From Flavobacterium daemonense (lineage in GTDB: Bacteria; Bacteroidota; Bacteroidia; Flavobacteriales; Flavobacteriaceae), in contig NZ_VJYD01000004.1 of assembly GCF_007341385.1 (NCBI RefSeq), positions 248,001-312,000 of the forward strand: a stretch of 64,000 nt of DNA, given 5' to 3'. The translations under genes were made by a program, and so were the position numbers. Shown here piece by piece: positions 1 to 64,000 of this stretch (position 1 is its first letter; every line of letters starts with the position of its first letter). The notes under the pieces are model-generated. The model did not search any database, had not been told where the DNA came from, and saw only the letters and a list, made by a program, of their open reading frames with translations.

Positions 1-417
1 GCCGATGATGAAACAACAACGTATTATGACGGACATAGTGTGAATATTTTACGTTATGCTGATGTTTTGTTGAGCAGAGCTGAAGCATTAAACGAAATTA
101 GTGGTCCAACTCAAGAAGCTATCGACTTAATTAATCAAGTTAAAGGAAGATCACATGCAAAACTTTTGGTTTTGGCAGGATTGACAAAAGAGACGCTTAG
201 AGATGCTATTTTGCAAGAAAGAGGTTGGGAACTTTTCTACGAAGGAAAACGTCGCGCCGATTTGATCAGAATGAACAAATATGATGTTCTTGTAAATGCA
301 TATCATCTTAGAGTTGGAGAAGCTGCTCTTGTTAAGATGCCACAAAACAAATATTACACATACCCACAAAGTCAGGTTGATCTTAACCCAAAATTAAGCA
401 ACGCCGACAGACAATAA
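1..417 (+). CDS. SusD/RagB family outer-membrane lipoprotein, C-terminal fragment
   Basis: The reading frame is open from base 1, so this is the last 138 codons of a gene that starts before the window. The fragment shows the usual SusD C-terminal pattern: ILRYADVLLSRAEALNE, then AIDLINQVKGR, then a LRDAILQERGWELFYEGKRR stretch, ending in a short tail with YYTYPQSQVDLNP. SusD proteins are surface glycan-binding lipoproteins that form the lid of a SusC TonB-dependent transporter. The SusC partner is presumably just upstream, outside the window. A strong terminator follows, so the downstream genes may be a separate transcript or be read at reduced level. Confidence 0.93.
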   Translation, partial: ADDETTTYYDGHSVNILRYADVLLSRAEALNEISGPTQEAIDLINQVKGRSHAKLLVLAGLTKETLRDAILQERGWELFYEGKRRADLIRMNKYDVLVNAYHLRVGEAALVKMPQNKYYTYPQSQVDLNPKLSNADRQ

Positions 418-426
418 TAAATACCT

Positions 427-472
427 AATCAAGAATAGACAGTTAAAATTGTCTGTCTATTCTTGATTTTTT
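427..472 (+). terminator. Rho-independent terminator after susD
   Basis: A perfect 16-bp stem (427-442 with 453-468) has a 10-nt loop and is followed by a run of T at 467-472. It sits ten bases after the SusD stop codon. Confidence 0.9.
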
Positions 473-516
473 AAACAAAAAAAGTACTTTTCTGTTTCAC
501 AAAGAAAACCTTTAAG

Positions 517-1929
517 ATGATCAAAAAATTAGTATTAAAATGGAGTTTTATTTTGGTTTTGCTTGTTTTTGCAAGCTGTTCCAAAAATCATAACACTAGT
601 ATCACAAATATCAATATTGGGACTCATAGCAACAACGAACTGAAAATTCAGATCGATGTTACTACGAAGGACGATGTTCAGGTATATGCAGAATATTGGG
701 CAGATGAAAAAGGAACGGAACATAAAATAACTTCTCCTATATCAAAAACTGGTTTTAAGCACTCTTTGGTTCTTTGCAATATCAGTCCGGAAACTAATTA
801 TAATTATCAATTGGTTACGATTCAGGACGGTGAAAAAAATACGAGCAAAATATATACTTTCAAATCAAGAAAATTGCCAGAATGGCTTCAAAAGCAATTC
901 AAAGCAAATTGCCCAAAACCAGAATTATTGCCTGAAAATTTCAAAAAAGGCTTTATGCTTTTGGCAAAAAGAGAAACTCCAGGAACAGCTTATATAGTGG
1001 ATTACAAAGGAAATTTAAGATGGTATCACACTGTTGAAGGAACTGGATTTAAAGTAGCTCATTTTACTAAAGATCAAACGATTCTTTCCATTTTAGGAAC
1101 AAACGACGAACCTACAAGCTACGGAAGCGAGATCTTAGAAATCAATCTTCAAGGCGATACATTGACACACATTAAAAAAGGACAAGGCGATTTGAAACAA
1201 AGTATTCATCATGAAATTTTAAAGAAATCGGCTAATGAAATTGTTACAATAACGGTCGATCAAAAAATTATGGATTTGACTTCTATTGGAGGCAAAAAAA
1301 GAGATACAATTAATGGTGACGGAATTTTGATATTGGATAAAAAAGGAAAAAAAATCTGGAAATGGAGTGTTTTTGACGAATTGGATCCAATGAAAGACAA
1401 AGATTTGCTGAAAACAAAAAAAGACTGGACACACGCCAACAGTTTGAATTATGATACCGACGGAAATTTTCTGCTTTCCTTTTACAACAACGGACAAATT
1501 TGGAAAATTGACTCTAAAACAGGAAAAGTAATTTGGAAATTAGGCAAAGGCGGCACAATGAAAATGGCGCCAGATTCTAATTTTTCTCAGGCGCACGCTG
1601 CGCACATCAATCAAGAGGGAAGTTTGTTATTTTTTGATAACGGCGTTGACAAAAAGCAATCTTCTGTTTTTGCTTTAAAAATAAATGAAAAAGACAATTC
1701 AGTAAATCTGGATTACCAAATAAAATTACCAAAAGATATTTATAATGACAGAATGGGGAGCGCTTACATGATCAATAAAGATCTTTTTTTAGTTTGCTGT
1801 TCAAAAAGACATATAACAGTATTAATAAATAAAAAAGGAGTTTTGCTTTGGGCTTTAGAGTCTGAAATTCCGCCCTACAGAACACAGTTTATTGAAGAAG
1901 AAAAGATGAAGCCTTTTCTTCTAAATTAA
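517..1929 (+). CDS. Arylsulfotransferase (ASST)-like lipoprotein
   Basis: The 470-residue protein has a lipoprotein signal ending at Cys21 (VFASC). An N-terminal Fn3-like beta domain (about 30-125, ending near YTFKSR) is followed by a beta-propeller-like body with repeated WxxDxxG-type blades such as IWKIDSKTGKVIWKLG. WTHANSLNY (His about 306) and AHAAHINQEG resemble the His-containing motifs of the ASST family. That family moves sulfate from phenolic sulfate esters to phenols, but several Bacteroidota relatives are uncharacterised. It is 13 bp upstream of the cytochrome gene and probably co-transcribed with it. The family call is fairly sure; the substrate is unknown. Confidence 0.75.
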   Translation: MIKKLVLKWSFILVLLVFASCSKNHNTSITNINIGTHSNNELKIQIDVTTKDDVQVYAEYWADEKGTEHKITSPISKTGFKHSLVLCNISPETNYNYQLVTIQDGEKNTSKIYTFKSRKLPEWLQKQFKANCPKPELLPENFKKGFMLLAKRETPGTAYIVDYKGNLRWYHTVEGTGFKVAHFTKDQTILSILGTNDEPTSYGSEILEINLQGDTLTHIKKGQGDLKQSIHHEILKKSANEIVTITVDQKIMDLTSIGGKKRDTINGDGILILDKKGKKIWKWSVFDELDPMKDKDLLKTKKDWTHANSLNYDTDGNFLLSFYNNGQIWKIDSKTGKVIWKLGKGGTMKMAPDSNFSQAHAAHINQEGSLLFFDNGVDKKQSSVFALKINEKDNSVNLDYQIKLPKDIYNDRMGSAYMINKDLFLVCCSKRHITVLINKKGVLLWALESEIPPYRTQFIEEEKMKPFLLN

Positions 1930-1942
1930 AAAAACAATTAAC

Positions 1943-2932
1943 ATGAAAAAAGTAATTCTTCTCGGTCTCTTTTCAGCGTTGCCAATTATTGTTTTCAATT
2001 CTTGCACGAAATCTAATTCTCAAACATTAGCTGCAAATTCTGCCGATGATGAGGCATACATTACCATTGATACTTCAAAAATTCCTAACGACCAATTTGG
2101 GGAGTCGGTTCGTTATGGAAGAGAATTAATGATGAAAACGGCATATTATATTGGTCCAGACGGAATCAAAGGAAAATATCTGGGCAATAAAATGAATTGT
2201 ACAAACTGCCATCAAGATGCTGGAACAAAACCGTATGCCTTCAACTTAATGTCATCTCATGATAATTATCCGCAGTATAGAGGCCGAGAAAATAAAGTAT
2301 TAACACTTGCAGAACGTGTAAACAACTGCATAATGCGTCCGCATTCAGGAAAACCGCTTCCGTGGGACAGCAAAGAAATGGTAGCTTTTTTATCTTATTT
2401 TAAATGGATCAGCAAATTTGTTCCAAAAGATGGTAATTTTAAAGGAGCAAAAAATTTAGAAATTGAGTTTCCAGATGTTGCTGCAAGTCCGGAAAGAGGA
2501 AAAGCATTATTTATCGAAAATTGTGCAAGATGCCATGGAAATAATGGCGAAGGACAATACAACGCTGATAAATCGGGTTACACTTATCCGCCGCTTTGGG
2601 GCGAATATGGATATCAGCCGGGTTCAAGCATGCACCGCGTTATCAAACAGGCGCAATGGCTAAAAAGCAATATGCCGTATGATAAAGTAACCTTGGGGAA
2701 ACCGTATCTTACAGACAAAGAAGCTCTTGACATTGCAGCATTTGTAAATGATGATTCACAACATTCACGACCAAACCCAAAAACTTTTGATTATCCTGAT
2801 AAAATGGGCAAACCGATAGATTACTCACACAGTCCTTTTCAAGATAATTTTACCGAAGAACAACACAAATACGGTCCTTACAAACCAATTATCGCATACT
2901 GGAAAAAGAATGGTTGGAAAGCTGTTTATTAA
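1943..2932 (+). CDS. Dihaem cytochrome c lipoprotein, TsdA (thiosulfate dehydrogenase)-like
   Basis: A lipoprotein signal ends at Cys21 (FNSC). Two haem c attachment motifs are visible, CTNCH (Cys about 86) and CARCH (Cys about 194). Between them NNCIMRPHSGKPLPWDS (Cys about 129) matches the region that supplies the unusual cysteine haem ligand in TsdA-type thiosulfate dehydrogenases; SoxA is related. The protein would be periplasmic and membrane anchored, passing electrons to a respiratory chain. Thiosulfate oxidation or tetrathionate reduction is the family activity, but the substrate here is inferred only from the motif. It sits between the arylsulfotransferase-like gene (13 bp) and a glycoside hydrolase (44 bp), an odd neighbour set. 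Confidence 0.8.
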   Translation: MKKVILLGLFSALPIIVFNSCTKSNSQTLAANSADDEAYITIDTSKIPNDQFGESVRYGRELMMKTAYYIGPDGIKGKYLGNKMNCTNCHQDAGTKPYAFNLMSSHDNYPQYRGRENKVLTLAERVNNCIMRPHSGKPLPWDSKEMVAFLSYFKWISKFVPKDGNFKGAKNLEIEFPDVAASPERGKALFIENCARCHGNNGEGQYNADKSGYTYPPLWGEYGYQPGSSMHRVIKQAQWLKSNMPYDKVTLGKPYLTDKEALDIAAFVNDDSQHSRPNPKTFDYPDKMGKPIDYSHSPFQDNFTEEQHKYGPYKPIIAYWKKNGWKAVY

Positions 2933-2976
2933 TCTGAAAATCGTACTACACTATTATAATCTGAACAAAAAATAAA

Positions 2977-5973
2977 ATGAAACTAAACCTTAACAAACAA
3001 CTCCTAAATAAAATATTGATTGCGTGTCTTTTCGTTTTCAGTATTTCATTATCGGCACAAATAAAATATTCAGACGGAAACGACAGCTGGAATCCTAATC
3101 AATTTGGGAACCACCGCGCTGTAATTGCTTTTTCTGGTTCTGGAAATATTGCTAAAACAACGATCGAATGGCGAAGAAGAGATCAGAATCCTGAACTTAA
3201 AAAGATCATTGTTCAAGATGCATCCGGAAAGGAAATTCAGAACGTAAAAACGGAAAATATCAATAGAGAAAACGGAACTATTTTCTTTGAACCAATTTCA
3301 GGAAAAGGAACGTATTACGTTTATTATATGCCATATGTTGACGAAGGAACTGCAAATTATCCGAAAGGAATTTATCAGAAACCTGAGAACAAAGCTGATG
3401 CACAGTGGCTTTCTAAAATAAAAACGAATATAAAAGACAATGCTTCTGTAAGCGAAATTCAGAGCGTGAATGCGTTCAATAGTTTTTATCCGATGGAAGT
3501 AATTGCAACTGCTGCAGAAACTTCGGCATTAGTTGTAAAAAGCAAAGAAAATTCATTTATAGTGTTCCCAGAAGACAGAGAACATTCGATTAAAATGAAA
3601 ACGGATTTGCCACAAAGATGGATTCAAAAAGGAATTCAAAACAGTTTTGCAGACACTGCAATGAAAGGAGAATATCTGGCTTTTCAATTGGGAGTTTATG
3701 CTCTTGAAGATCTAAAAAATTTAAAAGTTGCTTTTTCAAATTTAGTAGGTCCAACTGGAACGATCGACGCAAAAGATATTAACTGTATCAATACTGATGG
3801 AACGAGATACGACGGATCTGTTTTTACAAATACGGTTTCGGTTTCGAAAGGAAATATTCAAGCAATGTGGTGCGGTATTGACGTTCCGCAAACTGTAGCG
3901 GCCGGAATCTACAAAGGAAAAGCGACGGTTACAGCTGATGGAAAATCAAAAGAAATCGAACTTCAAATTACAGTTTCTAACGAAGTAACTAAAAATGGAG
4001 GAATCGACAGTCCTGAAAAAATGACACGTTTGAAATGGTTGAATTCTACTTTAGTTCAAGAAAATACTGTTATCGCGCCTTATACTCCGCTTGCTGTAAA
4101 AGATTCTGAAATTTCTTTATTAGGAAGAAAATTGGTTTTGGCTCAAAACGGATTTCCAGCACAAATTCAGACTTTCTTTACTCCAGAAATGACAACTACA
4201 AGTACAAAACCAAATGACATTTTAAGTTCGCCAATTGATTTTCATTTTGTTGACGTATCAGGAAAAGAAGTTCAATGGAAAAATAGCGGTATTAAATTCA
4301 CTAAAAAAGAAGCGGGAACTGTTTCTTGGGAAAATACCTCGACTTCAAACTCGGTTCAAATGGATGTAAATGCTTCTATTGAATTTGATGGTTTTGTTCA
4401 TTATACAGTTAAAGTTACAGCTCTTGAAGATTTTGCTTTCAATGATATTAATTTCCAAATGCCTTTTCAGCCTACATCTGCAAAATACATGATGGGATTA
4501 GGCCAAAAAGGAGGCGTTCGCCCTGCCACTTTTGACTGGAAATGGGACGTTGCACATAAAAATCAAGATGGTGCCTGGATTGGTGCTGTAAATTCTGGAT
4601 TGCAGTTTTCTTTAAGAGATGAAAAATACAGCCGTCCTTTAAACACAAATTTCTATCTTCAAAAACCTTTATTATTGCCAACTTCTTGGGGTAATGATAA
4701 TAAAGGAGGAATTACAATTGCACCAAACGAAAAATCTGTTCTAGTTAACGCTTACAGTGGCGCCAGATCAATGAAAAAAGGTGACGTATTATATTATAAT
4801 TTCAACTTATTAATTACGCCTTTTCATACAATCAATACTAACTTTCAGTGGGATACTAAATTTTACCACAAATACAGTCCAATCGATTCAATTGCTAAAA
4901 CTGGCGCAACTGTAATCAATATTCACCATGCTAATGCTATAAATCCGTATATCAATTATCCTTTCATCGAATTTAAAAAGATGAAATCTTACATTGATGA
5001 AGCGCATGAAAAAGGTTTAAAAGTAAAAATCTATAATACGGTTAGAGAGGTTTCAAACAAAGCTTACGAAACGTTTGCTCTTAGAAGTTTAGGCCACGAA
5101 ATTTATTCTCCTGGAAAAGGCGGCGGATTCTCTTGGCTTCAAGAACACGTTGGTGATGATTATATCGCTGCTTGGTTTGTACCTGAAATTAAAGATGCTG
5201 CGATCGTAAACAGCGGTATGAACCGTTGGCATAATTATTATGTTGAAGGCATGAATTGGTTGACTCAAAACGTTGGTATTGACGGAATTTATTTGGATGA
5301 TGTTGCTTTTGACAGAATCACAATGAAGCGTATTAAAAGAGTTTTGACTAAAGATGGTCATCCGGGAATTATCGATTTGCATAGTGCAAACCAATACAAT
5401 AAAAGCGACGGATTTAATAATAGTGCCAATTTATATATGGAACATTTCCCGTATATCAATAAATTATGGTTTGGAGAATATTTTGATTATGAGAAAAACC
5501 CATCAGACTTTTTCTTGACTGAAGTAAGCGGAATTCCGTTTGGATTAATGGGAGAAATGCTTCAAGGTGGAGGAAATCCTTGGAGAGGAATGGTTTACGG
5601 AATGACAAACAGATTGCCTTGGAGCGATGGTGCAGATACAAGAAATATCTGGAAATTATGGGATTCTTTCGGAATTAAAGGTTCTGAAATGATTGGTTAC
5701 TGGAGTGAAAATTGTCCGGTAAAAACAAACAACGAAAAAGTTTTAGCAACAGTTTACAAAAAGAACGGGACAGCTTTAATTTCAATCGCAAGCTGGGCAG
5801 ACACTGATGTAAACGTAAAACTGAATATCGACTGGAAAAAATTAGGAATCAATCCTTCAAAAGCAACTATTACGGCTCCAGAAGTTGCGAATTTCCAACC
5901 AGCAAGAACATTTACAGCAAAAGACGAAATTCCGGTTTCAAAAGGAAAAGGCTGGTTGTTGATTGTTAAGTAA
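2977..5973 (+). CDS. Putative secreted glycoside hydrolase (DUF6067/GH123-like)
   Basis: The 998-residue protein has a signal peptide ending at SLSAQ. N-terminal beta-rich domains cover about residues 30-600. A TIM-barrel-like part follows with VINIHHANAINPYINYP, then KVKIYNTVREVSN and GIDGIYLDDVAFDR (Asp about 774-775), the typical end of a barrel strand carrying catalytic acids. A C-terminal beta domain closes the protein. The layout resembles the large Bacteroidota DUF6067 family, related to GH123 beta-N-acetylgalactosaminidases; I did not prove the family. Its position behind SusD supports a role in glycan breakdown. Confidence 0.65.
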   Translation: MKLNLNKQLLNKILIACLFVFSISLSAQIKYSDGNDSWNPNQFGNHRAVIAFSGSGNIAKTTIEWRRRDQNPELKKIIVQDASGKEIQNVKTENINRENGTIFFEPISGKGTYYVYYMPYVDEGTANYPKGIYQKPENKADAQWLSKIKTNIKDNASVSEIQSVNAFNSFYPMEVIATAAETSALVVKSKENSFIVFPEDREHSIKMKTDLPQRWIQKGIQNSFADTAMKGEYLAFQLGVYALEDLKNLKVAFSNLVGPTGTIDAKDINCINTDGTRYDGSVFTNTVSVSKGNIQAMWCGIDVPQTVAAGIYKGKATVTADGKSKEIELQITVSNEVTKNGGIDSPEKMTRLKWLNSTLVQENTVIAPYTPLAVKDSEISLLGRKLVLAQNGFPAQIQTFFTPEMTTTSTKPNDILSSPIDFHFVDVSGKEVQWKNSGIKFTKKEAGTVSWENTSTSNSVQMDVNASIEFDGFVHYTVKVTALEDFAFNDINFQMPFQPTSAKYMMGLGQKGGVRPATFDWKWDVAHKNQDGAWIGAVNSGLQFSLRDEKYSRPLNTNFYLQKPLLLPTSWGNDNKGGITIAPNEKSVLVNAYSGARSMKKGDVLYYNFNLLITPFHTINTNFQWDTKFYHKYSPIDSIAKTGATVINIHHANAINPYINYPFIEFKKMKSYIDEAHEKGLKVKIYNTVREVSNKAYETFALRSLGHEIYSPGKGGGFSWLQEHVGDDYIAAWFVPEIKDAAIVNSGMNRWHNYYVEGMNWLTQNVGIDGIYLDDVAFDRITMKRIKRVLTKDGHPGIIDLHSANQYNKSDGFNNSANLYMEHFPYINKLWFGEYFDYEKNPSDFFLTEVSGIPFGLMGEMLQGGGNPWRGMVYGMTNRLPWSDGADTRNIWKLWDSFGIKGSEMIGYWSENCPVKTNNEKVLATVYKKNGTALISIASWADTDVNVKLNIDWKKLGINPSKATITAPEVANFQPARTFTAKDEIPVSKGKGWLLIVK

Positions 5974-6005
5974 TAATTTGATTCAAGAATCGAATATATA
6001 TTTTT

Positions 6006-6158
6006 CGTGCCGTTAGGCACTAGATATTGGTAGAAACCAGGTTTAAAATACATTGGCGTGCCGTAGGTACGCAACAAGACAATAATTATTGCGTACCTAC
6101 GGCACGCTAAACCTTTTCTAATTCATGTTTTCTACCAATATCCAGTGCCTAGCGGCAC
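6006..6158. repeat. Nested inverted repeat with REP-like palindromes
   Basis: Outer arms at 6006-6037 and 6127-6158 each carry a 14-bp palindrome (6007-6020 GTGCC/GGCAC; 6145-6158 GTGCC/GGCAC) next to an ATATTGGTAGAAA-type box. An inner pair of 17-bp units lies at 6056-6072 and 6091-6107. The same architecture recurs at 38375-38632. It fills the 278-bp gap between two genes of the same direction and has no coding potential. Confidence 0.85.
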
Positions 6159-6251
6159 ATTTAGCAGAAATTTCATCATTAATACATATTAAATCATTGA
6201 AATCTATTTAATCTGTGGCAAAAAAAAAACACAAATAACCAGCTCTCCATC

Positions 6252-9200
6252 ATGAAATTTAGACCAATATTATCCCTTATACTCTTTGGAAGCCTTTTCA
6301 TAAATGCACAAAATAAACCCACTGTAAAAGAGTTTAAAAAAGTATTCACGACCTACCCTTTTTCAGATCCTGACCCGATTCCGAAACCTGACACCAAGTT
6401 TTATCCTTATTTCCGTTTTGACGGTTTTACTGATAAGTCGGTGCAGAAAGAATGGAAAGTAATCGAAATTGAAAACGATTATATCAAGCTTATGATTTTG
6501 CCAGAAATTGGCGGAAAAGTGTGGTCGGCGGTTGAAAAATCAACAGGAAAAGATTTTGTTTACAACAATCATGTGATCAAATTTAGAGATATCGCCATGC
6601 GCGGACCGTGGACAAGCGGCGGTGTTGAAGGCAATTACGGAATTATTGGGCATACGCCAAATTGCGCCACTCCCGTTGATTATAAAATCATAACTAGAGA
6701 AGATGGAAGCATTAGCTGTGTTATTGGAGTTTTGGATTTATTGACCAGAACTTCTTGGAAATTAGACATCAATCTACCAAAAGACAAAGCTTATTTTACA
6801 ACAAATTCGTTTTGGTCAAATACAACAGAATTCGAACAACCGTATTATACTTGGATGAATACCGGAATAAAAGCGGCCGGAAATCTTCAATTTATTTATC
6901 CGGGACAAACTTATATTGGGCATAACGGCGAATATAATTCTTGGCCACTTGATAAAGAAAACGGAAAAGACTTATCGTATTATAAAAACAATGATTTTGG
7001 AGGATACAAGTCGTATCATGTTTTTGGAAAATACAATGATTTCTTTGGCGGATATTGGCATGACGAAGATTTCGGAATGGCGAGATACGGCAATCGCGAT
7101 GACAAACCAGGAAAAAAAATATGGATTTGGGGATTGTCGCAACAAGGCATGATTTGGGAAAAATTATTAACTGATACTGACGGACAATATACTGAGGTTC
7201 AAAGCGGAAGATTATTTAATCAGGCGAGTGAAGGCAGCAATTTAACGCCTTTCAAACAACGTTCGTTTGCGCCTTACCAAACCGATACTTGGACAGAATA
7301 CTGGTTTCCTGTAAAACAGACAAAAGGTTTTGTAAAAGCCAATAATTATGGCGCCGTTAATATTAAAAATGAAAATGGCTGGTTGAAAATCTATCTTTCT
7401 CCGCTTCAAAAATTAAATGAAAAAATAGAAGTTTTTGAAGGCGAAAAGAAAATCTATTCAAAAGATATTGCTGTAAATACAATGCAGTTATTCAAGGATT
7501 CGATTCAAGTAAAAGCCGATTCTAATAAACTGAAATTTGTTCTTGGCCAAAATAAATTAGTTTGGAATAGCGCGCCAGAAGATGGAAATATCAATCGTCC
7601 GGTAGAAATCCCAAAAGATTTTGACCACAATTCGGTTTATGGATTGTATCTGCAGGGAAAAAATTATATCAGTTTTAAAGATTATGTTTTAGCTGAACAA
7701 AAACTGAATGCCTGTTTAGAAAAAGATTCAAACTTCGCTCCTGCTCTTTCGGCTTTAGCATCATTACAAATTAGAAAATTAGATTATAAAGAAGCTGTCG
7801 AAACTGCCAAAAAAGCGCTGTCAATTGATACTTATGATGCTTCTGCCAATTATTTTTATGCCTTGGCAAACCAGCATTTAGGAAACACAACCGACGCAAA
7901 AGATGGTTTTGATATTGCAGCTGCCAGCGTTGAATTCCGCAGTCCGGCTTACACTTCATTAAGCAAAATTTATTTGGCTGAAAACAATGTGCCAAAAGCG
8001 GTTGAATATGCCGAAAAAAGCTTAGTGTACAATCAGTACAACATAGAAGGTTTGCAGACATTGGCGGTTTTATATCGTCTTCAAAATAATTCGGATAAAG
8101 CAAATTCAGTTCTAAAAACAATTTCTTCACTTGATCCGTTAAATCATTTTGTTGATTTTGAAAAATACCTTTGGAACAATTCAAATGAAACAAAGCAAAA
8201 TTTCACAGCTGCAATTCGAAATGAAATGCCAGAGCAAACTTTCCTTGAATTAGGAATTTGGTATTACAATTTAAGTCGTAAAGAAGATGCTTTGAAAGTA
8301 TTTTCAATCGCTGAACCAAGTGCTGAAATCAATTATTGGAAAGCATTTTTAGAAAATAAACCAGTCGATTTAAGCAAAATCAAGCCATCAACAAGTTTTG
8401 CTTTCCGAAATGAAACAGCCGAAATTCTGAAAAAATTGATTCAGACCAACGATCAATATCAATTAAAATATCATTTGGGATTAATTGAGTGGAACCGAAA
8501 TGCTACTTCTAAAGCGAAAGAATTATTCTCGCAATGTGGCACAAAACCAAATGATCCGGCGTTTTATGCAGCAAAAGCTTCATTATTTAAAGATGATACC
8601 GCAATTGTAAACGCAAGTTTGCAGCAGGCTTTAAAATTAGATCCGCAAGGCTGGAGATATCATAAATTATTGATTGAATATTATATCGTTCAAAAACAAT
8701 TTGACAAAGCGCTTTCAACAGCAGAATCGTTTTACAAAGCACACAAAGACAATTATTTAATTGGAATGCTCTATGCTAAAACTTTATTATTAAATAAAAA
8801 ATACGCTGAAGCAGATGCCTTTTTAACCAAATTGCAAATTCTTCCTTTTGAAGGCGCAACGGCCGGAAGATTATTGTATCACGAAGCTAAATTGATGCAG
8901 GCTTTAGCAGAAATCAAAAACAAGCAATATAAAAAAGCATTACAATTTATTGCCGATGCCAAACTGTTTCCAGAAAATTTAGGTGTTGGAAAACCTTATG
9001 ATGAAAACATCGATGAACGACTAGAAAATTGGCTGGATTATCAATGCTATATTGGTCTTGGCAATAAAGATATGGCGTCAAAATCATTGCAGAAAATAGT
9101 TGCTTTTAGTCCAAAAGTTGATAATACGGTAATGAACTTTTTGCCAGCAAATGATCTCGTTTCGGCTTGGGCAATCGAAAAAACTTCTTCTTCGCAAGAA

Positions 9201-9347
9201 GCGGAAAAATGGTTGCAAAATCAGGCAACTTTATATCCTGCAAACAAAATTGTTCAGTGGACTTTACTTGTTTACACTAAAAAACCATCGAATATTCTAA
9301 GTGAAGATGAAAAAGACGGCGAAGTCAGAATAATCGAAAAATTGTAA
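6252..9347 (+). CDS. DUF5107 domain protein with TPR array
   Basis: The 1031-residue protein has a signal peptide ending at FINAQ. Residues about 25-370 form a DUF5107-like beta-sandwich region, with LMILPEIGGKVWSAVEK, GGVEGNYGIIGHTP and YYTWMNTGIKAAG, resembling galactose-mutarotase-like folds. From about residue 455 there are repeated TPR helices (for example YGLYLQGKNYISFKDYVLA and ALSALASLQIRKLDYKEA) to near the C-terminus. DUF5107-TPR proteins occur in sugar-utilization loci and are suspected carbohydrate-active or binding proteins; no reaction is proven. It follows the glycoside hydrolase and precedes the aminopeptidase by 23 bp. Confidence 0.8.
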   Translation: MKFRPILSLILFGSLFINAQNKPTVKEFKKVFTTYPFSDPDPIPKPDTKFYPYFRFDGFTDKSVQKEWKVIEIENDYIKLMILPEIGGKVWSAVEKSTGKDFVYNNHVIKFRDIAMRGPWTSGGVEGNYGIIGHTPNCATPVDYKIITREDGSISCVIGVLDLLTRTSWKLDINLPKDKAYFTTNSFWSNTTEFEQPYYTWMNTGIKAAGNLQFIYPGQTYIGHNGEYNSWPLDKENGKDLSYYKNNDFGGYKSYHVFGKYNDFFGGYWHDEDFGMARYGNRDDKPGKKIWIWGLSQQGMIWEKLLTDTDGQYTEVQSGRLFNQASEGSNLTPFKQRSFAPYQTDTWTEYWFPVKQTKGFVKANNYGAVNIKNENGWLKIYLSPLQKLNEKIEVFEGEKKIYSKDIAVNTMQLFKDSIQVKADSNKLKFVLGQNKLVWNSAPEDGNINRPVEIPKDFDHNSVYGLYLQGKNYISFKDYVLAEQKLNACLEKDSNFAPALSALASLQIRKLDYKEAVETAKKALSIDTYDASANYFYALANQHLGNTTDAKDGFDIAAASVEFRSPAYTSLSKIYLAENNVPKAVEYAEKSLVYNQYNIEGLQTLAVLYRLQNNSDKANSVLKTISSLDPLNHFVDFEKYLWNNSNETKQNFTAAIRNEMPEQTFLELGIWYYNLSRKEDALKVFSIAEPSAEINYWKAFLENKPVDLSKIKPSTSFAFRNETAEILKKLIQTNDQYQLKYHLGLIEWNRNATSKAKELFSQCGTKPNDPAFYAAKASLFKDDTAIVNASLQQALKLDPQGWRYHKLLIEYYIVQKQFDKALSTAESFYKAHKDNYLIGMLYAKTLLLNKKYAEADAFLTKLQILPFEGATAGRLLYHEAKLMQALAEIKNKQYKKALQFIADAKLFPENLGVGKPYDENIDERLENWLDYQCYIGLGNKDMASKSLQKIVAFSPKVDNTVMNFLPANDLVSAWAIEKTSSSQEAEKWLQNQATLYPANKIVQWTLLVYTKKPSNILSEDEKDGEVRIIEKL

Positions 9348-9370
9348 AAGAACTTTTTAAAATACTAAAA

Positions 9371-11554
9371 ATGAAAAAGCATTTTTTAAAATATACTTTT
9401 TTAGGACTTATTTTTATCGCAAGTCCCAAAATTGAAGCACAAAACAAACAGGAAAAGCCCGATGAATTAAGTGTTTATAGAGCTACGCCGCTAAAAACAC
9501 ATGATCTGATTCATACCAAACTTGAAGTTTCTTTTGATTATGGAAAGCGCTATTTGTACGGAAAAGAATGGATTACATTAAAACCTCATTTCTACGATGT
9601 GGATTCACTTAAGTTGGATGCAAAAGGAATGGATTTTAAAGAAATTTCCATTATTGACGGCAAAAAAAGCATTCCGCTAAAATACAAGTACGATAAAGAA
9701 GAACTTTCGATTGCATTGAACCGAAAATACAAAAGAACTGAAAAGTACATTATTTTCATTGACTACACCGCAAAACCAGAAGAGCTGAAAAGCAAAAACG
9801 GCGAATCGATCACGGATTCTAAAGGACTTTATTTTATAAATCCCGACGGAAAAGGAGACAAACCAACTCAAATTTGGACGCAGGGTGAAACAGAAGCTTC
9901 ATCGTGCTGGTTTCCAACAATTGACAAGCCAAACCAGAAAACAACTTCTGAAATTGCAATGACAGTTCAGTCAAAATATGTGACGCTTTCAAACGGAAAA
10001 TTAACGTCGCAAAAAGTAAATAAAGACGGAACAAGAACGGATATCTGGAAAATGGAACAGCCAAATGCTCCGTATTTATTTATGATGGCCGTTGGAGATT
10101 TCAAAATCTACAAAGATTCGTATAACGGAAAAGAAGTAAGCTATTATTTAGAGCCAAAATATGCGCCGTACGCCAAACAGATTTTTTATAAAACGCCAGA
10201 TATGATGAATTTTTATGGCAAAATGCTGGGTGTGGAATATCCGTGGGCTAAATATTCACAAATTGTTGTAAAAGATTATTTTGGCGGCGCGATGGAAAAC
10301 ACTTCTGCAACCGTACATGGCGAATATGTTCAAAAAACAGAGCGCGAATTACTTGATGACAATCAGGAAAGTACTGTTGCTCATGAGCTTTTTCATCAAT
10401 GGTTTGGCGATTTGGTAACTGCTGAATCTTGGTCAAACTTAACAATGAATGAATCTTTTGCCACTTTTGGTGAAGTTCTTTGGCACGGTCATGATGCTGG
10501 ACAAGATGCAGAAGACAGATCACGTTATGAGAAACTGATGAATTATCTTCGTTCTCAAAAAAATGGCAACAGCCCTATCTTAGCGCGTTTTCATTACAAA
10601 AATGCAGACGATATGTTTGATAATATCAGCTATTCAAAAGGTTCTATCATTTTATATGCGATGAAAAACCAACTGGGCGACGAAGCATTTTTTAAAGGAT
10701 TAAATCATTATTTGACAACAAATGCTTATAAATCTGGTGAACCGCATCAACTGCGTTTATCAATGGAAGAAGTGACTGGAAAAGACTTGCTGCCGTATTT
10801 TGATCAATGGTATTATCATGCTGGAAGTCCGATTCTAGATGTGACTTACAAATATGCAAACGGGAAAACCACCATTACAATAAATCAATCTCAAGACAGT
10901 GAAGTTCAGACCTTTACATTGCCTTTAAAAGTTGATTTTTACGTAAACGGAACTAAACTAAGAAAAGAAATCCTAATTAATAAAAGAGAACAAAGTTTCA
11001 GTTTTGATCTTCCTTCAAAACCTGAATTTATAGATTTAGATCCCGATAAAATCCTAGTTGGCGAAGTTAATGTAGATAAAAAAACTGCTGCCGATTACCT
11101 TTTTCAATACAAAAATGCGCCATCGTATTACAATAGAATCGAAGCTATAAAATTTGCCTCAAAAGACAGAAGTCAAGAGTCACAACTTATTTTACTGGAA
11201 GGTCTAAAAGATCAGCAAGAAGATTTGAGAGTGATGAGCATTAAGGCAATTGATGTAAATGACACTCAAACAAAAGAGCAGGTTTTAAAATCTCTTCTGG
11301 ATATCGCTAAAAACGATAAAAAGACAATTGCAAGAGCAATAGCTATTGTAAAATTAGCTTCTACAAATGATGCTTCTTATAAAAGTTTGATGGAAGAAAG
11401 CATTAAAGAACAATCATACAACGTGATTGCTGCAGGATTAACAGGATTAACAAAATATGCACCAGCCGAAGCAGATAAAGCATTGGCTTCATTAGATGAC
11501 GACACTAAAAAACATGTAACCTTATTAATGAAAAGATTTAATAGTCAAAAATAA
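9371..11554 (+). CDS. M1 family zinc aminopeptidase
   Basis: The 727-residue protein has a signal peptide (ends near IEAQN). It carries the M1 exopeptidase motif GGAMEN (305-310) and the zinc site HELFH (338-342) with the third ligand Glu361 in TMNESFA, the exact HEXXH-18-E spacing. A catalytic Tyr is likely in NISYSKGSIILYAMKNQ. The last part (about 590-727) is alpha-helical and HEAT-like. It removes N-terminal residues from peptides in the periplasm or outside the cell. An aminopeptidase in a glycan locus suggests a glycoprotein-type substrate, but that is inference. Confidence 0.93.
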   Translation: MKKHFLKYTFLGLIFIASPKIEAQNKQEKPDELSVYRATPLKTHDLIHTKLEVSFDYGKRYLYGKEWITLKPHFYDVDSLKLDAKGMDFKEISIIDGKKSIPLKYKYDKEELSIALNRKYKRTEKYIIFIDYTAKPEELKSKNGESITDSKGLYFINPDGKGDKPTQIWTQGETEASSCWFPTIDKPNQKTTSEIAMTVQSKYVTLSNGKLTSQKVNKDGTRTDIWKMEQPNAPYLFMMAVGDFKIYKDSYNGKEVSYYLEPKYAPYAKQIFYKTPDMMNFYGKMLGVEYPWAKYSQIVVKDYFGGAMENTSATVHGEYVQKTERELLDDNQESTVAHELFHQWFGDLVTAESWSNLTMNESFATFGEVLWHGHDAGQDAEDRSRYEKLMNYLRSQKNGNSPILARFHYKNADDMFDNISYSKGSIILYAMKNQLGDEAFFKGLNHYLTTNAYKSGEPHQLRLSMEEVTGKDLLPYFDQWYYHAGSPILDVTYKYANGKTTITINQSQDSEVQTFTLPLKVDFYVNGTKLRKEILINKREQSFSFDLPSKPEFIDLDPDKILVGEVNVDKKTAADYLFQYKNAPSYYNRIEAIKFASKDRSQESQLILLEGLKDQQEDLRVMSIKAIDVNDTQTKEQVLKSLLDIAKNDKKTIARAIAIVKLASTNDASYKSLMEESIKEQSYNVIAAGLTGLTKYAPAEADKALASLDDDTKKHVTLLMKRFNSQK

Positions 11555-11589
11555 TTAGCAAGATCCATTTGAATTGTTTTGTTTTTGAA

Positions 11590-11626
11590 AACCTCTCTAA
11601 TCTGGTTCATTAGAGAGGTTGCTTTT
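11590..11626 (+). terminator. Terminator after the M1 aminopeptidase
   Basis: A 12-bp perfect stem (11590-11601 with 11609-11620) is followed by GCTTTT. It ends the operon that starts near 517; the DUF3472 gene begins just after it. Confidence 0.75.
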
Positions 11627-11651
11627 AAAAAATAACCGAAATCACTGCAAA

Positions 11652-12938
11652 ATGAAAAATTTATTTTACCTGTTTTTTGTTCTCTGTTTAAGCAGCCCTT
11701 CTCACGCACAAGATGCTAAAACTGTGGTTTCAATTCCTCTTGCGGGAAATGCTTTCAGCTCTAAACACGTTGACAAAAGCAATACCATAACTGAAAACGG
11801 CATCGAAAACTGGAACGATCCTAAAGAGTTTTTTACTGTTTATTTTAAAATTTCAAAACCAGGAACTTTTAAAGTTTTAGTGGAAGAATCTGTCGAAGTT
11901 TTTGGAAAATCAGAAGTCGAATTCTCTATTGGAAATGAAGCTAAAAAAGTAACTTTTGAAACCTCAAAAAAAACTGTTTTAGTTGGAAATTGGAAAATCA
12001 ATCACGAAGGTTATGTTGCTATAAAAATTAAAGGAATCAGTAAAAAAGGTAATCAATTTCCATCTATTAACCGATTAACAATATCAAGTTCCGATTTTGA
12101 TGGAAAAATTTCTTTTGTTCCAAATAATGAAGGCAATTTTTATCATTGGGGACGACGCGGGCCGTCTGTACACCTAAATTATCAAGTTCCTGAAAATATC
12201 AACGCCGAATGGTATTATAATGAAGTCACAGTTCCGGAAAACGAAGACAAAATTGGTTCTTATTTTATGGCAAATGGTTTTGGCGAAGGCTATTTTGGTA
12301 TTCAAGTAAACTCAGCTTCAGAAAGAAGAGTATTATTTTCAGTTTGGAGTCCATTCAATACCGATGATCCAAAAAGTATTCCAGAATCTCAAAAAATTAA
12401 AATGCTCAAAAAAGGGGAAAATGTTCATACAGGCGAATTTGGAAGCGAAGGTTCTGGCGGACAGAGTTATTTGAAATACAATTGGAAGGCTGGAACAACT
12501 TATAAATTTTTATTGAGAGGAACACCTCAAAACAATAATTCAACTATTTATACAGCTTATTTTTATGCTCCAGAATTAAAAAAATGGCTTTTGATTGCTA
12601 GCTTCAATCGCCCTCAAACAAATACTTATTTAAAGAGATTTCATTCGTTTTTAGAGAATTTTATTCCAGAACAGGGTAATCTGTCGCGTCGTGTTTTATT
12701 TAATAATCAATGGGTTTGCGATGAAAAGGGGGTTTGGACAGAAATTAATTCAGCACGATTTACAACAGATAACACTGGAGCTAAAGGTTACAGAATGGAT
12801 TTTGCGAGCGGACTCGAAAAAGATTCTTTTTACTTAAAAGATGGTGGCTTTTTCGACAATTTCACCGAACCAAAAACGGTTTTCACAAGGCCTTTAAATA
12901 ACAAAAAACCGGAAATAGAATTTAATGCTTTGCCTTAA
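11652..12938 (+). CDS. Secreted DUF5077/DUF3472 family protein
   Basis: I place the start at 11652 (MKNLFYLFFVLC) because it gives a clean signal peptide ending at SHAQD; an upstream ATG at 11619 adds eleven residues overlapping the terminator. Residues about 20-145 look like the DUF5077 beta domain and about 150-428 like DUF3472 (YHWGRRGPSVHLNY, ANGFGEGYFGIQVNS). These pairs are common in Bacteroidota glycan loci and probably bind carbohydrate at the surface; the function is not established. It is the last gene of the left-hand block and is separated from its neighbours by terminators on both sides. Confidence 0.75.
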   Translation: MKNLFYLFFVLCLSSPSHAQDAKTVVSIPLAGNAFSSKHVDKSNTITENGIENWNDPKEFFTVYFKISKPGTFKVLVEESVEVFGKSEVEFSIGNEAKKVTFETSKKTVLVGNWKINHEGYVAIKIKGISKKGNQFPSINRLTISSSDFDGKISFVPNNEGNFYHWGRRGPSVHLNYQVPENINAEWYYNEVTVPENEDKIGSYFMANGFGEGYFGIQVNSASERRVLFSVWSPFNTDDPKSIPESQKIKMLKKGENVHTGEFGSEGSGGQSYLKYNWKAGTTYKFLLRGTPQNNNSTIYTAYFYAPELKKWLLIASFNRPQTNTYLKRFHSFLENFIPEQGNLSRRVLFNNQWVCDEKGVWTEINSARFTTDNTGAKGYRMDFASGLEKDSFYLKDGGFFDNFTEPKTVFTRPLNNKKPEIEFNALP

Positions 12939-13031
12939 GACATAAATAGTGTCATGTATTTTATTAAATAATATTTCTGCTGGCATTGAAAAACAGAAGA
13001 AAAATAATTTTTTATTGGTTAGTTAAAGTGA

Positions 13032-13068
13032 GAAAGGGCATCCTATTATTTTGGATGCCCTTTCTTTA
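13032..13068. terminator. Bidirectional terminator between convergent genes
   Basis: A 12-bp perfect stem (13032-13043 with 13053-13064, core GGGCATCC) is flanked by A-rich and T-rich sides. It lies between the DUF3472 gene (+) and osmC-like gene (-). Confidence 0.85.
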
Positions 13069-13090
13069 TTTTATCGGTAAGAATTACTGA

Positions 13091-13492
13091 TTAACCCCAG
13101 TTAAAAGTAATTTTCTTTTCAATTTCACTGCTTAAACTCAAGAATACTGGGCAAGTCATTGCTGCACGTTCTAAAATTGTTCTGCTTTTTTCATCGGCAT
13201 TGCTTTTCATGTCAAAAACAATTTCAATTGCTCCAATTCGTCTTGGCTCTGCGTTCATGATTTTTGTTACTTCGGCTGTAGAACCAACAAAATCAACTTG
13301 TAAATCACGAGCTTTTATTCCCATAATAGTCATCATACAACTTGCTAGAGCATTAGCAACTGTATCTGTTGGAGAAAAAGCCTCGCCTTTTCCGTTATTA
13401 TCTAATGGTGCATCTGAGATAATTTCGCTTCCAGATTGCACGTGAATTGAACTTGTTCTTAAATCGCCTAAATAGGTTACTTTTGATGTCAT
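13091..13492 (-). CDS. OsmC family thiol peroxidase
   Basis: The 133-residue protein has the two OsmC cysteine motifs, ALASCMMTIMG and MTCPVFLSL, and the EAFSPTDTVANA region. The family reduces organic hydroperoxides with a two-cysteine mechanism in the cytoplasm. Its ATG overlaps the stop codon of the upstream LysM gene as TAATG, so the two are translationally coupled, although no shared function is obvious. Confidence 0.92.
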   Translation of the reverse strand: MTSKVTYLGDLRTSSIHVQSGSEIISDAPLDNNGKGEAFSPTDTVANALASCMMTIMGIKARDLQVDFVGSTAEVTKIMNAEPRRIGAIEIVFDMKSNADEKSRTILERAAMTCPVFLSLSSEIEKKITFNWG

Positions 13493-15591
13493 TAATTTGC
13501 TGCTTTTAAAGTTAAATCGGTGTCGTAATATAAAATGTAAACACCTTTGTTTGCGTGTCCGCCATCTTCTTTTTTGTAATATTGAAATTTATTATCCACT
13601 TGTTCTGTGGTCATTAAATCTGCCGTTTCTTGATATGTTTTCCCTTGAACCAAGCGCATCATGGTATCAAAAGTAACATCAAATCCTTTCGTTGCATACG
13701 TACTCGGATTTACCTTGTTTTTTAATCTATATGCTTTTTTGAAAATCAAAGCACCTGCTTCGTCGCTTTCACGCGTTATTGACGGATACATCAACTTCAG
13801 TTTAATTAAATTATCAAAACTGATTTCGTCTGTGTCTAAAGTGCTGTTTGGTTCTAAAATAACTAATTGCACTTGACACGTTTTCTGAGAATCAAGCAAT
13901 GCTTTTATCGTATTTTTTACCATTGCCGTATTTCCGGTTTCCATCACCACATAATTCATTCTATTTGGCAAAAGCAGACTTTTTAAATTGGCAACATCTA
14001 ATCCGCCAGTTTCTGTCAAAGCAGCAAAAACTACTCCTTTTTGATTTTGTTTAATATAATTAATCACCGATTCTTTTTTCTTATCGACAACCGCGACAAT
14101 ATTTCCATTTTTTGCTCGCATGTAATCAAAAACAGCATTACGAATTACATCATTTGACGGAATCGCTTGATACAAATTATCAATTGGGTTTGCCGCATCT
14201 TTTGATAATGGCGAAATTACCGGTACACTATCTGCACGAAGCATGTTTGCTGTCGCTTCGGCATTGTTTTGATAAAATGGTCCAATTATTGCACTTGCAT
14301 TCTGTAATTTATTCTGAGCAATCAAACTTGAAATATTTGATGACGTTTTGGTTTCCTGTGAATCATAAATAGCAACATCAATTGGCAGTTTTAAAGTTTT
14401 AGCCGAATCAATTGCCATCATCGCTCCCGAATAAAAATCAAGTGTCATGTTCAAAAATTTATCGTTTTTAATCTTCGTTGCCATACTTGTCGTATCGCTT
14501 TGAAGTTTTGCCAAATTAAAAGGCAACAACAAAACTACTTTTTGACGATCTGTTTGACCTCTTTTTTTAGTCAATTCCACCACTTCAGGATCCGCCGAAA
14601 CGGTTTCCGATTTTACTTTATCTACAATTTTAATTCCGCTTGGCGTATCAGCAGCTTTTTCAATTGGTTTCTCAACTGTTTTTTCAACCAACTGTGGCTG
14701 TGCTTGCTGAATAATTGGCTGTGGTGCTAAATATCCTGTCGGAACTTTTAAAACCATTCCTTCTTTTACGCCTTCAGAAAGCGCCGGATTTAATGCCGTC
14801 AACTCTTCTTGGCTCAAATGAAATGTTCTTCCCAAGCTGTAAAAAGTTTCCTTTGGTTTTACTTGATATTCCATATAAGAAACTACTTTTTTAGAAGTTT
14901 CAGCTTTTTTAGTTTCTTGAGGTTTCACCGTATTTGCAATTGGCGCAGCGTCAGTTTTTGGTGCAGTTCCTTTTATTGTCAATCTATAACCAATTGGCAA
15001 ATTCTGAACAATTTCAGGATTACGTTTTTCTAATTCTGCAACAGAAATACCATATTTATTTGCGATGCCAAATTTCGTTTCTTTAGGCAAAACATCATGA
15101 TAAACATACTTTTCTTGTGCTGTACTTTTCACCGTTTTTGCACTTGCAGATGCAGTTTTTGGTGCAGCGCCTTTTGCAGGAATTACCAATTTTTGTCCAG
15201 TCTGAACGCCGTCTTTTTCTAAAAATGGATTGGCAGCTTTCAGCGCTTCATCCGAAATTCCATATTTATTCTCAATACTCCAAAAAGTCTCTTTTGGCTG
15301 TACTTCATGAACAATTTCTTTCGAATTACTTTGCGTTTTCGCCACAGTTGCTTCTGATTTTGCTACTGCTTTTCCTCCACTTGCAGGAATCAACAATACT
15401 GTATTTGGTTTTACTCCATTTCTAGCATCTGGATTCAGCGCATAAATATCATAAGGCGTAACTTTAAATTTTACCGCAATCTGGTTTATCGTTTCGCCGC
15501 CTGTAACTGTATATTTCACGACTTTTTCTTGCGAAAAAGCAGAGCAGGTTACCAAAAAAACGAGAGACAATAATGTTGAATAATACTTCAT
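13492..15591 (-). CDS. Four-LysM protein with periplasmic-binding (PBP1-like) domain
   Basis: The 699-residue protein has a signal peptide ending at SAFSQ. Four LysM repeats follow (about 25-70, 92-140, 162-208 and 238-285; for example YTVTGGETINQIAVKF and YQVKPKETFYSLGRTF), separated by Ala/Lys/Thr-rich linkers. From about 350 to the end is a type 1 periplasmic-binding fold (VVLLLPFNLA, ASAIIGPFYQNNAEA, VPVISPLSKDA). The combination is reminiscent of LpoA-like activators: LysM binds peptidoglycan and the PBP domain binds a partner or ligand. It may act at the wall, but the ligand is unknown. Its stop overlaps the osmC-like start. Confidence 0.85.
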   Translation of the reverse strand: MKYYSTLLSLVFLVTCSAFSQEKVVKYTVTGGETINQIAVKFKVTPYDIYALNPDARNGVKPNTVLLIPASGGKAVAKSEATVAKTQSNSKEIVHEVQPKETFWSIENKYGISDEALKAANPFLEKDGVQTGQKLVIPAKGAAPKTASASAKTVKSTAQEKYVYHDVLPKETKFGIANKYGISVAELEKRNPEIVQNLPIGYRLTIKGTAPKTDAAPIANTVKPQETKKAETSKKVVSYMEYQVKPKETFYSLGRTFHLSQEELTALNPALSEGVKEGMVLKVPTGYLAPQPIIQQAQPQLVEKTVEKPIEKAADTPSGIKIVDKVKSETVSADPEVVELTKKRGQTDRQKVVLLLPFNLAKLQSDTTSMATKIKNDKFLNMTLDFYSGAMMAIDSAKTLKLPIDVAIYDSQETKTSSNISSLIAQNKLQNASAIIGPFYQNNAEATANMLRADSVPVISPLSKDAANPIDNLYQAIPSNDVIRNAVFDYMRAKNGNIVAVVDKKKESVINYIKQNQKGVVFAALTETGGLDVANLKSLLLPNRMNYVVMETGNTAMVKNTIKALLDSQKTCQVQLVILEPNSTLDTDEISFDNLIKLKLMYPSITRESDEAGALIFKKAYRLKNKVNPSTYATKGFDVTFDTMMRLVQGKTYQETADLMTTEQVDNKFQYYKKEDGGHANKGVYILYYDTDLTLKAAN

Positions 15592-15685
15592 AATATGCTT
15601 AAAACAATTTAATTTTTAATTCAAAACAAGTTACTAAATTCTTGCTAGAGCAAGATTCGGGCCATTGTTAATTTCGGCCTAAAAA

Positions 15686-17602
15686 TTATCTAAGATCAAT
15701 TTCAGCTTTAACAATGACAACCTCTTTATATAACTCATCATCTTCCTTTTTCTTGCATTTATATAAAACTTCTTCCATGTTTTCGAACTTATCTGAGTAC
15801 ACATAATACGAAAGACTGTTTATATTGAAAAAGAAACTTGCGTTAAAATCACCAGAATCAATAAGTTTCATAATGAAGTTATCGCGCAATGTTGCGTCTG
15901 TAAATATACCTAAAACTAAGTAATACCCATTTGAAACTTCTTTAAGATTATCAAAAACTTCAACCTTTACTGTTTTATCCGTTCTTAGCGGATTTTCTTT
16001 TAATTCTTGCTTCATTTCTTCTAATGAAAGCGTTTTTGTGTTTTCATTTGAAGTTGCTTTTTTCTGATTTTTAATCGCCTCATCCTGATACTTTTTCAGC
16101 TTTACCAAAGCCAGTTTATCATCAAATTTTCTGGCTTCCATGCTATAATAAGAGGCTTTGCTGATGTGGCGTTTTATCTCAATTTTCTTTTGAACGTCGA
16201 GCGAATCAATTTTTGCAATTAACAATTGATTTTGTGCATCGCCTTGCTCCTGCTCAATTTTATAACGTTTTATTTCTTCTAACGAAAGTCGCTGCTGAAT
16301 GGAATTAACGTTATTATTTTTTTCGCTTTCGCGGATTTTCTTCTTGTATTCCTGATTTTCTTCAACGGCAATTTTCTCCACTTTATTCATCAAACCAGCG
16401 TATGCTTTTCGGTTTTCGGCCAATTCTTTTTTCAGTTGAGAAGATAATTCGCTCGTTTTTCCGATACTTTCATAGGATTGTTTTTCCAATCGTTTTGATT
16501 CATCAACATTCAAAATATCCATGCGTTTCAGTTCCACTAAATCATTGTTCATTGTATTGACTAATGAATCTAATTTAGCCATTAAAATATCTTGAACATT
16601 TTTGTTTGCTTCTAAAACCAATCGTAGTTTTTCAACTGAATTTTCTTTAGAACCATTCATGTCATTCAGATTCACTTTGAGATCATTAATTTTTATAATC
16701 TTCTGATTCATCTCTTTCTGAATAACCAATCGATCTTTTAAATCTTCAATCTCAACTGTTTTGGCCTTAGTTTTTTCAACTACAACTTGTTTTTCGGCAA
16801 GAACCAGCATCAATTCTTCGCTTTCATTTGTTGGTTTGATTTCTTTGGTATTGATAGCCAATTTATTTCCAACAATTAATCCGTTTACAATTTCAGGATT
16901 TTGAGATTCCAGCTGATCAATTGAAATTCCGTATTTTTTAGAAATCGAAAATTTAGTTTCTTTAGGTTCAACTACATGAAAAATTGTTTCCTGATTAATC
17001 ACGCGAACTCTTCCGTCAACGGTTTTCCTTTTATTCGGAATTGCAATGGTCTGTCCAATCTGCAATCCGTTTTGCAATAAATCCTTATTTTGATTTTCTA
17101 AATCCTGAACGGAGACATTATATTGTCTTGCAATACTGAACAACGATTCTTTAGCAACAACAAGATGCGTTGCCTTTGCAGAGTTTGTAATTTCTGTTTT
17201 GGGAAGATTTGAATTCGTTTGCGGAATAATTAATTCCTGACCAACTTGAAGTCCGCCGGCAAGAATTTCTTTATTAGCTTCCTGAAGAGCTTCTTGAGAA
17301 ACTTGGTATTTTTTTGACAAACCGTAAAGCGTTTCCTTTTCGCCTACAATATGCGTAATTTTTTGATCTGATTTTGGTTTTTCTGAAGAATGAACTGGAA
17401 TCTTTATAATTTGATTGTCTTTGATTCCGTTTTGTGATTCGGGGTTGAATTTGTAGATTTCATCAACCGAAACCTTATATTTTTGGGCTATAAAATAAGC
17501 GGTTTCTCCCTTTTGAATTTTGTGCTCGATAAATGAATCTTGTGCAGTTATTCTGTTAAAAGACAAAATAAAGACAAGAAAAAACGTTAAAAATTCTCTC
17601 AT
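15686..17602 (-). CDS. Multi-LysM protein with long coiled coil
   Basis: The 638-residue protein has a signal peptide ending at RITAQ. It has four LysM repeats in the first 260 residues (HKIQKGETAYFIAQKY, HIVGEKETLYGLSKKY, HLVVAKESLFSIARQY, HVVEPKETKFSISKKY). A charged helical region of about 300 residues follows, probably coiled coil. A small C-terminal alpha/beta domain (YYLVLGIFTDATLRDNF) looks like a SPOR-type fold. It should be a periplasmic peptidoglycan-binding protein, perhaps structural. It sits between guaA and the other LysM gene, all on the minus strand. Confidence 0.82.
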   Translation of the reverse strand: MREFLTFFLVFILSFNRITAQDSFIEHKIQKGETAYFIAQKYKVSVDEIYKFNPESQNGIKDNQIIKIPVHSSEKPKSDQKITHIVGEKETLYGLSKKYQVSQEALQEANKEILAGGLQVGQELIIPQTNSNLPKTEITNSAKATHLVVAKESLFSIARQYNVSVQDLENQNKDLLQNGLQIGQTIAIPNKRKTVDGRVRVINQETIFHVVEPKETKFSISKKYGISIDQLESQNPEIVNGLIVGNKLAINTKEIKPTNESEELMLVLAEKQVVVEKTKAKTVEIEDLKDRLVIQKEMNQKIIKINDLKVNLNDMNGSKENSVEKLRLVLEANKNVQDILMAKLDSLVNTMNNDLVELKRMDILNVDESKRLEKQSYESIGKTSELSSQLKKELAENRKAYAGLMNKVEKIAVEENQEYKKKIRESEKNNNVNSIQQRLSLEEIKRYKIEQEQGDAQNQLLIAKIDSLDVQKKIEIKRHISKASYYSMEARKFDDKLALVKLKKYQDEAIKNQKKATSNENTKTLSLEEMKQELKENPLRTDKTVKVEVFDNLKEVSNGYYLVLGIFTDATLRDNFIMKLIDSGDFNASFFFNINSLSYYVYSDKFENMEEVLYKCKKKEDDELYKEVVIVKAEIDLR

Positions 17603-17616
17603 AAATAGTAGGTTTT

Positions 17617-17654
17617 AAAAAATTAAGGCATTACAAATGTAACGCCTTAATTTG
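17617..17654 (-). terminator. Terminator after guaA
   Basis: A stem of about 13 bp with one mismatch (GGCGTTAC against GTAATGCC) lies directly after the guaA stop. On the minus strand it is followed by a run of T. Confidence 0.8.
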
Positions 17655-17664
17655 AAAAATCTTA

Positions 17665-19194
17665 CTATTCCCACTCAATTGTTGCAGGTGGTTTTGAACT
17701 TATATCGTAAACAACGCGATTCACGCCTTTTACCTTGTTTATAATGTCGTTTGATACTTTCATCAAGAAATCGTAAGGCAAATGAACCCAGTCAGCAGTC
17801 ATACCGTCTGTAGATTCAACGGCTCTAAGCGCTACTACTTTTTCGTATGTACGCTCGTCGCCCATTACACCTACGCTGTTTACAGGAAGCAAAATTGCTC
17901 CAGCCTGCCAAACTTTATCGTACAATCCCCAAGATTTTAATCCTTCGATGAAAACAGAATCTACATCTTGTAAAATTTGTACTTTCTCTGGAGTAATATC
18001 TCCTAAAATCCTGATTGATAATCCAGGTCCTGGGAAAGGGTGTCTTCCTAATAATTCAGGATCAATTCCTAAAGTAGCACCAACTCTACGAACTTCGTCT
18101 TTAAACAACATTCTAAGTGGTTCTACAATTTTTAATTTCATATAATCTGGCAATCCACCAACATTATGGTGCGATTTGATTGTAGCCGATGGTCCTTTTA
18201 CCGAAACCGATTCGATTACGTCAGGATAAATAGTTCCTTGAGCCAACCATTTTACGTCTTCGATCAAGTGTGATTCATCATCAAAAACTTCGATAAATAC
18301 ACGCCCGATTGTTTTACGTTTGGTTTCAGGATCGCTGATTCCTGCTAATTCACCAAGGAAACGGTCTCCAGCATCAACTCCTTTAACGTTCAATCCCATT
18401 CCTTTGTATTGATCTAATACATTTTGGAATTCGTTTTTACGCAAAAGTCCGTTGTTAACGAAAATACAGTATAAATTTTGTCCGATTGCTTTGTTTAATA
18501 AAACCGCCGCTACTGTTGAATCAACTCCTCCAGATAAACCAAGAACTACTTTGTCGTTTCCTATTTTCTGTTTTAACTCTTCAACAATCTCTTCAACGAA
18601 AGCATTTGGAGTAAAGTTTTGAGGAACTTCAGCAATTTTAACTAAGAAGTTTTCCAACATTTTCTTCCCATCTGTTGAATGATAAACCTCTGGATGGTAC
18701 TGAATTGCGTAAGTTGTTTCGCCTTCAATTTTGTAAGCAGCAAATTCTACATCATGCGTGCTTGCTAATTTTACAGCATTTGTTGGAAGCGCTTTGATAC
18801 TATCGCTATGGCTCATCCAAACTTGGCTGTTTTCTGAAACTCCTTCAAAAAAAGTTTCTCCTTCTTTAATATATGACAAGTTTGCTCTTCCGTATTCTCT
18901 TGTGTTTGAAGCTGCTACTTCTCCACCGCTGAAATGAGCTAAATATTGCGCTCCATAGCAAACAGCTAATAAAGGCATTTTACCTCTAATTTGCGATAAA
19001 TCAGGATGCGGTGCATCTTCTCCTCTAACAGAGAAAGGGCTTCCTCCTAAAATTACGGCTTTATAACTTGATAAATCACTCGGAATGTGATTGTAAGGGA
19101 AAATTTCGCAGAATATATTTAATTCGCGAACTCTACGCGCAATAAGCTGTGTATATTGCGATCCGAAATCTAAAATAAGTACGTTGTGTTGCAT
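17665..19194 (-). CDS. guaA: GMP synthase (glutamine-hydrolysing)
   Basis: This 509-residue enzyme makes GMP from XMP, ATP and glutamine. The N-terminal class I amidotransferase has [15 protein letters not shown], the nucleophile in [10 protein letters not shown] and the His/Glu pair in QYHPEVYHS. The ATP-pyrophosphatase loop is [14 protein letters not shown], and the C-terminal dimer domain ends in [11 protein letters not shown] as in other GuaA proteins. I choose the ATG at 19194 ([10 protein letters not shown]); an in-frame TTG two codons earlier is less likely. Cytoplasmic, essential purine pathway; full length. Confidence 0.98.
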
Positions 19195-19225
19195 GCGCAA
19201 AAATACTTTTTATATTCCAAAATGA

Positions 19226-19276
19226 AAAATCGAAGATGTGAAAAAAAAATATTTTTTTTTTCACATCTTCGATTTT
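19226..19276. repeat. Near-perfect 51-bp palindrome upstream of guaA
   Basis: Arms of about 24-25 bp (core ATCGAAGATGTG against CACATCTTCGAT, each with a nine- or ten-base A/T run) meet with almost no loop. It starts about 30 bases upstream of the guaA ATG and could form a hairpin or cruciform in the leader or promoter region. Confidence 0.85.
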
Positions 19277-19284
19277 AGGTGCAA

Positions 19285-19386
19285 AGGTTCAAAGTGGCAA
19301 AGGTTCTAAGGTTTTTTCTTCTTTGTCCCTTTGTCCCTTTGTCCCTTTGTCCCTTTGTCCCTTTGCCCCTTTGCAACTCTGAACCT
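19285..19386. repeat. Inverted repeat enclosing an 8-bp tandem repeat
   Basis: Arms at 19285-19303 and 19368-19386 pair with two mismatches (AGGTTCAAAGTGGCAAAGG type). The right side of the interval has seven copies of an 8-bp unit CTTTGTCC (19321-19376, the last two degenerate). The same CAAAGG vocabulary is used by the hairpin at 19995-20061. Confidence 0.85.
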
Positions 19387-19452
19387 AAAAAAAAGAAAAA
19401 TCCAAACTTTAAAATATTTCGTATCTAACGAAAAACCCAATTTAAATTAACT

Positions 19453-19980
19453 ATGAAATCAAAATTTATTGCCCTGACGCTTGTGCTGTCAATATTTTTA
19501 ACTTCTTGTGATGCTGTTGATGACTTGTTGACTTTCAGTATTTCTAATGAAACTTCGATAAAAATCAAGAGCACTTCGCCAATAAATCTGCCTTCGGAAA
19601 TAATCACTCCAGAAGTAACAACAAATTCATCTGCTGAATTTGAAAACAATAAAACTAAAGCCAGTTTGGTAAAAGATGTCAAATTAAGATCACTTCAATT
19701 ATCGATTTCAGATCCTTCTGACAAGACTTTTACTTTTCTAAAATCGGTTCATTTGTATATTTCAACCGCAAATTCTGATGAAATTGAATTGGCGTATCAA
19801 GATAATATCATGTCAGCAAGCAACACTATTGATTTGATTTGTACCGATAAAAAACTGGATCAATACATAAAAGCAGACAGCTACAAAATAAGAACCCAAG
19901 TAACTTTGAAAGAAACTTTAACAAAAGATGTTACTGTTAAAGCAAATATGAAGTTTAAGGTGACTGCGGATCCATTCTAA
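19453..19980 (+). CDS. Hypothetical lipoprotein
   Basis: The 175-residue protein has a lipoprotein signal ending at Cys19 (FLTSC). The rest is predicted mostly beta strand, with SLQLSISDPSDKTFTFLKSV and a C-terminal VTVKANMKFKVTADP that looks like one edge of a beta-sandwich. No enzyme motif is seen and I do not recognise the family. The gene stands alone, bracketed by repeats of the same CAAAGG type on both sides. Confidence 0.8.
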   Translation: MKSKFIALTLVLSIFLTSCDAVDDLLTFSISNETSIKIKSTSPINLPSEIITPEVTTNSSAEFENNKTKASLVKDVKLRSLQLSISDPSDKTFTFLKSVHLYISTANSDEIELAYQDNIMSASNTIDLICTDKKLDQYIKADSYKIRTQVTLKETLTKDVTVKANMKFKVTADPF

Positions 19981-19994
19981 AAGGAACAAAGTGA

Positions 19995-20061
19995 CAAAGC
20001 GACAAAGGTTCAAAGGTTAACGAAGTGAAAAACTTTGTCCCTTTGAACCTTTGTCGCTTTG
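19995..20061. terminator. Long hairpin between convergent genes (dispersed repeat used as terminator)
   Basis: Perfect 22-bp arms (19995-20016 with 20040-20061, core CAAAGCGACAAAGG) lie between the stop codons of the convergent genes at 19980 and 20080. It is related in sequence to the repeat at 19285-19386. The terminator role is inferred from position; there is no clean T-run. Confidence 0.6.
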
Positions 20062-20079
20062 CTCCTAGCGCTAGCTACG

Positions 20080-20802
20080 TTATTCTTTCGTCACAACTAT
20101 CGACGCTTTAAATCCGGCGGCTAAATTATCCCAATAGTCATTTGTAACTAATTGTCCTTTATCGTCAAACACTTGAATTTCGGCAGTATTTCCTCCAAGA
20201 GTTCCTATGTTCAAAGCTTCAAAATCTAGTTTATTGAATCCGTCAGCAAGATCTATTCTTATGTCTTTGAAATTAGCATTCAAAAATATCTGGTCCTGAA
20301 TTACTCTATCATTATTTGAAACTTTTACTAGGTCGCCGTCGATTGCTCCAAAATCACGAAGCTTTACCGTAAAATATTTTGATTTTGTTCTGAAATCACC
20401 TAACGAAATATTGTGTTTTACCAATGTTCCTCTGCCTTCGCGAAGTCCGGCGTCTTTTAAAGCTTTATCAACATCTTTCTCCATTTTCGCCACATAACGA
20501 TCGCCAGGATTTGCAAAATCGGTTTCAGTTGACATTGTAAATTTGCTTTTTTCTTCGCCTACCTGAAATTTAGATTTTGTGGTTAATTTGTTATTATCGT
20601 AAACATTTGGAGTTTTGATACTCGGAATTTCAGAAGTTGGAGCGGCAGGATCATTAAGATCCGGCATCGCTGGATCAGGCATTTTTTTTGGCTTTGCACC
20701 AAACTTTGGAGCTGGAATGCTCTTGAATTTAGTACTAAACTCGGTTTGGGCTGATACTGTTGCAGCGGTAAAAAATAATATGAAAAATAAAATATGCTTC
20801 AT
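20080..20802 (-). CDS. Hypothetical secreted/periplasmic protein
   Basis: I place the start at 20802 (MKHILFFILFF), giving a signal peptide ending at VSAQT; the upstream in-frame extension has no signal-like character. The 240-residue protein has a Pro/Lys-rich low-complexity stretch (about 30-65, FGAKPKKMPDPAMPD) and a C-terminal beta region (about 150-240) ending in GFKASIVVTKE. The family is widespread in Flavobacteria as far as I can judge, but I cannot name a function. Confidence 0.8.
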   Translation of the reverse strand: MKHILFFILFFTAATVSAQTEFSTKFKSIPAPKFGAKPKKMPDPAMPDLNDPAAPTSEIPSIKTPNVYDNNKLTTKSKFQVGEEKSKFTMSTETDFANPGDRYVAKMEKDVDKALKDAGLREGRGTLVKHNISLGDFRTKSKYFTVKLRDFGAIDGDLVKVSNNDRVIQDQIFLNANFKDIRIDLADGFNKLDFEALNIGTLGGNTAEIQVFDDKGQLVTNDYWDNLAAGFKASIVVTKE

Positions 20803-21105
20803 TGAAAAAGTTTTATCGATCTCGCCTTTTAATTTTATAAAATATATAGTATAGCTAAGCAAAAATAATATAATTTACTTACGCACTTTAACTTTAAGGA
20901 TTTTATAACAATAATTTGGGCTAATTTTTAGAATCAAAAAACTTGCCAATATTCCTTTAAAAAATTTTCAATAGACAAAATCCAAATTCCAAGTGGCTAC
21001 AGAAAATACAATTCATTTTCCTTCAAAAAGAGCTTCATATTTTGATAGTTAACAACTTATTCTTAAATTCAAGGTTTTAATTCACGTTTATAAAAAATCA
21101 AAAAG

Positions 21106-22026
21106 ATGGATTATATCGATTACTATAAAACTTTAGACGTAACAAAAGCTGCAACTGAGGCCGAAATAAAAAAAGCCTACAGGAAATTAGCTCGAAAATA
21201 CCACCCCGATCTGAATCCGAATGATAAAGAAGCGGAGAAAAAATTCAAGGAAATAAACGAAGCCAACGAGGTTTTGAGCAATCCGGAAAATCGTAAAAAA
21301 TACGACAAATACGGAAAAGACTGGAAGCATGCTGATGAATTTGAAAAAGCTCGTTATGACCCAAATCAGCAACAACAGCAATATTCAAGACAGCAAAGCG
21401 GACAAGATTTTTCTGGTTTTGGAGGTGATTTTTCAGGAAGTGATTTCTCAGAATTCTTCAATTCGATGTATGGTTCTGGCCGAAGTTCCAGAAGCCAGTC
21501 AAAATATAGAGGTCAGGATTTCAATGCCGAATTACAATTGGATTTAGCATCGGCATACACGACGCACAAACAAAGTTTGACCGTAAACGGCAAGAATATC
21601 CGAATTACAATTCCGGCCGGAGTCGAAAATGGACAGGTCATAAAAATTCCGGGGCACGGTGGCGCTGGTGTCAATGGTGGTCCAAATGGAGATTTGTACA
21701 TTACGTTTTCGATTTCAAATAATTCCGATTTTAAAAGAGAAGGAAATAACTTGTATTCAAATGTTGATTTGGATTTGTACACTGCAATTTTGGGTGGCGA
21801 AATCAGCATCAAGACTTTCGACGGAAAAGTAAAAATCAAAGTTCCAGCCGAAACACAAACAGGAACTAAAGTCAAATTAAAAGGAAAAGGTTTTCCTGTT
21901 TATAAAAAAGAGAATCAATTTGGCGATTTGTACGTGACGTACAATTTGAAAATTCCGACCAAATTATCCGAAAAAGAAAAAGAATTATTTGCCGAATTAT
22001 CTAAACTAAGAAATCATGAGCAGTAA
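21106..22026 (+). CDS. cbpA: CbpA-type J-domain co-chaperone
   Basis: An N-terminal J domain (about 1-70) has the HPD motif in [10 protein letters not shown], then a Gln- and Gly/Phe-rich linker ([21 protein letters not shown]) and the two C-terminal client-binding domains (about 135-300). There is no CxxCxGxG zinc region, so this is the CbpA/type II class rather than DnaJ. It stimulates DnaK ATPase in the cytoplasm. The next gene, cbpM-like, starts 11 bp before this stop codon; the overlap supports co-expression with its modulator. Confidence 0.93.
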
Positions 22027-22321
22027 AAATTTAATCCAAATAAAACAATTTTGTCTGTATCACGAAATTGAAAATACGTTTATAAAAGAACTAAATAATT
22101 ACGGTTTAGTCGAAATTATTTTTGAAGAAAATGACGAATTTCTCGAGCCGGAACAATTGCCAGCGATCGAGAAAATGATGCGAATGCATTATGACCTTAA
22201 TATCAATTTAGAAGGAATTGATGCGATTTATCATTTGCTTAATAAGATTGAAGCATTGCAGCATCATTTGACAACAACACAAAACAAACTCCGAATTTAC
22301 GAAGAACAGGAAAATCGCTAA
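22016..22321 (+). CDS. cbpM: CbpM-like chaperone modulator
   Basis: The 101-residue protein has a MerR-like helical N-terminus ([20 protein letters not shown]) and a C-terminal helix ([20 protein letters not shown]). CbpM proteins bind the J domain of CbpA and inhibit its interaction with DnaK. Size, fold pattern and the 11-bp overlap with cbpA all agree with this assignment. Confidence 0.88.
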
Positions 22322-22483
22322 AAGAAAAACTGATTTCAAAATATCACAAAAAAGACCAATTTTAACAGGGATTTCAAGCTAAAACAATTCCATTTGACGC
22401 TCGTATTTCATAAATTGCTGCGCATTAATTAACCTGAATTTGTTTTTTAAAACTGTCAAAAACAATTCAAAAAAACTCATAAA

Positions 22484-22867
22484 ATGAAAAGAGAAAACAT
22501 CTTAACAGGATCACCGTGGGAAGACAAAATGGGATACTGCCGTGCTGTAAGAATTGGCAACATCATTGAAGTTTCTGGGACTGTAGCAATCGTTGACGGC
22601 GACAAAGTAAAAGCTGACGATGCTTATGCTCAGACTTATAACATAATCGAACGCGTTGAAAAAGTTTTGGAGGACTTGAATGTGGGAATTAAAGACGTGA
22701 TCAGAACTAGAATTTTTACAACAGATGTTTCTACTTTTGAAGAAGTTGCGAGAGCACACTCAGCTTTCTTTAAAGATGTAAAACCTACAACAGGATTTTA
22801 TGGAATCAGTAAATTAGTCGCTCCAGAATATTTGGTTGAAATCGAATTTACTGCTGTAGTACAATAA
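22484..22867 (+). CDS. RidA/YjgF family protein
   Basis: The 127-residue protein carries the YjgF/RidA fold, with IIEVSGTVAIVDGDKV, AYAQTYNIIERVEKVLED and VIRTRIFTTDVSTFEE. Canonical RidA deaminases of 2-aminoacrylate have an arginine in the late ARS motif. The corresponding region here reads PTTGFYGISKL, without it, so this is probably another Rid subfamily whose reaction is unknown. It stands alone between small intergenic gaps. Confidence 0.9.
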   Translation: MKRENILTGSPWEDKMGYCRAVRIGNIIEVSGTVAIVDGDKVKADDAYAQTYNIIERVEKVLEDLNVGIKDVIRTRIFTTDVSTFEEVARAHSAFFKDVKPTTGFYGISKLVAPEYLVEIEFTAVVQ

Positions 22868-22871
22868 ATGT

Positions 22872-22992
22872 TTTTCCGCCACGAATTGCACAAATTTGCA
22901 CTAATTATTTTTCTTTTGCCACAGATAAAAAAGATTAAAAATGATTTTTTCTATTTTAATTCGTGGAAATTCGTGAAATTCGTGGCAGAAAA
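22872..22992. repeat. Inverted repeat (CCACGAATT type) between the RidA-like and ClC genes
   Basis: Arms TTTTCCGCCACGAATT (22872-22887) and AATTCGTGGCAGAAAA (22977-22992) pair with one mismatch. The right side has two more AATTCGTG steps. Related sequence occurs at 35022-35040 and as a perfect repeat at 53124-53174. Confidence 0.8.
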
Positions 22993-23006
22993 AAATCAAA
23001 CATTTA

Positions 23007-24263
23007 ATGACCTCTCAAAACATTAAACAATTCCTTCTTTCTCTTCCAAAATGGATTCTTATCTGTGCTTTAATTGGTATTTTATCAGGATCTGCATCCG
23101 CATTTTTTCTTGTTTCTTTAGAGTGGGCAACGCAATTTAGAATGCAGCATGACTGGATTATCTGGCTTTTGCCTTTCGGCGGATTATTGGTTGGATTGAG
23201 TTATTATTACTGGGGAGAATCTGTTGTGAAAGGGAATAATTTATTGTTGGAAGAATACGAAAATCCGCAAAAAGTGATTCCGTTTAAAATGGCACCTTTG
23301 GTTCTTTTAGGAACTTTGTTGACGCATTTATTTGGAGGTTCAGCGGGACGTGAAGGAACTGCAGTACAAATGGGAGGAGCAATTGCCGATCAATTCACCA
23401 AAATTTTCAAACTCGACAATTCTGAACGCAAAATTTTAATCATCCTCGGAATCAGTGCCGGTTTTGCATCGGTTTTTGGAACTCCGTTGGCAGGCGCAAT
23501 TTTTGCTTTAGAAGTTTTATATTTCAGCAAAATCAATTTCAAAAGCATTTTGCTTTCCTTTTTAGTTGCTTACGCAGCGTATTTCACAGTAGAATTTTGG
23601 CAAATAAAACATACACATTACAACATTCCAATTGTTCCTGAATTCAGCCTAAACAACTTAATATTTACTATAATTCTTGGAACTTTATCTGGTTTTGCAG
23701 CTTCATTATTTGCACGAAGCACTCATTTTTGGAGTTCTCTTTTTTCAAAAAACATAAAATACCCGCCACTTCGCCCGGTTATTGGCGGCGTAGTTTTGGC
23801 GATTGCCATTGCAGGTTTTGGATTCACAAAATTCTCAGGACTTGGTGTTCCGGTCATTGTTGATTCTTTTTCGAATGCAACTCAATGGTACGACTTTTTG
23901 CTGAAGATCCTTTTCACCGGATTTACACTTGGAGCCGGATTTAAAGGCGGTGAAGTAACACCTTTATTTTTTGTAGGCGCAACTTTAGGAAGTGCCTTAT
24001 CAATTGTAATTCCAATGCCAATAGCACTTTTGGCCGGAATTGGATTTGTTTCCGTTTTCTCTGGCGCGACCCACACTCCTATCGCTTGCACGATTATGGG
24101 AATGGAATTATTCGGAATTCAGCCGGGGCTCTTTATCGCAATTGGCTGTACAATAGCTTATTTTTCTTCGGGTTCTATTGGGATTTACAAATCACAAATC
24201 GTAAAAGGAGCAAAATATAAATTGTACCAGCGATTTAAAAAAGAAGAATTGGAACATCTTTAA
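23007..24263 (+). CDS. ClC family chloride channel/transporter
   Basis: The 418-residue protein has about ten or more hydrophobic segments. It contains the ClC hallmark GSAGREGTAVQMGG, which holds the gating glutamate, and the late GGEVTPLFFVGATLG motif. The usual early GSGIP motif is not seen; the region reads ILSGSASAFFLVSLE, so the ion pathway may differ from EcClC. It should move chloride or fluoride across the inner membrane. It is a single gene, with repeats on both sides. Confidence 0.92.
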   Translation: MTSQNIKQFLLSLPKWILICALIGILSGSASAFFLVSLEWATQFRMQHDWIIWLLPFGGLLVGLSYYYWGESVVKGNNLLLEEYENPQKVIPFKMAPLVLLGTLLTHLFGGSAGREGTAVQMGGAIADQFTKIFKLDNSERKILIILGISAGFASVFGTPLAGAIFALEVLYFSKINFKSILLSFLVAYAAYFTVEFWQIKHTHYNIPIVPEFSLNNLIFTIILGTLSGFAASLFARSTHFWSSLFSKNIKYPPLRPVIGGVVLAIAIAGFGFTKFSGLGVPVIVDSFSNATQWYDFLLKILFTGFTLGAGFKGGEVTPLFFVGATLGSALSIVIPMPIALLAGIGFVSVFSGATHTPIACTIMGMELFGIQPGLFIAIGCTIAYFSSGSIGIYKSQIVKGAKYKLYQRFKKEELEHL

Positions 24264-24279
24264 CCGAAATTCCAAAATT

Positions 24280-24342
24280 CACATTTCACAATTCACAATT
24301 CACATTTCACAATTCACATTTCACAATTCACATTTCACAATT
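24280..24342. repeat. 14-bp tandem repeat
   Basis: Four complete copies of CACATTTCACAATT plus one 7-bp partial (CACAATT) follow the ClC stop codon. There are no spacers, so it is not a CRISPR. It looks like slipped-strand expansion. Confidence 0.9.
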
Positions 24343-24382
24343 AAAACCTCATTACTTAAAAGTGTGTTAATCTCTAAAATGA

Positions 24383-24414
24383 TTGCAACATTACATTAAA
24401 AAAATGTAAATTCG
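24383..24414 (+). promoter_or_regulatory. Possible promoter of the DHH-gldI operon
   Basis: TTG at 24383-24385 and TAAATTCG at 24407-24414 are 21 nt apart, close to the Bacteroidota -33/-7 pattern (TTG and TAnnTTTG, one mismatch). The -7 box ends only 6 nt before the ATG, so the transcript would have almost no leader. Confidence 0.4.
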
Positions 24415-24420
24415 CACACT

Positions 24421-25428
24421 ATGAAAATACAAGATATTCAGGCAATACAGTTGCTTCTTTCTGCCCCAAAGAAAATTGCAATAATCCCACACAGAGGACC
24501 AGATGGCGATGCTATGGGTTCAACTTTAGCATTATACCATTTTTTACTTAAAAATAATCATCAGGCAACAGTAATTGCGCCAAATGATTTTCCTGATTTT
24601 TTAGCTTGGCTTCCAGGTTCTGAAACAGTAAAAATATTTGAAAAAGATACTGAAAACTGCACCAAAATATTAGAAGAAGCAGAGCTGATTTTCACCCTTG
24701 ATTTTAATGCTTTTCATCGTACTGGCGAAATCATGGAACAAGCTTTAGACAAACTAACAGTTCCGTTTATCATGATCGATCATCATCAAAAACCTGATGA
24801 TTATGCGACATACATGTATTCTGACACTTCATTTGGGTCAACTTGCGAAATGATTTACAACTTTATTTCTTTTTTAAACAAAAAAGGAGATATCGACAAA
24901 ACAATCGCAACCTGCATTTACACAGGAATTTTGACCGATTCTGGTTCATTTCGTTTTCCAGGAACAACAGGCGACACGCACAGAATTATTGCCGAATTAA
25001 TAGATTTGGGAGTTGAAAACACTCAAATTCCGGTTTTATTATTTGACAATAGCTCCTACAGCCGTCTTCAATTGCTTGGACGCGCACTGCAGAATATGAA
25101 AGTTCTTGAAGCGCATAAAACTTCGTACACTTCACTTACTCAGGATGAATTAGATTCCTTTGATTATGTTAAAGGCGACACAGAAGGAATTGTAAATTAT
25201 GGCTTAAGTATAAAAGGTATTGTTTTTACTGCTATTTTTATCGAAAATAAAGAAGAGAAAATCATCAAAATATCGTTCCGCTCACAAGGCGGATTTGATG
25301 TAAATCAATTTGCAAGAGATCATTTCAATGGTGGCGGACACAGTAATGCTGCTGGCGGAAAATCGCTATTGTCGATGGAAGAAACACTAAATAAATTTGA
25401 AGATTTAGTAACTAAACTAACCATATAA
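24421..25428 (+). CDS. DHH/DHHA1 phosphoesterase (NrnA-like)
   Basis: The 335-residue protein has the metal-binding motifs of bifunctional oligoribonuclease/PAP phosphatases: HRGPDGDAMGS (His24 to Asp30), LDFNAFHRTG, DHH in MIDHHQKPDD (120-122) and TGILTDSGSFRF. The DHHA1 part has GGGHSNAAGG near the end. It would degrade short RNA (nanoRNA), cyclic-dinucleotide linear products or pAp in the cytoplasm; which one is not visible. It is 6 bp upstream of gldI, so the two share a transcript. Confidence 0.92.
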   Translation: MKIQDIQAIQLLLSAPKKIAIIPHRGPDGDAMGSTLALYHFLLKNNHQATVIAPNDFPDFLAWLPGSETVKIFEKDTENCTKILEEAELIFTLDFNAFHRTGEIMEQALDKLTVPFIMIDHHQKPDDYATYMYSDTSFGSTCEMIYNFISFLNKKGDIDKTIATCIYTGILTDSGSFRFPGTTGDTHRIIAELIDLGVENTQIPVLLFDNSSYSRLQLLGRALQNMKVLEAHKTSYTSLTQDELDSFDYVKGDTEGIVNYGLSIKGIVFTAIFIENKEEKIIKISFRSQGGFDVNQFARDHFNGGGHSNAAGGKSLLSMEETLNKFEDLVTKLTI

Positions 25429-25434
25429 CCGAAT

Positions 25435-26124
25435 ATGAAATATTTAAAAATCAGTATTTACACACTTCTTTTTACTATTTTATTAGCTAGCTGCAAACAG
25501 CATGAAGAAGCCAGAAGACCGCTTTCTAGGGCTTCGGGAACTTTCATGAAAAAATCGGCCGACCGAAATAAAAAATTAGTAGCCAATGAAGAAGAAGTCA
25601 TCAAAAAAATCATAAAAAGCAATCCGAAAGTAAAATATTACGCCACTAGAAAAGGATATTGGTTCTTTTATGATGAGAAAAACCCAAATGAAACTTTAGC
25701 GCCAAAAAAAGGTGATATTGCTTATTACAATTTAGAAATAAAAGATATTCAAGGCAAAATAATTTACTCAGAAGCTGATCTTGGTCCACAAACCTATTAT
25801 GTAGACAAGCAAGATATTATGATGGGATTGCGCGACGGTATCAAGTATATGCACAAAAATGAAACCGTTACGTTTTTATTTCCGTCACACATTGCATACG
25901 GATATCATGGCGACAACAACAAAATTGGTCCAAATGAATCTTTAATGTGCACCGTAACGCTTCGCAATTTTGTTCCAGATCCTGCAGCGCCAAAAACGGC
26001 AGTTCCAGCGGCACAAACCAATACTGCACAAGCTCCGGCAGGACAAACACCAAAACCTGCTGCACCAAAACCTATTGCTGTAAAACCAGCCTCACAAATC
26101 AAAAAAGATACAGTAAACCCTTAA
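25435..26124 (+). CDS. gldI: Gliding motility lipoprotein, FKBP-type prolyl isomerase GldI
   Basis: The 229-residue lipoprotein (Cys20 in LLASC) has an FKBP-type domain (about 95-185; SEADLGPQTYYVDKQD, FLFPSHIAYGYHGD). The tail of about 45 residues is rich in Pro/Ala (AAPKTAVPAAQTNTAQ). In Flavobacterium johnsoniae GldI is required for gliding and is thought to help fold cell-envelope or T9SS proteins. The position after the DHH gene and before two more isomerases fits. The Pro/Ala tail is probably a flexible tether. Confidence 0.93.
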   Translation: MKYLKISIYTLLFTILLASCKQHEEARRPLSRASGTFMKKSADRNKKLVANEEEVIKKIIKSNPKVKYYATRKGYWFFYDEKNPNETLAPKKGDIAYYNLEIKDIQGKIIYSEADLGPQTYYVDKQDIMMGLRDGIKYMHKNETVTFLFPSHIAYGYHGDNNKIGPNESLMCTVTLRNFVPDPAAPKTAVPAAQTNTAQAPAGQTPKPAAPKPIAVKPASQIKKDTVNP

Positions 26125-26139
26125 AAAAACATTTTAGAA

Positions 26140-27216
26140 ATGAAAAAAAGTATTTTAGTATTACTATTAGCCGTAACCTCGCTTTACTCTTGTAAAGATG
26201 AGCATAGTAACTTGCCTGATGGTTTATATGCCGATATTGAAACAAATAAAGGACACATCATTGTTGAATTAGATTATAAAAAAGCACCTGTTACTGTAGC
26301 AAACTTTGTGACTTTGGCAGAAGGAAAAAATGAATTTGTAACCAAAGACTACAAAAAAGACAAACCTTTTTATGACGGATTGAAATTCCACAGAGTTATT
26401 GAAGATTTCATGATTCAGTCTGGAGATCCTGAAGGAACTGGTTCTGGTGATACAGGATATAAATTTAAAGACGAAATCACAGATTTGAAATTTGACAAAG
26501 CTGGTGTTTTGGCTATGGCAAATAATGGTCCTGGCACAAACAGCAGCCAGTTTTTCATCACACACGTTGAAACGCCTTGGCTAACAGGAAAACACACCAT
26601 TTTTGGTCATGTTGTTGAAAAAGGGCAAGAAGTTGTAAACCAAGTAAAACAAGGCGATACAATTGTAAAAGTTACTATTATCAGAAATGGTGAAGCCGCT
26701 AAAAAATTTGATGCTGTAAAAGTATTCCATGACTATTTCACAGAAGTTGAAAAAGAAAAAAGCAAATATGCAGGCGTTCAAAAAGAAAAAGTTGCTTATT
26801 ATGCTTCTATCAGACCAAAAGCTACTAAAACAAGTACAGGTCTAGAGTATGTTATTACTGAAAAAGGATCTGGCAAAAAACCTGCTATTGGAACTCATAT
26901 TTACATTCACTATTCAGGTTTTCTAGAAGACGGAACTTTATTTGATTCAAGTGTTGCTGAAGTTGCAAAAGCTTTCGGAAAATATGATGCGACAAGAGCA
27001 GAACAAAATGGTTATCAGCCAATCCCGTTTCAAGCAGGAAAAAAAGACGGTATGATTCCGGGATTTATTGAAGGAATTGAGCAGCTTTCTTTTGGAGACA
27101 AAGCCGTTCTTTTTATTCCGTCTCATTTAGCTTATGGTGCAACTGGTGCTGGAGGAGTTATTCCGCCAAATGCAAACATCATTTTCGAAATTCAATTATT
27201 AGAAAAACCACAATAA
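26140..27216 (+). CDS. Lipoprotein with fused cyclophilin and FKBP prolyl isomerase domains
   Basis: A lipoprotein signal ends at Cys18 (LYSC). Residues about 30-195 are a cyclophilin (KFHRVIEDFMIQSGDP, NSSQFFITHVETPWL). Residues about 245-358 are an FKBP domain (IYIHYSGFLEDGTLFDSS, GMIPGFIEGIEQLSFGDK). It is a periplasmic folding catalyst with two unrelated isomerase folds in one chain. It lies 15 bp after gldI and 33 bp before a paralogue, forming a four-gene unit with the DHH gene. Confidence 0.93.
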   Translation: MKKSILVLLLAVTSLYSCKDEHSNLPDGLYADIETNKGHIIVELDYKKAPVTVANFVTLAEGKNEFVTKDYKKDKPFYDGLKFHRVIEDFMIQSGDPEGTGSGDTGYKFKDEITDLKFDKAGVLAMANNGPGTNSSQFFITHVETPWLTGKHTIFGHVVEKGQEVVNQVKQGDTIVKVTIIRNGEAAKKFDAVKVFHDYFTEVEKEKSKYAGVQKEKVAYYASIRPKATKTSTGLEYVITEKGSGKKPAIGTHIYIHYSGFLEDGTLFDSSVAEVAKAFGKYDATRAEQNGYQPIPFQAGKKDGMIPGFIEGIEQLSFGDKAVLFIPSHLAYGATGAGGVIPPNANIIFEIQLLEKPQ

Positions 27217-27249
27217 TAAATTAGTACGCAGACTTAAACTTGACACGAG

Positions 27250-28392
27250 ATGAAATTTAAATTTCTATTATTATTCTGTTTGGCAGTTGTAAATCTTCAA
27301 GCACAAACAAAAAAACCGGCAGCAAAACCAAAAGCTGCTCCTGCTAAAACTACAGCTGCAAAACCAGTTGTTCCAGCTGATCCTAACGATGGTATTTTTG
27401 CAACAATTTCAACTACAAAAGGAGATATCGTTGTAAAATTGGAATATGTAAAAGCGCCAGTTACGGTGGCAAACTTCATTTCTTTGGCAGAAGGAACAAA
27501 CCCAAATGTTAAAGTAGAAAAACTAAAAGGAAAACCATTTTATGACGGTTTAAAATTTCACCGCGTAATTAATGATTTTATGATTCAGGGGGGAGATCCT
27601 GACGGAAATGGTTCTGGAGGTCCTGGTTATGCATTTAAAGATGAATTTACCGAAGAATTAAAATTTGATAAAGGCGGAATTTTGGCAATGGCAAATTCTG
27701 GCCCAGCTACAAATGGAAGCCAATTTTTCATTACCCATAAAGATACGCCTTGGTTAAACGGAAAACACACCATTTTTGGTCATGTAGTTTCTGGAATGGA
27801 TAATGTAAACAAAATTGTTCAAGATGATATCATGAACAAAATCACCATTACGCGAAAAGGCGCTGCAGCTAAAAAATTTGATGCTGTAAAAGTTTTGGCT
27901 GATGATGCAAAAAAAGAAGATGTTAAAAAAGAAGAAGCTAAAAAAGTAGTCACACAAAAAGCGGCTTATTTTGCAGCAACAAAAGCAAAAGCAACTACAA
28001 CTGCATCTGGCTTAAAATATGTAGTTACACAAAAAGGAACTGGTGTAAAAGGTGCTGAAGGATCTACAATTTATTTCCACTATGCAGGCTATTTTGAAGA
28101 CGGAAATCTTTTTGACAGCAGTATGGCTAAAGTTGCACAAGCTTATGGCAAATATGACGCAAGCAGAGATGCTGCAGGAGGTTATAAAGCTTTCCCTTTT
28201 ACAGTTGGAAAAAAAGACGGTATGATTCCGGGATTTATTGAAGCTTTAGATATGATGACAGACGGAGAAAAAGCAATTTTCTTTCTTCCTTCAAACTTAG
28301 CTTATGGCGAAAAAGGTGCCGGAGGTGTAATTCCGCCAAACGCTACTTTAATTTTCGAAATTGAAACTTATAAAAATCAGCCAGTCAAATAA
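27250..28392 (+). CDS. Secreted cyclophilin-FKBP fusion prolyl isomerase
   Basis: This 380-residue paralogue of the preceding gene has the same domain order: cyclophilin about 50-215 (KFHRVINDFMIQGGDP, NGSQFFITHKDTPWL) and FKBP about 265-378 (IYFHYAGYFEDGNLFDSS, GMIPGFIEALDMMTDGEK). It has a signal peptide ending at LQAQT rather than a lipobox, then a Lys/Pro/Ala-rich linker, so it is soluble in the periplasm while its neighbour is anchored. It probably arose by tandem duplication. A terminator follows. Confidence 0.93.
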   Translation: MKFKFLLLFCLAVVNLQAQTKKPAAKPKAAPAKTTAAKPVVPADPNDGIFATISTTKGDIVVKLEYVKAPVTVANFISLAEGTNPNVKVEKLKGKPFYDGLKFHRVINDFMIQGGDPDGNGSGGPGYAFKDEFTEELKFDKGGILAMANSGPATNGSQFFITHKDTPWLNGKHTIFGHVVSGMDNVNKIVQDDIMNKITITRKGAAAKKFDAVKVLADDAKKEDVKKEEAKKVVTQKAAYFAATKAKATTTASGLKYVVTQKGTGVKGAEGSTIYFHYAGYFEDGNLFDSSMAKVAQAYGKYDASRDAAGGYKAFPFTVGKKDGMIPGFIEALDMMTDGEKAIFFLPSNLAYGEKGAGGVIPPNATLIFEIETYKNQPVK

Positions 28393-28419
28393 TCAATCTG
28401 ACAGATTTATTTAAAATAG

Positions 28420-28455
28420 AAACCATCAAAGCAAAAGTTTTGATGGTTTTTTCTT
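28420..28455 (+). terminator. Terminator of the gldI/prolyl isomerase operon
   Basis: An 11-bp perfect stem (28420-28430 with 28439-28449, core ACCATCAAA) is followed by TTTTC. Confidence 0.88.
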
Positions 28456-28571
28456 TTTACCGAGTTTGATTCTTTTGAAAAATAAGCAATTTACAAATGC
28501 AAAATAGTCTCAAAACAGCATTAAAACCAATGTTTACTGTATTTTTCTGCCAAATCATAAACAAAATAACT

Positions 28572-28579
28572 TACCTTTG
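28572..28579 (+). promoter_or_regulatory. -7 box of the EamA transporter gene
   Basis: TACCTTTG matches the Bacteroidota TAnnTTTG box and lies 31 nt upstream of the ATG. No clear TTG -33 element was found. Confidence 0.5.
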
Positions 28580-28610
28580 CCGGCCTTAATTTTTAAAACA
28601 GGAATTTCAG

Positions 28611-29507
28611 ATGTCACAAAACAATGTATTAAAAGGAGTTTTTTTAGTCGCTTTAGGAGCTACAACTTACGGAATGTTAGCCACTTTTGTAAAAATGGCC
28701 TATTCTGAAGGTTATACAACTGCCGAAGTCACTACTTCACAATTTGTTTTGGGTATTATTGGAATTTTGATAATCAATGCTTTTCAAAAAATAAAACATA
28801 AAGGCAAAACCGTAAAAGCATCATCAAAAAATATTTTCAGTTTGATGCTTGCTGGAACTTCTTTAGGAATGACAAGTTTGTTTTATTACTTGGCTGTAAA
28901 ATATATTCCAGTTTCAATTGGAATCGTTTTATTAATGCAGACCGTGTGGATGGGGGTTTTATTAGAAATGATTTTAGAGAAAAAACTTCCCTCATTACAA
29001 AAAGTAATTGCCGTTTTTATTGTACTTATTGGAACCGCTTTGGCAACAAATCTTATCCATGCTGATTTTAAACTAGACTGGCGAGGAATTATGTGGGGAT
29101 TATTAGCCGCTGCTTCTTTTACTACAACTATGTTTACAGCAAATAGTGTTGCTACAGAAATTTCTTCTGCACAGCGCAGTTTATATATGCTTTTAGGCGG
29201 TGCGGTAATTGTATTTTCTTTTGCATTTGCCACGCAAACCGAAACCTTTAACCTTGCAATTTTCTTAAAATGGGGAATTGTTTTGTCTTTATTCGGAACT
29301 ATAATTCCGCCAATGCTTATGACTGCAGGTTTCCCGTTAACCGGAATTGGTTTAGGAAGTATCGTTTCAGCCCTTGAACTTCCGGTTTCTGTTACGATGG
29401 CTTTTATTTTATTGAATGAAAAAGTAATCTTTCTGCAATGGGTTGGAATTGTTTTAATCATTCTTGCCATAATTATTATGAATATAAATTTTAAGGCAAA
29501 AAAATAG
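28611..29507 (+). CDS. EamA/DMT family transporter
   Basis: The 298-residue protein has ten hydrophobic segments arranged as two repeats of five, the drug/metabolite transporter layout (for example MTSLFYYLAVKYIPVSIG and LFGTIIPPMLMTAGFPLTG). It is an inner-membrane exporter or importer of small metabolites; the substrate cannot be read from the sequence. It is a single gene with its own promoter-like box. Confidence 0.9.
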   Translation: MSQNNVLKGVFLVALGATTYGMLATFVKMAYSEGYTTAEVTTSQFVLGIIGILIINAFQKIKHKGKTVKASSKNIFSLMLAGTSLGMTSLFYYLAVKYIPVSIGIVLLMQTVWMGVLLEMILEKKLPSLQKVIAVFIVLIGTALATNLIHADFKLDWRGIMWGLLAAASFTTTMFTANSVATEISSAQRSLYMLLGGAVIVFSFAFATQTETFNLAIFLKWGIVLSLFGTIIPPMLMTAGFPLTGIGLGSIVSALELPVSVTMAFILLNEKVIFLQWVGIVLIILAIIIMNINFKAKK

Positions 29508-29594
29508 TCAATTTTGCATAGCTTTAAAAAAAAGAGCCTTGTAATGCAATAATTGTTAATTTTTTTATAAATTCGTGATAAACAATAAGATATC

Positions 29595-29951
29595 ATGAAA
29601 CAACCTTGGCATTTATATCTAATGGCTTTTTTATATATACTTGCTGGTATTAATCATTTTAGAAAACCTGGAATGTACATCAGAATCATTCCTCCTGTTT
29701 TTAAAAACCCCAAATTAATAAATAATTTAAGTGGAGCTGCCGAAATTGTACTAGGCTGCCTCCTATTGCTTCCTTTTACAAAAAATTTTGCTGCATGGGG
29801 CTTTATTGCATTATTGATTGCAATATTTCCTGCAAATTTGTACATGCTTCAAAATAAAAAAGCAAGTTTTAATTTACCAAGATGGATTTTATTTGTACGT
29901 TTGCCCTTACAAATTGTTTTGATTTTTTGGGCATACCAATATACTCTTTAA
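29595..29951 (+). CDS. DoxX-like small membrane protein
   Basis: The 118-residue protein has four hydrophobic helices and the DoxX-type motifs LAGINHFRKPGMY and SGAAEIVLGCLLLLP. DoxX relatives are linked to redox or quinone functions in a few organisms, but this short version is uncharacterised. It lies 35 bp before the aquaporin gene, possibly in one transcript. Confidence 0.85.
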   Translation: MKQPWHLYLMAFLYILAGINHFRKPGMYIRIIPPVFKNPKLINNLSGAAEIVLGCLLLLPFTKNFAAWGFIALLIAIFPANLYMLQNKKASFNLPRWILFVRLPLQIVLIFWAYQYTL

Positions 29952-29985
29952 CAATCAGAATCTATTAATTTAAAATTACTTAATT

Positions 29986-30693
29986 ATGAAAAAATTATTT
30001 GCAGAGTTTTTTGGAACTTTTTGGTTAGTTTTCGGAGGTTGCGGAAGCGCTATTTTTGCAGCAGGAATTCCAGATTTAGGAATTGGATTTGCTGGAGTTG
30101 CTTTAGCTTTTGGTTTAACGGTATTAACAATGGCATATGCTGTTGGACACATTTCTGGCGGACATTTCAACCCAGCCGTTTCATTTGGATTATGGGCTGG
30201 TGGCAGATTTTCTGCAAAAGACCTTATTCCCTACATTATCGCTCAATGTATTGGCGCAATTGCCGCAGCGGGAACCCTGTACACGATTGCTTCCGGAAAA
30301 GCTGGTTTTGTGATCGATAATACAAAAGCCGGTGCCTTTGCATCAAACGGTTTTGGCGCTTTTTCGCCTGATGGTTATTCTTTACAATCGGCTTTTATTG
30401 CTGAATTTGTATTGACGTTGTTTTTCCTTTTGGTTATTTTAGGTGCGACTGATAAGTTTGCAAACGGAAGATTTGCAGGTATTGCAATTGGTTTGGCTTT
30501 AACTTTAATTCACTTGATTAGTATTCCAATCACAAACACTTCTGTAAATCCTGCAAGATCTTTGTCTCAGGCTATCTTTACAGGCGGCGAGCCATTATCT
30601 CAGGTTTGGCTGTTTTGGGTCGCTCCAATTTTAGGTGCAATCGTTGCCGGATTTATCTATAAAAATCTGCTTCAAAATCATGATGAAGCTTAA
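29986..30693 (+). CDS. aqpZ: Aquaporin Z
   Basis: The 235-residue protein has six membrane helices and both NPA half-helix motifs, [11 protein letters not shown] and [11 protein letters not shown]. The selectivity-filter Arg follows the second NPA, and a His lies in [10 protein letters not shown] as in AqpZ. This set of residues is that of a water-selective channel. It is followed 39 bp later by a small stress membrane protein, consistent with an osmotic-response group. Confidence 0.95.
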
Positions 30694-30731
30694 TTTCTAA
30701 AAAGCTTACTTACAAACTAAAAAACGAATCT

Positions 30732-30974
30732 ATGGAATTTTTATATTTCTTACTTATAGGAGCCATTTCTGGATGGCTTGCGGGTCAAATCTGGAAAGGT
30801 GCCGGCTTTGGATTAATTGGCAATATTATCGTCGGAATTATTGGCGGTATAATTGGAGGCTGGATTGCCGGAAAACTTGGAATTGGCGGAGGAGGACTTC
30901 TTTGGCAAATTCTTATCGCCGTTGGTGGTGCTTGGGTTTTACTGTTTATCATCAGTCTTATCAAAAAAGCTTAA
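30732..30974 (+). CDS. GlsB/YeaQ/YmgE family stress membrane protein
   Basis: The 80-residue protein is nearly all hydrophobic and Gly-rich, with three predicted helices and the family motif GFGLIGNIIVGIIGGIIGGW. The family was once called transglycosylase-associated, but the catalytic role is not supported; members rise under envelope or acid stress. A second frame of similar length here is only a shadow. Terminator downstream at 31015. Confidence 0.93.
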   Translation: MEFLYFLLIGAISGWLAGQIWKGAGFGLIGNIIVGIIGGIIGGWIAGKLGIGGGGLLWQILIAVGGAWVLLFIISLIKKA

Positions 30975-31014
30975 ATTGAAAACATCAAAATAAATTAGTT
31001 ACCTAATAACTTAT

Positions 31015-31057
31015 AAAGAGAAAAAAGCAGTTTTACTGGTCTTTTTTCTCTTTTTTT
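31015..31057 (+). terminator. Terminator after the aqpZ group
   Basis: A stem of 13 bp plus 3 bp with a 2-nt bulge (31015-31030 with 31036-31053; AAAGAGAAAAAAG against CTTTTTTCTCTTT) is followed by T's. Confidence 0.8.
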
Positions 31058-31179
31058 ATCTAAAGAAATGCACCCGTTAAACAATAAACACTGAAACAAG
31101 TATAAAGATCTATATTTCTTAAAATAAATGTTATTATTTCATCAATTTTATTACATTTGAAAAAATACATTATAGAATT

Positions 31180-32007
31180 ATGAATGATATTATTGCTTAT
31201 TTCAGTACCATTCCGTCTTCGCATCGAAGCCTAATTTTAATTGGAGGAATCACTATTTTTTGGCTGATAGAAAATGCTTTTCCGCTTTTTCAGATGCACT
31301 ATAAAAAATGGCACCACGCAGGAATAAATATATTTTTTACCGTTACAACGATTATCGTAAATTTTGTTCTGGCTTTTATTCTGATAAAAACTGCAGCTTG
31401 GACAACCGAAAATCATTTCGGAATTTTGCAATGGCTTCCAGAAATGCCGCTTTGGATTTATGCTATAATTGGATTGCTTCTGCTTGATTTAATTGGTGCT
31501 TATTTGGCACATTTTGTACAACATAAAGTGAAATTTTTGTGGCGTTTTCACCTCATTCATCACACCGATACTTGGGTTGATACAACATCGGCAAACCGAC
31601 ATCATCCAGGCGAAAGTGTCATCCGATTTTTATTTACAACTTTGGGCGTTTTAATTGTTGGAAGCCCAATGTGGATGGTTTTCTTATACCAATCGTTATC
31701 TGTAATCACTTCGCAATTCAATCATGCCAATATTTCGCTTCCAAAAAAGCTGGATACCGCTTTAAGTTATGTTATCGTTTCACCAAATATGCATAAAGTT
31801 CATCATCATTACATGCTCCCTTATACGGATAGCAATTATGGAAATATTTTCTCTATTTGGGATCGCCTTTTCAGCACTTTTACAACTTTACCAAAAGAAC
31901 AGATAATTTATGGAGTCGATACGCACCCAGAGCCCGAAGAACATAACAAATTGAAAAATTTATTGCAAATTCCGTTTCAAAAATCAAGATCGGCAAAAAA
32001 CAGTTAA
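31180..32007 (+). CDS. Sterol desaturase/fatty acid hydroxylase family membrane protein
   Basis: The 275-residue integral membrane protein has the di-iron histidine clusters of the family: HFVQHKVKFLWRFHLIHH, then NRHHPGES and HKVHHHYMLPYTDSN. It has about four membrane helices. Members hydroxylate or desaturate lipids using oxygen; the substrate (fatty acid, carotenoid or sphingolipid) is not visible. It is a single gene. Confidence 0.92.
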   Translation: MNDIIAYFSTIPSSHRSLILIGGITIFWLIENAFPLFQMHYKKWHHAGINIFFTVTTIIVNFVLAFILIKTAAWTTENHFGILQWLPEMPLWIYAIIGLLLLDLIGAYLAHFVQHKVKFLWRFHLIHHTDTWVDTTSANRHHPGESVIRFLFTTLGVLIVGSPMWMVFLYQSLSVITSQFNHANISLPKKLDTALSYVIVSPNMHKVHHHYMLPYTDSNYGNIFSIWDRLFSTFTTLPKEQIIYGVDTHPEPEEHNKLKNLLQIPFQKSRSAKNS

Positions 32008-32126
32008 ATTCAATAAAAAAATATAGTTCAGCGTACCAACTAATTATTTTTTTTATTAATATTGATATATAAAATGAAAATCAATCTATTAATCATTAAC
32101 CTCTATTTTGAATTAATTTTCACGAG

Positions 32127-32405
32127 ATGAAAAAGAGTAACCGCAAAGAATTGAATTGGGAACAAACGGAAAGACTTGTTTCGTTAGCTTTAGAAGAAAG
32201 AAATCCATTTGAAATTATAAAAAAAGAATTTGGATTAGCAGAAAAAGAAGTTCTGGAAATCATGAAAAAGAAGATGCCTCTGGAAAAATTTGAGATGTGG
32301 AAAAAGAAGGCAATTGCTAATAAACCAAAGCCAAAACCTGTCAAAATAGATGACTTTGATGAAGATTTGGACGGTAAATATTACATAAAAAATAAACTAG
32401 ACTAA
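32127..32405 (+). CDS. DUF2805/TIGR03643 family protein
   Basis: The 92-residue basic protein starts with NRKELNWEQTERLVSLALEE and has the conserved PFEIIKKEFGLAEKEVLEIM and KMPLEKFEMWKKK motifs of the TIGR03643 family. This looks like a small helix-turn-helix-type fold, followed by a KPKPKPVK tail. Nucleic-acid binding is plausible but unproven. A strong terminator follows. Confidence 0.85.
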   Translation: MKKSNRKELNWEQTERLVSLALEERNPFEIIKKEFGLAEKEVLEIMKKKMPLEKFEMWKKKAIANKPKPKPVKIDDFDEDLDGKYYIKNKLD

Positions 32406-32408
32406 AAG

Positions 32409-32437
32409 AAAACTCCTGAAATTCAGGAGTTTTTTTT
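32409..32437 (+). terminator. Terminator after the DUF2805 gene
   Basis: A 10-bp stem (AAAACTCCTG with CAGGAGTTTT) has a 5-nt loop and is followed by further T's. Confidence 0.92.
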
Positions 32438-32505
32438 ATATTTATATAACATGTGTAACAATTTGATAATTTATAAGTCAAATACACAAAACTAAACGCG
32501 AACAA

Positions 32506-34365
32506 ATGAAAAAAATAATCTACACGCTAGCTCTTGCTGTAACATTATGGAGCTGCAAAACAGGTAGTTCCTCTGGAGATGCCAAAAGTAAAACTGTTGA
32601 TGTCAACATTAATCTTGTTGATGTAAAAGACGATAAAGTCCTAGTAACAGTAACACCTCCTGCAATTAAAACGGACGAAATTATTTATAGTATCCCAAAA
32701 ACAGTTCCTGGAACCTACTCCACAGATAATTATGGTAAATATTCAGACGGTTTTAAAGCTTATGATGCTAAAGGAAATGAATTGGCAGTAAAAAGAATTG
32801 ACGACAACTCTTGGTCGATTTCGAATGCAAAAACGCTTAAAAAAATCACATATTTAGTTGGAGATACTTTTGATACTGAAAAAGGAACAGGCTTTGGAAA
32901 TGATGATGTATTTTCACCAGCTGGAACCAACATCAACGCTGGAATAAATTTCATGATTAACACACATGGTTTTGTAGGTTATTTTCAAGATAAACTAGAT
33001 GTTCCTTACAAAGTTACAATCACGCATCCTGAAACACTTTGGGGCGCAACTTCAATGACGGATGAAGATGCAAGCAAAACTAGCGATGTTTTTATAACGC
33101 CGCGTTATGCTGTTTTGGTTGAAAACCCAATTATGTACTCTAAACCAGATTACACATCCTTCAATGTTAATGGAATGGATATTCAGATTGCTGTATATTC
33201 TCCAACAGGAAAATTTACTGCAGAAAGCATCACGCCGGAAATGAAAACGATGATGACAGCGCAGAAAAACTTTTTAGGAAAAATCAATTCGACTAAAAAA
33301 TATACGGTTTTATTGTATTTATCAACCTTAGCAAAAGATGATGCACATGGTTTTGGAGCTCTAGAACATCCTACTGCAACAACAGTGGTTTTGCCGGAAT
33401 CGATGCCGAAAGAAAAACTGGTTGAATCAATGAAAGATGTGGTTTCTCACGAGTTTTTCCATATTGTGACTCCGTTGACAATTCACTCAAAAGAAATTCA
33501 GTTTTTTGATTACAATGCTCCCAAAATGTCTGAACATTTGTGGATGTATGAAGGTGTAACAGAATATTTTGCAAATCTTTTCCAAATCAACCAAGGTTTG
33601 ATCGACGAAGCAGAATTTTACAGACGTATCGCAGAAAAAATCGAGCAGTCTAAATCTTTAGACGATACAATGTCATTTACTGTGATGAGCAAAAATGTAT
33701 TGCAAGAACCTTATAAAGATCAATACTTAAATGTGTATCAAAAAGGTGCTCTTATTGGTATGTGTATTGATATTATTATTAGAGAAAAAAGCAATGGTGA
33801 AAGAGGAATTCTTGATTTAATGCATAAATTATCAAATGAATACGGAATCGAAAAACCATTTAATGACGATGAGCTTTTTGCAAAAATTACACAGTTGACT
33901 TATCCTGAAGTTGGTGAATTCTTAAACAAATATGTGGCAGGAACTACACCAATTCCTTACGACGTTTATTTGGCAAAAGTTGGTGTGACTAAAGCAGTTG
34001 AGAAAAAAACAAGTCCAATTTTCCTTAAAGGACAAACTCCGTATATTTCTGTAAGTAAACAGACTCAAGAAATTGCGGTTCGTTCTGATATTGAGCCAAA
34101 TGATTTTTTCAAAAATCTTAATCTTAAAGGCGGAGATGTTATTGTCGCAATAAACAACAAACCTTACTCACTTGAGAATATTTACAGCTTAATTACAGAA
34201 AGTGAAAACTGGAAAGATAACGATCCTATCACTGTAAAAATTAAACGTGCAGGAAAAGAAGAGACTATAAAAGGAACTGTAAAACTTCCTTTTGAAGAAT
34301 CAGAAACTTTTAAAGCTACAGATGCTTCAAAAGAGCAACTTAAAAATGCATGGTTGAAAGGTTAA
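32506..34365 (+). CDS. M61 family metallopeptidase lipoprotein (glycyl aminopeptidase type)
   Basis: The 619-residue lipoprotein (Cys17 in LWSC) has an N-terminal beta domain and a catalytic domain with zinc motif HEFFH (315-319) and a downstream Glu in WMYEGVTEYFAN. A PDZ domain covers about 500-600 (LNLKGGDVIVAINNKPYSLENIY). M61 enzymes are aminopeptidases preferring small residues such as Gly. It should act in the periplasm, anchored to a membrane. It is a single gene followed by a terminator. Confidence 0.92.
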   Translation: MKKIIYTLALAVTLWSCKTGSSSGDAKSKTVDVNINLVDVKDDKVLVTVTPPAIKTDEIIYSIPKTVPGTYSTDNYGKYSDGFKAYDAKGNELAVKRIDDNSWSISNAKTLKKITYLVGDTFDTEKGTGFGNDDVFSPAGTNINAGINFMINTHGFVGYFQDKLDVPYKVTITHPETLWGATSMTDEDASKTSDVFITPRYAVLVENPIMYSKPDYTSFNVNGMDIQIAVYSPTGKFTAESITPEMKTMMTAQKNFLGKINSTKKYTVLLYLSTLAKDDAHGFGALEHPTATTVVLPESMPKEKLVESMKDVVSHEFFHIVTPLTIHSKEIQFFDYNAPKMSEHLWMYEGVTEYFANLFQINQGLIDEAEFYRRIAEKIEQSKSLDDTMSFTVMSKNVLQEPYKDQYLNVYQKGALIGMCIDIIIREKSNGERGILDLMHKLSNEYGIEKPFNDDELFAKITQLTYPEVGEFLNKYVAGTTPIPYDVYLAKVGVTKAVEKKTSPIFLKGQTPYISVSKQTQEIAVRSDIEPNDFFKNLNLKGGDVIVAINNKPYSLENIYSLITESENWKDNDPITVKIKRAGKEETIKGTVKLPFEESETFKATDASKEQLKNAWLKG

Positions 34366-34380
34366 TTTCTTTTAATTCAC

Positions 34381-34415
34381 AAAAAAAACCGACAAGTGAT
34401 TGTCGGTTTTTTTTT
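34381..34415 (+). terminator. Terminator after the M61 peptidase
   Basis: A perfect 15-bp stem (34381-34395 with 34400-34414; core ACCGACAA) has a 4-nt loop and a following T-run. Confidence 0.92.
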
Positions 34416-34419
34416 GATT

Positions 34420-34505
34420 GTCATTGCGAGGAACGAAGCAATCTCATCTCGAATATATTATTATAGAACTTATTTTAGTGCGGTTGCTTCGTTCCTCGCA
34501 ATGAC
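34420..34505. repeat. GTCATTGCGAGG-type inverted repeat
   Basis: Perfect 22-bp arms at 34420-34441 and 34484-34505 (GTCATTGCGAGGAACGAAGC and complement) have an AT-rich loop. Dispersed repeats with this sequence are known from many bacterial genomes. Confidence 0.9.
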
Positions 34506-34526
34506 CTTGAATGCGTTTAAATCTGC

Positions 34527-34970
34527 TTATTTTTTCACCGGAAATTTCCAGTCGAACTCGTCTTTATTATTGATAATGGCTCCAATTTCAAACTTAACTA
34601 CCTCATCAAATTCTGTTTGAAGGATAAACCAATTGTCTTCATTAAAATAATTTTCGAAAGTATCAAAAGTCTCCTGATTGTATTTTGTAATTCCTTTTGC
34701 AGCAAAATCTTTCTTTACATCAGCAATTTTTCTTCCAATTATTTTAAATCCGAAAACTTCTAAATCGTTGCTTGAGGCCACAAGATATCCTAATTTCAAA
34801 TCTTCTTCTTCATAAAATGTCAATCTGATTTTGTGTGCATTATATACAAAAATCACATTGTCATCTTCGTCTTTATAGTTTTTATCAGGTTTTCCGAAAA
34901 CGGCAATAACATCGTTTTGCTTCATTCCGAAAAGCAATTTATCAATTCCTGATTTTAGATTTATTTTCAT
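34527..34970 (-). CDS. Conserved hypothetical protein
   Basis: The start is at 34970 (MKINLKSGIDKLLFGM); the longer frame to 35036 would read through repeat sequence. The 147-residue protein has no signal peptide and alternates beta strands with charged helices (DNVIFVYNAHKIRLTFYEEED, FDTFENYFNEDNWF). I do not recognise a family. Its last codons lie 22 bp from the GTCATTGCG repeat and it appears to be a solitary gene. Confidence 0.75.
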   Translation of the reverse strand: MKINLKSGIDKLLFGMKQNDVIAVFGKPDKNYKDEDDNVIFVYNAHKIRLTFYEEEDLKLGYLVASSNDLEVFGFKIIGRKIADVKKDFAAKGITKYNQETFDTFENYFNEDNWFILQTEFDEVVKFEIGAIINNKDEFDWKFPVKK

Positions 34971-35062
34971 ATTTATCTTTCTTTGTTTGAAGTGCAAATT
35001 TCGTGAAGTTTTTTGTTGTTTAGCCACGAATTGCACAAATTTTCTCGAATTTTAATGTTACT

Positions 35063-35135
35063 TTTTTGTCAGGCTGAGCGAAGTCGAAGCCCTTTTCAAC
35101 ACAAAAGCCCTTCGACTTCGCTCAGGGTGACAAAA
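35063..35135. repeat. GCTGAGCGAAGTCGAAG-type inverted repeat
   Basis: Arms of about 33 bp (35063-35095 and 35103-35135) pair with a few mismatches and contain GAGCGAAGTCGAAG and its complement. A further single arm of the same family is at 50367-50384. Confidence 0.85.
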
Positions 35136-35183
35136 GAATAAACCAGTGTAAATCTGTGTCACCAGTGTAATCAGTGGCCAAAC

Positions 35184-37517
35184 TTAATTTTGATACTGTT
35201 TTTTATTCGGTTTATTACTCATATAAAACGTAATTTTTCCGCCATTCATAACATCTGAATGTTTTAAAAATGGTTTTGAAAGTTCTTTTCCGTTCAATAA
35301 AACTTTGCTCACAAAAACATTTTTATCGGATTGATTTACGGTTTCAACTTCGAAATTTTTTCCGTTTTCTAAATTAAAAATAGCATTTTTTACGAGCGGG
35401 CTTCCTAATGCATATTCGTCTGAACCCGGAGCAACTGGATAAAATCCTAAACTGCTGAAAATATACCAAGCACTCATTTGTCCGAAATCGTCATTTCCTC
35501 CTAAACCGTCTGCCCCATTTCGGTACATTTTTTTCAAAATCATTCTAATTTTGTCCTGCGCTTTCCAAGGCGAATCTGTCCAATTGTATAAATACACCAC
35601 GTGGTGAGAAGGCTCATTTCCATGAACATAATTTCCTATGATTCCATCACGCGTAATATCTTCGGTATTTTCGAAATATTTATCCGGCAAATGCATATTA
35701 AATAATGAATCTAAACGCACTTTGAATTTATCATTTCCTCCCATCATTTTAATCATGTCAGCAGGATCTTGGGGAACATATAAACTGTAATTCCATGAAT
35801 TTCCTTCAATAAAACCTTGTCCATGTGTATCAAGCGGATCGAATTCTTTTTTGAAAGTTCCGTCGTTTAATTTTGGACGCATGAAGCCAGTTTTTGCATC
35901 ATAAACGTTTTTATAGTTCTTTGATCTTTCGATGAATTCATTATAGATTTCGGTTTTACCTAATTTCTTTGCAGCTTGCGCTATCGCCCAATCATCATAA
36001 GCATATTCTAATGTTTTTGAAACCGAAGCACCGTTTTTGTCTTCAGGAACGTAGCCCATTTTCATATAATATTCCAGTCCGTCGTAATAAGGAACTTTTG
36101 CTGTATTTACACAGGCTTGAAGCGCTTTTTCGGCATCAAATTTTATATTTCCCTTTACAATCGCATCTGCAACTACTGAAACAGAGTGATAACCAATCAT
36201 ACACCAATTTTCATTTGCATAATGCGACCAAACTGGAAGCATTTTATGAACGCTTTGATCTGAATGTGCCAGCATGGAACTCACCATATCGGCATTTCGT
36301 GTTGGCTGAATAATGTTAAAAAACGGGTGCAATGCGCGATAAGTATCCCAAAGTGAATAACTTGTATAATTGGTAAAATTATCGGCTTTATGTACGTTCA
36401 TGTCCAAACCTTTATAATTATGATCTAAATCCATATATTCTGTTGGACCTAAAAAGGCATGATACATTGCTGTGTAAAAATTCACATAGTCATCTTTCTG
36501 AATAGCTTCAATTTGAATTTTATTCAACTCGTTGTTCCAAACCTCCTGACTTTGCTTTTTTACTTTTTCGAAATCCCAACCCGGAACTTCTTTTTTCATA
36601 TTTTCTAATGCACCAGCTGAACTTACTGGCGATAATGCCATTTTTATTTTGATCTTCTCGCCTTCTTCGGTATTAAAATCAAAAAATAATTTCAGGTTTT
36701 GTCCTGCCATTTCTGGGAAATTTTTCGTTTGATCAAATTTTCCCCAAAAACCTCGGTAAACACTTTTTTCCTGCGCTGCTTGGCCGTAGCTTTTTATTGG
36801 TTTGCTGAAAGACATTGCAAAATAAACGGTTCTAGTTCTTGCCCAGCCGTTTGTTTGGCGATAACCGGTTATTAAGGTATCATTTTCAACACGTACAAAT
36901 GTCCAAACATTTTTCTTGTCGTAATTATAGATTCCTGATGTCAAATCCAGAATAATATGTGCCTGATCTGACTTCGGAAATGTATATTGATGCATTCCAA
37001 CTCTGGTTGTGGCAGTCAATTCGGCTTTAATTTTGTGATCTTCTAAAAAAACGCTGTAATATGCAGGTTCTGCTTTTTCTGTCGTATGCGAAAATGCTGA
37101 ACGATATCCTGATTCTGGTTTTGATGCTATACCGGGATTCAATTGTAATTTTCCAGTTGTTGGCATAATTAAAAAATCTCCTAAATCAGAATGGCCTGTC
37201 CCGCTGAAATGTGTGTGGCTGAAACCTACAATTGTTTTGTCTTCATATTGATAACCGGCGCAATATTTATAAACGTCTCCATTATATTTTCCGTTTAAGC
37301 CGTAGGCAATTGTATCGGTTTCTGGGCTCAGTTGCACGCTTCCAAATGGTACTGTTGCTCCGGGATAAGTATGTCCCATTCTTGCCGTTCCGATCATGGG
37401 ATCTACGTACTGAATCAAATTTCGTTTTTCAGTTGTTTTTTTCTGTGCGTTTGAAGTGACTCCAAGCATCAAAAATGAAAATCCGAAAAGAAGGCTCTTG
37501 CAATTTATTTTATTCAT
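35184..37517 (-). CDS. GH92 family alpha-1,2-mannosidase
   Basis: The 777-residue secreted enzyme (signal ends at SNAQK) has GH92 hallmarks: YVDPMIGTARMGHTYPGA near the start, HTHFSGTGHSDLGDF, SLWDTYRALHPFFN, EGNSWNYSLYVPQDP and the C-terminal GNDDFGQMSAWYIFSSLG. GH92 enzymes are calcium-dependent exo-mannosidases that trim alpha-mannose from N-glycans or mannans. No susC/D pair is adjacent; it is a solitary gene, about 35 kb from the SusD fragment. Confidence 0.96.
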   Translation of the reverse strand: MNKINCKSLLFGFSFLMLGVTSNAQKKTTEKRNLIQYVDPMIGTARMGHTYPGATVPFGSVQLSPETDTIAYGLNGKYNGDVYKYCAGYQYEDKTIVGFSHTHFSGTGHSDLGDFLIMPTTGKLQLNPGIASKPESGYRSAFSHTTEKAEPAYYSVFLEDHKIKAELTATTRVGMHQYTFPKSDQAHIILDLTSGIYNYDKKNVWTFVRVENDTLITGYRQTNGWARTRTVYFAMSFSKPIKSYGQAAQEKSVYRGFWGKFDQTKNFPEMAGQNLKLFFDFNTEEGEKIKIKMALSPVSSAGALENMKKEVPGWDFEKVKKQSQEVWNNELNKIQIEAIQKDDYVNFYTAMYHAFLGPTEYMDLDHNYKGLDMNVHKADNFTNYTSYSLWDTYRALHPFFNIIQPTRNADMVSSMLAHSDQSVHKMLPVWSHYANENWCMIGYHSVSVVADAIVKGNIKFDAEKALQACVNTAKVPYYDGLEYYMKMGYVPEDKNGASVSKTLEYAYDDWAIAQAAKKLGKTEIYNEFIERSKNYKNVYDAKTGFMRPKLNDGTFKKEFDPLDTHGQGFIEGNSWNYSLYVPQDPADMIKMMGGNDKFKVRLDSLFNMHLPDKYFENTEDITRDGIIGNYVHGNEPSHHVVYLYNWTDSPWKAQDKIRMILKKMYRNGADGLGGNDDFGQMSAWYIFSSLGFYPVAPGSDEYALGSPLVKNAIFNLENGKNFEVETVNQSDKNVFVSKVLLNGKELSKPFLKHSDVMNGGKITFYMSNKPNKKQYQN

Positions 37518-37664
37518 TGGGTATTTTTTAATCGTTGTATTTTTTTATCTAAAAACAGATCAGGCAATTAGTAAAATATTTTAGCTATTTTTTTAGTTTA
37601 GAAAATTACAACTAAATATGCTTTTAAAAAATATAAAATTTGGATGTTCTTATTTATTATAACT

Positions 37665-37693
37665 GGGCTGATCCCGAAGTTTCGGGACAGCCC
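37665..37693. repeat. Hairpin of the GGGCTG-TCCCGAA type
   Basis: Stem GGGCTG + TCCCGAA pairs with TTCGGGA + CAGCCC with one bulged A and a 2-nt loop. It lies between the GH92 and acetyltransferase genes and has no T-tract. Confidence 0.85.
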
Positions 37694-37722
37694 TACAATA
37701 TTTGTCGAGCCTTTGACTCTTT

Positions 37723-38328
37723 TTAAAGCTTGCGTTTTAAGTTTTCTTTTACCTCATCAAACCATTCATTTTTAAGAATACTTAAAACGATCGAGTCACG
37801 TCTCACATCGCTGTCTCTTGTTGGCATATTGCTTCTTAAAACTCCTTCGACTTTACAGCCAATACTTTTCATCGCGGCGATGCTTCGTTCGTTATTATTA
37901 TCTGCACGAAATTCAACTCTCTCCAGTCCAAGTGTTTCAAAAGCGAACTGAAGCAATAAGTATTTACAGTGTTTGTTTAAACCCGTTCCTCTAAATGCGG
38001 AACCGTACCAAGTGTATCCTAGTTGCAAGGTTTTAAATTCTAAGTTTATATCATAGAAACGTGTTGAACCAGCATATTTTTGAGATTTTTTATCAAAAAC
38101 GATAAAAGGAAATTCTTTTTGGTTTTCTCTGGCTTGTATGGCCAATTGAATATAATTGGTCAAATTTTCTTTTCCTTCTGCGCCTACTAATGAATATTTC
38201 CAAGTTTCTGGTTCGTTGATTGAAATATCCAATAAGTTTTCGACATCTGATTCTTGAAGCGGGCGCAGTAAAACAAAATCGTCTTCTAAAATGATATTGT
38301 CTGTGAAATTAAAATTTGATGAATTCAT
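37723..38328 (-). CDS. GNAT family N-acetyltransferase (RimJ/RimL-like)
   Basis: The 201-residue protein shows the GNAT pattern: LRPLQESDVENLL at the start, ILQLGYTW-like strand LQLGYTWYGSAFRGTGLNKH with the acetyl-CoA loop RGTGLNK, and LERVEFRADNNNERSIAAM. RimJ/RimL-type enzymes acetylate protein N-termini or small amines; the target is unknown. Upstream is a REP-like repeat region. Confidence 0.9.
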   Translation of the reverse strand: MNSSNFNFTDNIILEDDFVLLRPLQESDVENLLDISINEPETWKYSLVGAEGKENLTNYIQLAIQARENQKEFPFIVFDKKSQKYAGSTRFYDINLEFKTLQLGYTWYGSAFRGTGLNKHCKYLLLQFAFETLGLERVEFRADNNNERSIAAMKSIGCKVEGVLRSNMPTRDSDVRRDSIVLSILKNEWFDEVKENLKRKL

Positions 38329-38374
38329 AATCCGTTTTTTGGTTGTTAAATTATTTTTTGGCTATAAATATAAA

Positions 38375-38632
38375 GTCCCTACGGGACAAATTCTGAATGC
38401 TCATTTTTTTTTCTACCAATATATAATCTCTACGAGATATTATTTTATAATTCGCTTACTTCAAAAGAAGTAATATATCGGTAGGAAAAACACTGGTTTA
38501 TAATCTCTACGAGATATTGTTTTAGTATAAAATTCACATCAAATAAAATTGATTTCTGTCCTATGCTCCGCTAGGAGCAAAATATCGGTAGAAAAAAAAC
38601 GCCTAAATAAAAAAAGTCCCGTTAGGGACTTT
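38375..38632. repeat. Cluster of five REP-like palindromes with conserved boxes
   Basis: This 349-bp gene-free gap (38329-38677) holds palindromes at 38375-38387 (GTCCC/GGGAC), 38426-38438 and 38503-38515 (ATCTC/GAGAT), 38564-38579 (TGCTCC/GGAGCA) and 38616-38629 (GTCCC/GGGAC). TTCTACCAATAT or ATATCGGTAGAAA boxes (38411, 38473, 38582) lie next to three of them. The last one also forms a good minus-strand terminator for the gene at 38678. Same family as 6006-6158. Confidence 0.85.
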
Positions 38633-38677
38633 ACTTTTTTCTATTTATTTGTTGACGTCCGAAACTTCTTTTAAATA

Positions 38678-39034
38678 TTACTCGTTCATTTCGTCATAAC
38701 GTTCGGGAACTTGCGGGTCGTACAACGGACATTTGAATTCTTCCATTACAGAAACCAATTGATTCATCGTTTTGCCTTCGGTGCCGTAACAATCGATTTT
38801 TACGCTTTGTGACGTTGTAATTACTTGAAAAGCGCCTTTTCCTGCATTGTTTTTCCAACTGTTTTCATCGACTCTTTCCCATTTTGAGAATACCGGATTG
38901 ATTCGGTTGATGATTACATCTACAGGAAGAACTGCAAGTCCTTGAACTTCTTCTTTCTCAACAAGCGCTTCATAAACTTCCTGATTGTTCAGGTAAATTT
39001 CATCTAAATATCTCCAAAAAAGCAGTTCGTACAT
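38678..39034 (-). CDS. Conserved hypothetical protein
   Basis: The 118-residue acidic protein has no signal peptide. The N-terminus YELLFWRYLDEIYLNNQEVYE is helical; the C-terminal half looks alpha/beta (FQVITTSQSVKIDCYGTEG). I do not recognise a family. It lies downstream of purM with a repeat hairpin between, so it may be a separate transcript. Confidence 0.72.
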   Translation of the reverse strand: MYELLFWRYLDEIYLNNQEVYEALVEKEEVQGLAVLPVDVIINRINPVFSKWERVDENSWKNNAGKGAFQVITTSQSVKIDCYGTEGKTMNQLVSVMEEFKCPLYDPQVPERYDEMNE

Positions 39035-39049
39035 AATCTGATGTTTTTT

Positions 39050-39126
39050 TAGCCCCGATAGTAGTGAAAATCCTTTTGTTTTTTTCTTTAAAAAACAAAA
39101 GATTGTAACGGATAGCGGGATTAGCT
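39050..39126. repeat. Inverted repeat between purM and the gene at 38678
   Basis: An inner stem CTTTTGTTTTTT with AAAAAACAAAAG (39073-39084 with 39090-39101) is extended by an imperfect outer part (AGCCCCGATAGT with GATAGCGGGATTAGCT). On the minus strand it could end purM transcripts. Confidence 0.7.
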
Positions 39127-39218
39127 CCTAAAAACTATAATTTATAAAAAAATCTATTTAAAGGCTTTAGTAAAAAACCTTAGTACCTCAGCACCTTTGA
39201 ACCTCTGTTCCTAAAAAA

Positions 39219-40397
39219 TTAATATTCGAATGTTCCGTATTCGCTAGAAATAGTAAGCTTTTTAGCATCTGAAGCTTCTACTCTTCCTACGATTTGTGCA
39301 TCAACATTGAATGATTTCGAAATTTCGATAATATCCTGAGCAATATTTTCTGGAACATAAATTTCCATACGGTGTCCGCAGTTGAAAACCTGATACATTT
39401 CTTTCCAATCTGTTTTTGATTGTTCCTGAATTAACTTGAACAATGGCGGAACCGGAAATAAATTATCTTTTATAATATGTAAATTTTGAACAAAATGAAG
39501 AATCTTAGTTTGCGCTCCTCCACTGCAATGTACCATTCCGTGGATGTCTTCTGGAGTATATTTATCTAATATTTTCTTGATGATTGGCGCGTAAGTTCTT
39601 GTTGGCGAAAGCACTAACTGACCTGCATTTATTGGACTGTTTTCAACTTCATCAGTTAAATTTACTTGCCCTGAATAAATTAATTCTTCTGGAACGGCTG
39701 CATCATAGCTTTCTGGATATTTTTTGGCTAAATATTTTCCGAAAACGTCGTGACGTGCAGAAGTAAGTCCGTTGCTGCCCATTCCACCGTTATAGCTTTT
39801 TTCGTAAGTTGCTTGACCAAAAGAAGCCAAACCAACAATTACGTCGCCAGCTTTAATATTTGCATTATTTACGACATCAGAACGTTTCATTCTAGCAGTT
39901 ACTGTAGAATCTACAATAATGGTACGTACAACATCTCCAACATCGGCAGTTTCTCCACCTGTTGAGTGAATTGTTACGCCAAAAGATTTTAATTCGTTGA
40001 TTAATTCTTCTGTTCCATTAATAATTGCAGAAATAACTTCGGCCGGAATTAAATTTTTATTTCTTCCAATAGTTGATGAAAGCAAAATATTATCTGTTGC
40101 TCCAACACATAATAAATCATCAATATTCATGATTAAAGCATCTTGAGCAATTCCTTTCCAAACTGAAAGATCTCCAGTTTCTTTCCAATACATGTATGCT
40201 AATGACGATTTTGTACCGGCGCCGTCAGCATGCATAATCAAGCAATGATCTGAATCTTGGGTAAGATAATCAGGGACAATTTTACAAAATGCTTGAGGAA
40301 ATAAACCTTTATCGATGTTTTTTATGGCGTTGTGTACGTCTTCTTTTGATGCCGAAACACCTCTTTGTGCGTACCTTTTGCTAGAATCTGAACTCAT
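39219..40397 (-). CDS. purM: Phosphoribosylformylglycinamidine cyclo-ligase (AIR synthase)
   Basis: The 392-residue enzyme of purine synthesis converts FGAM to AIR with ATP. It has the PurM signatures LIMHADGAGTKSSLAYMYW, INIDDLLCVGATDNILLSS and STGGETADVGDVVRTI, and the C-terminal AIRS_C part (HGMVHCSGGAQTKILHF). It is somewhat longer than the 345-residue E. coli enzyme, as is usual for the Bacteroidota form. Cytoplasmic. Confidence 0.94.
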   Translation of the reverse strand: MSSDSSKRYAQRGVSASKEDVHNAIKNIDKGLFPQAFCKIVPDYLTQDSDHCLIMHADGAGTKSSLAYMYWKETGDLSVWKGIAQDALIMNIDDLLCVGATDNILLSSTIGRNKNLIPAEVISAIINGTEELINELKSFGVTIHSTGGETADVGDVVRTIIVDSTVTARMKRSDVVNNANIKAGDVIVGLASFGQATYEKSYNGGMGSNGLTSARHDVFGKYLAKKYPESYDAAVPEELIYSGQVNLTDEVENSPINAGQLVLSPTRTYAPIIKKILDKYTPEDIHGMVHCSGGAQTKILHFVQNLHIIKDNLFPVPPLFKLIQEQSKTDWKEMYQVFNCGHRMEIYVPENIAQDIIEISKSFNVDAQIVGRVEASDAKKLTISSEYGTFEY

Positions 40398-40423
40398 GAA
40401 ACTTAGTTTGTGTTGATGTGCTG

Positions 40424-40431
40424 CAAAGATA
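40424..40431 (-). promoter_or_regulatory. -7 box of purM
   Basis: On the minus strand TATCTTTG matches TAnnTTTG, 26 nt upstream of the ATG. Confidence 0.6.
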
Positions 40432-40513
40432 ACCAGTTTTTTTTATTCTTTGGTTTCTCGCCAATTTAAAATTAGATTTTATTAAGGCTTGGTATTTCAT
40501 TTTAAAAAATGAA

Positions 40514-40549
40514 TAAAAAAATCGGCAATGGGAATATTGCCGATTTTTT
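40514..40549 (-). terminator. Terminator of the curli operon
   Basis: A 14-bp perfect stem (40515-40528 with 40536-40549; core ATCGGCAAT) has T-run on the minus-strand 3' side. It lies 30 bp after the last curli-operon gene. Confidence 0.9.
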
Positions 40550-40578
40550 GAATTCAAATTATTTGAAACATCATTATT

Positions 40579-42069
40579 TTATTTCCAGTCTGGCATTGAG
40601 GCATTTTGAAACAAGGTTGTTCTTGAACTAGTGCCACTACTAGTGTCTGATAAACTGACGGTTTGAATATTCTTGGCCGATAATCCATCATTTGATGTAT
40701 TGACAAAAATGACTTTTGCTTCATTTGGAGAAAATTTCACGTCAAGATCATTAAAACCATTTTCTTTGTTAGATGCTAATTCTGCCGATGTATTTGTTGC
40801 TACAGTATAAATATATATTCGGGAATCCAATTGCCTGTAATTTGAGTTTTCGAATCCAGAAGCATCGCGAGTATATACAACTTTCTTATTATCAACAGAA
40901 ATATCAATTCCGCTTGCTGCGCCTGTCACTCCAGAAAGCACTGTGTATAAAACATTTCCGCTCATATTTATGGCATAAATTTCGACATTATATCCTGAAA
41001 CGTCATTTACTTTTAAGATAATCTGGCTTCCGTCACGACTCCATTCACATTCTGAAATGAATTTTCCATTTGGAGTTTTAAACAACTGCACCAAGCCGGA
41101 TCCGTCCGCTTCAATACGATACAGTTTGTCAAAATTTGGATAAATAAGCTGTTTCCCGTTTGTACTCCAAGCGTAGCTTACATTATCCATGTTGAAACCG
41201 GCAATTGGAACAAAATTGGTTATTTTTTTGACATCTGTTCCGTCTGGTTTCATGCTGAAAATTTGATACAATGATCCATCTGAACTGATATAAGCAATTC
41301 TGTTAATGCTCAGATTTTTTCTTGGCCTGAAACTGTTCACCTGAGCCGAAGACAGCTGAAGTTCATTTCCTGCATCATCTGCGGTATAAATAACGTTGTT
41401 GCTGTTTACTTTTTTAACGTACATATATCTCGGATTCGGGAAAGCCAATGTTCTAAACGAATTTGTCACACTGTTAACAGGCTTGTTGATTCCGTCATCT
41501 ACCGTAACCTGCCAATAGTATTTGGTACTAAAACTTAAATCCTTAATATTTAAAGTTGTGGTTTTAAGATCAGAATAAGTTTTAACTTCATCTGTAGTTC
41601 CGTTTTTCACGGTCACGGTATAAGTCAGCGGATCTCCTTCGGGATCTGTGGCGGTCCAAGTTAGATTCAGACTTTGGGCTTGACCCTCTGCATTATCTGC
41701 AGGAGCAGTAAGCGTAGGAACTTCTGGCGGTTTATTAGTAGCTGTTGATACTTCTAACTCAAAGATTACTTCGGTTTCAATATCTTTTTCAATCGTGGCA
41801 GGAACAAATCTTGTGATAAAGCCGTCTTTTTGAGCCTGAAAAGCATATTTGCCAGCTGTAACTTTATCGATTGTAAAATACCCATCCTTATCTGTATAAA
41901 CTGTGCTCGTTGTAGGGTTAGACGACACGCGGGCATTTTCGATGCCTTTATAGCCGCGCACATCCACAACTCGTCCTTTAATAGATCCTGTTCCTGTTAC
42001 GTCAAGTGGTTCTTCACTACAAGAAATTAAAAGAAAAAAGCACGCCAAAATTTTTAATCTTATTTTCAT
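40579..42069 (-). CDS. Curli-operon lipoprotein with CarboxypepD-reg, Fn3 and TolB-like propeller domains
   Basis: The 496-residue lipoprotein (Cys17 in LISC) has three regions. A carboxypeptidase regulatory-like beta domain covers about 27-110 (SIKGRVVDVRGYKGIENAR). An Fn3-like domain covers about 115-210 (PTLTAPADNAEGQAQSLNLTW, STKYYWQVTVDDG). A TolB/WD40-like propeller runs from about 215 to the end (YAWSTNGKQLIYPNFDKLY, CEWSRDGSQIILKVND). It is the last gene of the csg operon, 73 bp after csgG. A surface role tied to curli fibres is inferred from context only; there is no E. coli counterpart. Confidence 0.85.
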   Translation of the reverse strand: MKIRLKILACFFLLISCSEEPLDVTGTGSIKGRVVDVRGYKGIENARVSSNPTTSTVYTDKDGYFTIDKVTAGKYAFQAQKDGFITRFVPATIEKDIETEVIFELEVSTATNKPPEVPTLTAPADNAEGQAQSLNLTWTATDPEGDPLTYTVTVKNGTTDEVKTYSDLKTTTLNIKDLSFSTKYYWQVTVDDGINKPVNSVTNSFRTLAFPNPRYMYVKKVNSNNVIYTADDAGNELQLSSAQVNSFRPRKNLSINRIAYISSDGSLYQIFSMKPDGTDVKKITNFVPIAGFNMDNVSYAWSTNGKQLIYPNFDKLYRIEADGSGLVQLFKTPNGKFISECEWSRDGSQIILKVNDVSGYNVEIYAINMSGNVLYTVLSGVTGAASGIDISVDNKKVVYTRDASGFENSNYRQLDSRIYIYTVATNTSAELASNKENGFNDLDVKFSPNEAKVIFVNTSNDGLSAKNIQTVSLSDTSSGTSSRTTLFQNASMPDWK

Positions 42070-42142
42070 TTGAGACTGAATTTTATTAAACTTATATTGA
42101 ACCTAATCCTTTAACCATTAGTTATTACAGATTTAAAGCTGC

Positions 42143-43519
42143 CTATTTTTTCTTGTATTTCGGATTTTTAGGGAAATAATACGTCATTCCAAAACCAAAC
42201 CGGTAGAAATAATCATCCCGGATTCCCGCTATCATATGGTCGACATTATCACTGAATGCTGCATTAAATTCGCCGTATAATTTGAGTCCTACGTGTGGCG
42301 AGACGAGATATTCGACTCCTGCTCCAGCTTGGACTTTTGTATGAAAGTTTTCCCGATGGTGATCGAACTCGAATCCGGTTCCGGCAAAAACGAAAGGACT
42401 AAATACGTCCTTGGGCAGTACGATGCATTCTAAATTTAGATCGAGAGACAGATAGCCATAATCCATATAATTTCTATTTGCTACCTGAAAAGCATTTGAT
42501 GAAGCACTCAGGTTAAATGCGGGCGAGAAAAAGAACTTGACGGCTCCTCTTATCATTGGCATCGGCTTTGGATTTGGATAATCGCCTTGCATCATGGTTG
42601 TTCCCCCAACAGCTTCAATTCCAAAACGGGCTCTTCTTTCATTGCTTAAATTTCTATTGTATAGTTGTGCTAAATCGGCTTCGCTTCTTTCTTTATCGTA
42701 TTCGGCTACAAAATCGTCAACTTGTTTTTGCGGTGCGTTTACTTCCCAAAGTTTGTCTTTGATTCCGTCAACGATCAGTCCTTCGACTGCTTTTTCGATT
42801 GCTTCGGTAACCGCCATCTGAATTGGTTCGTTTCGAGTAAAACCAGTTTCAACCTCCAGAAGTCGGTTTAAATTCACATATCTAAACAAACTCGCATCGA
42901 CACTTTGTGATAGAATAGTTTTTGATACATAAACCGTATTTAAAATTTTTCCGTTTGAAGTAGAGACCAATCGCAAATAAACGGTAACGCGATCTTGTCT
43001 GTATTGTGTTGAGCCTCCAGCACCAAAATATCTGGCACCAAAACCTCCTGTAATAATATTAGTATCATAAGAAATAATTCCCCCTTCTAGCAACACTCCC
43101 GCAAATAAAAGAGGCGTTAAGACTGCTTCATTAGGATCTGTTTTAGAAGCATATTCCTGACGAGTAGAACGAATAATGTTTCGCTCGTTTAAAAGGTTCC
43201 CTAGATTTTCACGTTCGATAGGTACAAACCATTTTGAATCCTGAAGTGCTTTAATTAAAATGGATGTTGCACCTTGTGTAACAGCCGTACTAAATGTACT
43301 TCCTAGTTCGGTAGGCTTATATTGACCCGTTTGGTCCTTAAATTTATATACACCTACAACGATCTGTTCTTTGGGCTTTGGCATGTCTACCAATTTTGCA
43401 GTTGCAGGAGTATTTTCTCCATAAACTGCTTTTTGCACCCCAACAGGCTGATTAAAATATGCTCCACATCCTGAGAATAGGCAAATTAATAAAAATAGAA
43501 AAAGGGGACTTTTATTCAT
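42143..43519 (-). CDS. csgG: CsgG-type curli secretion channel lipoprotein with C-terminal barrel-like extension
   Basis: The 458-residue lipoprotein (Cys18 in FSGC) has the CsgG core at about 25-275: VVGVYKFKDQTGQYKP, ALQDSKWFVPIERENLGNLLNER, VTVYLRLVSTSNGKILN. CsgG forms the nonameric outer-membrane pore that exports curli subunits. E. coli CsgG is about 277 residues. Here a further region (about 290-458) has alternating beta strands (FSPFVFAGTGFEFDHH, AGAGVEYLVSPHVGLKLYG) and ends in YRFGFGMTYYFPKNPK, as in outer-membrane barrels. It is downstream of csgF (52 bp). Confidence 0.93.
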   Translation of the reverse strand: MNKSPLFLFLLICLFSGCGAYFNQPVGVQKAVYGENTPATAKLVDMPKPKEQIVVGVYKFKDQTGQYKPTELGSTFSTAVTQGATSILIKALQDSKWFVPIERENLGNLLNERNIIRSTRQEYASKTDPNEAVLTPLLFAGVLLEGGIISYDTNIITGGFGARYFGAGGSTQYRQDRVTVYLRLVSTSNGKILNTVYVSKTILSQSVDASLFRYVNLNRLLEVETGFTRNEPIQMAVTEAIEKAVEGLIVDGIKDKLWEVNAPQKQVDDFVAEYDKERSEADLAQLYNRNLSNERRARFGIEAVGGTTMMQGDYPNPKPMPMIRGAVKFFFSPAFNLSASSNAFQVANRNYMDYGYLSLDLNLECIVLPKDVFSPFVFAGTGFEFDHHRENFHTKVQAGAGVEYLVSPHVGLKLYGEFNAAFSDNVDHMIAGIRDDYFYRFGFGMTYYFPKNPKYKKK

Positions 43520-43570
43520 AATCTAAATTATTTACAATACTACATGAACTTAACTATCTCAAATACAAAC

Positions 43571-44047
43571 CTATTGACCAGGCAAAATTACTTGTGTCTG
43601 TTCTCCTGTATCGGTATCAAGTACATCGACGACAAGTCCTAGATTAGAATGATAAATATCGACAGACAACGTTCCAAATACGTAAGTTCCAGGCGAAAGC
43701 GTTCCATTTCCGGTGCCAGTTCCTGTTCCTGTACCCGTTCCCGTTCCGGTGCCAGTTCCTGTTCCACCTGTACTTGTTCCGAATTGATTATCAAATAAGG
43801 AATTTGAAAGTTTGTTAAGCAATTGATTGTTCAAATTACTTTTAAAACGCTCCAAATCGGTTTGCTGTTTGTAGCCTGTATTTGTTGCTTCCTTATAATC
43901 ATTTTGAGCCTGTGCCGAGCTTAAAAGCCAAGCATAGTTGAAAGTGTCTCCTCCAAAATTTGGGTTTGCTGGCTTGTATGCAAGGTTCTGAGCAATAGAT
44001 ATTGTCGTAAAACCACATAGGCAAACGAGTAAGGCTATAGTTTTCAT
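43571..44047 (-). CDS. csgF: CsgF-type curli assembly protein with Gly-Thr repeat
   Basis: The 158-residue protein has a signal peptide ending at SIAQN. The mature N-terminus LAYKPANPNFGGDTFNYAWL matches the CsgF segment that plugs into the CsgG pore. A Gly-Thr repeat of about 11 GT dipeptides (about 95-115) then splits the N-terminal part from the C-terminal LSPGTYVFGTLSVDIY. CsgF couples secretion to nucleation at the surface. The DNA encoding the GT tract (43710-43765) is a hexamer-like tandem repeat and could vary in length. Confidence 0.93.
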   Translation of the reverse strand: MKTIALLVCLCGFTTISIAQNLAYKPANPNFGGDTFNYAWLLSSAQAQNDYKEATNTGYKQQTDLERFKSNLNNQLLNKLSNSLFDNQFGTSTGGTGTGTGTGTGTGTGTGTGNGTLSPGTYVFGTLSVDIYHSNLGLVVDVLDTDTGEQTQVILPGQ

Positions 44048-44122
44048 ATAGATACTTTTTTAATTATTTTTGAACACTAAATAGTAAACTTTTTATCGAA
44101 AAAAGACTCTCAAAAACCAATT

Positions 44123-44860
44123 TTAGTATTGAGTAATCATTTTAGTTTGCTTTTCTTGATCTTTAAAATACTTGAATATTTTTGATGCGGCTGATTCAGC
44201 CATGTATTTTAAAAAATCTTCGTCAGGACGTGAAATAAACTCCTCTATAACATCACTATCAACTAATATTGTAATTTTTGTTGTACGCCCGAAAGTCAAT
44301 TCTTCCTGAACAGTTACAATTTTAGTGGTATGAACTTTTAGCTTAGAATATTGCGCGTAAAACATATCATAAAAATCATTTCCTAGTTTTGTTTTGGCAT
44401 CATTGGCCACAATTCCGACCATTTCGATACCATCAACAGGGACAGATTTTCCTGCGTCAGATTCTGTTTCTTCATTAAAAACAATTCGGTCTTTGCCTAT
44501 TATGGCATTGCTTTCATCATAAATCAACAACATTACAATTACTTCATCTTGTTTGGTATAATTGACCTGTGTTTTAGACAATTCTACTTTTTGAATAGGT
44601 TCTAATGTTACTCTTCCGTCTTGAGCGTTTGTTGATTTGTTTGAATTTGATTTGTTTTTCTTGAATACGCTTAGTTTATATGAAATATTCTTAAACTCTG
44701 ATTTTAGATTTTCTACAGTTCCGGTTATGAACAACATATTTTCTACTTCCTTAACTTCTATTTTCGCTTTCACCTCTTTATTGTACTCGGTTTGCGAAAA
44801 TCCGTTTTCAGAAAAAAAAATTAAAAAAACTGCAACAATTATGTTTAAATACCTTTTCAT
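44123..44860 (-). CDS. csgE: CsgE-type curli chaperone with extra N-terminal domain
   Basis: The start is at 44860 (MKRYLNIIVAVFLIFFS), giving a signal ending at GFSQT; an in-frame ATG seven codons earlier overlaps the csgB-like stop. The C-terminal part (about 140-245; GNDFYDMFYAQYSKL, RTTKITILVDSDVIEEFI, GDEDFLKYM-like PDEDFLKYM) is CsgE, which gates the CsgG pore. The N-terminal part (about 25-125; ISYKLSVFKKNKSNSN, QDGRVTLEPIQKVELSKT) resembles the CsgC/CsgH amyloid inhibitor fold. E. coli CsgE is about 129 residues and lacks this. Confidence 0.9.
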   Translation of the reverse strand: MKRYLNIIVAVFLIFFSENGFSQTEYNKEVKAKIEVKEVENMLFITGTVENLKSEFKNISYKLSVFKKNKSNSNKSTNAQDGRVTLEPIQKVELSKTQVNYTKQDEVIVMLLIYDESNAIIGKDRIVFNEETESDAGKSVPVDGIEMVGIVANDAKTKLGNDFYDMFYAQYSKLKVHTTKIVTVQEELTFGRTTKITILVDSDVIEEFISRPDEDFLKYMAESAASKIFKYFKDQEKQTKMITQY

Positions 44861-44864
44861 GATC

Positions 44865-45347
44865 TTATCGATTGAATACATAAACTACTCCAGAATTTCC
44901 AGATTGATTAATGATCATATCCTTAGAAATCGAATTTGATCCCGTACTGAAAACCGTTAAATTATTGCCTTCCTGATTGACTTTCATTGCTTCGGCGTTG
45001 CGAGAGTACAATGAAACATCACTTATATAATTGTTGTTGCCTGACTGTATATAGGATTGGTTTATTTCGTCTGCTTTTTTGTAGACATTCATGTAGTTGT
45101 TGTTACCAGTTTGCCGTGCAGTTACATTGGCATTATTACTGATGATGGTTAAATTGGCCTGATTGTAATTGCCAATTTGTGTGATATTGACTATATTATG
45201 ACTAATAATATATTGATTGGTATTTTGATTTTGATTGCGATTGTTGGTTTCATTTAAAGCGATAGCATAATCATTAATATTCCCATCAATAGTTTGCGAG
45301 AATACCATTCCTGTAAATAGAAAAAATATGACTAGTATTGCTTTCAT
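44865..45347 (-). CDS. Minor curlin, CsgB-like
   Basis: The 160-residue secreted protein (signal ends at VFSQT) contains curlin-type repeats with the pattern QxGxxNxAxxxxxxN (ITQIGNYNQANLTII, ARQTGNNNYMNVYKK, IQSGNNNYISDVSLY, VNQEGNNLTVFSTG, INQSGNSGVVYVFNR). It is very rich in Asn and Gln. By order and composition it is the nucleator or minor subunit (CsgB role) rather than the main fibre protein. It ends 4 bp before csgE. Confidence 0.85.
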   Translation of the reverse strand: MKAILVIFFLFTGMVFSQTIDGNINDYAIALNETNNRNQNQNTNQYIISHNIVNITQIGNYNQANLTIISNNANVTARQTGNNNYMNVYKKADEINQSYIQSGNNNYISDVSLYSRNAEAMKVNQEGNNLTVFSTGSNSISKDMIINQSGNSGVVYVFNR

Positions 45348-45362
45348 AATTTTTTTGAATAA

Positions 45363-45405
45363 GAAAAAAAAGGAAGAACTGAATTAATCAAGTCCTTCCT
45401 TTTTC
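45363..45405 (-). terminator. Internal terminator between csgA-like and csgB-like genes
   Basis: On the minus strand, stem AAGGAAGGACT pairs with AGTTCTTCCTT (one mismatch), followed by a run of at least eight T's. It sits in the 66-bp gap after the major curlin gene, so most transcripts would end there. Confidence 0.85.
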
Positions 45406-45413
45406 TGGTTTAT

Positions 45414-46097
45414 TTAGTTTGCTTGGATTACAACACTTCCGTTTAAGAATCCAGTTTGTGAAACTGTGCTTAAATTTAAGATTCCTAATTGTGTAGTACT
45501 AGCATAGTTTGCAATTCCATCTTGTTCGATGCTTGAAATGTTAAACCATCCTGCTTGTGTAGTAGAAGCATTGTTGAACCAACCGTCTTGATCAGTAAAT
45601 GCAAAATTCAACACTCCAGCTTGAGTTGTTGAAGCATCATTGAACAATCCTGTTTGTGTAGTAGATGCAAAGTTAGCATCGCCATACTGAACTGTTGAAG
45701 CATCATTACCCCATCCTGCTTGAGTTGTAGTTGCTGAATTGAAATTACCTACTTGCAATACATCAGATCCATTATCTACTCCAATTTGTGTAGTTGTAGC
45801 AGAATTTCCAACCCAAATTCCTTGAGCAATATTTGATGTATTGTTAGCTCCAACTTGTGCTACTGTCGAAACGTTACCTGCACCTAATTGATAAACAGTT
45901 GATTTGTTTCCAGATCCAACTTGTCCTACTATTGCAATGTTTGCAATACCAATTTGATCAACATCTGAATTGTTTGATCCAACTTGAACCACTAATGCGC
46001 CATTTAATGCGCCTGTTTGGTCCACATCACTAACATTTTGAGCAAATGCTACACCTGCAAACAGCATCGCGGAGATGCTTAGAATTACTTTTTTCAT
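45414..46097 (-). CDS. csgA: Major curlin, CsgA-like
   Basis: The 227-residue secreted protein (signal ends at AFAQN) is composed almost entirely of about eighteen 11-residue repeats with the consensus xxASTTQxGxxN (for example DASTTQAGVLNF and NASTTQAGWFNI). This gives the Gln/Asn ladder of curli amyloid. It is the first gene of the operon, as expected for the main fibre subunit, and is followed by the internal terminator that would raise its expression over the secretion genes. E. coli CsgA has five 22-residue repeats, so this fibre unit would be longer. Confidence 0.9.
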   Translation of the reverse strand: MKKVILSISAMLFAGVAFAQNVSDVDQTGALNGALVVQVGSNNSDVDQIGIANIAIVGQVGSGNKSTVYQLGAGNVSTVAQVGANNTSNIAQGIWVGNSATTTQIGVDNGSDVLQVGNFNSATTTQAGWGNDASTVQYGDANFASTTQTGLFNDASTTQAGVLNFAFTDQDGWFNNASTTQAGWFNISSIEQDGIANYASTTQLGILNLSTVSQTGFLNGSVVIQAN

Positions 46098-46489
46098 AAT
46101 AAATATATTTAATTGGTTATTAATACAAATTATTATGCAGGTTGTAATTTGGGGAGAAAAATTTGGGCTTTTTCTATATGAAATCGATACCGAAATTTAG
46201 GCTTATTTCTTGATTTCTATTTCAAAATTAGAAAACTTATCGAAATTCAAATCAGGTATAAATACGTATTTTACAAGATCTTAACGTCTTTTCGATGAAA
46301 TGTGAAACTATCTCGATGAACTGCTGTTTTAGTTTTTTTTGTTAGTAAGAAAATACTTATTTGTTTCAATTTCTTTACATTAACCGCTAAACAGACGTTA
46401 AAAAAAAGTTATAAAGGGCTTATTTTAACATATTCGCAAAAAAAAGCCTGTCTTTTTGAGACAGGCTTTAAGCAAATGTTTATTCAACG
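46098..46489. other. Intergenic region upstream of csgA
   Basis: This gene-free 392 bp lies between the glnN end and the csgA start. A terminator for glnN is at its left edge. A direct repeat TCGATGAA occurs at 46292-46299 and 46313-46320, start-to-start distance 21 bp, about 195-225 bp upstream of the csgA ATG. I see no clear TAnnTTTG box; the closest is an imperfect TAATTTG about 30 nt before csgA. Confidence 0.55.
46438..46469 (-). terminator. Terminator after glnN
   Basis: An 11-bp stem (46443-46453 with 46459-46469; core AGCCTGTCT) with T-run on the minus strand follows the glnN stop. Confidence 0.88.
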
Positions 46490-48679
46490 TTATTTGGTAA
46501 ATAACAATTCTCTGTATTTTGTCAAAGTCCAAGTTTCATCATCGACTAGTAATTCTAATTTATCAGAATGTGTACGAATGTCTTCAAAATAAGGCTTTAC
46601 TTTATTGCAATATGCCTCGGCCATTTTTTGAGCATCTGTCAATTGATTAGCTTTCTTTCTTTCATTTGTCATTGCCAATACTTTAGAATTGATTCCTTCA
46701 ATATGACCTGAAATTTCTTTGATTAAAGTAATCTGCTCTTTTGCAATCGTTTCAAATTCTTTCCCGAAGATTTCTTTTAATCCTTTTACATTTTCAATTA
46801 AAGTATTTTGATAACGAATTGCCGTCGGGATAACATGATTTCTTGCAATATCACCTAAAACTCTTCCTTCAATTTGGATTTTCTTAGTATATTCCTCTAA
46901 TTCAATTTCGTAACGCGCTTCCGCTTCTACGTGATTGAAAATACCAAGTTCTTCAAATAAATCCAAAGCTTGTTTTGAAACTTTAGCTTTAATAGCTTCT
47001 GGAGTAGTTTTAAAATTGCTTAATCCTCTTTTTGCTGCTTCTTTTTCCCAAGCTTCGCTATAACCGTCACCTTCAAAAAGAATCTTTTTAGATTGTTTGA
47101 TGTATTCTCTTAGAACATTAAAAATAGCATCATCCTTTTTCATGTCTTTCGACTCGATCAGGTTTTCTACTTCGTTTTTAAAATCCTTTAATTGTTTTGC
47201 AACAATTGCATTTAAAGTTGTCATTGCATTTGAACAGTTTGAATTTGAACCAACGGCTCTAAACTCAAATTTATTTCCTGTAAATGCAAAAGGCGAAGTT
47301 CTGTTTCTATCTGTATTATCTAACAATACGTCTGGAATTTTTCCGACAACATTTAATTTAAGATCTGTTTTTTCTTCTGGCGAAAGTTTTCCTGTTGTTA
47401 CGCTTTCTAATTCAGATAAAACTTTTGTCAACTGCGCACCAATAAATACCGACATAATTGCTGGCGGTGCTTCGTTTGCTCCTAATCTATGGTCGTTGCT
47501 TGCTGTTGCGATAGAAGCTCTTAATAAAGTTTCGTTATCGTTTACTGCTTTTATTGTATTAATAAAGAAAGTCAAAAACTGCAAATTGCTCATTGGCGTT
47601 TTACTCGGACTCAATAAATTAACTCCTGTATCAGTTGCCAACGACCAGTTATTGTGCTTTCCTGAACCGTTTACTCCTTTAAATGGTTTTTCATGGAATA
47701 ATACTTTAAAGTCATGACGTTCAGCTACTCTTTGCATCACATCCATTAATAAAGAGTTATGATCTACGGCTAGATTGGTCTCTTCAAAAATCGGCGCTAA
47801 CTCAAACTGATTTGGTGCAACTTCATTATGACGCGTTTTTACGGGAATTCCCAACAACATACATTCCTGCTCTAAATCTCTCATATAAGTAAGCGCACGA
47901 GTTGGAATCGATCCGAAATAATGGTCGTCTAACTGTTGTCCTTTTGCAGATGTATGTCCTAATAAAGTTCTTCCTGTCATCATTAAATCAGGACGAGAAT
48001 TTGCCAAAGCTTTGTCGATTAAGAAATATTCCTGTTCCCATCCTAAAGTTGCTGTAACTTTTTTTACGTTTTTGTCAAAATATTTACAAACTTCTGTCGC
48101 CGCTTCGTCAATTGCAGATAATGCTCTTAATAAAGGTATTTTATTATCTAAAGCCTCACCTGTGTAGGCAATAAAAACTGTCGGAATACATAAAGTTGTA
48201 CCATATATAAAAGCAGGTGAAGTTGGGTCCCAGGCTGTATAACCTCTTGCTTCAAAAGTATTTCTGATTCCTCCATTCGGAAAACTTGAAGCATCTGGCT
48301 CTTGTTGTACTAATTGTGCTCCGCCAAATTTCTCTACAACATCACTTCCATCATAAGATGTTTCAAAAAATGCATCATGTTTCTCAGCAGTTGTTCCTGT
48401 CAATGGCTGAAACCAGTGTGTATAATGCGTAACGCCTTTAGACAAAGCCCATTCTTTCATTCCCATGGCAATATAATCTGCCAGTTTTCTTTCTATTTTA
48501 GTTCCATGCTGAATCGCATCTCTAACTCCTTTTAAAGCATCTGAAGTCAAGTACTGCTTCATCGCTTTTTCATTAAACACATTTGAACCAAAAAGATTTG
48601 ATTTTCTATCAATTTCCTCAAATTGTACTGGCTTTCTTGTAGAAGCTTCTTTTAAAGCTTGAAAACGTAATGTTGACAT
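46490..48679 (-). CDS. glnN: Glutamine synthetase type III
   Basis: The 729-residue enzyme matches GSIII, the long family of Bacteroidota and cyanobacteria: GWEQEYFLIDKALANSRPD, TRHNEVAPNQFELAPIFEE and HEKPFKGVNGSGKHNNWSL carry the metal- and glutamate-binding residues. The region RTSPFAFTGNKFEFRAVGSN is also typical. It makes glutamine from glutamate, ammonia and ATP. It is divergent from glnA (GSII) across a 427-bp region with matching promoter boxes. Confidence 0.96.
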   Translation of the reverse strand: MSTLRFQALKEASTRKPVQFEEIDRKSNLFGSNVFNEKAMKQYLTSDALKGVRDAIQHGTKIERKLADYIAMGMKEWALSKGVTHYTHWFQPLTGTTAEKHDAFFETSYDGSDVVEKFGGAQLVQQEPDASSFPNGGIRNTFEARGYTAWDPTSPAFIYGTTLCIPTVFIAYTGEALDNKIPLLRALSAIDEAATEVCKYFDKNVKKVTATLGWEQEYFLIDKALANSRPDLMMTGRTLLGHTSAKGQQLDDHYFGSIPTRALTYMRDLEQECMLLGIPVKTRHNEVAPNQFELAPIFEETNLAVDHNSLLMDVMQRVAERHDFKVLFHEKPFKGVNGSGKHNNWSLATDTGVNLLSPSKTPMSNLQFLTFFINTIKAVNDNETLLRASIATASNDHRLGANEAPPAIMSVFIGAQLTKVLSELESVTTGKLSPEEKTDLKLNVVGKIPDVLLDNTDRNRTSPFAFTGNKFEFRAVGSNSNCSNAMTTLNAIVAKQLKDFKNEVENLIESKDMKKDDAIFNVLREYIKQSKKILFEGDGYSEAWEKEAAKRGLSNFKTTPEAIKAKVSKQALDLFEELGIFNHVEAEARYEIELEEYTKKIQIEGRVLGDIARNHVIPTAIRYQNTLIENVKGLKEIFGKEFETIAKEQITLIKEISGHIEGINSKVLAMTNERKKANQLTDAQKMAEAYCNKVKPYFEDIRTHSDKLELLVDDETWTLTKYRELLFTK

Positions 48680-48728
48680 GTATTTTGATTTTAAGAATTC
48701 GTAATAATTTTCACAGAAAAACGAAGAA

Positions 48729-48736
48729 CAAATATA
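48729..48736 (-). promoter_or_regulatory. -7 box of glnN
   Basis: On the minus strand TATATTTG matches TAnnTTTG, 49 nt before the ATG. No good -33 TTG was found. Confidence 0.55.
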
Positions 48737-49060
48737 AACAATAAAAATGCCTGTTCAGAATATAAGTTTTAGATTTTTGACCCACAATTATGCAACATAT
48801 CATGCTTTTTACAAAGAATAAACAAACACAATCAAGAAATGTAACAAAATACTTCAATAATCATCATTAAATAAACATTTTTTCATAATTCCTTAACCCA
48901 AAAAATCAAAAATAGTCCTTAATTATTACGAATTTATTTTTTATAGCGCACTAAAATTGCTTTTTTAAAAATATACCCCTGCCAAAATTACGCTTCTCTA
49001 AAAAATAATACTCTGCAAAACAAAATAGCCCCCTAATTTTTAGGAGTAAAAAAATAAATC

Positions 49061-49068
49061 TATATTTG
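49061..49068 (+). promoter_or_regulatory. -7 box of glnA
   Basis: TATATTTG matches TAnnTTTG, 38 nt before the ATG. It is the same octamer as in front of the divergent glnN. Confidence 0.6.
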
Positions 49069-49106
49069 ACCCAGCGAAAAAACAAAAAAAATAAATTTAT
49101 ATTATT

Positions 49107-50123
49107 ATGGCTAAAATTAAGTTAGAGTACATTTGGTTAGACGGATACGAGCCAACTCAAAATCTTAGAAGTAAAACTAAAGTTGAAGAACATGACAACT
49201 TCAAAGGAACATTAGAGGAACTTGGAAACTGGTCATTTGATGGTTCATCAACAAAACAAGCAGAAGGCGGATCTTCTGACTGTCTTTTAGTTCCAGTTGC
49301 AATCTATCCAGATCCAACTCGTATCAATGGATGGTTAGTAATGTCTGAAGTTATGTATGCTGACGGAACTCCACACCCATCTAACGGAAGAGCTACAATT
49401 GATGATGAAGATGATGATTTTTGGTTTGGTTTCGAACAAGAGTATTTCATCATGGATACTAAAACTCAACTTCCACTTGGTTTCCCTGTTGGAGGTTACC
49501 CTGCTCCACAAGGGATGTACTACTGTTCAGTAGGTGGAAAAAACACACACGGAAGAAAATTAGTTGAAGAGCATGCTGATTTATGTATCGCTGCTGGAAT
49601 CAACTTTGAAGGAATCAACCAAGAGGTTGCTTGCGGACAATGGGAATTCCAATTATTCGCTAAAGGAGCTAAAAAAGCTGGAGATGAAATCTGGGTTGCT
49701 CGTTACTTATTAGATCGTTTGACTGAAAAATACGGTTACTATATTGAATATCACCCAAAACCTCTAGGAGATACTGACTGGAATGGTTCTGGAATGCACG
49801 CTAACTTCTCTAACAATGTATTGAGAACATGTGGAGACCAAGCAACTTACGAAAGAATCTGTGAGGCTTTCCGTCCTGTTACTGCTGAGCACATCGCAGT
49901 TTACGGAGCTTACAACGATCAACGTTTAACTGGTAAGCACGAAACTGCTTCTATCCACGATTTCTCTTATGGAGTTTCAGACAGAGGATGTTCTATCAGA
50001 ATTCCTTTGATGACTGTTCAAAAAGGATGGAAAGGATGGTTGGAAGACAGAAGACCAGCTTCAAACGGAGACCCATACAAAATTGCAGCAAGAATTATCA
50101 AAACTGTTAAATCAGCGCTATAA
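49107..50123 (+). CDS. glnA: Glutamine synthetase type II (eukaryote-like)
   Basis: The 338-residue enzyme is of the short, eukaryote-like GSII class: KLEYIWLDGYEPTQNLRSKT, GNWSFDGSSTKQAEG, GFEQEYFIMD, NQEVACGQWEFQLF and WNGSGMHANFSNN, with TGKHETASIHDFSYG and RGCSIRIP near the end. It lacks the adenylylation loop of GSI, so it is not controlled that way. It pairs with the divergent GSIII gene; the two enzymes may serve different nitrogen conditions. A strong terminator follows. Confidence 0.96.
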   Translation: MAKIKLEYIWLDGYEPTQNLRSKTKVEEHDNFKGTLEELGNWSFDGSSTKQAEGGSSDCLLVPVAIYPDPTRINGWLVMSEVMYADGTPHPSNGRATIDDEDDDFWFGFEQEYFIMDTKTQLPLGFPVGGYPAPQGMYYCSVGGKNTHGRKLVEEHADLCIAAGINFEGINQEVACGQWEFQLFAKGAKKAGDEIWVARYLLDRLTEKYGYYIEYHPKPLGDTDWNGSGMHANFSNNVLRTCGDQATYERICEAFRPVTAEHIAVYGAYNDQRLTGKHETASIHDFSYGVSDRGCSIRIPLMTVQKGWKGWLEDRRPASNGDPYKIAARIIKTVKSAL

Positions 50124-50145
50124 TTCAAAGCTTAAATTATATTCT

Positions 50146-50179
50146 AAAAGTGCCAGTTTCATTACTGGCACTTTTTTTT
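50146..50179 (+). terminator. Terminator after glnA
   Basis: A 12-bp perfect stem (50146-50157 with 50164-50175; AAAAGTGCCAGT) is followed by T's. Confidence 0.94.
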
Positions 50180-50217
50180 GTATTTTATTAATATCAGAGT
50201 TGAAATGTCCATGTATT

Positions 50218-50319
50218 TGTCATTTCGAGGCACGAGAAATCTCCGCAAGAAACTCTACAATCAAAATCGCCAATCTTTGTCCCGCCACTTACGGAGATTC
50301 CTCATTCCTCGGAATGACA
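50218..50319. repeat. TGTCATTTCGAGG-type inverted repeat
   Basis: Arms of 28 bp (50218-50245 and 50292-50319) pair with three mismatches. The gap 50124-50511 holds only this repeat, the glnA terminator, a single GAGCGAAGTCGAAA arm (50369-50382) and the terC promoter; short frames across it are not genes. Confidence 0.85.
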
Positions 50320-50479
50320 AGACTGTGTTAAACTTTGACAAAGTTCTAATAAACAACACTTGTCACATTGAGCGAAGTCGAAATGCTTTTTACCTTTCAC
50401 ATCTAGCATTTTACAAAAACCCCTTAATTTTAAAAGTAAGTTTCTTATAAAATTAATTTTAAAGTTGAACTTCAAAACT

Positions 50480-50487
50480 TATCTTTG
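50480..50487 (+). promoter_or_regulatory. -7 box of terC
   Basis: TATCTTTG matches TAnnTTTG, 24 nt before the ATG. A TTG at 50465 is only 12 nt upstream, too close for a -33 element. Confidence 0.55.
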
Positions 50488-50511
50488 TATCTCACTTAAA
50501 AAATCATCATA

Positions 50512-51483
50512 ATGGTCTGGACTCTATTTTTAATAGCTGTTGTTTTAATTCTTGCTTTAGATTTAGGAGTTTTCAACAAAACCCCGCATATCATCAGCAC
50601 CAAAGAAGCCAGTAAATGGACATTGATCTGGGTTACTTTATCTTTCCTGTTTTCTGGAGTAATATATTGGCTCTACACCACCGATTATATCGCAAATCCT
50701 GATAAACTGTTGCCAATGGCGGCTTCAATGAAGTTTATTACAGGTTATTTGATTGAACTTTCGCTTAGCGTTGATAATATATTTGTAATTGCAATCATTT
50801 TTGCATCATTCAAGATTCCGCAAAAATACCAGCACCGTGTTTTATTCTGGGGAATTCTAGGCGCAATTGTTTTCCGTGGCTTGATGATTTTCTTCGGAGT
50901 GATGTTGATCAATAAATTCACTTGGACAACCTATTTATTTGGCGCTTTCTTGATTTTTACGGCTATAAAAATGCTTTTTTCTGGCGAAGACGAAGATTTC
51001 CACCCAAAAGATTCTTTCATATATAAGGTACTAGGAAAAGTTATTCCGATTACATCTGAAATGGATGGCGAGAAATTTTTCATTGTAACCAAAGCTGCAA
51101 AAAAAGCTGCAACTCCGTTATTTGTCGCTTTGATTGTAATTGAAGTTATGGACGTTTTATTTGCCGTAGATAGTGTTCCGGCGATTCTTGCGATTACTAA
51201 AGATCCGTTTTTAGTATTCAGTTCTAATATTTTTGCTATCCTTGGATTACGTTCTATGTATTTCTTTTTGGCAAATATGTTGGCGAAATTCAGTTATTTG
51301 GAATACAGTTTAGTTGCGATCCTAGCTTTCGTTGGATTAAAAATGCTTCTTCACGATTGGATTCAGGTTCCAGAATGGGCTTCTTTGGGATTTATCGCCT
51401 TGTCGCTTTTAGTTGGAGTTTTAGTTTCACTTAAATTTGGAAAAGAAAAACTATTAACAGATTCAGATTCTACGGAACAATAA
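50512..51483 (+). CDS. TerC/Alx family integral membrane protein
   Basis: The 323-residue protein has about nine membrane helices and the TerC motifs ALDLGVFNKTP, ELSLSVDNIFVIAIIF and EVMDVLFAVDSVPAI, with acidic residues in helices that fit metal (manganese) handling. TerC/Alx proteins are thought to export manganese or to support metal loading of secreted proteins. It is convergent with the collagen-like lipoprotein gene across a shared terminator. Confidence 0.94.
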   Translation: MVWTLFLIAVVLILALDLGVFNKTPHIISTKEASKWTLIWVTLSFLFSGVIYWLYTTDYIANPDKLLPMAASMKFITGYLIELSLSVDNIFVIAIIFASFKIPQKYQHRVLFWGILGAIVFRGLMIFFGVMLINKFTWTTYLFGAFLIFTAIKMLFSGEDEDFHPKDSFIYKVLGKVIPITSEMDGEKFFIVTKAAKKAATPLFVALIVIEVMDVLFAVDSVPAILAITKDPFLVFSSNIFAILGLRSMYFFLANMLAKFSYLEYSLVAILAFVGLKMLLHDWIQVPEWASLGFIALSLLVGVLVSLKFGKEKLLTDSDSTEQ

Positions 51484-51505
51484 TTATTATAAAACATATA
51501 ATTAT

Positions 51506-51543
51506 AAAAAAAAAAAGGAAATCTTACGATTTCCTTTTTTTTA
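51506..51543. terminator. Bidirectional terminator between terC and the lipoprotein gene
   Basis: A stem GGAAATC with GATTTCC is extended by A and T runs on both sides; loop TTAC. It serves both converging genes. Confidence 0.9.
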
Positions 51544-51553
51544 TTTCTCTTTA

Positions 51554-52075
51554 CTAGTTTAACTTTTTAACATTACTATCATCAATGTTGTAACGTTTAA
51601 TGACAGCATTGTAATCTGAATAATCGGGTTTATTAACCGATTTAGATGAAAAATCTCCCGGCACAATTACGATTCTAAATGTTTGATTTTTTAGTAATTC
51701 TGGCGTTAATGATAAATCATAATTTCCACCTGCATAAATCGTAAAATCTTCTTTGCTAAAATCAAAATCATAATCAAGCTCCCCTTTTGCAGTATATAAA
51801 GTTCTTGGGATTTGTTGCCAAACCGGAGTATTTGCATCGATAGTTCCAGTTAATCTATAAATCAAAATAACGTCAGAACTAAAAATATTTGGCGTTAATT
51901 TTCTATAAATGTAATAACCATCTTTAGCAGTGTAATCAAAATTCACATTTGGAAGCTCAAAGACTTCAGCGATTAATCCATCTTGTCCCGGAGGACCCGG
52001 AGGCCCTTCTGGTCCTTCACAGCTTGAAAACACGATTAATCCAACAAGGGCAAATAAGGTAAGTATCTTTTTCAT
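51554..52075 (-). CDS. Lipoprotein with short collagen-like segment
   Basis: The 173-residue lipoprotein (Cys19 in FSSC) begins after the lipid site with EGPEGPPGPPGQDG, four to five Gly-X-Y collagen triplets. A beta-rich domain of about 135 residues follows (VNFDYTAKDGYYIYRKL, TFRIVIVPGDFSSKS). The segment is too short for a stable collagen helix alone, so it may be a rigid stalk or trimerisation seed. The function is unknown; similar lipoproteins are frequent in Flavobacteria. Confidence 0.8.
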   Translation of the reverse strand: MKKILTLFALVGLIVFSSCEGPEGPPGPPGQDGLIAEVFELPNVNFDYTAKDGYYIYRKLTPNIFSSDVILIYRLTGTIDANTPVWQQIPRTLYTAKGELDYDFDFSKEDFTIYAGGNYDLSLTPELLKNQTFRIVIVPGDFSSKSVNKPDYSDYNAVIKRYNIDDSNVKKLN

Positions 52076-52161
52076 AATATTTTGTTTTTTAAAGTTTATA
52101 AAAGCATTCCAAAAACCAAACCAAAAAATTTGCTAAACCGGTCTTTGAATAAAATTTCCAA

Positions 52162-53031
52162 TTATTTTTTAGCAACAACCTGATTTTTAAGTAAGATTTT
52201 GTTGAAAAATAATACATGGTAAGGTAGTGAATTTTCCCAATAATCCCAAGTATGCGCGCCAGGACGTTCGGTATAATCGTGTTCTACTTTATTATAAACT
52301 AATCTTCGGTGCAATTCTCTGTTTGGTTCAATTAAAAAATCATCAACGCCACAATCTATAATTAATGGCAATTTGTTTGCTTTTATTTTATCCAACATAT
52401 TCATAACCGCATATTGCTCATACATTTCGGTACTGCCACTTTTATCGCCAAAAACCGGCTGCATCAATTTTACGACTTGAGCTGCTGAATCTCTATTAAG
52501 CATCGTACTCATATCTACAGCACCGCTCATACTTCCTGCCGCACAAAATAAATCGGGATGTTTTGCTGAAAGATACAAAGCACCGTGACCTCCCATCGAA
52601 AGTCCGGTAATTACTCTTCCGCTTTTATTGCTGATGGTTCGGTAAGTTTTATCTACTTTCTGAATTACTTCTTGAGTTACAAAAGTCTCAAACTGGCTTT
52701 CTTTATTTACTGGACTGTCTAAATAGAAGCTAAAAACTTCGCCTTCTGGCATTACAATAATTATATTGTATTGATCTGACAATGTCTGAACTAATTTTTT
52801 ATTTGGTGTATTTTTTAGCCAATCGCTAAAATGTCCGTAGGCGCCATGCAAAAGATACATAACTGGAAAAGCCGATTTGCTTTTAGCATAAGAATTTGGT
52901 AAAACTACCGCTGCTTTATAGGTTTTTCCCATTGCGGTACTGGCAACTTGCAAAGTGTCAACTTTTGCTGCATAGGTTATCGTAGTCAAGCAAAGCAAAA
53001 ACAGCGACAATAGCATTTTAAATTTCTTCAT
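52162..53031 (-). CDS. Secreted alpha/beta hydrolase (FrmB/esterase D-like)
   Basis: The start is at 53031 (MKKFKMLLSLFLLC), with a signal ending at ITYAA; the longer frame adds 33 unlikely residues. The catalytic Ser lies in GLSMGGHGAL, with a likely Asp in DCGVDDFLIE and His in GAHTWDYW. YLLHGAYGHFSDWL forms the oxyanion side. The family includes feruloyl/acetyl xylan-type and S-formylglutathione esterases; a secreted form points to polysaccharide ester cleavage. Confidence 0.9.
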   Translation of the reverse strand: MKKFKMLLSLFLLCLTTITYAAKVDTLQVASTAMGKTYKAAVVLPNSYAKSKSAFPVMYLLHGAYGHFSDWLKNTPNKKLVQTLSDQYNIIIVMPEGEVFSFYLDSPVNKESQFETFVTQEVIQKVDKTYRTISNKSGRVITGLSMGGHGALYLSAKHPDLFCAAGSMSGAVDMSTMLNRDSAAQVVKLMQPVFGDKSGSTEMYEQYAVMNMLDKIKANKLPLIIDCGVDDFLIEPNRELHRRLVYNKVEHDYTERPGAHTWDYWENSLPYHVLFFNKILLKNQVVAKK

Positions 53032-53123
53032 TGTGATATTTTTTTTCTGATTAGGGATTGTAAATATACCTTTTTCAAAATAAAATATATGAAAAATCCG
53101 ACTGCTTTTATTCAAAAAAGAAT

Positions 53124-53174
53124 TAGCCACGAATTCACGAATTTTATTATTATTGATTCGTGAATTCGTGGCTA
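53124..53174. repeat. Perfect CCACGAATTCACGAAT inverted repeat
   Basis: Perfect 19-bp arms at 53124-53142 and 53156-53174 have a 13-nt AT loop, between the esterase and AraC genes. On the minus strand it could end the AraC transcript. Related to the repeats at 22872 and 35022. Confidence 0.88.
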
Positions 53175-53206
53175 AAAAATTATTTAACCAGCAATATAAA
53201 AAAAAA

Positions 53207-54079
53207 CTAACTAATTATAGTCTTGTGTTCTAAACGGTATTGCGACGCGCTTTTACCCGTGTATTGTTTAAAAGATTTGCTGAAATGACTGAAATTATTA
53301 AAACCGCTTTCGTAACAAACTTCATTAATACTCAGCTGTTTTTCGGCTAATAGTTTCGAAGCATGAACTAGGCGATATTCATTTACAAATTCAGTAAATG
53401 TTTTATTCGAAATCTTTTTAAAATAACGGCAAAACGAAGGCGTAGTCATACTAACCAGATTCGAAATCTCGTCAATGGCTATAGATTCCTGAAAATGATC
53501 TTTAACATAATTAAAAACCATATTCATACGATCTGTGTCTTGTGTCTGCAATTCCAACGAAAATCCGTCAGCATTTAAAACCGTATATTCTTCAGATGAT
53601 TCCAATTCATCTAAAATACTCAAAAGTGTCAGCAAGCGCTCAAAAGGAAGCTGGTGCTCCATCATTTCGATTTTTTTGCCAAAATGTTTTTTAGTCTCTC
53701 CGTTAAAAGCAATTCCGGCTTTTGACTGACTAAGAATATTTTGCACCCTTTTCATTTCGGGAGCAACAAAAAAATCGTTTCCTAAAAATTCTGGTTTTAT
53801 ATGAATAACAGTTTCTTTTTTGTTTCCCGTTTGTTCATTTGTAAAACCGCAATGTGGCAAATTTGCACCTATTAATATCAAATCTCCATTCGTGTAATAA
53901 GAAACATGGCTTCCTATTTGTCTTTTTCCCGCACCTCCATTAATATAAACCAACTCAATTTCTGGATGATAATGCCATAAATGGGCTTTACTGTTGGTCT
54001 TTTCGGCATGTTTAGTGTAGGTAAAAGAACTTCCGTATGAGTTTGATATCACTTCAAGAGCTGGGGCGACTGTTTTCAT
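53207..54079 (-). CDS. AraC family transcriptional regulator
   Basis: The start is at 54079 (MKTVAPALEVISNSYG). The 290-residue protein has an N-terminal cupin-type sensing domain (about 20-110; HLWHYHPEIELVYINGGAG, GDLILIGANLPHCG). The C-terminal double helix-turn-helix (about 190-285) has AIDEISNLVSMTTPSFCRYFK and SINEVCYESGFNNFSHFSKSF. It probably senses a sugar or similar ligand. A partial copy of the element found in front of the tandem secreted proteins lies 32-88 bp upstream of its start, so it is a candidate regulator of that cluster. Confidence 0.93.
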   Translation of the reverse strand: MKTVAPALEVISNSYGSSFTYTKHAEKTNSKAHLWHYHPEIELVYINGGAGKRQIGSHVSYYTNGDLILIGANLPHCGFTNEQTGNKKETVIHIKPEFLGNDFFVAPEMKRVQNILSQSKAGIAFNGETKKHFGKKIEMMEHQLPFERLLTLLSILDELESSEEYTVLNADGFSLELQTQDTDRMNMVFNYVKDHFQESIAIDEISNLVSMTTPSFCRYFKKISNKTFTEFVNEYRLVHASKLLAEKQLSINEVCYESGFNNFSHFSKSFKQYTGKSASQYRLEHKTIIS

Positions 54080-54110
54080 GATAATATCTTTAAAAAATAA
54101 TAGCAAATTT

Positions 54111-54167
54111 AACAAAAACACCTAAAATAATTCAAATTTTAACCTATAACGGTTTCGTAACTGAGAA
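54111..54167. promoter_or_regulatory. Partial copy (copy 0) of the conserved upstream element
   Basis: This 57-bp segment matches the distal half of copy 1 at 54374-54430 with only a few differences in the AATTCAAATTTTAACCTATA to CGGTTTCGTAA part, then diverges. It lacks the TTG and TAATTT promoter end. It lies upstream of the araC-type gene, which runs the other way. Confidence 0.85.
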
Positions 54168-54345
54168 TTTTTCATAAAAATCAACACATTACCCTTGCTT
54201 ATTTTACACCAAAACAGCCAATTTTTTCAGGTCTCATTTTTTTATCAATGATTTTTTTCAAATATCATATTTAAAACCGCTTTTTTATACAGATATAGCA
54301 TTTCTGTAAGAAAACCAGAAGATTTTAACAAACGTAATTTTCATC

Positions 54346-54455
54346 AAAACATTGAAAAATAATTGCCCAATTAACAAAAACACCTAAAATAATTCAAATT
54401 TTAACCTATATCGGTTTCGTAAATGAGAATATAGCATAGAAATTGGAAAATAGAG
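54346..54455 (+). promoter_or_regulatory. Conserved upstream element, copy 1
   Basis: About 110 bp are shared with 55200-55309 and 55941-56050. The best conserved part reads CGGTTTCGTAAATGAGAATA followed by TAGCATAGAAAT and ATAGAGTTGTGT. It lies directly upstream of the promoter of the first tandem gene. Confidence 0.9.
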
Positions 54456-54489
54456 TTGTGTTTAAAAAGCAACTGCTGCAGTAATTTTA
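54456..54489 (+). promoter_or_regulatory. Promoter of the first tandem secreted-protein gene
   Basis: TTG (54456-54458), 23 nt, then TAATTTTA (54482-54489). Spacing is identical in the two sister promoters although the spacer sequence differs. Confidence 0.75.
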
Positions 54490-54528
54490 CATCAGAAAAA
54501 TGAACTAAAAATTTAAACATAAAGAAAT

Positions 54529-54933
54529 ATGAAAACGATTTTAAAATTAAGTTTAGTAGTAGCAGTATTATTATCAGGATTAAATACTTATGCAATTAAT
54601 GGTGAAGGAGAATTTGGTCTTCACGTATTAAAAGGAAATGGTAAACTAATGACGTTTGCTTTGAACCAGACAAAAAAAGCTAATTTGTCAATCTACGATA
54701 AAGCAGGTACTTTATTATATACTGAATATGCATCTGGAAAAGATGGTATCTTAAGAACTTTCAGTTTAGAAGAATTCCCAGCTGGAACTTATTATTTAGA
54801 AGTTGAAGACAGCGTTAAAAAAGTAAGACACGAAATTACTATTACTGATGATGCAACTGTTTTATCATCAAAAGCAATTTCATCTGTTTACAAAACAAAT
54901 GCTGCAAAAAATACTAGCGTAGCAGTACGCTAA
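54529..54933 (+). CDS. Small secreted beta-sandwich protein, tandem paralogue 1
   Basis: The 134-residue protein has a signal peptide ending near TYAIN. The mature part is one beta domain: LHVLKGNGKLMTFALNQ, ANLSIYDKAGTLLYTEYA, LRTFSLEEFPAGTYYLEVED, HEITITDD, ending KNTSVAVR. The pattern resembles the C-terminal sorting-type domains of T9SS cargo, but here it is the whole protein. The function is unknown. It is nearly identical in layout to the next two genes and shares their promoter, so the three are recent duplicates expressed together. Confidence 0.85.
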   Translation: MKTILKLSLVVAVLLSGLNTYAINGEGEFGLHVLKGNGKLMTFALNQTKKANLSIYDKAGTLLYTEYASGKDGILRTFSLEEFPAGTYYLEVEDSVKKVRHEITITDDATVLSSKAISSVYKTNAAKNTSVAVR

Positions 54934-55006
54934 AAAATTTATACTCGAACACAGTATAAAAATGAGGTTAGATAGTTAGTAAAGTTTAAAAACCGAAAGG
55001 TTTTAG

Positions 55007-55042
55007 AAACAGCTCTTTGTGGTTATTGAGCTGTTTTTTTTT
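55007..55042 (+). terminator. Terminator of tandem paralogue 1
   Basis: A 9-bp stem AAACAGCTC with GAGCTGTTT is followed by T's. The same hairpin with the same loop TTTGTGGTTATT follows paralogue 3. Confidence 0.9.
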
Positions 55043-55061
55043 GCTTTTTATTTAACCACAA

Positions 55062-55159
55062 TTTTTAACCGCAAAGACGCAAAGGTTTCGCAAGGCTCGC
55101 AAAGTTTAATATAGGTTTGCGAACCTTGCGTTTTTTCTTTGCGTCTTTGCGGTTAAAAA
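55062..55159. repeat. AACCGCAAAGACGCAAAG inverted repeat
   Basis: Perfect 23-bp arms (55062-55084 and 55137-55159) enclose a second weaker inverted repeat (CGCAAGGCTCGCAAA with TTTGCGAACCTTGCG). It lies between the terminator of paralogue 1 and the element of paralogue 2 and is absent from the equivalent gap before paralogue 3, so it was inserted after duplication. Confidence 0.88.
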
Positions 55160-55199
55160 AACCTCTCTTTTGTAAAGAAATCATCAACTCAAAATCACC

Positions 55200-55309
55200 A
55201 AAACATTAAAAAATAATTACCCAATTAACATAATCATTAAATATAATTCAAAATTTAACTTATAACGGTTTCGTAAATGAGAATATAGCATAGAAATCTG
55301 CAAATAGAG
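55200..55309 (+). promoter_or_regulatory. Conserved upstream element, copy 2
   Basis: This is the same element as at 54346-54455, with scattered changes in the distal AT-rich part. The core CGGTTTCGTAAATGAGAATA and the following TAGCATAGAAATCTGCAAAT are unchanged relative to copy 3. Confidence 0.9.
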
Positions 55310-55343
55310 TTGTGTATTTTCTTATATATCATAAGTAATTTAG
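55310..55343 (+). promoter_or_regulatory. Promoter of tandem paralogue 2
   Basis: TTG (55310-55312), 23 nt, TAATTTAG (55336-55343), then CATCAGA as in copies 1 and 3. Confidence 0.75.
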
Positions 55344-55382
55344 CATCAGAGAATTAGATCTATTAATTTAAAAACTAATGCT

Positions 55383-55784
55383 ATGAAAAATTTAAAATTA
55401 AGTTTAGTGTGTGCAGTGCTTTTCACAGGAATGAGCGCTTTTGCAATTGACGGGAACGACAATTTGAATGTTCACGTGTTGAAAACAAATGGTAAACTGA
55501 TCACGTTTGCACTTAATCAAGTTAAAAAAGCAAACGTAGCAATTTATGACAAAGATGGAACGCTTCTTTATTCAGAAAGTGCTTCTGGTAAAGATGGAAT
55601 TTTGAGAACCTTCGACTTGACAGAATTCCCAGAAGGAACTTATTATTTAGAAGTAGAAGATAATGTGAAAAAAGTAAAACATGAAATTACGATTACTGAC
55701 GAAAAAACAGTTTTGTCATCAAAAGCAATTTCATCAGTTTACAAATCAGGATTTTCTAAAAATACAAGTGTCGCAGCACGTTAA
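55383..55784 (+). CDS. Small secreted beta-sandwich protein, tandem paralogue 2
   Basis: The 133-residue secreted protein (signal ends near AFAID) shares its mature domain with the genes before and after (DNLNVHVLKTNGKLITFALN, LRTFDLTEFPEGTYYLEVED, KNTSVAAR). Differences lie mainly in surface-type residues (Lys/Asp/Thr), as expected for duplicates under constraint. The gene carries its own promoter and terminator, so each copy is an independent unit rather than part of one operon. Confidence 0.85.
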   Translation: MKNLKLSLVCAVLFTGMSAFAIDGNDNLNVHVLKTNGKLITFALNQVKKANVAIYDKDGTLLYSESASGKDGILRTFDLTEFPEGTYYLEVEDNVKKVKHEITITDEKTVLSSKAISSVYKSGFSKNTSVAAR

Positions 55785-55830
55785 TGAAGATGTTTGTATT
55801 GAAAAACAAAATTAGATTTTATATTCTTTA

Positions 55831-55870
55831 AGACAGCTTTCTTTTATCAAAGGAAGCTGTTTTTTTTTTT
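55831..55870 (+). terminator. Terminator of tandem paralogue 2
   Basis: A short stem ACAGCTT with AAGCTGT is followed by more than ten T's. It differs in loop from the terminators of paralogues 1 and 3. Confidence 0.85.
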
Positions 55871-55940
55871 GCGACTTTCAAACATCTTAATTTAAAAACT
55901 AGGATTTAGAATCAAAAATCCCCTTATTCTGAGACAGTTA

Positions 55941-56050
55941 AAAACATTGAAGAATAACATGCAATTTAACAAAAACACAAATTATAATTCAAACTTTAAC
56001 CTATATCGGTTTCGTAAATGAGAATATAGCATAGAAATCTGCAAATAGAG
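55941..56050 (+). promoter_or_regulatory. Conserved upstream element, copy 3
   Basis: This is the same element as at 54346 and 55200; the 55785-56123 gap is otherwise only the preceding terminator and this promoter region. Confidence 0.9.
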
Positions 56051-56084
56051 TTGTGTTCAAATACCTATTTGAGGAGTAATTTAG
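56051..56084 (+). promoter_or_regulatory. Promoter of tandem paralogue 3
   Basis: TTG (56051-56053), 23 nt, TAATTTAG (56077-56084), then CATCAGA. Confidence 0.75.
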
Positions 56085-56123
56085 CATCAGATAATTAGAA
56101 CTATTAATTTAATAACTAAGATT

Positions 56124-56531
56124 ATGAAAAAGATTTTAAAATTAAGTTTAGTATGTGTACTACTTTTCGCAGGAAGCAATGCTTTTGCAATTGACGGGAA
56201 TGACAATTTGAATGTTCACGTTTTGAAAGGAAATGGAAAACTAATTACGTTCGCTCTTAATCAGGTTAAGAAAGCCAATTTGGCGATTTATGACAAAAAC
56301 GGAGAATTGATCTATTCTGAAACTGCTTCTGGCAAAGACGGAATCTTGAGAACTTTTAGCTTAGAAGAGTTTCCAGCAGGAACTTACTATTTAGAAGTTG
56401 AGGACAGTACAAAAAAAGTAAGACACGAAATTACGATTACTGATAATGCATCGGTTTTATCAACAAAAGCAATTTCGTCAATTTATAAAGCAGGTAACGC
56501 TGCTCAAAATACTAGCGTAGCAGTGCGCTAA
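56124..56531 (+). CDS. Small secreted beta-sandwich protein, tandem paralogue 3
   Basis: The 135-residue secreted protein (signal ends near AFAID) is closest to paralogue 2 at the mature N-terminus (GNDNLNVHVLKGNGKLITF) and to paralogue 1 in the middle and end (LRTFSLEEFPAGTYYLEVED, QNTSVAVR). This mosaic similarity suggests gene conversion between copies. No cysteine or catalytic motif is present in the mature domain. The role is unknown. Confidence 0.85.
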   Translation: MKKILKLSLVCVLLFAGSNAFAIDGNDNLNVHVLKGNGKLITFALNQVKKANLAIYDKNGELIYSETASGKDGILRTFSLEEFPAGTYYLEVEDSTKKVRHEITITDNASVLSTKAISSIYKAGNAAQNTSVAVR

Positions 56532-56593
56532 AAAAGTTATACTTCTCATAATAGTATAAGGTTAGATAGTTAGTAAAAACGTGATTGTTTTAC

Positions 56594-56628
56594 AAACAGC
56601 TCTTTGTGGTTATTGAGCTGTTTTTTTT
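56594..56628 (+). terminator. Terminator of tandem paralogue 3
   Basis: AAACAGCTC with GAGCTGTTT plus T-run, same loop sequence as after paralogue 1. Confidence 0.9.
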
Positions 56629-56827
56629 ATGTCTTTTTTTTTCCTGAATTTTGTGTTCTTTTATTTTTTCACAAAACAATTCTTAATAATTTTAAAAGTC
56701 TGATTTCTACACTTTTAAAAAATTTCATCAAAATAAATCCAAAAGTACCGTTTTTTCGTAAATACTGTAAGAAAAATACAGAAACATCTTTAATTCAGCA
56801 ACTTAACCGTTTGAAAACGGCTATTTT

Positions 56828-56859
56828 TTGCACAAAATTAAATTTCTTTTGTAGTTTTG
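56828..56859 (+). promoter_or_regulatory. Promoter of the diverged fourth paralogue
   Basis: TTG (56828-56830), 21 nt, TAGTTTTG (56852-56859), a full match to the Bacteroidota -33/-7 pattern. The conserved element of copies 1-3 is absent; the rest of the 56532-56906 gap is AT-rich with only the preceding terminator. Confidence 0.7.
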
Positions 56860-56906
56860 CTGTTCCACTATTTAGTATAAACCTTTAAAAAACGATTAAA
56901 AAAAAC

Positions 56907-57293
56907 ATGACAAAATTTACCAAAATGGGCTTAGCTGCAGCCTTTTTATTTACAACAATTTTTACACAAGCATTTAATGGAAAAGGAGACTATATTTTGA
57001 ATATAGTTACAGGAAACGGAAAAGTAGTAAGCTTTACTTTAGACACTGTTGAAAACAGCTCTTTCTCTATTTATGATGAAAACCACAATTTAGTTTATGC
57101 TGGAGAATCTGCAGCAAATAAACTAGAAATTTCAAAAACCATAAGCTTAGAAGGTCATCCAGCCGGAACTTATGTTTTAGAAGTTACCGAAAACGGTAAA
57201 ATTGCGAAACACGAGATTAAAGTTGCAGCTAAAAAAGTGAAAGCTGTCAAGTTAGACGAATCAGTGAACCAAAGCCCGTCTTTCCGTCGCTAA
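56907..57293 (+). CDS. Small secreted protein, diverged fourth paralogue
   Basis: The 128-residue secreted protein (signal ends near TQAFN) has the same order of strands as the three tandem genes: NIVTGNGKVVSFTLD, SFSIYDENHNLVYAGES, ISLEGHPAGTYVLEVTEN, KHEIKV. It shares well under half its residues with them. The tail is basic (KKVKAVKLDE, SFRR). It has a different, standard promoter, so it is probably expressed under other conditions. Function unknown. Confidence 0.8.
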   Translation: MTKFTKMGLAAAFLFTTIFTQAFNGKGDYILNIVTGNGKVVSFTLDTVENSSFSIYDENHNLVYAGESAANKLEISKTISLEGHPAGTYVLEVTENGKIAKHEIKVAAKKVKAVKLDESVNQSPSFRR

Positions 57294-57318
57294 CCCTTTT
57301 TGTCCCCAACAAAAACTA

Positions 57319-57348
57319 AGCAGCTCGTTCCAGGGGCTGCTTTTTTTT
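57319..57348 (+). terminator. Terminator after the fourth paralogue
   Basis: Stem AGCAGCTC with GGGCTGCT (one G-U pair) is followed by eight T's. Confidence 0.9.
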
Positions 57349-57793
57349 ATGTTTCGTTTTTCCGAATTTGGTTGCCTATTTTTACCAGATTCCAAAAATA
57401 ATCAACATTTGGAGGCATTATAATTTTTTGAGTTTCTTTATAAAAAGATGAATTTGCGAAAGCATATGTGTAATCTAAAAAATCGAATAATCTGAAACTT
57501 TGCCTAAACTCTGATCTTACTTCATTGCTGTCTGCGTAACAAACATTTCCTGTTTCTTCTTCTAAAAACAACAAACCGCAATGATTTGAAAATTGCTTTA
57601 TAATTTGTGAATTTATCTCAATTCTACCAGAAACTGATTTCTTAAGAAAAGAATCAAGCATAAAATAGTTTTCAGTACTATCTGAAGATATTTTTAAAAC
57701 AAAATTTTCCAATTCAGCATTTTTAAAAAAAGCATTTCCATTTTTCTTTTTCTGAAAAAGATCTAGTTTAGCCAAATATTCTTGTATTGTCAT
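57347..57793 (-). CDS. Conserved hypothetical protein
   Basis: The 148-residue cytoplasmic protein is mixed alpha/beta, with TIQEYLAKLDLFQKKKNG at the start, CGLLFLEEETGNVCYADSN in the middle and VDYFWNLVKIGNQIRKNE at the end. I cannot assign a family. The general look (short, solitary, acidic patches) is like immunity or SUKH-type proteins, but no motif proves it. It converges on the fourth paralogue. Confidence 0.72.
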   Translation of the reverse strand: MTIQEYLAKLDLFQKKKNGNAFFKNAELENFVLKISSDSTENYFMLDSFLKKSVSGRIEINSQIIKQFSNHCGLLFLEEETGNVCYADSNEVRSEFRQSFRLFDFLDYTYAFANSSFYKETQKIIMPPNVDYFWNLVKIGNQIRKNET

Positions 57794-57979
57794 GATAATG
57801 ATTACTTTATAATTATAAAGTTAAATTATAATTATCGAATACATCGAAAATAGTTTTTAGGAAACCTTTTTTATTCTCGTACATACTAAAATCAAAAAAT
57901 AGCAGTTATAGTCAGTATATAAAAATCGATAAAACGAAAAAAATAATCGTTCAATTACACGTTATGTTATTGATTTAGA

Positions 57980-57987
57980 TATATTTG
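57980..57987 (+). promoter_or_regulatory. -7 box of the TPR gene at 58066
   Basis: TATATTTG matches TAnnTTTG, 78 nt before the ATG. Confidence 0.5.
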
Positions 57988-58065
57988 CAAAACAAAATTA
58001 ACAGTTCAGAATAAAATTATTAGAGAAAAAGTGACTATCAAAACCAATCTTATAAACTAATACTT

Positions 58066-58452
58066 ATGCAAAAGAAACTTATTGTTTTAGTATTATTGAT
58101 TGTTTTTTCATTTGGTGCTGCTGCTCAAAATGAAAATGTTTATATTACTGATAAAATAAGCGATAAATATGCTTACGTTGATGTGATAAAAACCTACGAA
58201 AAAATTGCTGCAAAAGGCTACAAATCTGTAGACTTGTTTCAAAAACTGGGAGATTCCTCTTATCGACATGACAAACTAGACCAAGCCGCCGATTGGTACG
58301 ATCAACTTTTTGCCATGACCTCCGACTTAGACCCCGTTTATTATTATCGCTATGCCGAATCGCTGCGCTTCATTTGCCAAAATGAAAAAGCAGATGCAAT
58401 TATTGAGAAATTGAATAGGAAATCTAAAACGATCGTTAAGAAAAAAGTTTAA
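58066..58452 (+). CDS. Orphan secreted TPR protein resembling the N-terminus of OmpA-type envelope proteins
   Basis: The 128-residue protein has a signal peptide ending at AAAQN. DKYAYVDVIKTYEKIAAKGY, DLFQKLGDSSYRHDKLDQAA and DPVYYYRYAESLRFICQNEK are the TPR units found at the N-terminus of long flavobacterial OmpA-family proteins (TPR, then propeller, then OmpA), which are linked to T9SS and gliding genes. Here the propeller and OmpA parts are missing and the frame ends cleanly before a perfect terminator, so it is a stand-alone version or a remnant. Confidence 0.82.
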   Translation: MQKKLIVLVLLIVFSFGAAAQNENVYITDKISDKYAYVDVIKTYEKIAAKGYKSVDLFQKLGDSSYRHDKLDQAADWYDQLFAMTSDLDPVYYYRYAESLRFICQNEKADAIIEKLNRKSKTIVKKKV

Positions 58453-58475
58453 ATATTTTACAATTTTCAGAAAAC

Positions 58476-58510
58476 TAGAAAAACCTCTCATTCCTGAGAG
58501 GTTTTTCTAA
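58476..58510 (+). terminator. Terminator after the TPR gene
   Basis: A perfect 15-bp stem (58476-58490 with 58495-58509; core AAAACCTCTCA) has loop TTCC. Confidence 0.93.
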
Positions 58511-58549
58511 TTTTAGTTATTCTTTTCTAAAAACTAAACGCAATATTTT

Positions 58550-58647
58550 CATTTCGACCGGAGGGAGAAATCACACTCGAAACTCGACATGGCATATCGC
58601 CAATCTTTGCGGAGTTACTCGTGTGATTTCTCCCTCCGGTCGAAATG
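58550..58647. repeat. CATTTCGACCGGAGGGAG inverted repeat
   Basis: Perfect 27-bp arms (58550-58576 and 58621-58647). The loop contains AACTCGACATGGCAT, also present in the repeat at 59911. Confidence 0.92.
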
Positions 58648-58676
58648 ACAAACTTTATGGAATTTTTAAAGTAAAC

Positions 58677-59879
58677 TCATTTTTTTTCAGTAACAATTTT
58701 ATACAATTCCTGACAATAAGCAAACTTGTCATTTTGATGATCCCTTTTATACTCCTGACCCATTTCATAAACCATAATCTGAAGCCAATTTAATATTCTG
58801 AAAGCCATATTCTGGTTTAAAGGATTTTTGTCATCAAACTTCATTGCATTCAAACTCTTAATTTCCGTTTTCCAAAACTTAAAATCGGCATCACCTTTAG
58901 CGGACTTTAATTCTTCATTAAAACGAACCGAAAGCTTATCTATAATTTTATTTTCCGAAGCCTTTATTTCTTCCATTTTTGTTGTCTCCTCTTTATAGAC
59001 TTTAGATTTTTTAATTTCGGCAATTTGGGCTCTCAGAAAATTATCTTCGTTGGTATTAAAAAAAGTAATTCCTTTTTCATAAGCATTTACAGAAGGCATC
59101 ATTTTGTTATTTGCTTTTAAACTATCAGCGATTCGCAAATTCTTATCATAAATTCTTTTAATAATAGAATCGTTCTTTGGTTTTATATTTTTTCTGTACG
59201 CCTGAATTTCCAGCCAATCAAATGCACGAAGCATTTCAGATTGTTTAGGCCAAACATGATCTTCATGCGCAATAAAAAGTGTATTTATAATTTTTGCTTT
59301 ATCCAGCCAATTTTTATTTTCAATCATTTCCCGATAATTCATATCCCGATCCCCAACCATTCCAACGTAGGAAAAATTATTAGACGGCGGAATAAACTTA
59401 TCCATTCCATTAAAAGAAGCGCCACAAGCAATAACACCTTGAAAAGAACCGGTTGAGATTCCGAAAAAACTCGCTAATCGTGCGCCACCCGAAAAACCTG
59501 CTACGTAAAGTTGGGAAGTATCAACAGCGTAAGTTTGCAACACATCATCAAATAATCTGCTAGCAATTGCAACATTCTTTTCGACTGATCCATTTTTTGA
59601 AGTATTGGAACAAACCAAAATATACTGATACGTTTCTGCCGCCAAAATAAAGGGCTCAATTCCTTTTTTGCCCCTCGCAGCCGGATCAAAAATAAAAACC
59701 AACGGCAATGGCGTTTTAGCATCATATTTTTTAGGAAAATATATGGCATACGATTCTGTTGGAACTGTTGCAATTTTCACTGAATCGATAATAACTCCTG
59801 TTTTTAATGATTGCTTGTTTTGGGTATAACCAAAAATCGTAATAAAAAGAAACAGAATATAATAGAGTGTGTTTTTCAT
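58677..59879 (-). CDS. Secreted alpha/beta hydrolase family protein
   Basis: The start is at 59879 (MKNTLYYILFLFITIF); the longer frame runs through a repeat and is rejected. The 400-residue protein has a signal ending at YTQNK and an alpha/beta hydrolase core with LVFIFDPAARGKKGIE, the nucleophile in VAGFSGGARLASF, and a late His in AHEDHVWPKQSE. The C-terminal 180 residues are helical, with TPR-like spacing. It might be a peptidase or esterase; substrate unknown. It is flanked by long hairpin repeats on both sides. Confidence 0.82.
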   Translation of the reverse strand: MKNTLYYILFLFITIFGYTQNKQSLKTGVIIDSVKIATVPTESYAIYFPKKYDAKTPLPLVFIFDPAARGKKGIEPFILAAETYQYILVCSNTSKNGSVEKNVAIASRLFDDVLQTYAVDTSQLYVAGFSGGARLASFFGISTGSFQGVIACGASFNGMDKFIPPSNNFSYVGMVGDRDMNYREMIENKNWLDKAKIINTLFIAHEDHVWPKQSEMLRAFDWLEIQAYRKNIKPKNDSIIKRIYDKNLRIADSLKANNKMMPSVNAYEKGITFFNTNEDNFLRAQIAEIKKSKVYKEETTKMEEIKASENKIIDKLSVRFNEELKSAKGDADFKFWKTEIKSLNAMKFDDKNPLNQNMAFRILNWLQIMVYEMGQEYKRDHQNDKFAYCQELYKIVTEKK

Positions 59880-59910
59880 GACACTAAAATTAAGAAAATT
59901 ACGCATAATC

Positions 59911-60016
59911 TTGTCATTTCGACCGAAGGGAGAAATCACAATAGAAACTCGACATGGCATGTCGCCAATCTTAGTGGAATTACTTGTGTGATTTCTCCCT
60001 TCGGTCGAAATGACAA
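59911..60016. repeat. TTGTCATTTCGACCGAAGGG inverted repeat
   Basis: Perfect 30-bp arms (59911-59940 and 59987-60016). The middle shares AACTCGACATGGCAT and TCGCCAATCTT with the repeat at 58550, but the arms differ at matched positions. Confidence 0.92.
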
Positions 60017-60040
60017 ACTTTATGGAGCTTTGTCGTTTTG

Positions 60041-60110
60041 CTGGCGGAGCGTCTCGCTCGTGCATTACTTTGTGTTCACGAGTGAGACACTCGCGCTAGC
60101 GAGGGAGCAG
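60041..60110. repeat. GAGCGTCTCGCTCGTG-type inverted repeat
   Basis: Arms at 60047-60062 and 60077-60092 pair with two G-T type differences. It is a separate repeat family inserted between two GTCATTTCGA-type repeats. Confidence 0.75.
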
Positions 60111-60128
60111 AAAAATCGACCTCAATAT

Positions 60129-60218
60129 TGTCATTTCGACGGAGGAGAAATCTCCACAAGTAACTCCGCAACAGTGCGTGCTCAGCATACGAAGATTTCT
60201 CCTCCGTCGAAAAGACAA
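60129..60218. repeat. TTGTCATTTCGACGGAGGAG inverted repeat
   Basis: Arms of about 25 bp (60129-60153 and 60193-60218) pair with one mismatch and one offset. Same family as 50218, 58550 and 59911 but with different arm sequence. Confidence 0.88.
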
Positions 60219-60265
60219 ACTATATGGAATGCTATTGTTTCAAGACTTACAAGTAATATTTTTCT

Positions 60266-60864
60266 TTAAAAATTAAAATCAATCTTTTCCTGATGCGGAA
60301 AACTGCCATCATTCCATTCTAAGGTTATAAATTTAGAAGTATGTTCTTTCATATCTTCAAAACTATCAAGTAATATTGCTGAACCTCCATTACTTACGGC
60401 TTCTTCTACTAATTTAAATATTAACACAGCCCCATTAGAATCCAAACCTGCTACGTCAAACACTATATTGTTTGTTTTTGAAAACGTTTCATATAGACTT
60501 AATAACTTTCGTTGAGTCCCTTCTAATTTATTGATTTTAGTTTTTCTTTGTCTTCAAACAATTTTACAAGAAAAGGATTCGTAAGCTCTTTATCTTTTCT
60601 AAGATATCTACTAACTGTTGAAGGAAAAAAAATATCCCTAAATTTCGACTCTTTAAAAAAATTAACAAAAGACATTTTTCTATTTACAATAACATTTTCA
60701 TTTTTTATAGCCCCGCAAAAGATATCTTTTAGATACATTTCGGTATCATAAAAATGTTTTCCATTATATAAATACAAAACAATTATTTCGCCTTCATGTA
60801 AAACAAAAGGCGGTATATAAAAAGTATCTGTTTTGATGCCCTTATTTTCTATTACTATTTTCAT
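60266..60864 (-). pseudogene. Frameshifted ABC-ATPase-like gene
   Basis: Two frames belong together. The first (from MKIVIENKGIKTDTF at 60864 to LFEDKEKLKSIN) stops at 60523. One base away, the second continues as KLEGTQRKLLSLYETFS, then NIVFDVAGLDSNGAVLIF and GGSAILLDSFEDM to 60266. Together these give about 200 residues with an ABC-like order: a signature-like LEGTQRKLL, a Walker B-like IVFDVAGLD and an ILLDS strand. There is no Walker A Gly-Lys motif (GEIIVLYLYNGKHF). Adding one A to the A5 run at 60541-60545 (minus strand) restores the frame, so it is a decayed gene or a homopolymer sequencing error. Confidence 0.72.
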
Positions 60865-60931
60865 AAAAATGAGTTTCCATTTTAGAAATTTCTTTTCTAT
60901 ATCAAACACTAAAAATAATCACTTTATTTAA

Positions 60932-60968
60932 TAAAAAAGCGCATTTAGTAAAAAACCAAATGCGCTTT
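60932..60968 (-). terminator. Terminator after icmF
   Basis: An 11-bp perfect stem (60936-60946 with 60958-60968; AAAGCGCATTT) has T-run on the minus strand. Confidence 0.92.
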
Positions 60969-60991
60969 CATATTATAAAAAATTGAAATTT

Positions 60992-63900
60992 CTACATATT
61001 CCTTCTATACTGCCCACCAACTTCAAACAAAGCCGAAGTAATCTGACCTAAAGAACAAACTTTTATAGCTTCCATTAAATGGTCGAATAAGTTTTCGTTT
61101 TTAATAGCGGCTTGTTGTAATGTATTTAAATGCTCGTTTACTTTTTCTTCGTGGAATTTATGCAAGTTATCCAGCATTGTGATTTGATATTGTTTTTCTT
61201 CTTCGGTTGCGCGAATAACTTCTGCCGGAATTACCGTTGGTGAACCTTTTGAACTCAAGAACGTATTTACACCCACAATTGGGAAATCGCCATTGTGTTT
61301 TAAAGTTTCATAATACAAACTTTCTTCCTGAATTTTAGATCTTTGGTACATGGTTTCCATTGCACCAAGAACGCCGCCTCTTTCTGTAATTCTGTCAAAT
61401 TCTTGAAGAACCGCAGCTTCAACTAAATCGGTTAATTCTTCGATGATGAAAGAACCTTGAATTGGGTTTTCGTTTTTGGCTAAACCTAATTCTTTATTAA
61501 TAATCAACTGAATTGCCATTGCACGACGTACAGATTCCTCTGTTGGCGTTGTAATCGCTTCGTCGTAAGCGTTTGTGTGAAGCGAATTACAGTTGTCATA
61601 AATCGCGTATAAAGCCTGCAAAGTCGTTCTAATATCGTTAAAATCAATTTCCTGCGCATGTAGTGAACGCCCAGATGTCTGAATATGATATTTAAGCATT
61701 TGTGCTCTTTCGTTGGCTCCGTATTTGTTTTTCATGGCTTTTGCCCAAATTTTACGCGCCACACGACCAATTACTGAATATTCTGGATCTACTCCATTTG
61801 AGAAGAAGAACGATAAATTCGGACCAAAATCATTGATGTTCATTCCTCGGCTCAAATAATATTCCACGTAAGTGAAACCATTTGAAAGCGTAAATGCCAA
61901 TTGCGTAATTGGGTTTGCTCCTGCCTCTGCAATATGGTATCCAGAAATTGAAACCGAATAGAAATTACGAACGTTTTTAGTAATAAAATATTCCTGAACG
62001 TCGCCCATTAAACGCAAAGCAAATTCGGGTGAGAAAATACAAGTATTTTGTGCCTGATCTTCTTTTAAAATATCGGCTTGAACCGTTCCTCTAACTTGCG
62101 ATAATGTTTTGATTTTTATTTCGTTGTAAACATCTAAAGGTAAAACCTCATCTCCGGTAACACCCAAAAGCATTAAACCTAAACCGTTGTTTCCGTCTGG
62201 CAAATCGCCTTGGTATTTCGGTCTTTCGATTCCTTTTTCTTTGTATAATTTGTTGATTTTGGCTTCAACTTCTTTTTCTAAATCATTTGCTTTAATGTAA
62301 ATCTCACATTGCTGATCGATAGCCGCATTCATAAAGAAGCCTAAAAGCATCGGCGCAGGCCCGTTGATTGTCATACTTACCGAAGTCAATGCATGAACCA
62401 AATCGAAACCTGAATATAGTTTTTTGGCATCGTCCAAACAGCAGATTGAAACTCCTGCATTTCCAATTTTTCCGTAAATATCCGGACGTAAATCTGGATC
62501 GTTTCCGTATAAAGTTACGCTATCAAAAGCTGTTGAAAGACGTTTTGCAGGCATTCCGGCGCTTACGTAATGAAAACGTTTATTGGTTCTTTCTGGTCCG
62601 CCTTCGCCCGCAAACATTCTTGACGGATCTTCGCCTTCTCGTTTAAAAGGATATAATCCAGACGCAAAAGGAAACTCTCCTGGAACATTTTCCTGTAAAT
62701 TCCAACGCAAGATATCGCCCCAGCCTTCATATTTAGGTAAAGCAATTTTCGGAATCTGTAAATGTGATAAACTTTCAGAATGCGTTGCAATCTTGATTTC
62801 TTTATCACGAACTTTAAATGAGTAAACTGGATTTTTATATTTAGCTACTTTTTCATCCCAATTCAGAATAATTTCCCAATTGTACGGATCTAAGTCCATT
62901 TTTACTTTATCGAATTGATTTAGTAAAAGATTTAAAAAGATTCGGTTTTCGTCGTGCTCTTGAATTCCACTTGGTAGAACAGTCGAATCATCAATTCCAG
63001 CTTTATTGATTTGTGGCACTTTTCCAGAAACCGATTCTATCGTTTTGAAAATTCCGTATAATTTCTGCGCTACTTTTTGTTGCGAAATCGCTGTTTCATC
63101 ATAACTTCTATTATTCTCTGCAATTTCAGATAAATAACGTGTTCTGTGTGGCGGAATCACGAAGATTTTTTCGCTCATTTCTTTCGTAATGGTGAAAGTT
63201 GATTTCAAATCTGAAGCCGTTTTTTCAACCACTTTATCCATAATCGCTTTGTAAAGCGTATTCATTCCTGGATCGTTGAACTGTGAAGCGATAGTTCCAA
63301 AAACCGGCATTTCATCAGGATTTTTATCCCAAAGATTATGGTTTCTTTGATATTGTTTTTTTACATCGCGCAAAGCGTCTAAAGCGCCGCGTTTATCAAA
63401 TTTGTTCAATGCCACTAAATCGGCAAAATCAAGCATGTCGATTTTTTCCAATTGTGTTGCAGCTCCAAACTCTGGCGTCATTACATATAAGGATACATCT
63501 GAATGATCCATTATTTCAGTATCGGACTGACCAATTCCTGAAGTTTCCAGAATAATCAAATCGTATTTTGCTGCTTTCAAAACCTGAATCGCTTCGGCTA
63601 CATATTTAGACAAAGCCAAATTCGACTGACGTGTCGCCAGCGAACGCATATATACACGAGGATTATTAATCGCATTCATTCGGATTCTGTCTCCTAAAAG
63701 TGCTCCTCCTGTTTTTCTCTTCGAAGGATCGACAGAAATTAATCCGATTGTCTTCTCAGGAAAATCAATTAAAAAGCGGCGAACCAATTCGTCAACCAAA
63801 GAAGATTTTCCCGCACCGCCCGTTCCAGTAATTCCTAAAACCGGAATTTTTGAACTTGCATTGCTATCGTGGATTTTATCAAAAACAGGTTTTGCAATTT

Positions 63901-64000
63901 CCGGGAAATTCTCAGCTGCCGAAATTAAACGCGCAATTGCCGTTGGCACTTTATTTTCGATATGATCGATTTCTCCATTCAATTTATCTCCAATAGGAAA
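60992..64000 (-). CDS. icmF: Fused acyl-CoA mutase IcmF (partial, N-terminal B12 domain cut off)
   Basis: The frame is open to the window edge; at least 1002 codons are present. After a linker comes a MeaB/MeaI-like GTPase ([43 protein letters not shown]). The mutase large domain follows, with [49 protein letters not shown] and [15 protein letters not shown]. By eye, the residues that separate isobutyryl-CoA from methylmalonyl-CoA mutases are Phe (RMFAGEGG) and Gln (QAQNTC), the isobutyryl type. The missing start should encode the cobalamin-binding domain. Likely role: reversible isobutyryl-/butyryl-CoA isomerisation with built-in repair GTPase. Confidence 0.95.

Follow-up and report, generated by a model that had tools for sequence, protein, structure and literature searches.

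AraC of E. coli is encoded divergently from its target. It forms a DNA loop between sites about 200 bp apart, as described in PMC6018408. A locus of Flavobacterium daemonense resembles this araBAD-araC arrangement in having a divergent AraC-family gene, a putative operator just upstream of the promoter in a fixed register, and a second, incomplete site at a distance of some 200 bp or more (PMC6018408 gives about 200 bp for E. coli). In contrast to the E. coli system, it would use another sigma factor and a -7-box promoter, and its targets are genes for small secreted proteins rather than catabolic enzymes.

Bacteroidota have unusual promoters that are read by an unusual primary sigma factor. 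The -7 box mapped in F. psychrophilum extends from -12 to -5 (PMC9723704), and a -33 element was found by motif search in Bacteroides thetaiotaomicron (PMC7366714). For F. columnare a native promoter without a -33 was described, where the -33 is not essential and is needed for full activity (PMC2483708). Like other promoters of the primary sigma factor (sigma-A or sigma-ABfr), the putative promoters of our locus contain a -7 box that is TAnnTTTG or close to it and a conserved A at the predicted +1; unlike them, they have no -33 that is fixed across relatives, and an operator at a fixed distance of 38 nt is found instead. The predicted fold of one target protein resembles that of DUF3244 proteins of Bacteroides (BT_3571, BT_1867, BVU_0276) and of T9SS C-terminal domains. 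Here, however, the domain is not a tail on a cargo but accounts for almost all of the mature protein. One paper mentions DUF3244 genes, and does so only in an iron-response table. Our searches of the open-access literature, which used partial term matching, revealed no description of a fixed geometry between activator and promoter in Bacteroidota and no paper on this regulator-target pair; the control switch is apparently unstudied so far.

The locus in Flavobacterium daemonense

The window, i.e. the whole stretch of 64,000 nt that was analysed, contains an AraC-family regulator gene on the minus strand (53207..54079, ATG at 54079; HTH_18 C-terminus, cupin-like N-terminus), divergent from three tandem paralogues for small secreted proteins on the plus strand. 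Gene 1 (54529..54933) encodes a DUF3244-like protein of 134 aa, and genes 2 (55383..55784) and 3 (56124..56531) encode paralogues of 133 and 135 aa; their DNA is 71-80% identical over 300 nt. Upstream of each of the three genes, a conserved block of about 110-120 bp is followed by TTG, a spacer of 23 nt and TAATTT, while a fourth, more distant paralogue at 56907 is without the element. The operator cores of copies 1, 2 and 3 lie at 54413..54443, 55267..55297 and 56008..56038. They are followed, likewise on the plus strand, by TTG and spacer at 54456..54481 (TTG 54456-54458, spacer 54459-54481), 55310..55335 (TTG 55310-55312, spacer 55313-55335) and 56051..56076 (TTG 56051-56053, spacer 56054-56076). 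With TAATTT beginning at 54482, 55336 and 56077, the gap of exactly 23 nt that a preliminary description had claimed was found in 3/3 copies. The hexamer is part of the putative plus-strand -7 boxes TAATTTTA (54482..54489, copy 1), TAATTTAG (55336..55343, copy 2) and TAATTTAG (56077..56084, copy 3). Transcription is predicted to start at 54494, 55348 and 56089, the first position following from the -7 box register of -12 to -5 given in PMC9723704.

Conservation of the upstream block, claimed in the same description, also held, as over 121 nt the blocks of copies 2 and 3 share 88% and 84% identity with that of copy 1. A further copy that had not been listed there, copy 0 (54079-54199, 76% identical), abuts the start of the regulator gene. 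Its core (54151..54181, plus strand) is without a forward -7 box at 38 nt, and the second half of its operator is degenerate. On the minus strand, TAAATTTG (54104..54111) is conserved in copy 0 and, as deduced from the consensus, may serve the regulator gene as its -7 box.

Two intergenic inverted repeats, a perfect one of 23 bp (55062-55084 / 55137-55159) and a perfect one of 20 bp (53123-53142 / 53156-53175), are repeat-like or terminator-like. The sequence CTGTAAGAAAA followed by CAGAA is common to 56745-56790, upstream of the paralogue at 56907, and to 54300-54325 in the interval between copies 0 and 1.

Distance between putative operator and -7 box

Comparison within the genus shows a fixed geometry. 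From the end of the operator core to the box the distance was 38 nt in 252/260 copies and 39 nt in three (L149, L151, L176), and five copies had no box; this count used the pattern TA..TT followed by TG, AG, TA or TT at offsets 36-40 only and excluded the 67 regulator-proximal copies of the window and of L068-L135. Among these 67 copies no box at 36-40 was found in 51, a box at 38 in seven (including the single-element regions L091 and L133), at 37 in seven, at 36 in one, and at both 37 and 39 in one. The five boxless copies (L140, L142, L143, L145, L187) are all regulator-proximal and belong to one side lineage; L140 has TAATTCAG at 38. When 110 nt were scanned without conditioning on the box, using a narrower pattern, the distance was 38 nt in 210/250 and 39 nt in one, with the misses being mostly regulator-proximal copies or copies with another box type. 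In 50 side-lineage and distant regions of the genus the box was at 38 in 46 and at 39 in three, and one (L166) had none. Regions L181-L185 carry a further operator copy and gene beyond the far side of the regulator gene, at about 1.4-1.6 kb (6 kb in L185), where the box is still at 38.

The sequence between operator and box was analysed in 258 forward copies of the genus. Since this set, like the logo profile, holds only copies with TAnnTT at 38, it cannot itself prove the distance. Pairwise identity between the 23-nt spacers has a median of 43%, compared to 29% expected at random from composition and to 91% for the operator in the same copies; there are 234 distinct spacers, forming 46 clusters at 70%. 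The earlier term "sequence-free" is slightly overstated, as the ends of the spacer (TG... and ...CTGAAG) are weakly conserved. Because the spacer is near random and its length constant, constant length with drifting sequence holds and is not due to chance, and we agree with the preliminary description that the length looks selected. The distance from box to ATG likewise varies little within the genus (46-49 nt in 229/253 copies), so that the spacer is not the only part of constant length. Downstream of the box, the 5' leader (CAGAGAATTAGAAC..., 54494-54528 and equivalents) is partly conserved.

Species variation at the position of the box gives its identity. The variants TAATTTAG, TAATTTTA, TAACTTTG, TATCTTTG and TAAATTTG match TAnnTTTG or differ from it by one or two bases, which bears out the earlier assignment of TAATTT to a -7 box. 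The sigma-A -7 box feature is present in the window, where TAATTTAG and TAATTTTA are each one base off TAnnTTTG. An ECF-type -10 motif (CGT, as in the promoters described in PMC9723704) was not found at the TAnnTTTG-like box. The register mapped in F. psychrophilum (PMC9723704) would place the start on an A that is conserved in 95% of the genus sample, and the TTG at -38 to -36.

The TTG behaves differently from the box. It is present at N23 in 179/258 genus copies, with weighted fractions of 72% in near and 11% in distant copies, and in only 3/31 distant copies. These come from L146-L185, whose regulators are no more than 75% identical, and they retain the 38 nt between operator and box. A fixed TTG or TTTG near -33 is therefore absent in these distant relatives. 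The strongest columns of the genus profile are those of operator and box, and the G just before TTG reaches 1.84 bits compared to 0.39-0.85 bits for TTG. The constant distance had been taken as the mark of a -33/-7 pair, which does not agree with the loss or displacement of TTG in most of the distant copies. As judged from the aligned copies, TTG is not the fixed partner, and the locked distance is that from operator to -7 box.

It could still be argued that TTG and TAATTT are the -33 and -7 elements of a normal sigma-A promoter, whose spacer of 23 nt would be unusually long and whose upstream block would be an add-on. The retention of TTG in the near set is in line with this, as are the -33 element of B. 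thetaiotaomicron (PMC7366714) and the need of a -33 for full activity in F. columnare (PMC2483708). However, the behaviour of the distant copies, the stronger conservation of the preceding G, and a TTG that would sit at -38 to -36 argue against such a promoter, which we regard as unlikely. That the region is transcribed, and that the constant spacer belongs to an RNA leader or hairpin, is barely credible: an inverted repeat of 5-6 bp occurs in 2/3 window spacers, but the mean longest stem was 3.09 in the 234 distinct spacers and 3.09 in shuffles, and the hairpin was rejected. Common descent after a recent duplication alone, with no constraint on length, would fit the paralogy of genes 1-3. It has just as little to recommend it, since the length is constant although spacers are near random across species and genera, and since boxes listed along the whole stretch included one at 38-39 in each of 53 loci outside the genus (four of them duplicates).

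Regulator, candidate targets and relatives beyond Flavobacterium

The regulator was identified as a member of the AraC/XylS type by its HTH_18 domain (PF12833, E=9e-21, 74.4 bits, cut-off 33.6); its N-terminus gave 24.8 bits for Cupin_2, below the cut-off of 27.2. Orthologues at E<=1e-90 occur in 149/398 genomes of the genus, and matches to the element at E<=1e-4 in 117/398. We fetched 120 stretches next to the regulator or the element (119 genomes, G162 twice), and among 121 stretches including the window 120 contained the regulator. A comparison of the two lists by eye found 109/117 element-match genomes also in the regulator list. The eight others are G044, G067, G161, G246, G311, G328, G360 and G381, of which three were inspected: G044 has a partial regulator match in a locus of 1998 bases, and the matches of G311 and G161 are of low complexity, with no regulator or target nearby. 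In the genome of the window the operator pattern with at most three mismatches matched four times, always at this locus, with no match for the reversed-pattern control; the genome-wide search proposed earlier thus confines the element to this place. The best DNA match elsewhere in the genome (C26:374829, E 0.016) lies inside an apparent ribonucleotide reductase CDS and was taken as chance.

The linkage extends to the targets. Behind the 258 forward copies of the genus 253 genes could be read, all of which belong to one family, and outside the genus the same family was recovered by sequence search in 47/53 loci, the regions for this count having been fetched via regulator or element and not via target genes. 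The three proteins of the window score 28.3, 28.3 and 21.4 for DUF3244 (PF11589), compared to the Pfam cut-off of 25. The predicted structure of the gene 3 product has a mean pLDDT of 75, with 62/135 residues at 90 or more, and an eight-strand fold; its top Foldseek matches are 3sd2, 4g5a and 3d33, with the RemA-CTD (8gl6) at rank 13, and the best E value was 0.0019, so none reached 0.001 or better. In outgroup loci (L191-L297) the target often has about 195 aa and apparently two sandwich-like halves, and others have 117-126 aa; the lineage of the window has the form of 133-135 aa in tandem.

Orthologues of the regulator were found in 225/397 genomes of the family (E<=1e-60), in 40/395 of the phylum (E<=1e-75), and, in a named collection, among the best 80 of 589. 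Loci of other genera were taken from the family (27), the phylum (13) and the collection (26, four duplicating family loci), and they are the best-scoring relatives listed rather than a random draw. With a consensus from Flavobacterium only, TAnnTT was at 38 behind the best operator match in 39/53 other-genus loci (including the four duplicates), and the strict TAnnTTTG in 23/53 compared to 1/1060 shuffles. A refined operator consensus gave a box at 38 nt in 58/62 distinct other-genus loci and at 39 in 4/62; the choice of operator match depended on the operator score and not on the box, but since the consensus was written after seeing these loci, it is not independent of them. The 62 loci, which leave out the duplicates L260, L280, L286 and L293 and the same-genus L306-L310 (box at 38 in 5/5), include Pedobacter (Sphingobacteriia), Sinomicrobium, Arenibacter, Muriicola, Cellulophaga and six from another family of the order. 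In the other-genus regions, matches to the box pattern occur at a density of 0.0044 per position. In these loci the distance from regulator to operator varies from 60 to 135 nt, and that from box to ATG is mostly 20-71 nt. For 20 regulators of 43-54% identity the pattern fades, as ten have the box at 38 behind the best operator match, with operator scores close to the level of shuffled sequence. The combination of site, distance, regulator and gene type is found again in distant Bacteroidota, which points to an old control switch.

The deep part of the operator is GGTTAATATAGCATAGAAATTGGAAAAT, the sole part common to loci beyond Flavobacterium, while the upstream part CCTATAACGGTTTCGTAAA is strongly conserved in Flavobacterium and without conservation outside the genus. 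The C-terminal HTH region is much alike in 12 regulators of 43-67% identity. Support was weak for tandem half-sites about two turns apart, as expected for an AraC-type dimer. Within the genus, the best shift was 19 bp, with a column-permutation p of 0.006 for all 258 copies, 0.014 for the near and 0.25 for the 31 distant copies; outside the genus the best shift was 21 bp (p=0.15). A 21-bp tandem repeat in the genus, our first guess from the logo, was discarded (p=0.32), since 19 bp did better when the profile was compared with itself. By eye, block A (CCTATAACGGTTTCG) was considered as a possible inverted half-site.

Proposed control and the regulator-proximal copy

We consider it probable that the operator is bound by the AraC-family protein encoded beside it, and that this protein keeps RNA polymerase on a -7-only promoter for small DUF3244-like secreted proteins. 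From the patterns described above we infer the binding of the regulator, activation rather than repression, the half-sites, the start sites and the biological role. The conserved block would be the operator of the divergently encoded regulator. The regulator, probably as a dimer, would occupy two half-sites from about -70 to -36 and contact RNA polymerase with the Bacteroidota primary sigma factor, the promoter mainly needing the -7 box TAnnTTTG. Operator and box would be kept 38 nt apart, with the DNA between them free to drift, because this contact is rigid. In the lineage of the window, target gene and operator would have been triplicated, and copy 0, beside the regulator, would have lost its forward promoter. 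Of the two roles proposed earlier for the block, activator or sigma-factor target, it does look like the target of a regulator, most likely the neighbouring AraC-family protein, whereas a sigma-factor target is unlikely. Since regulator, operator and target family share one geometry in genera as far apart as Flavobacterium and Pedobacter, a reporter strain is suited to studying how activators and this sigma factor work together. The system could show whether an activator replaces the -33 contact, and the family of secreted proteins gains a candidate regulator.

Another protein, either an ECF sigma factor or an unlinked regulator, might bind the operator, with the AraC gene as a mere neighbour. 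As no clear equivalent of the strongly conserved CCTATAACGGTTTCGTAAA is seen outside the genus, this part of the operator may be bound by a second factor. Against a foreign binding protein speak the confinement of the operator to this locus in the genome of the window, the 109/117 element-match genomes on the regulator list, the operator and box upstream of the regulator in 62/62 loci outside the genus (all found through the regulator), and a -7 box that is sigma-A-like and not of ECF type; we regard such a protein as quite improbable. It is less far-fetched, if still doubtful, that the regulator is a repressor, or both repressor and activator, acting from the same sites. E. coli AraC does both, as described in PMC6018408, and copies 0 and 1 are spaced by 260-263 bp in 65 two-element genomes. 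However, no -33 is conserved and the operator lies upstream of the -7 region, not over it, and this arrangement suits activation.

In 39 regions a copy is located 60-80 nt from the regulator start and none at 325-345; it is often the sole copy and has a forward box, and some of these regions carry further copies elsewhere. A single regulator-proximal copy with a forward box looks like the ancestral state. The 65 two-element regions were selected by position, with one copy 60-80 nt and another 325-345 nt from the start of the regulator, which allows 245-285 bp between them, and the observed distance from copy 0 to copy 1 is 262 bp in 45, 261 in nine, 263 in nine and 260 in two. Without that selection, a copy lies 331-335 nt from the regulator start in 67/69 regions (window and L068-L135). 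The next copies follow at varying distance, with 271-1330 nt from the stop of gene 1 to copy 2. Copy 0 of the two-element regions has retained its upstream half together with the box that the regulator gene putatively uses as its -7 element, while its second operator half is degenerate.

Since a partly decayed second operator is found 260-263 bp away in one clade of 65 genomes, a DNA loop is possible; 262 bp corresponds to about 25 helical turns at 10.5 bp. In this large Flavobacterium clade the regulator might bridge copies 0 and 1 over the length-fixed 262 bp and switch to the half-sites of copy 1 to activate, which we propose tentatively and hold to be rather unlikely. The likeness to the loop of E. 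coli AraC is a lead and not a test. The interval between copies 0 and 1 has a median ungapped identity of 63% (45 of equal length); the left part of copy 1, which is conserved, falls within it, as do further conserved motifs. As it is not sequence-free, its constant length may have other causes. If true, the loop would be a Bacteroidota counterpart of the ara loop, and the locus an independent case of an activator replacing the -33 contact, and of looping, with a phylum-specific sigma factor. Phased A-tracts were considered by eye in these 262 bp, where the two-element clade also conserves TGTAAGAA.
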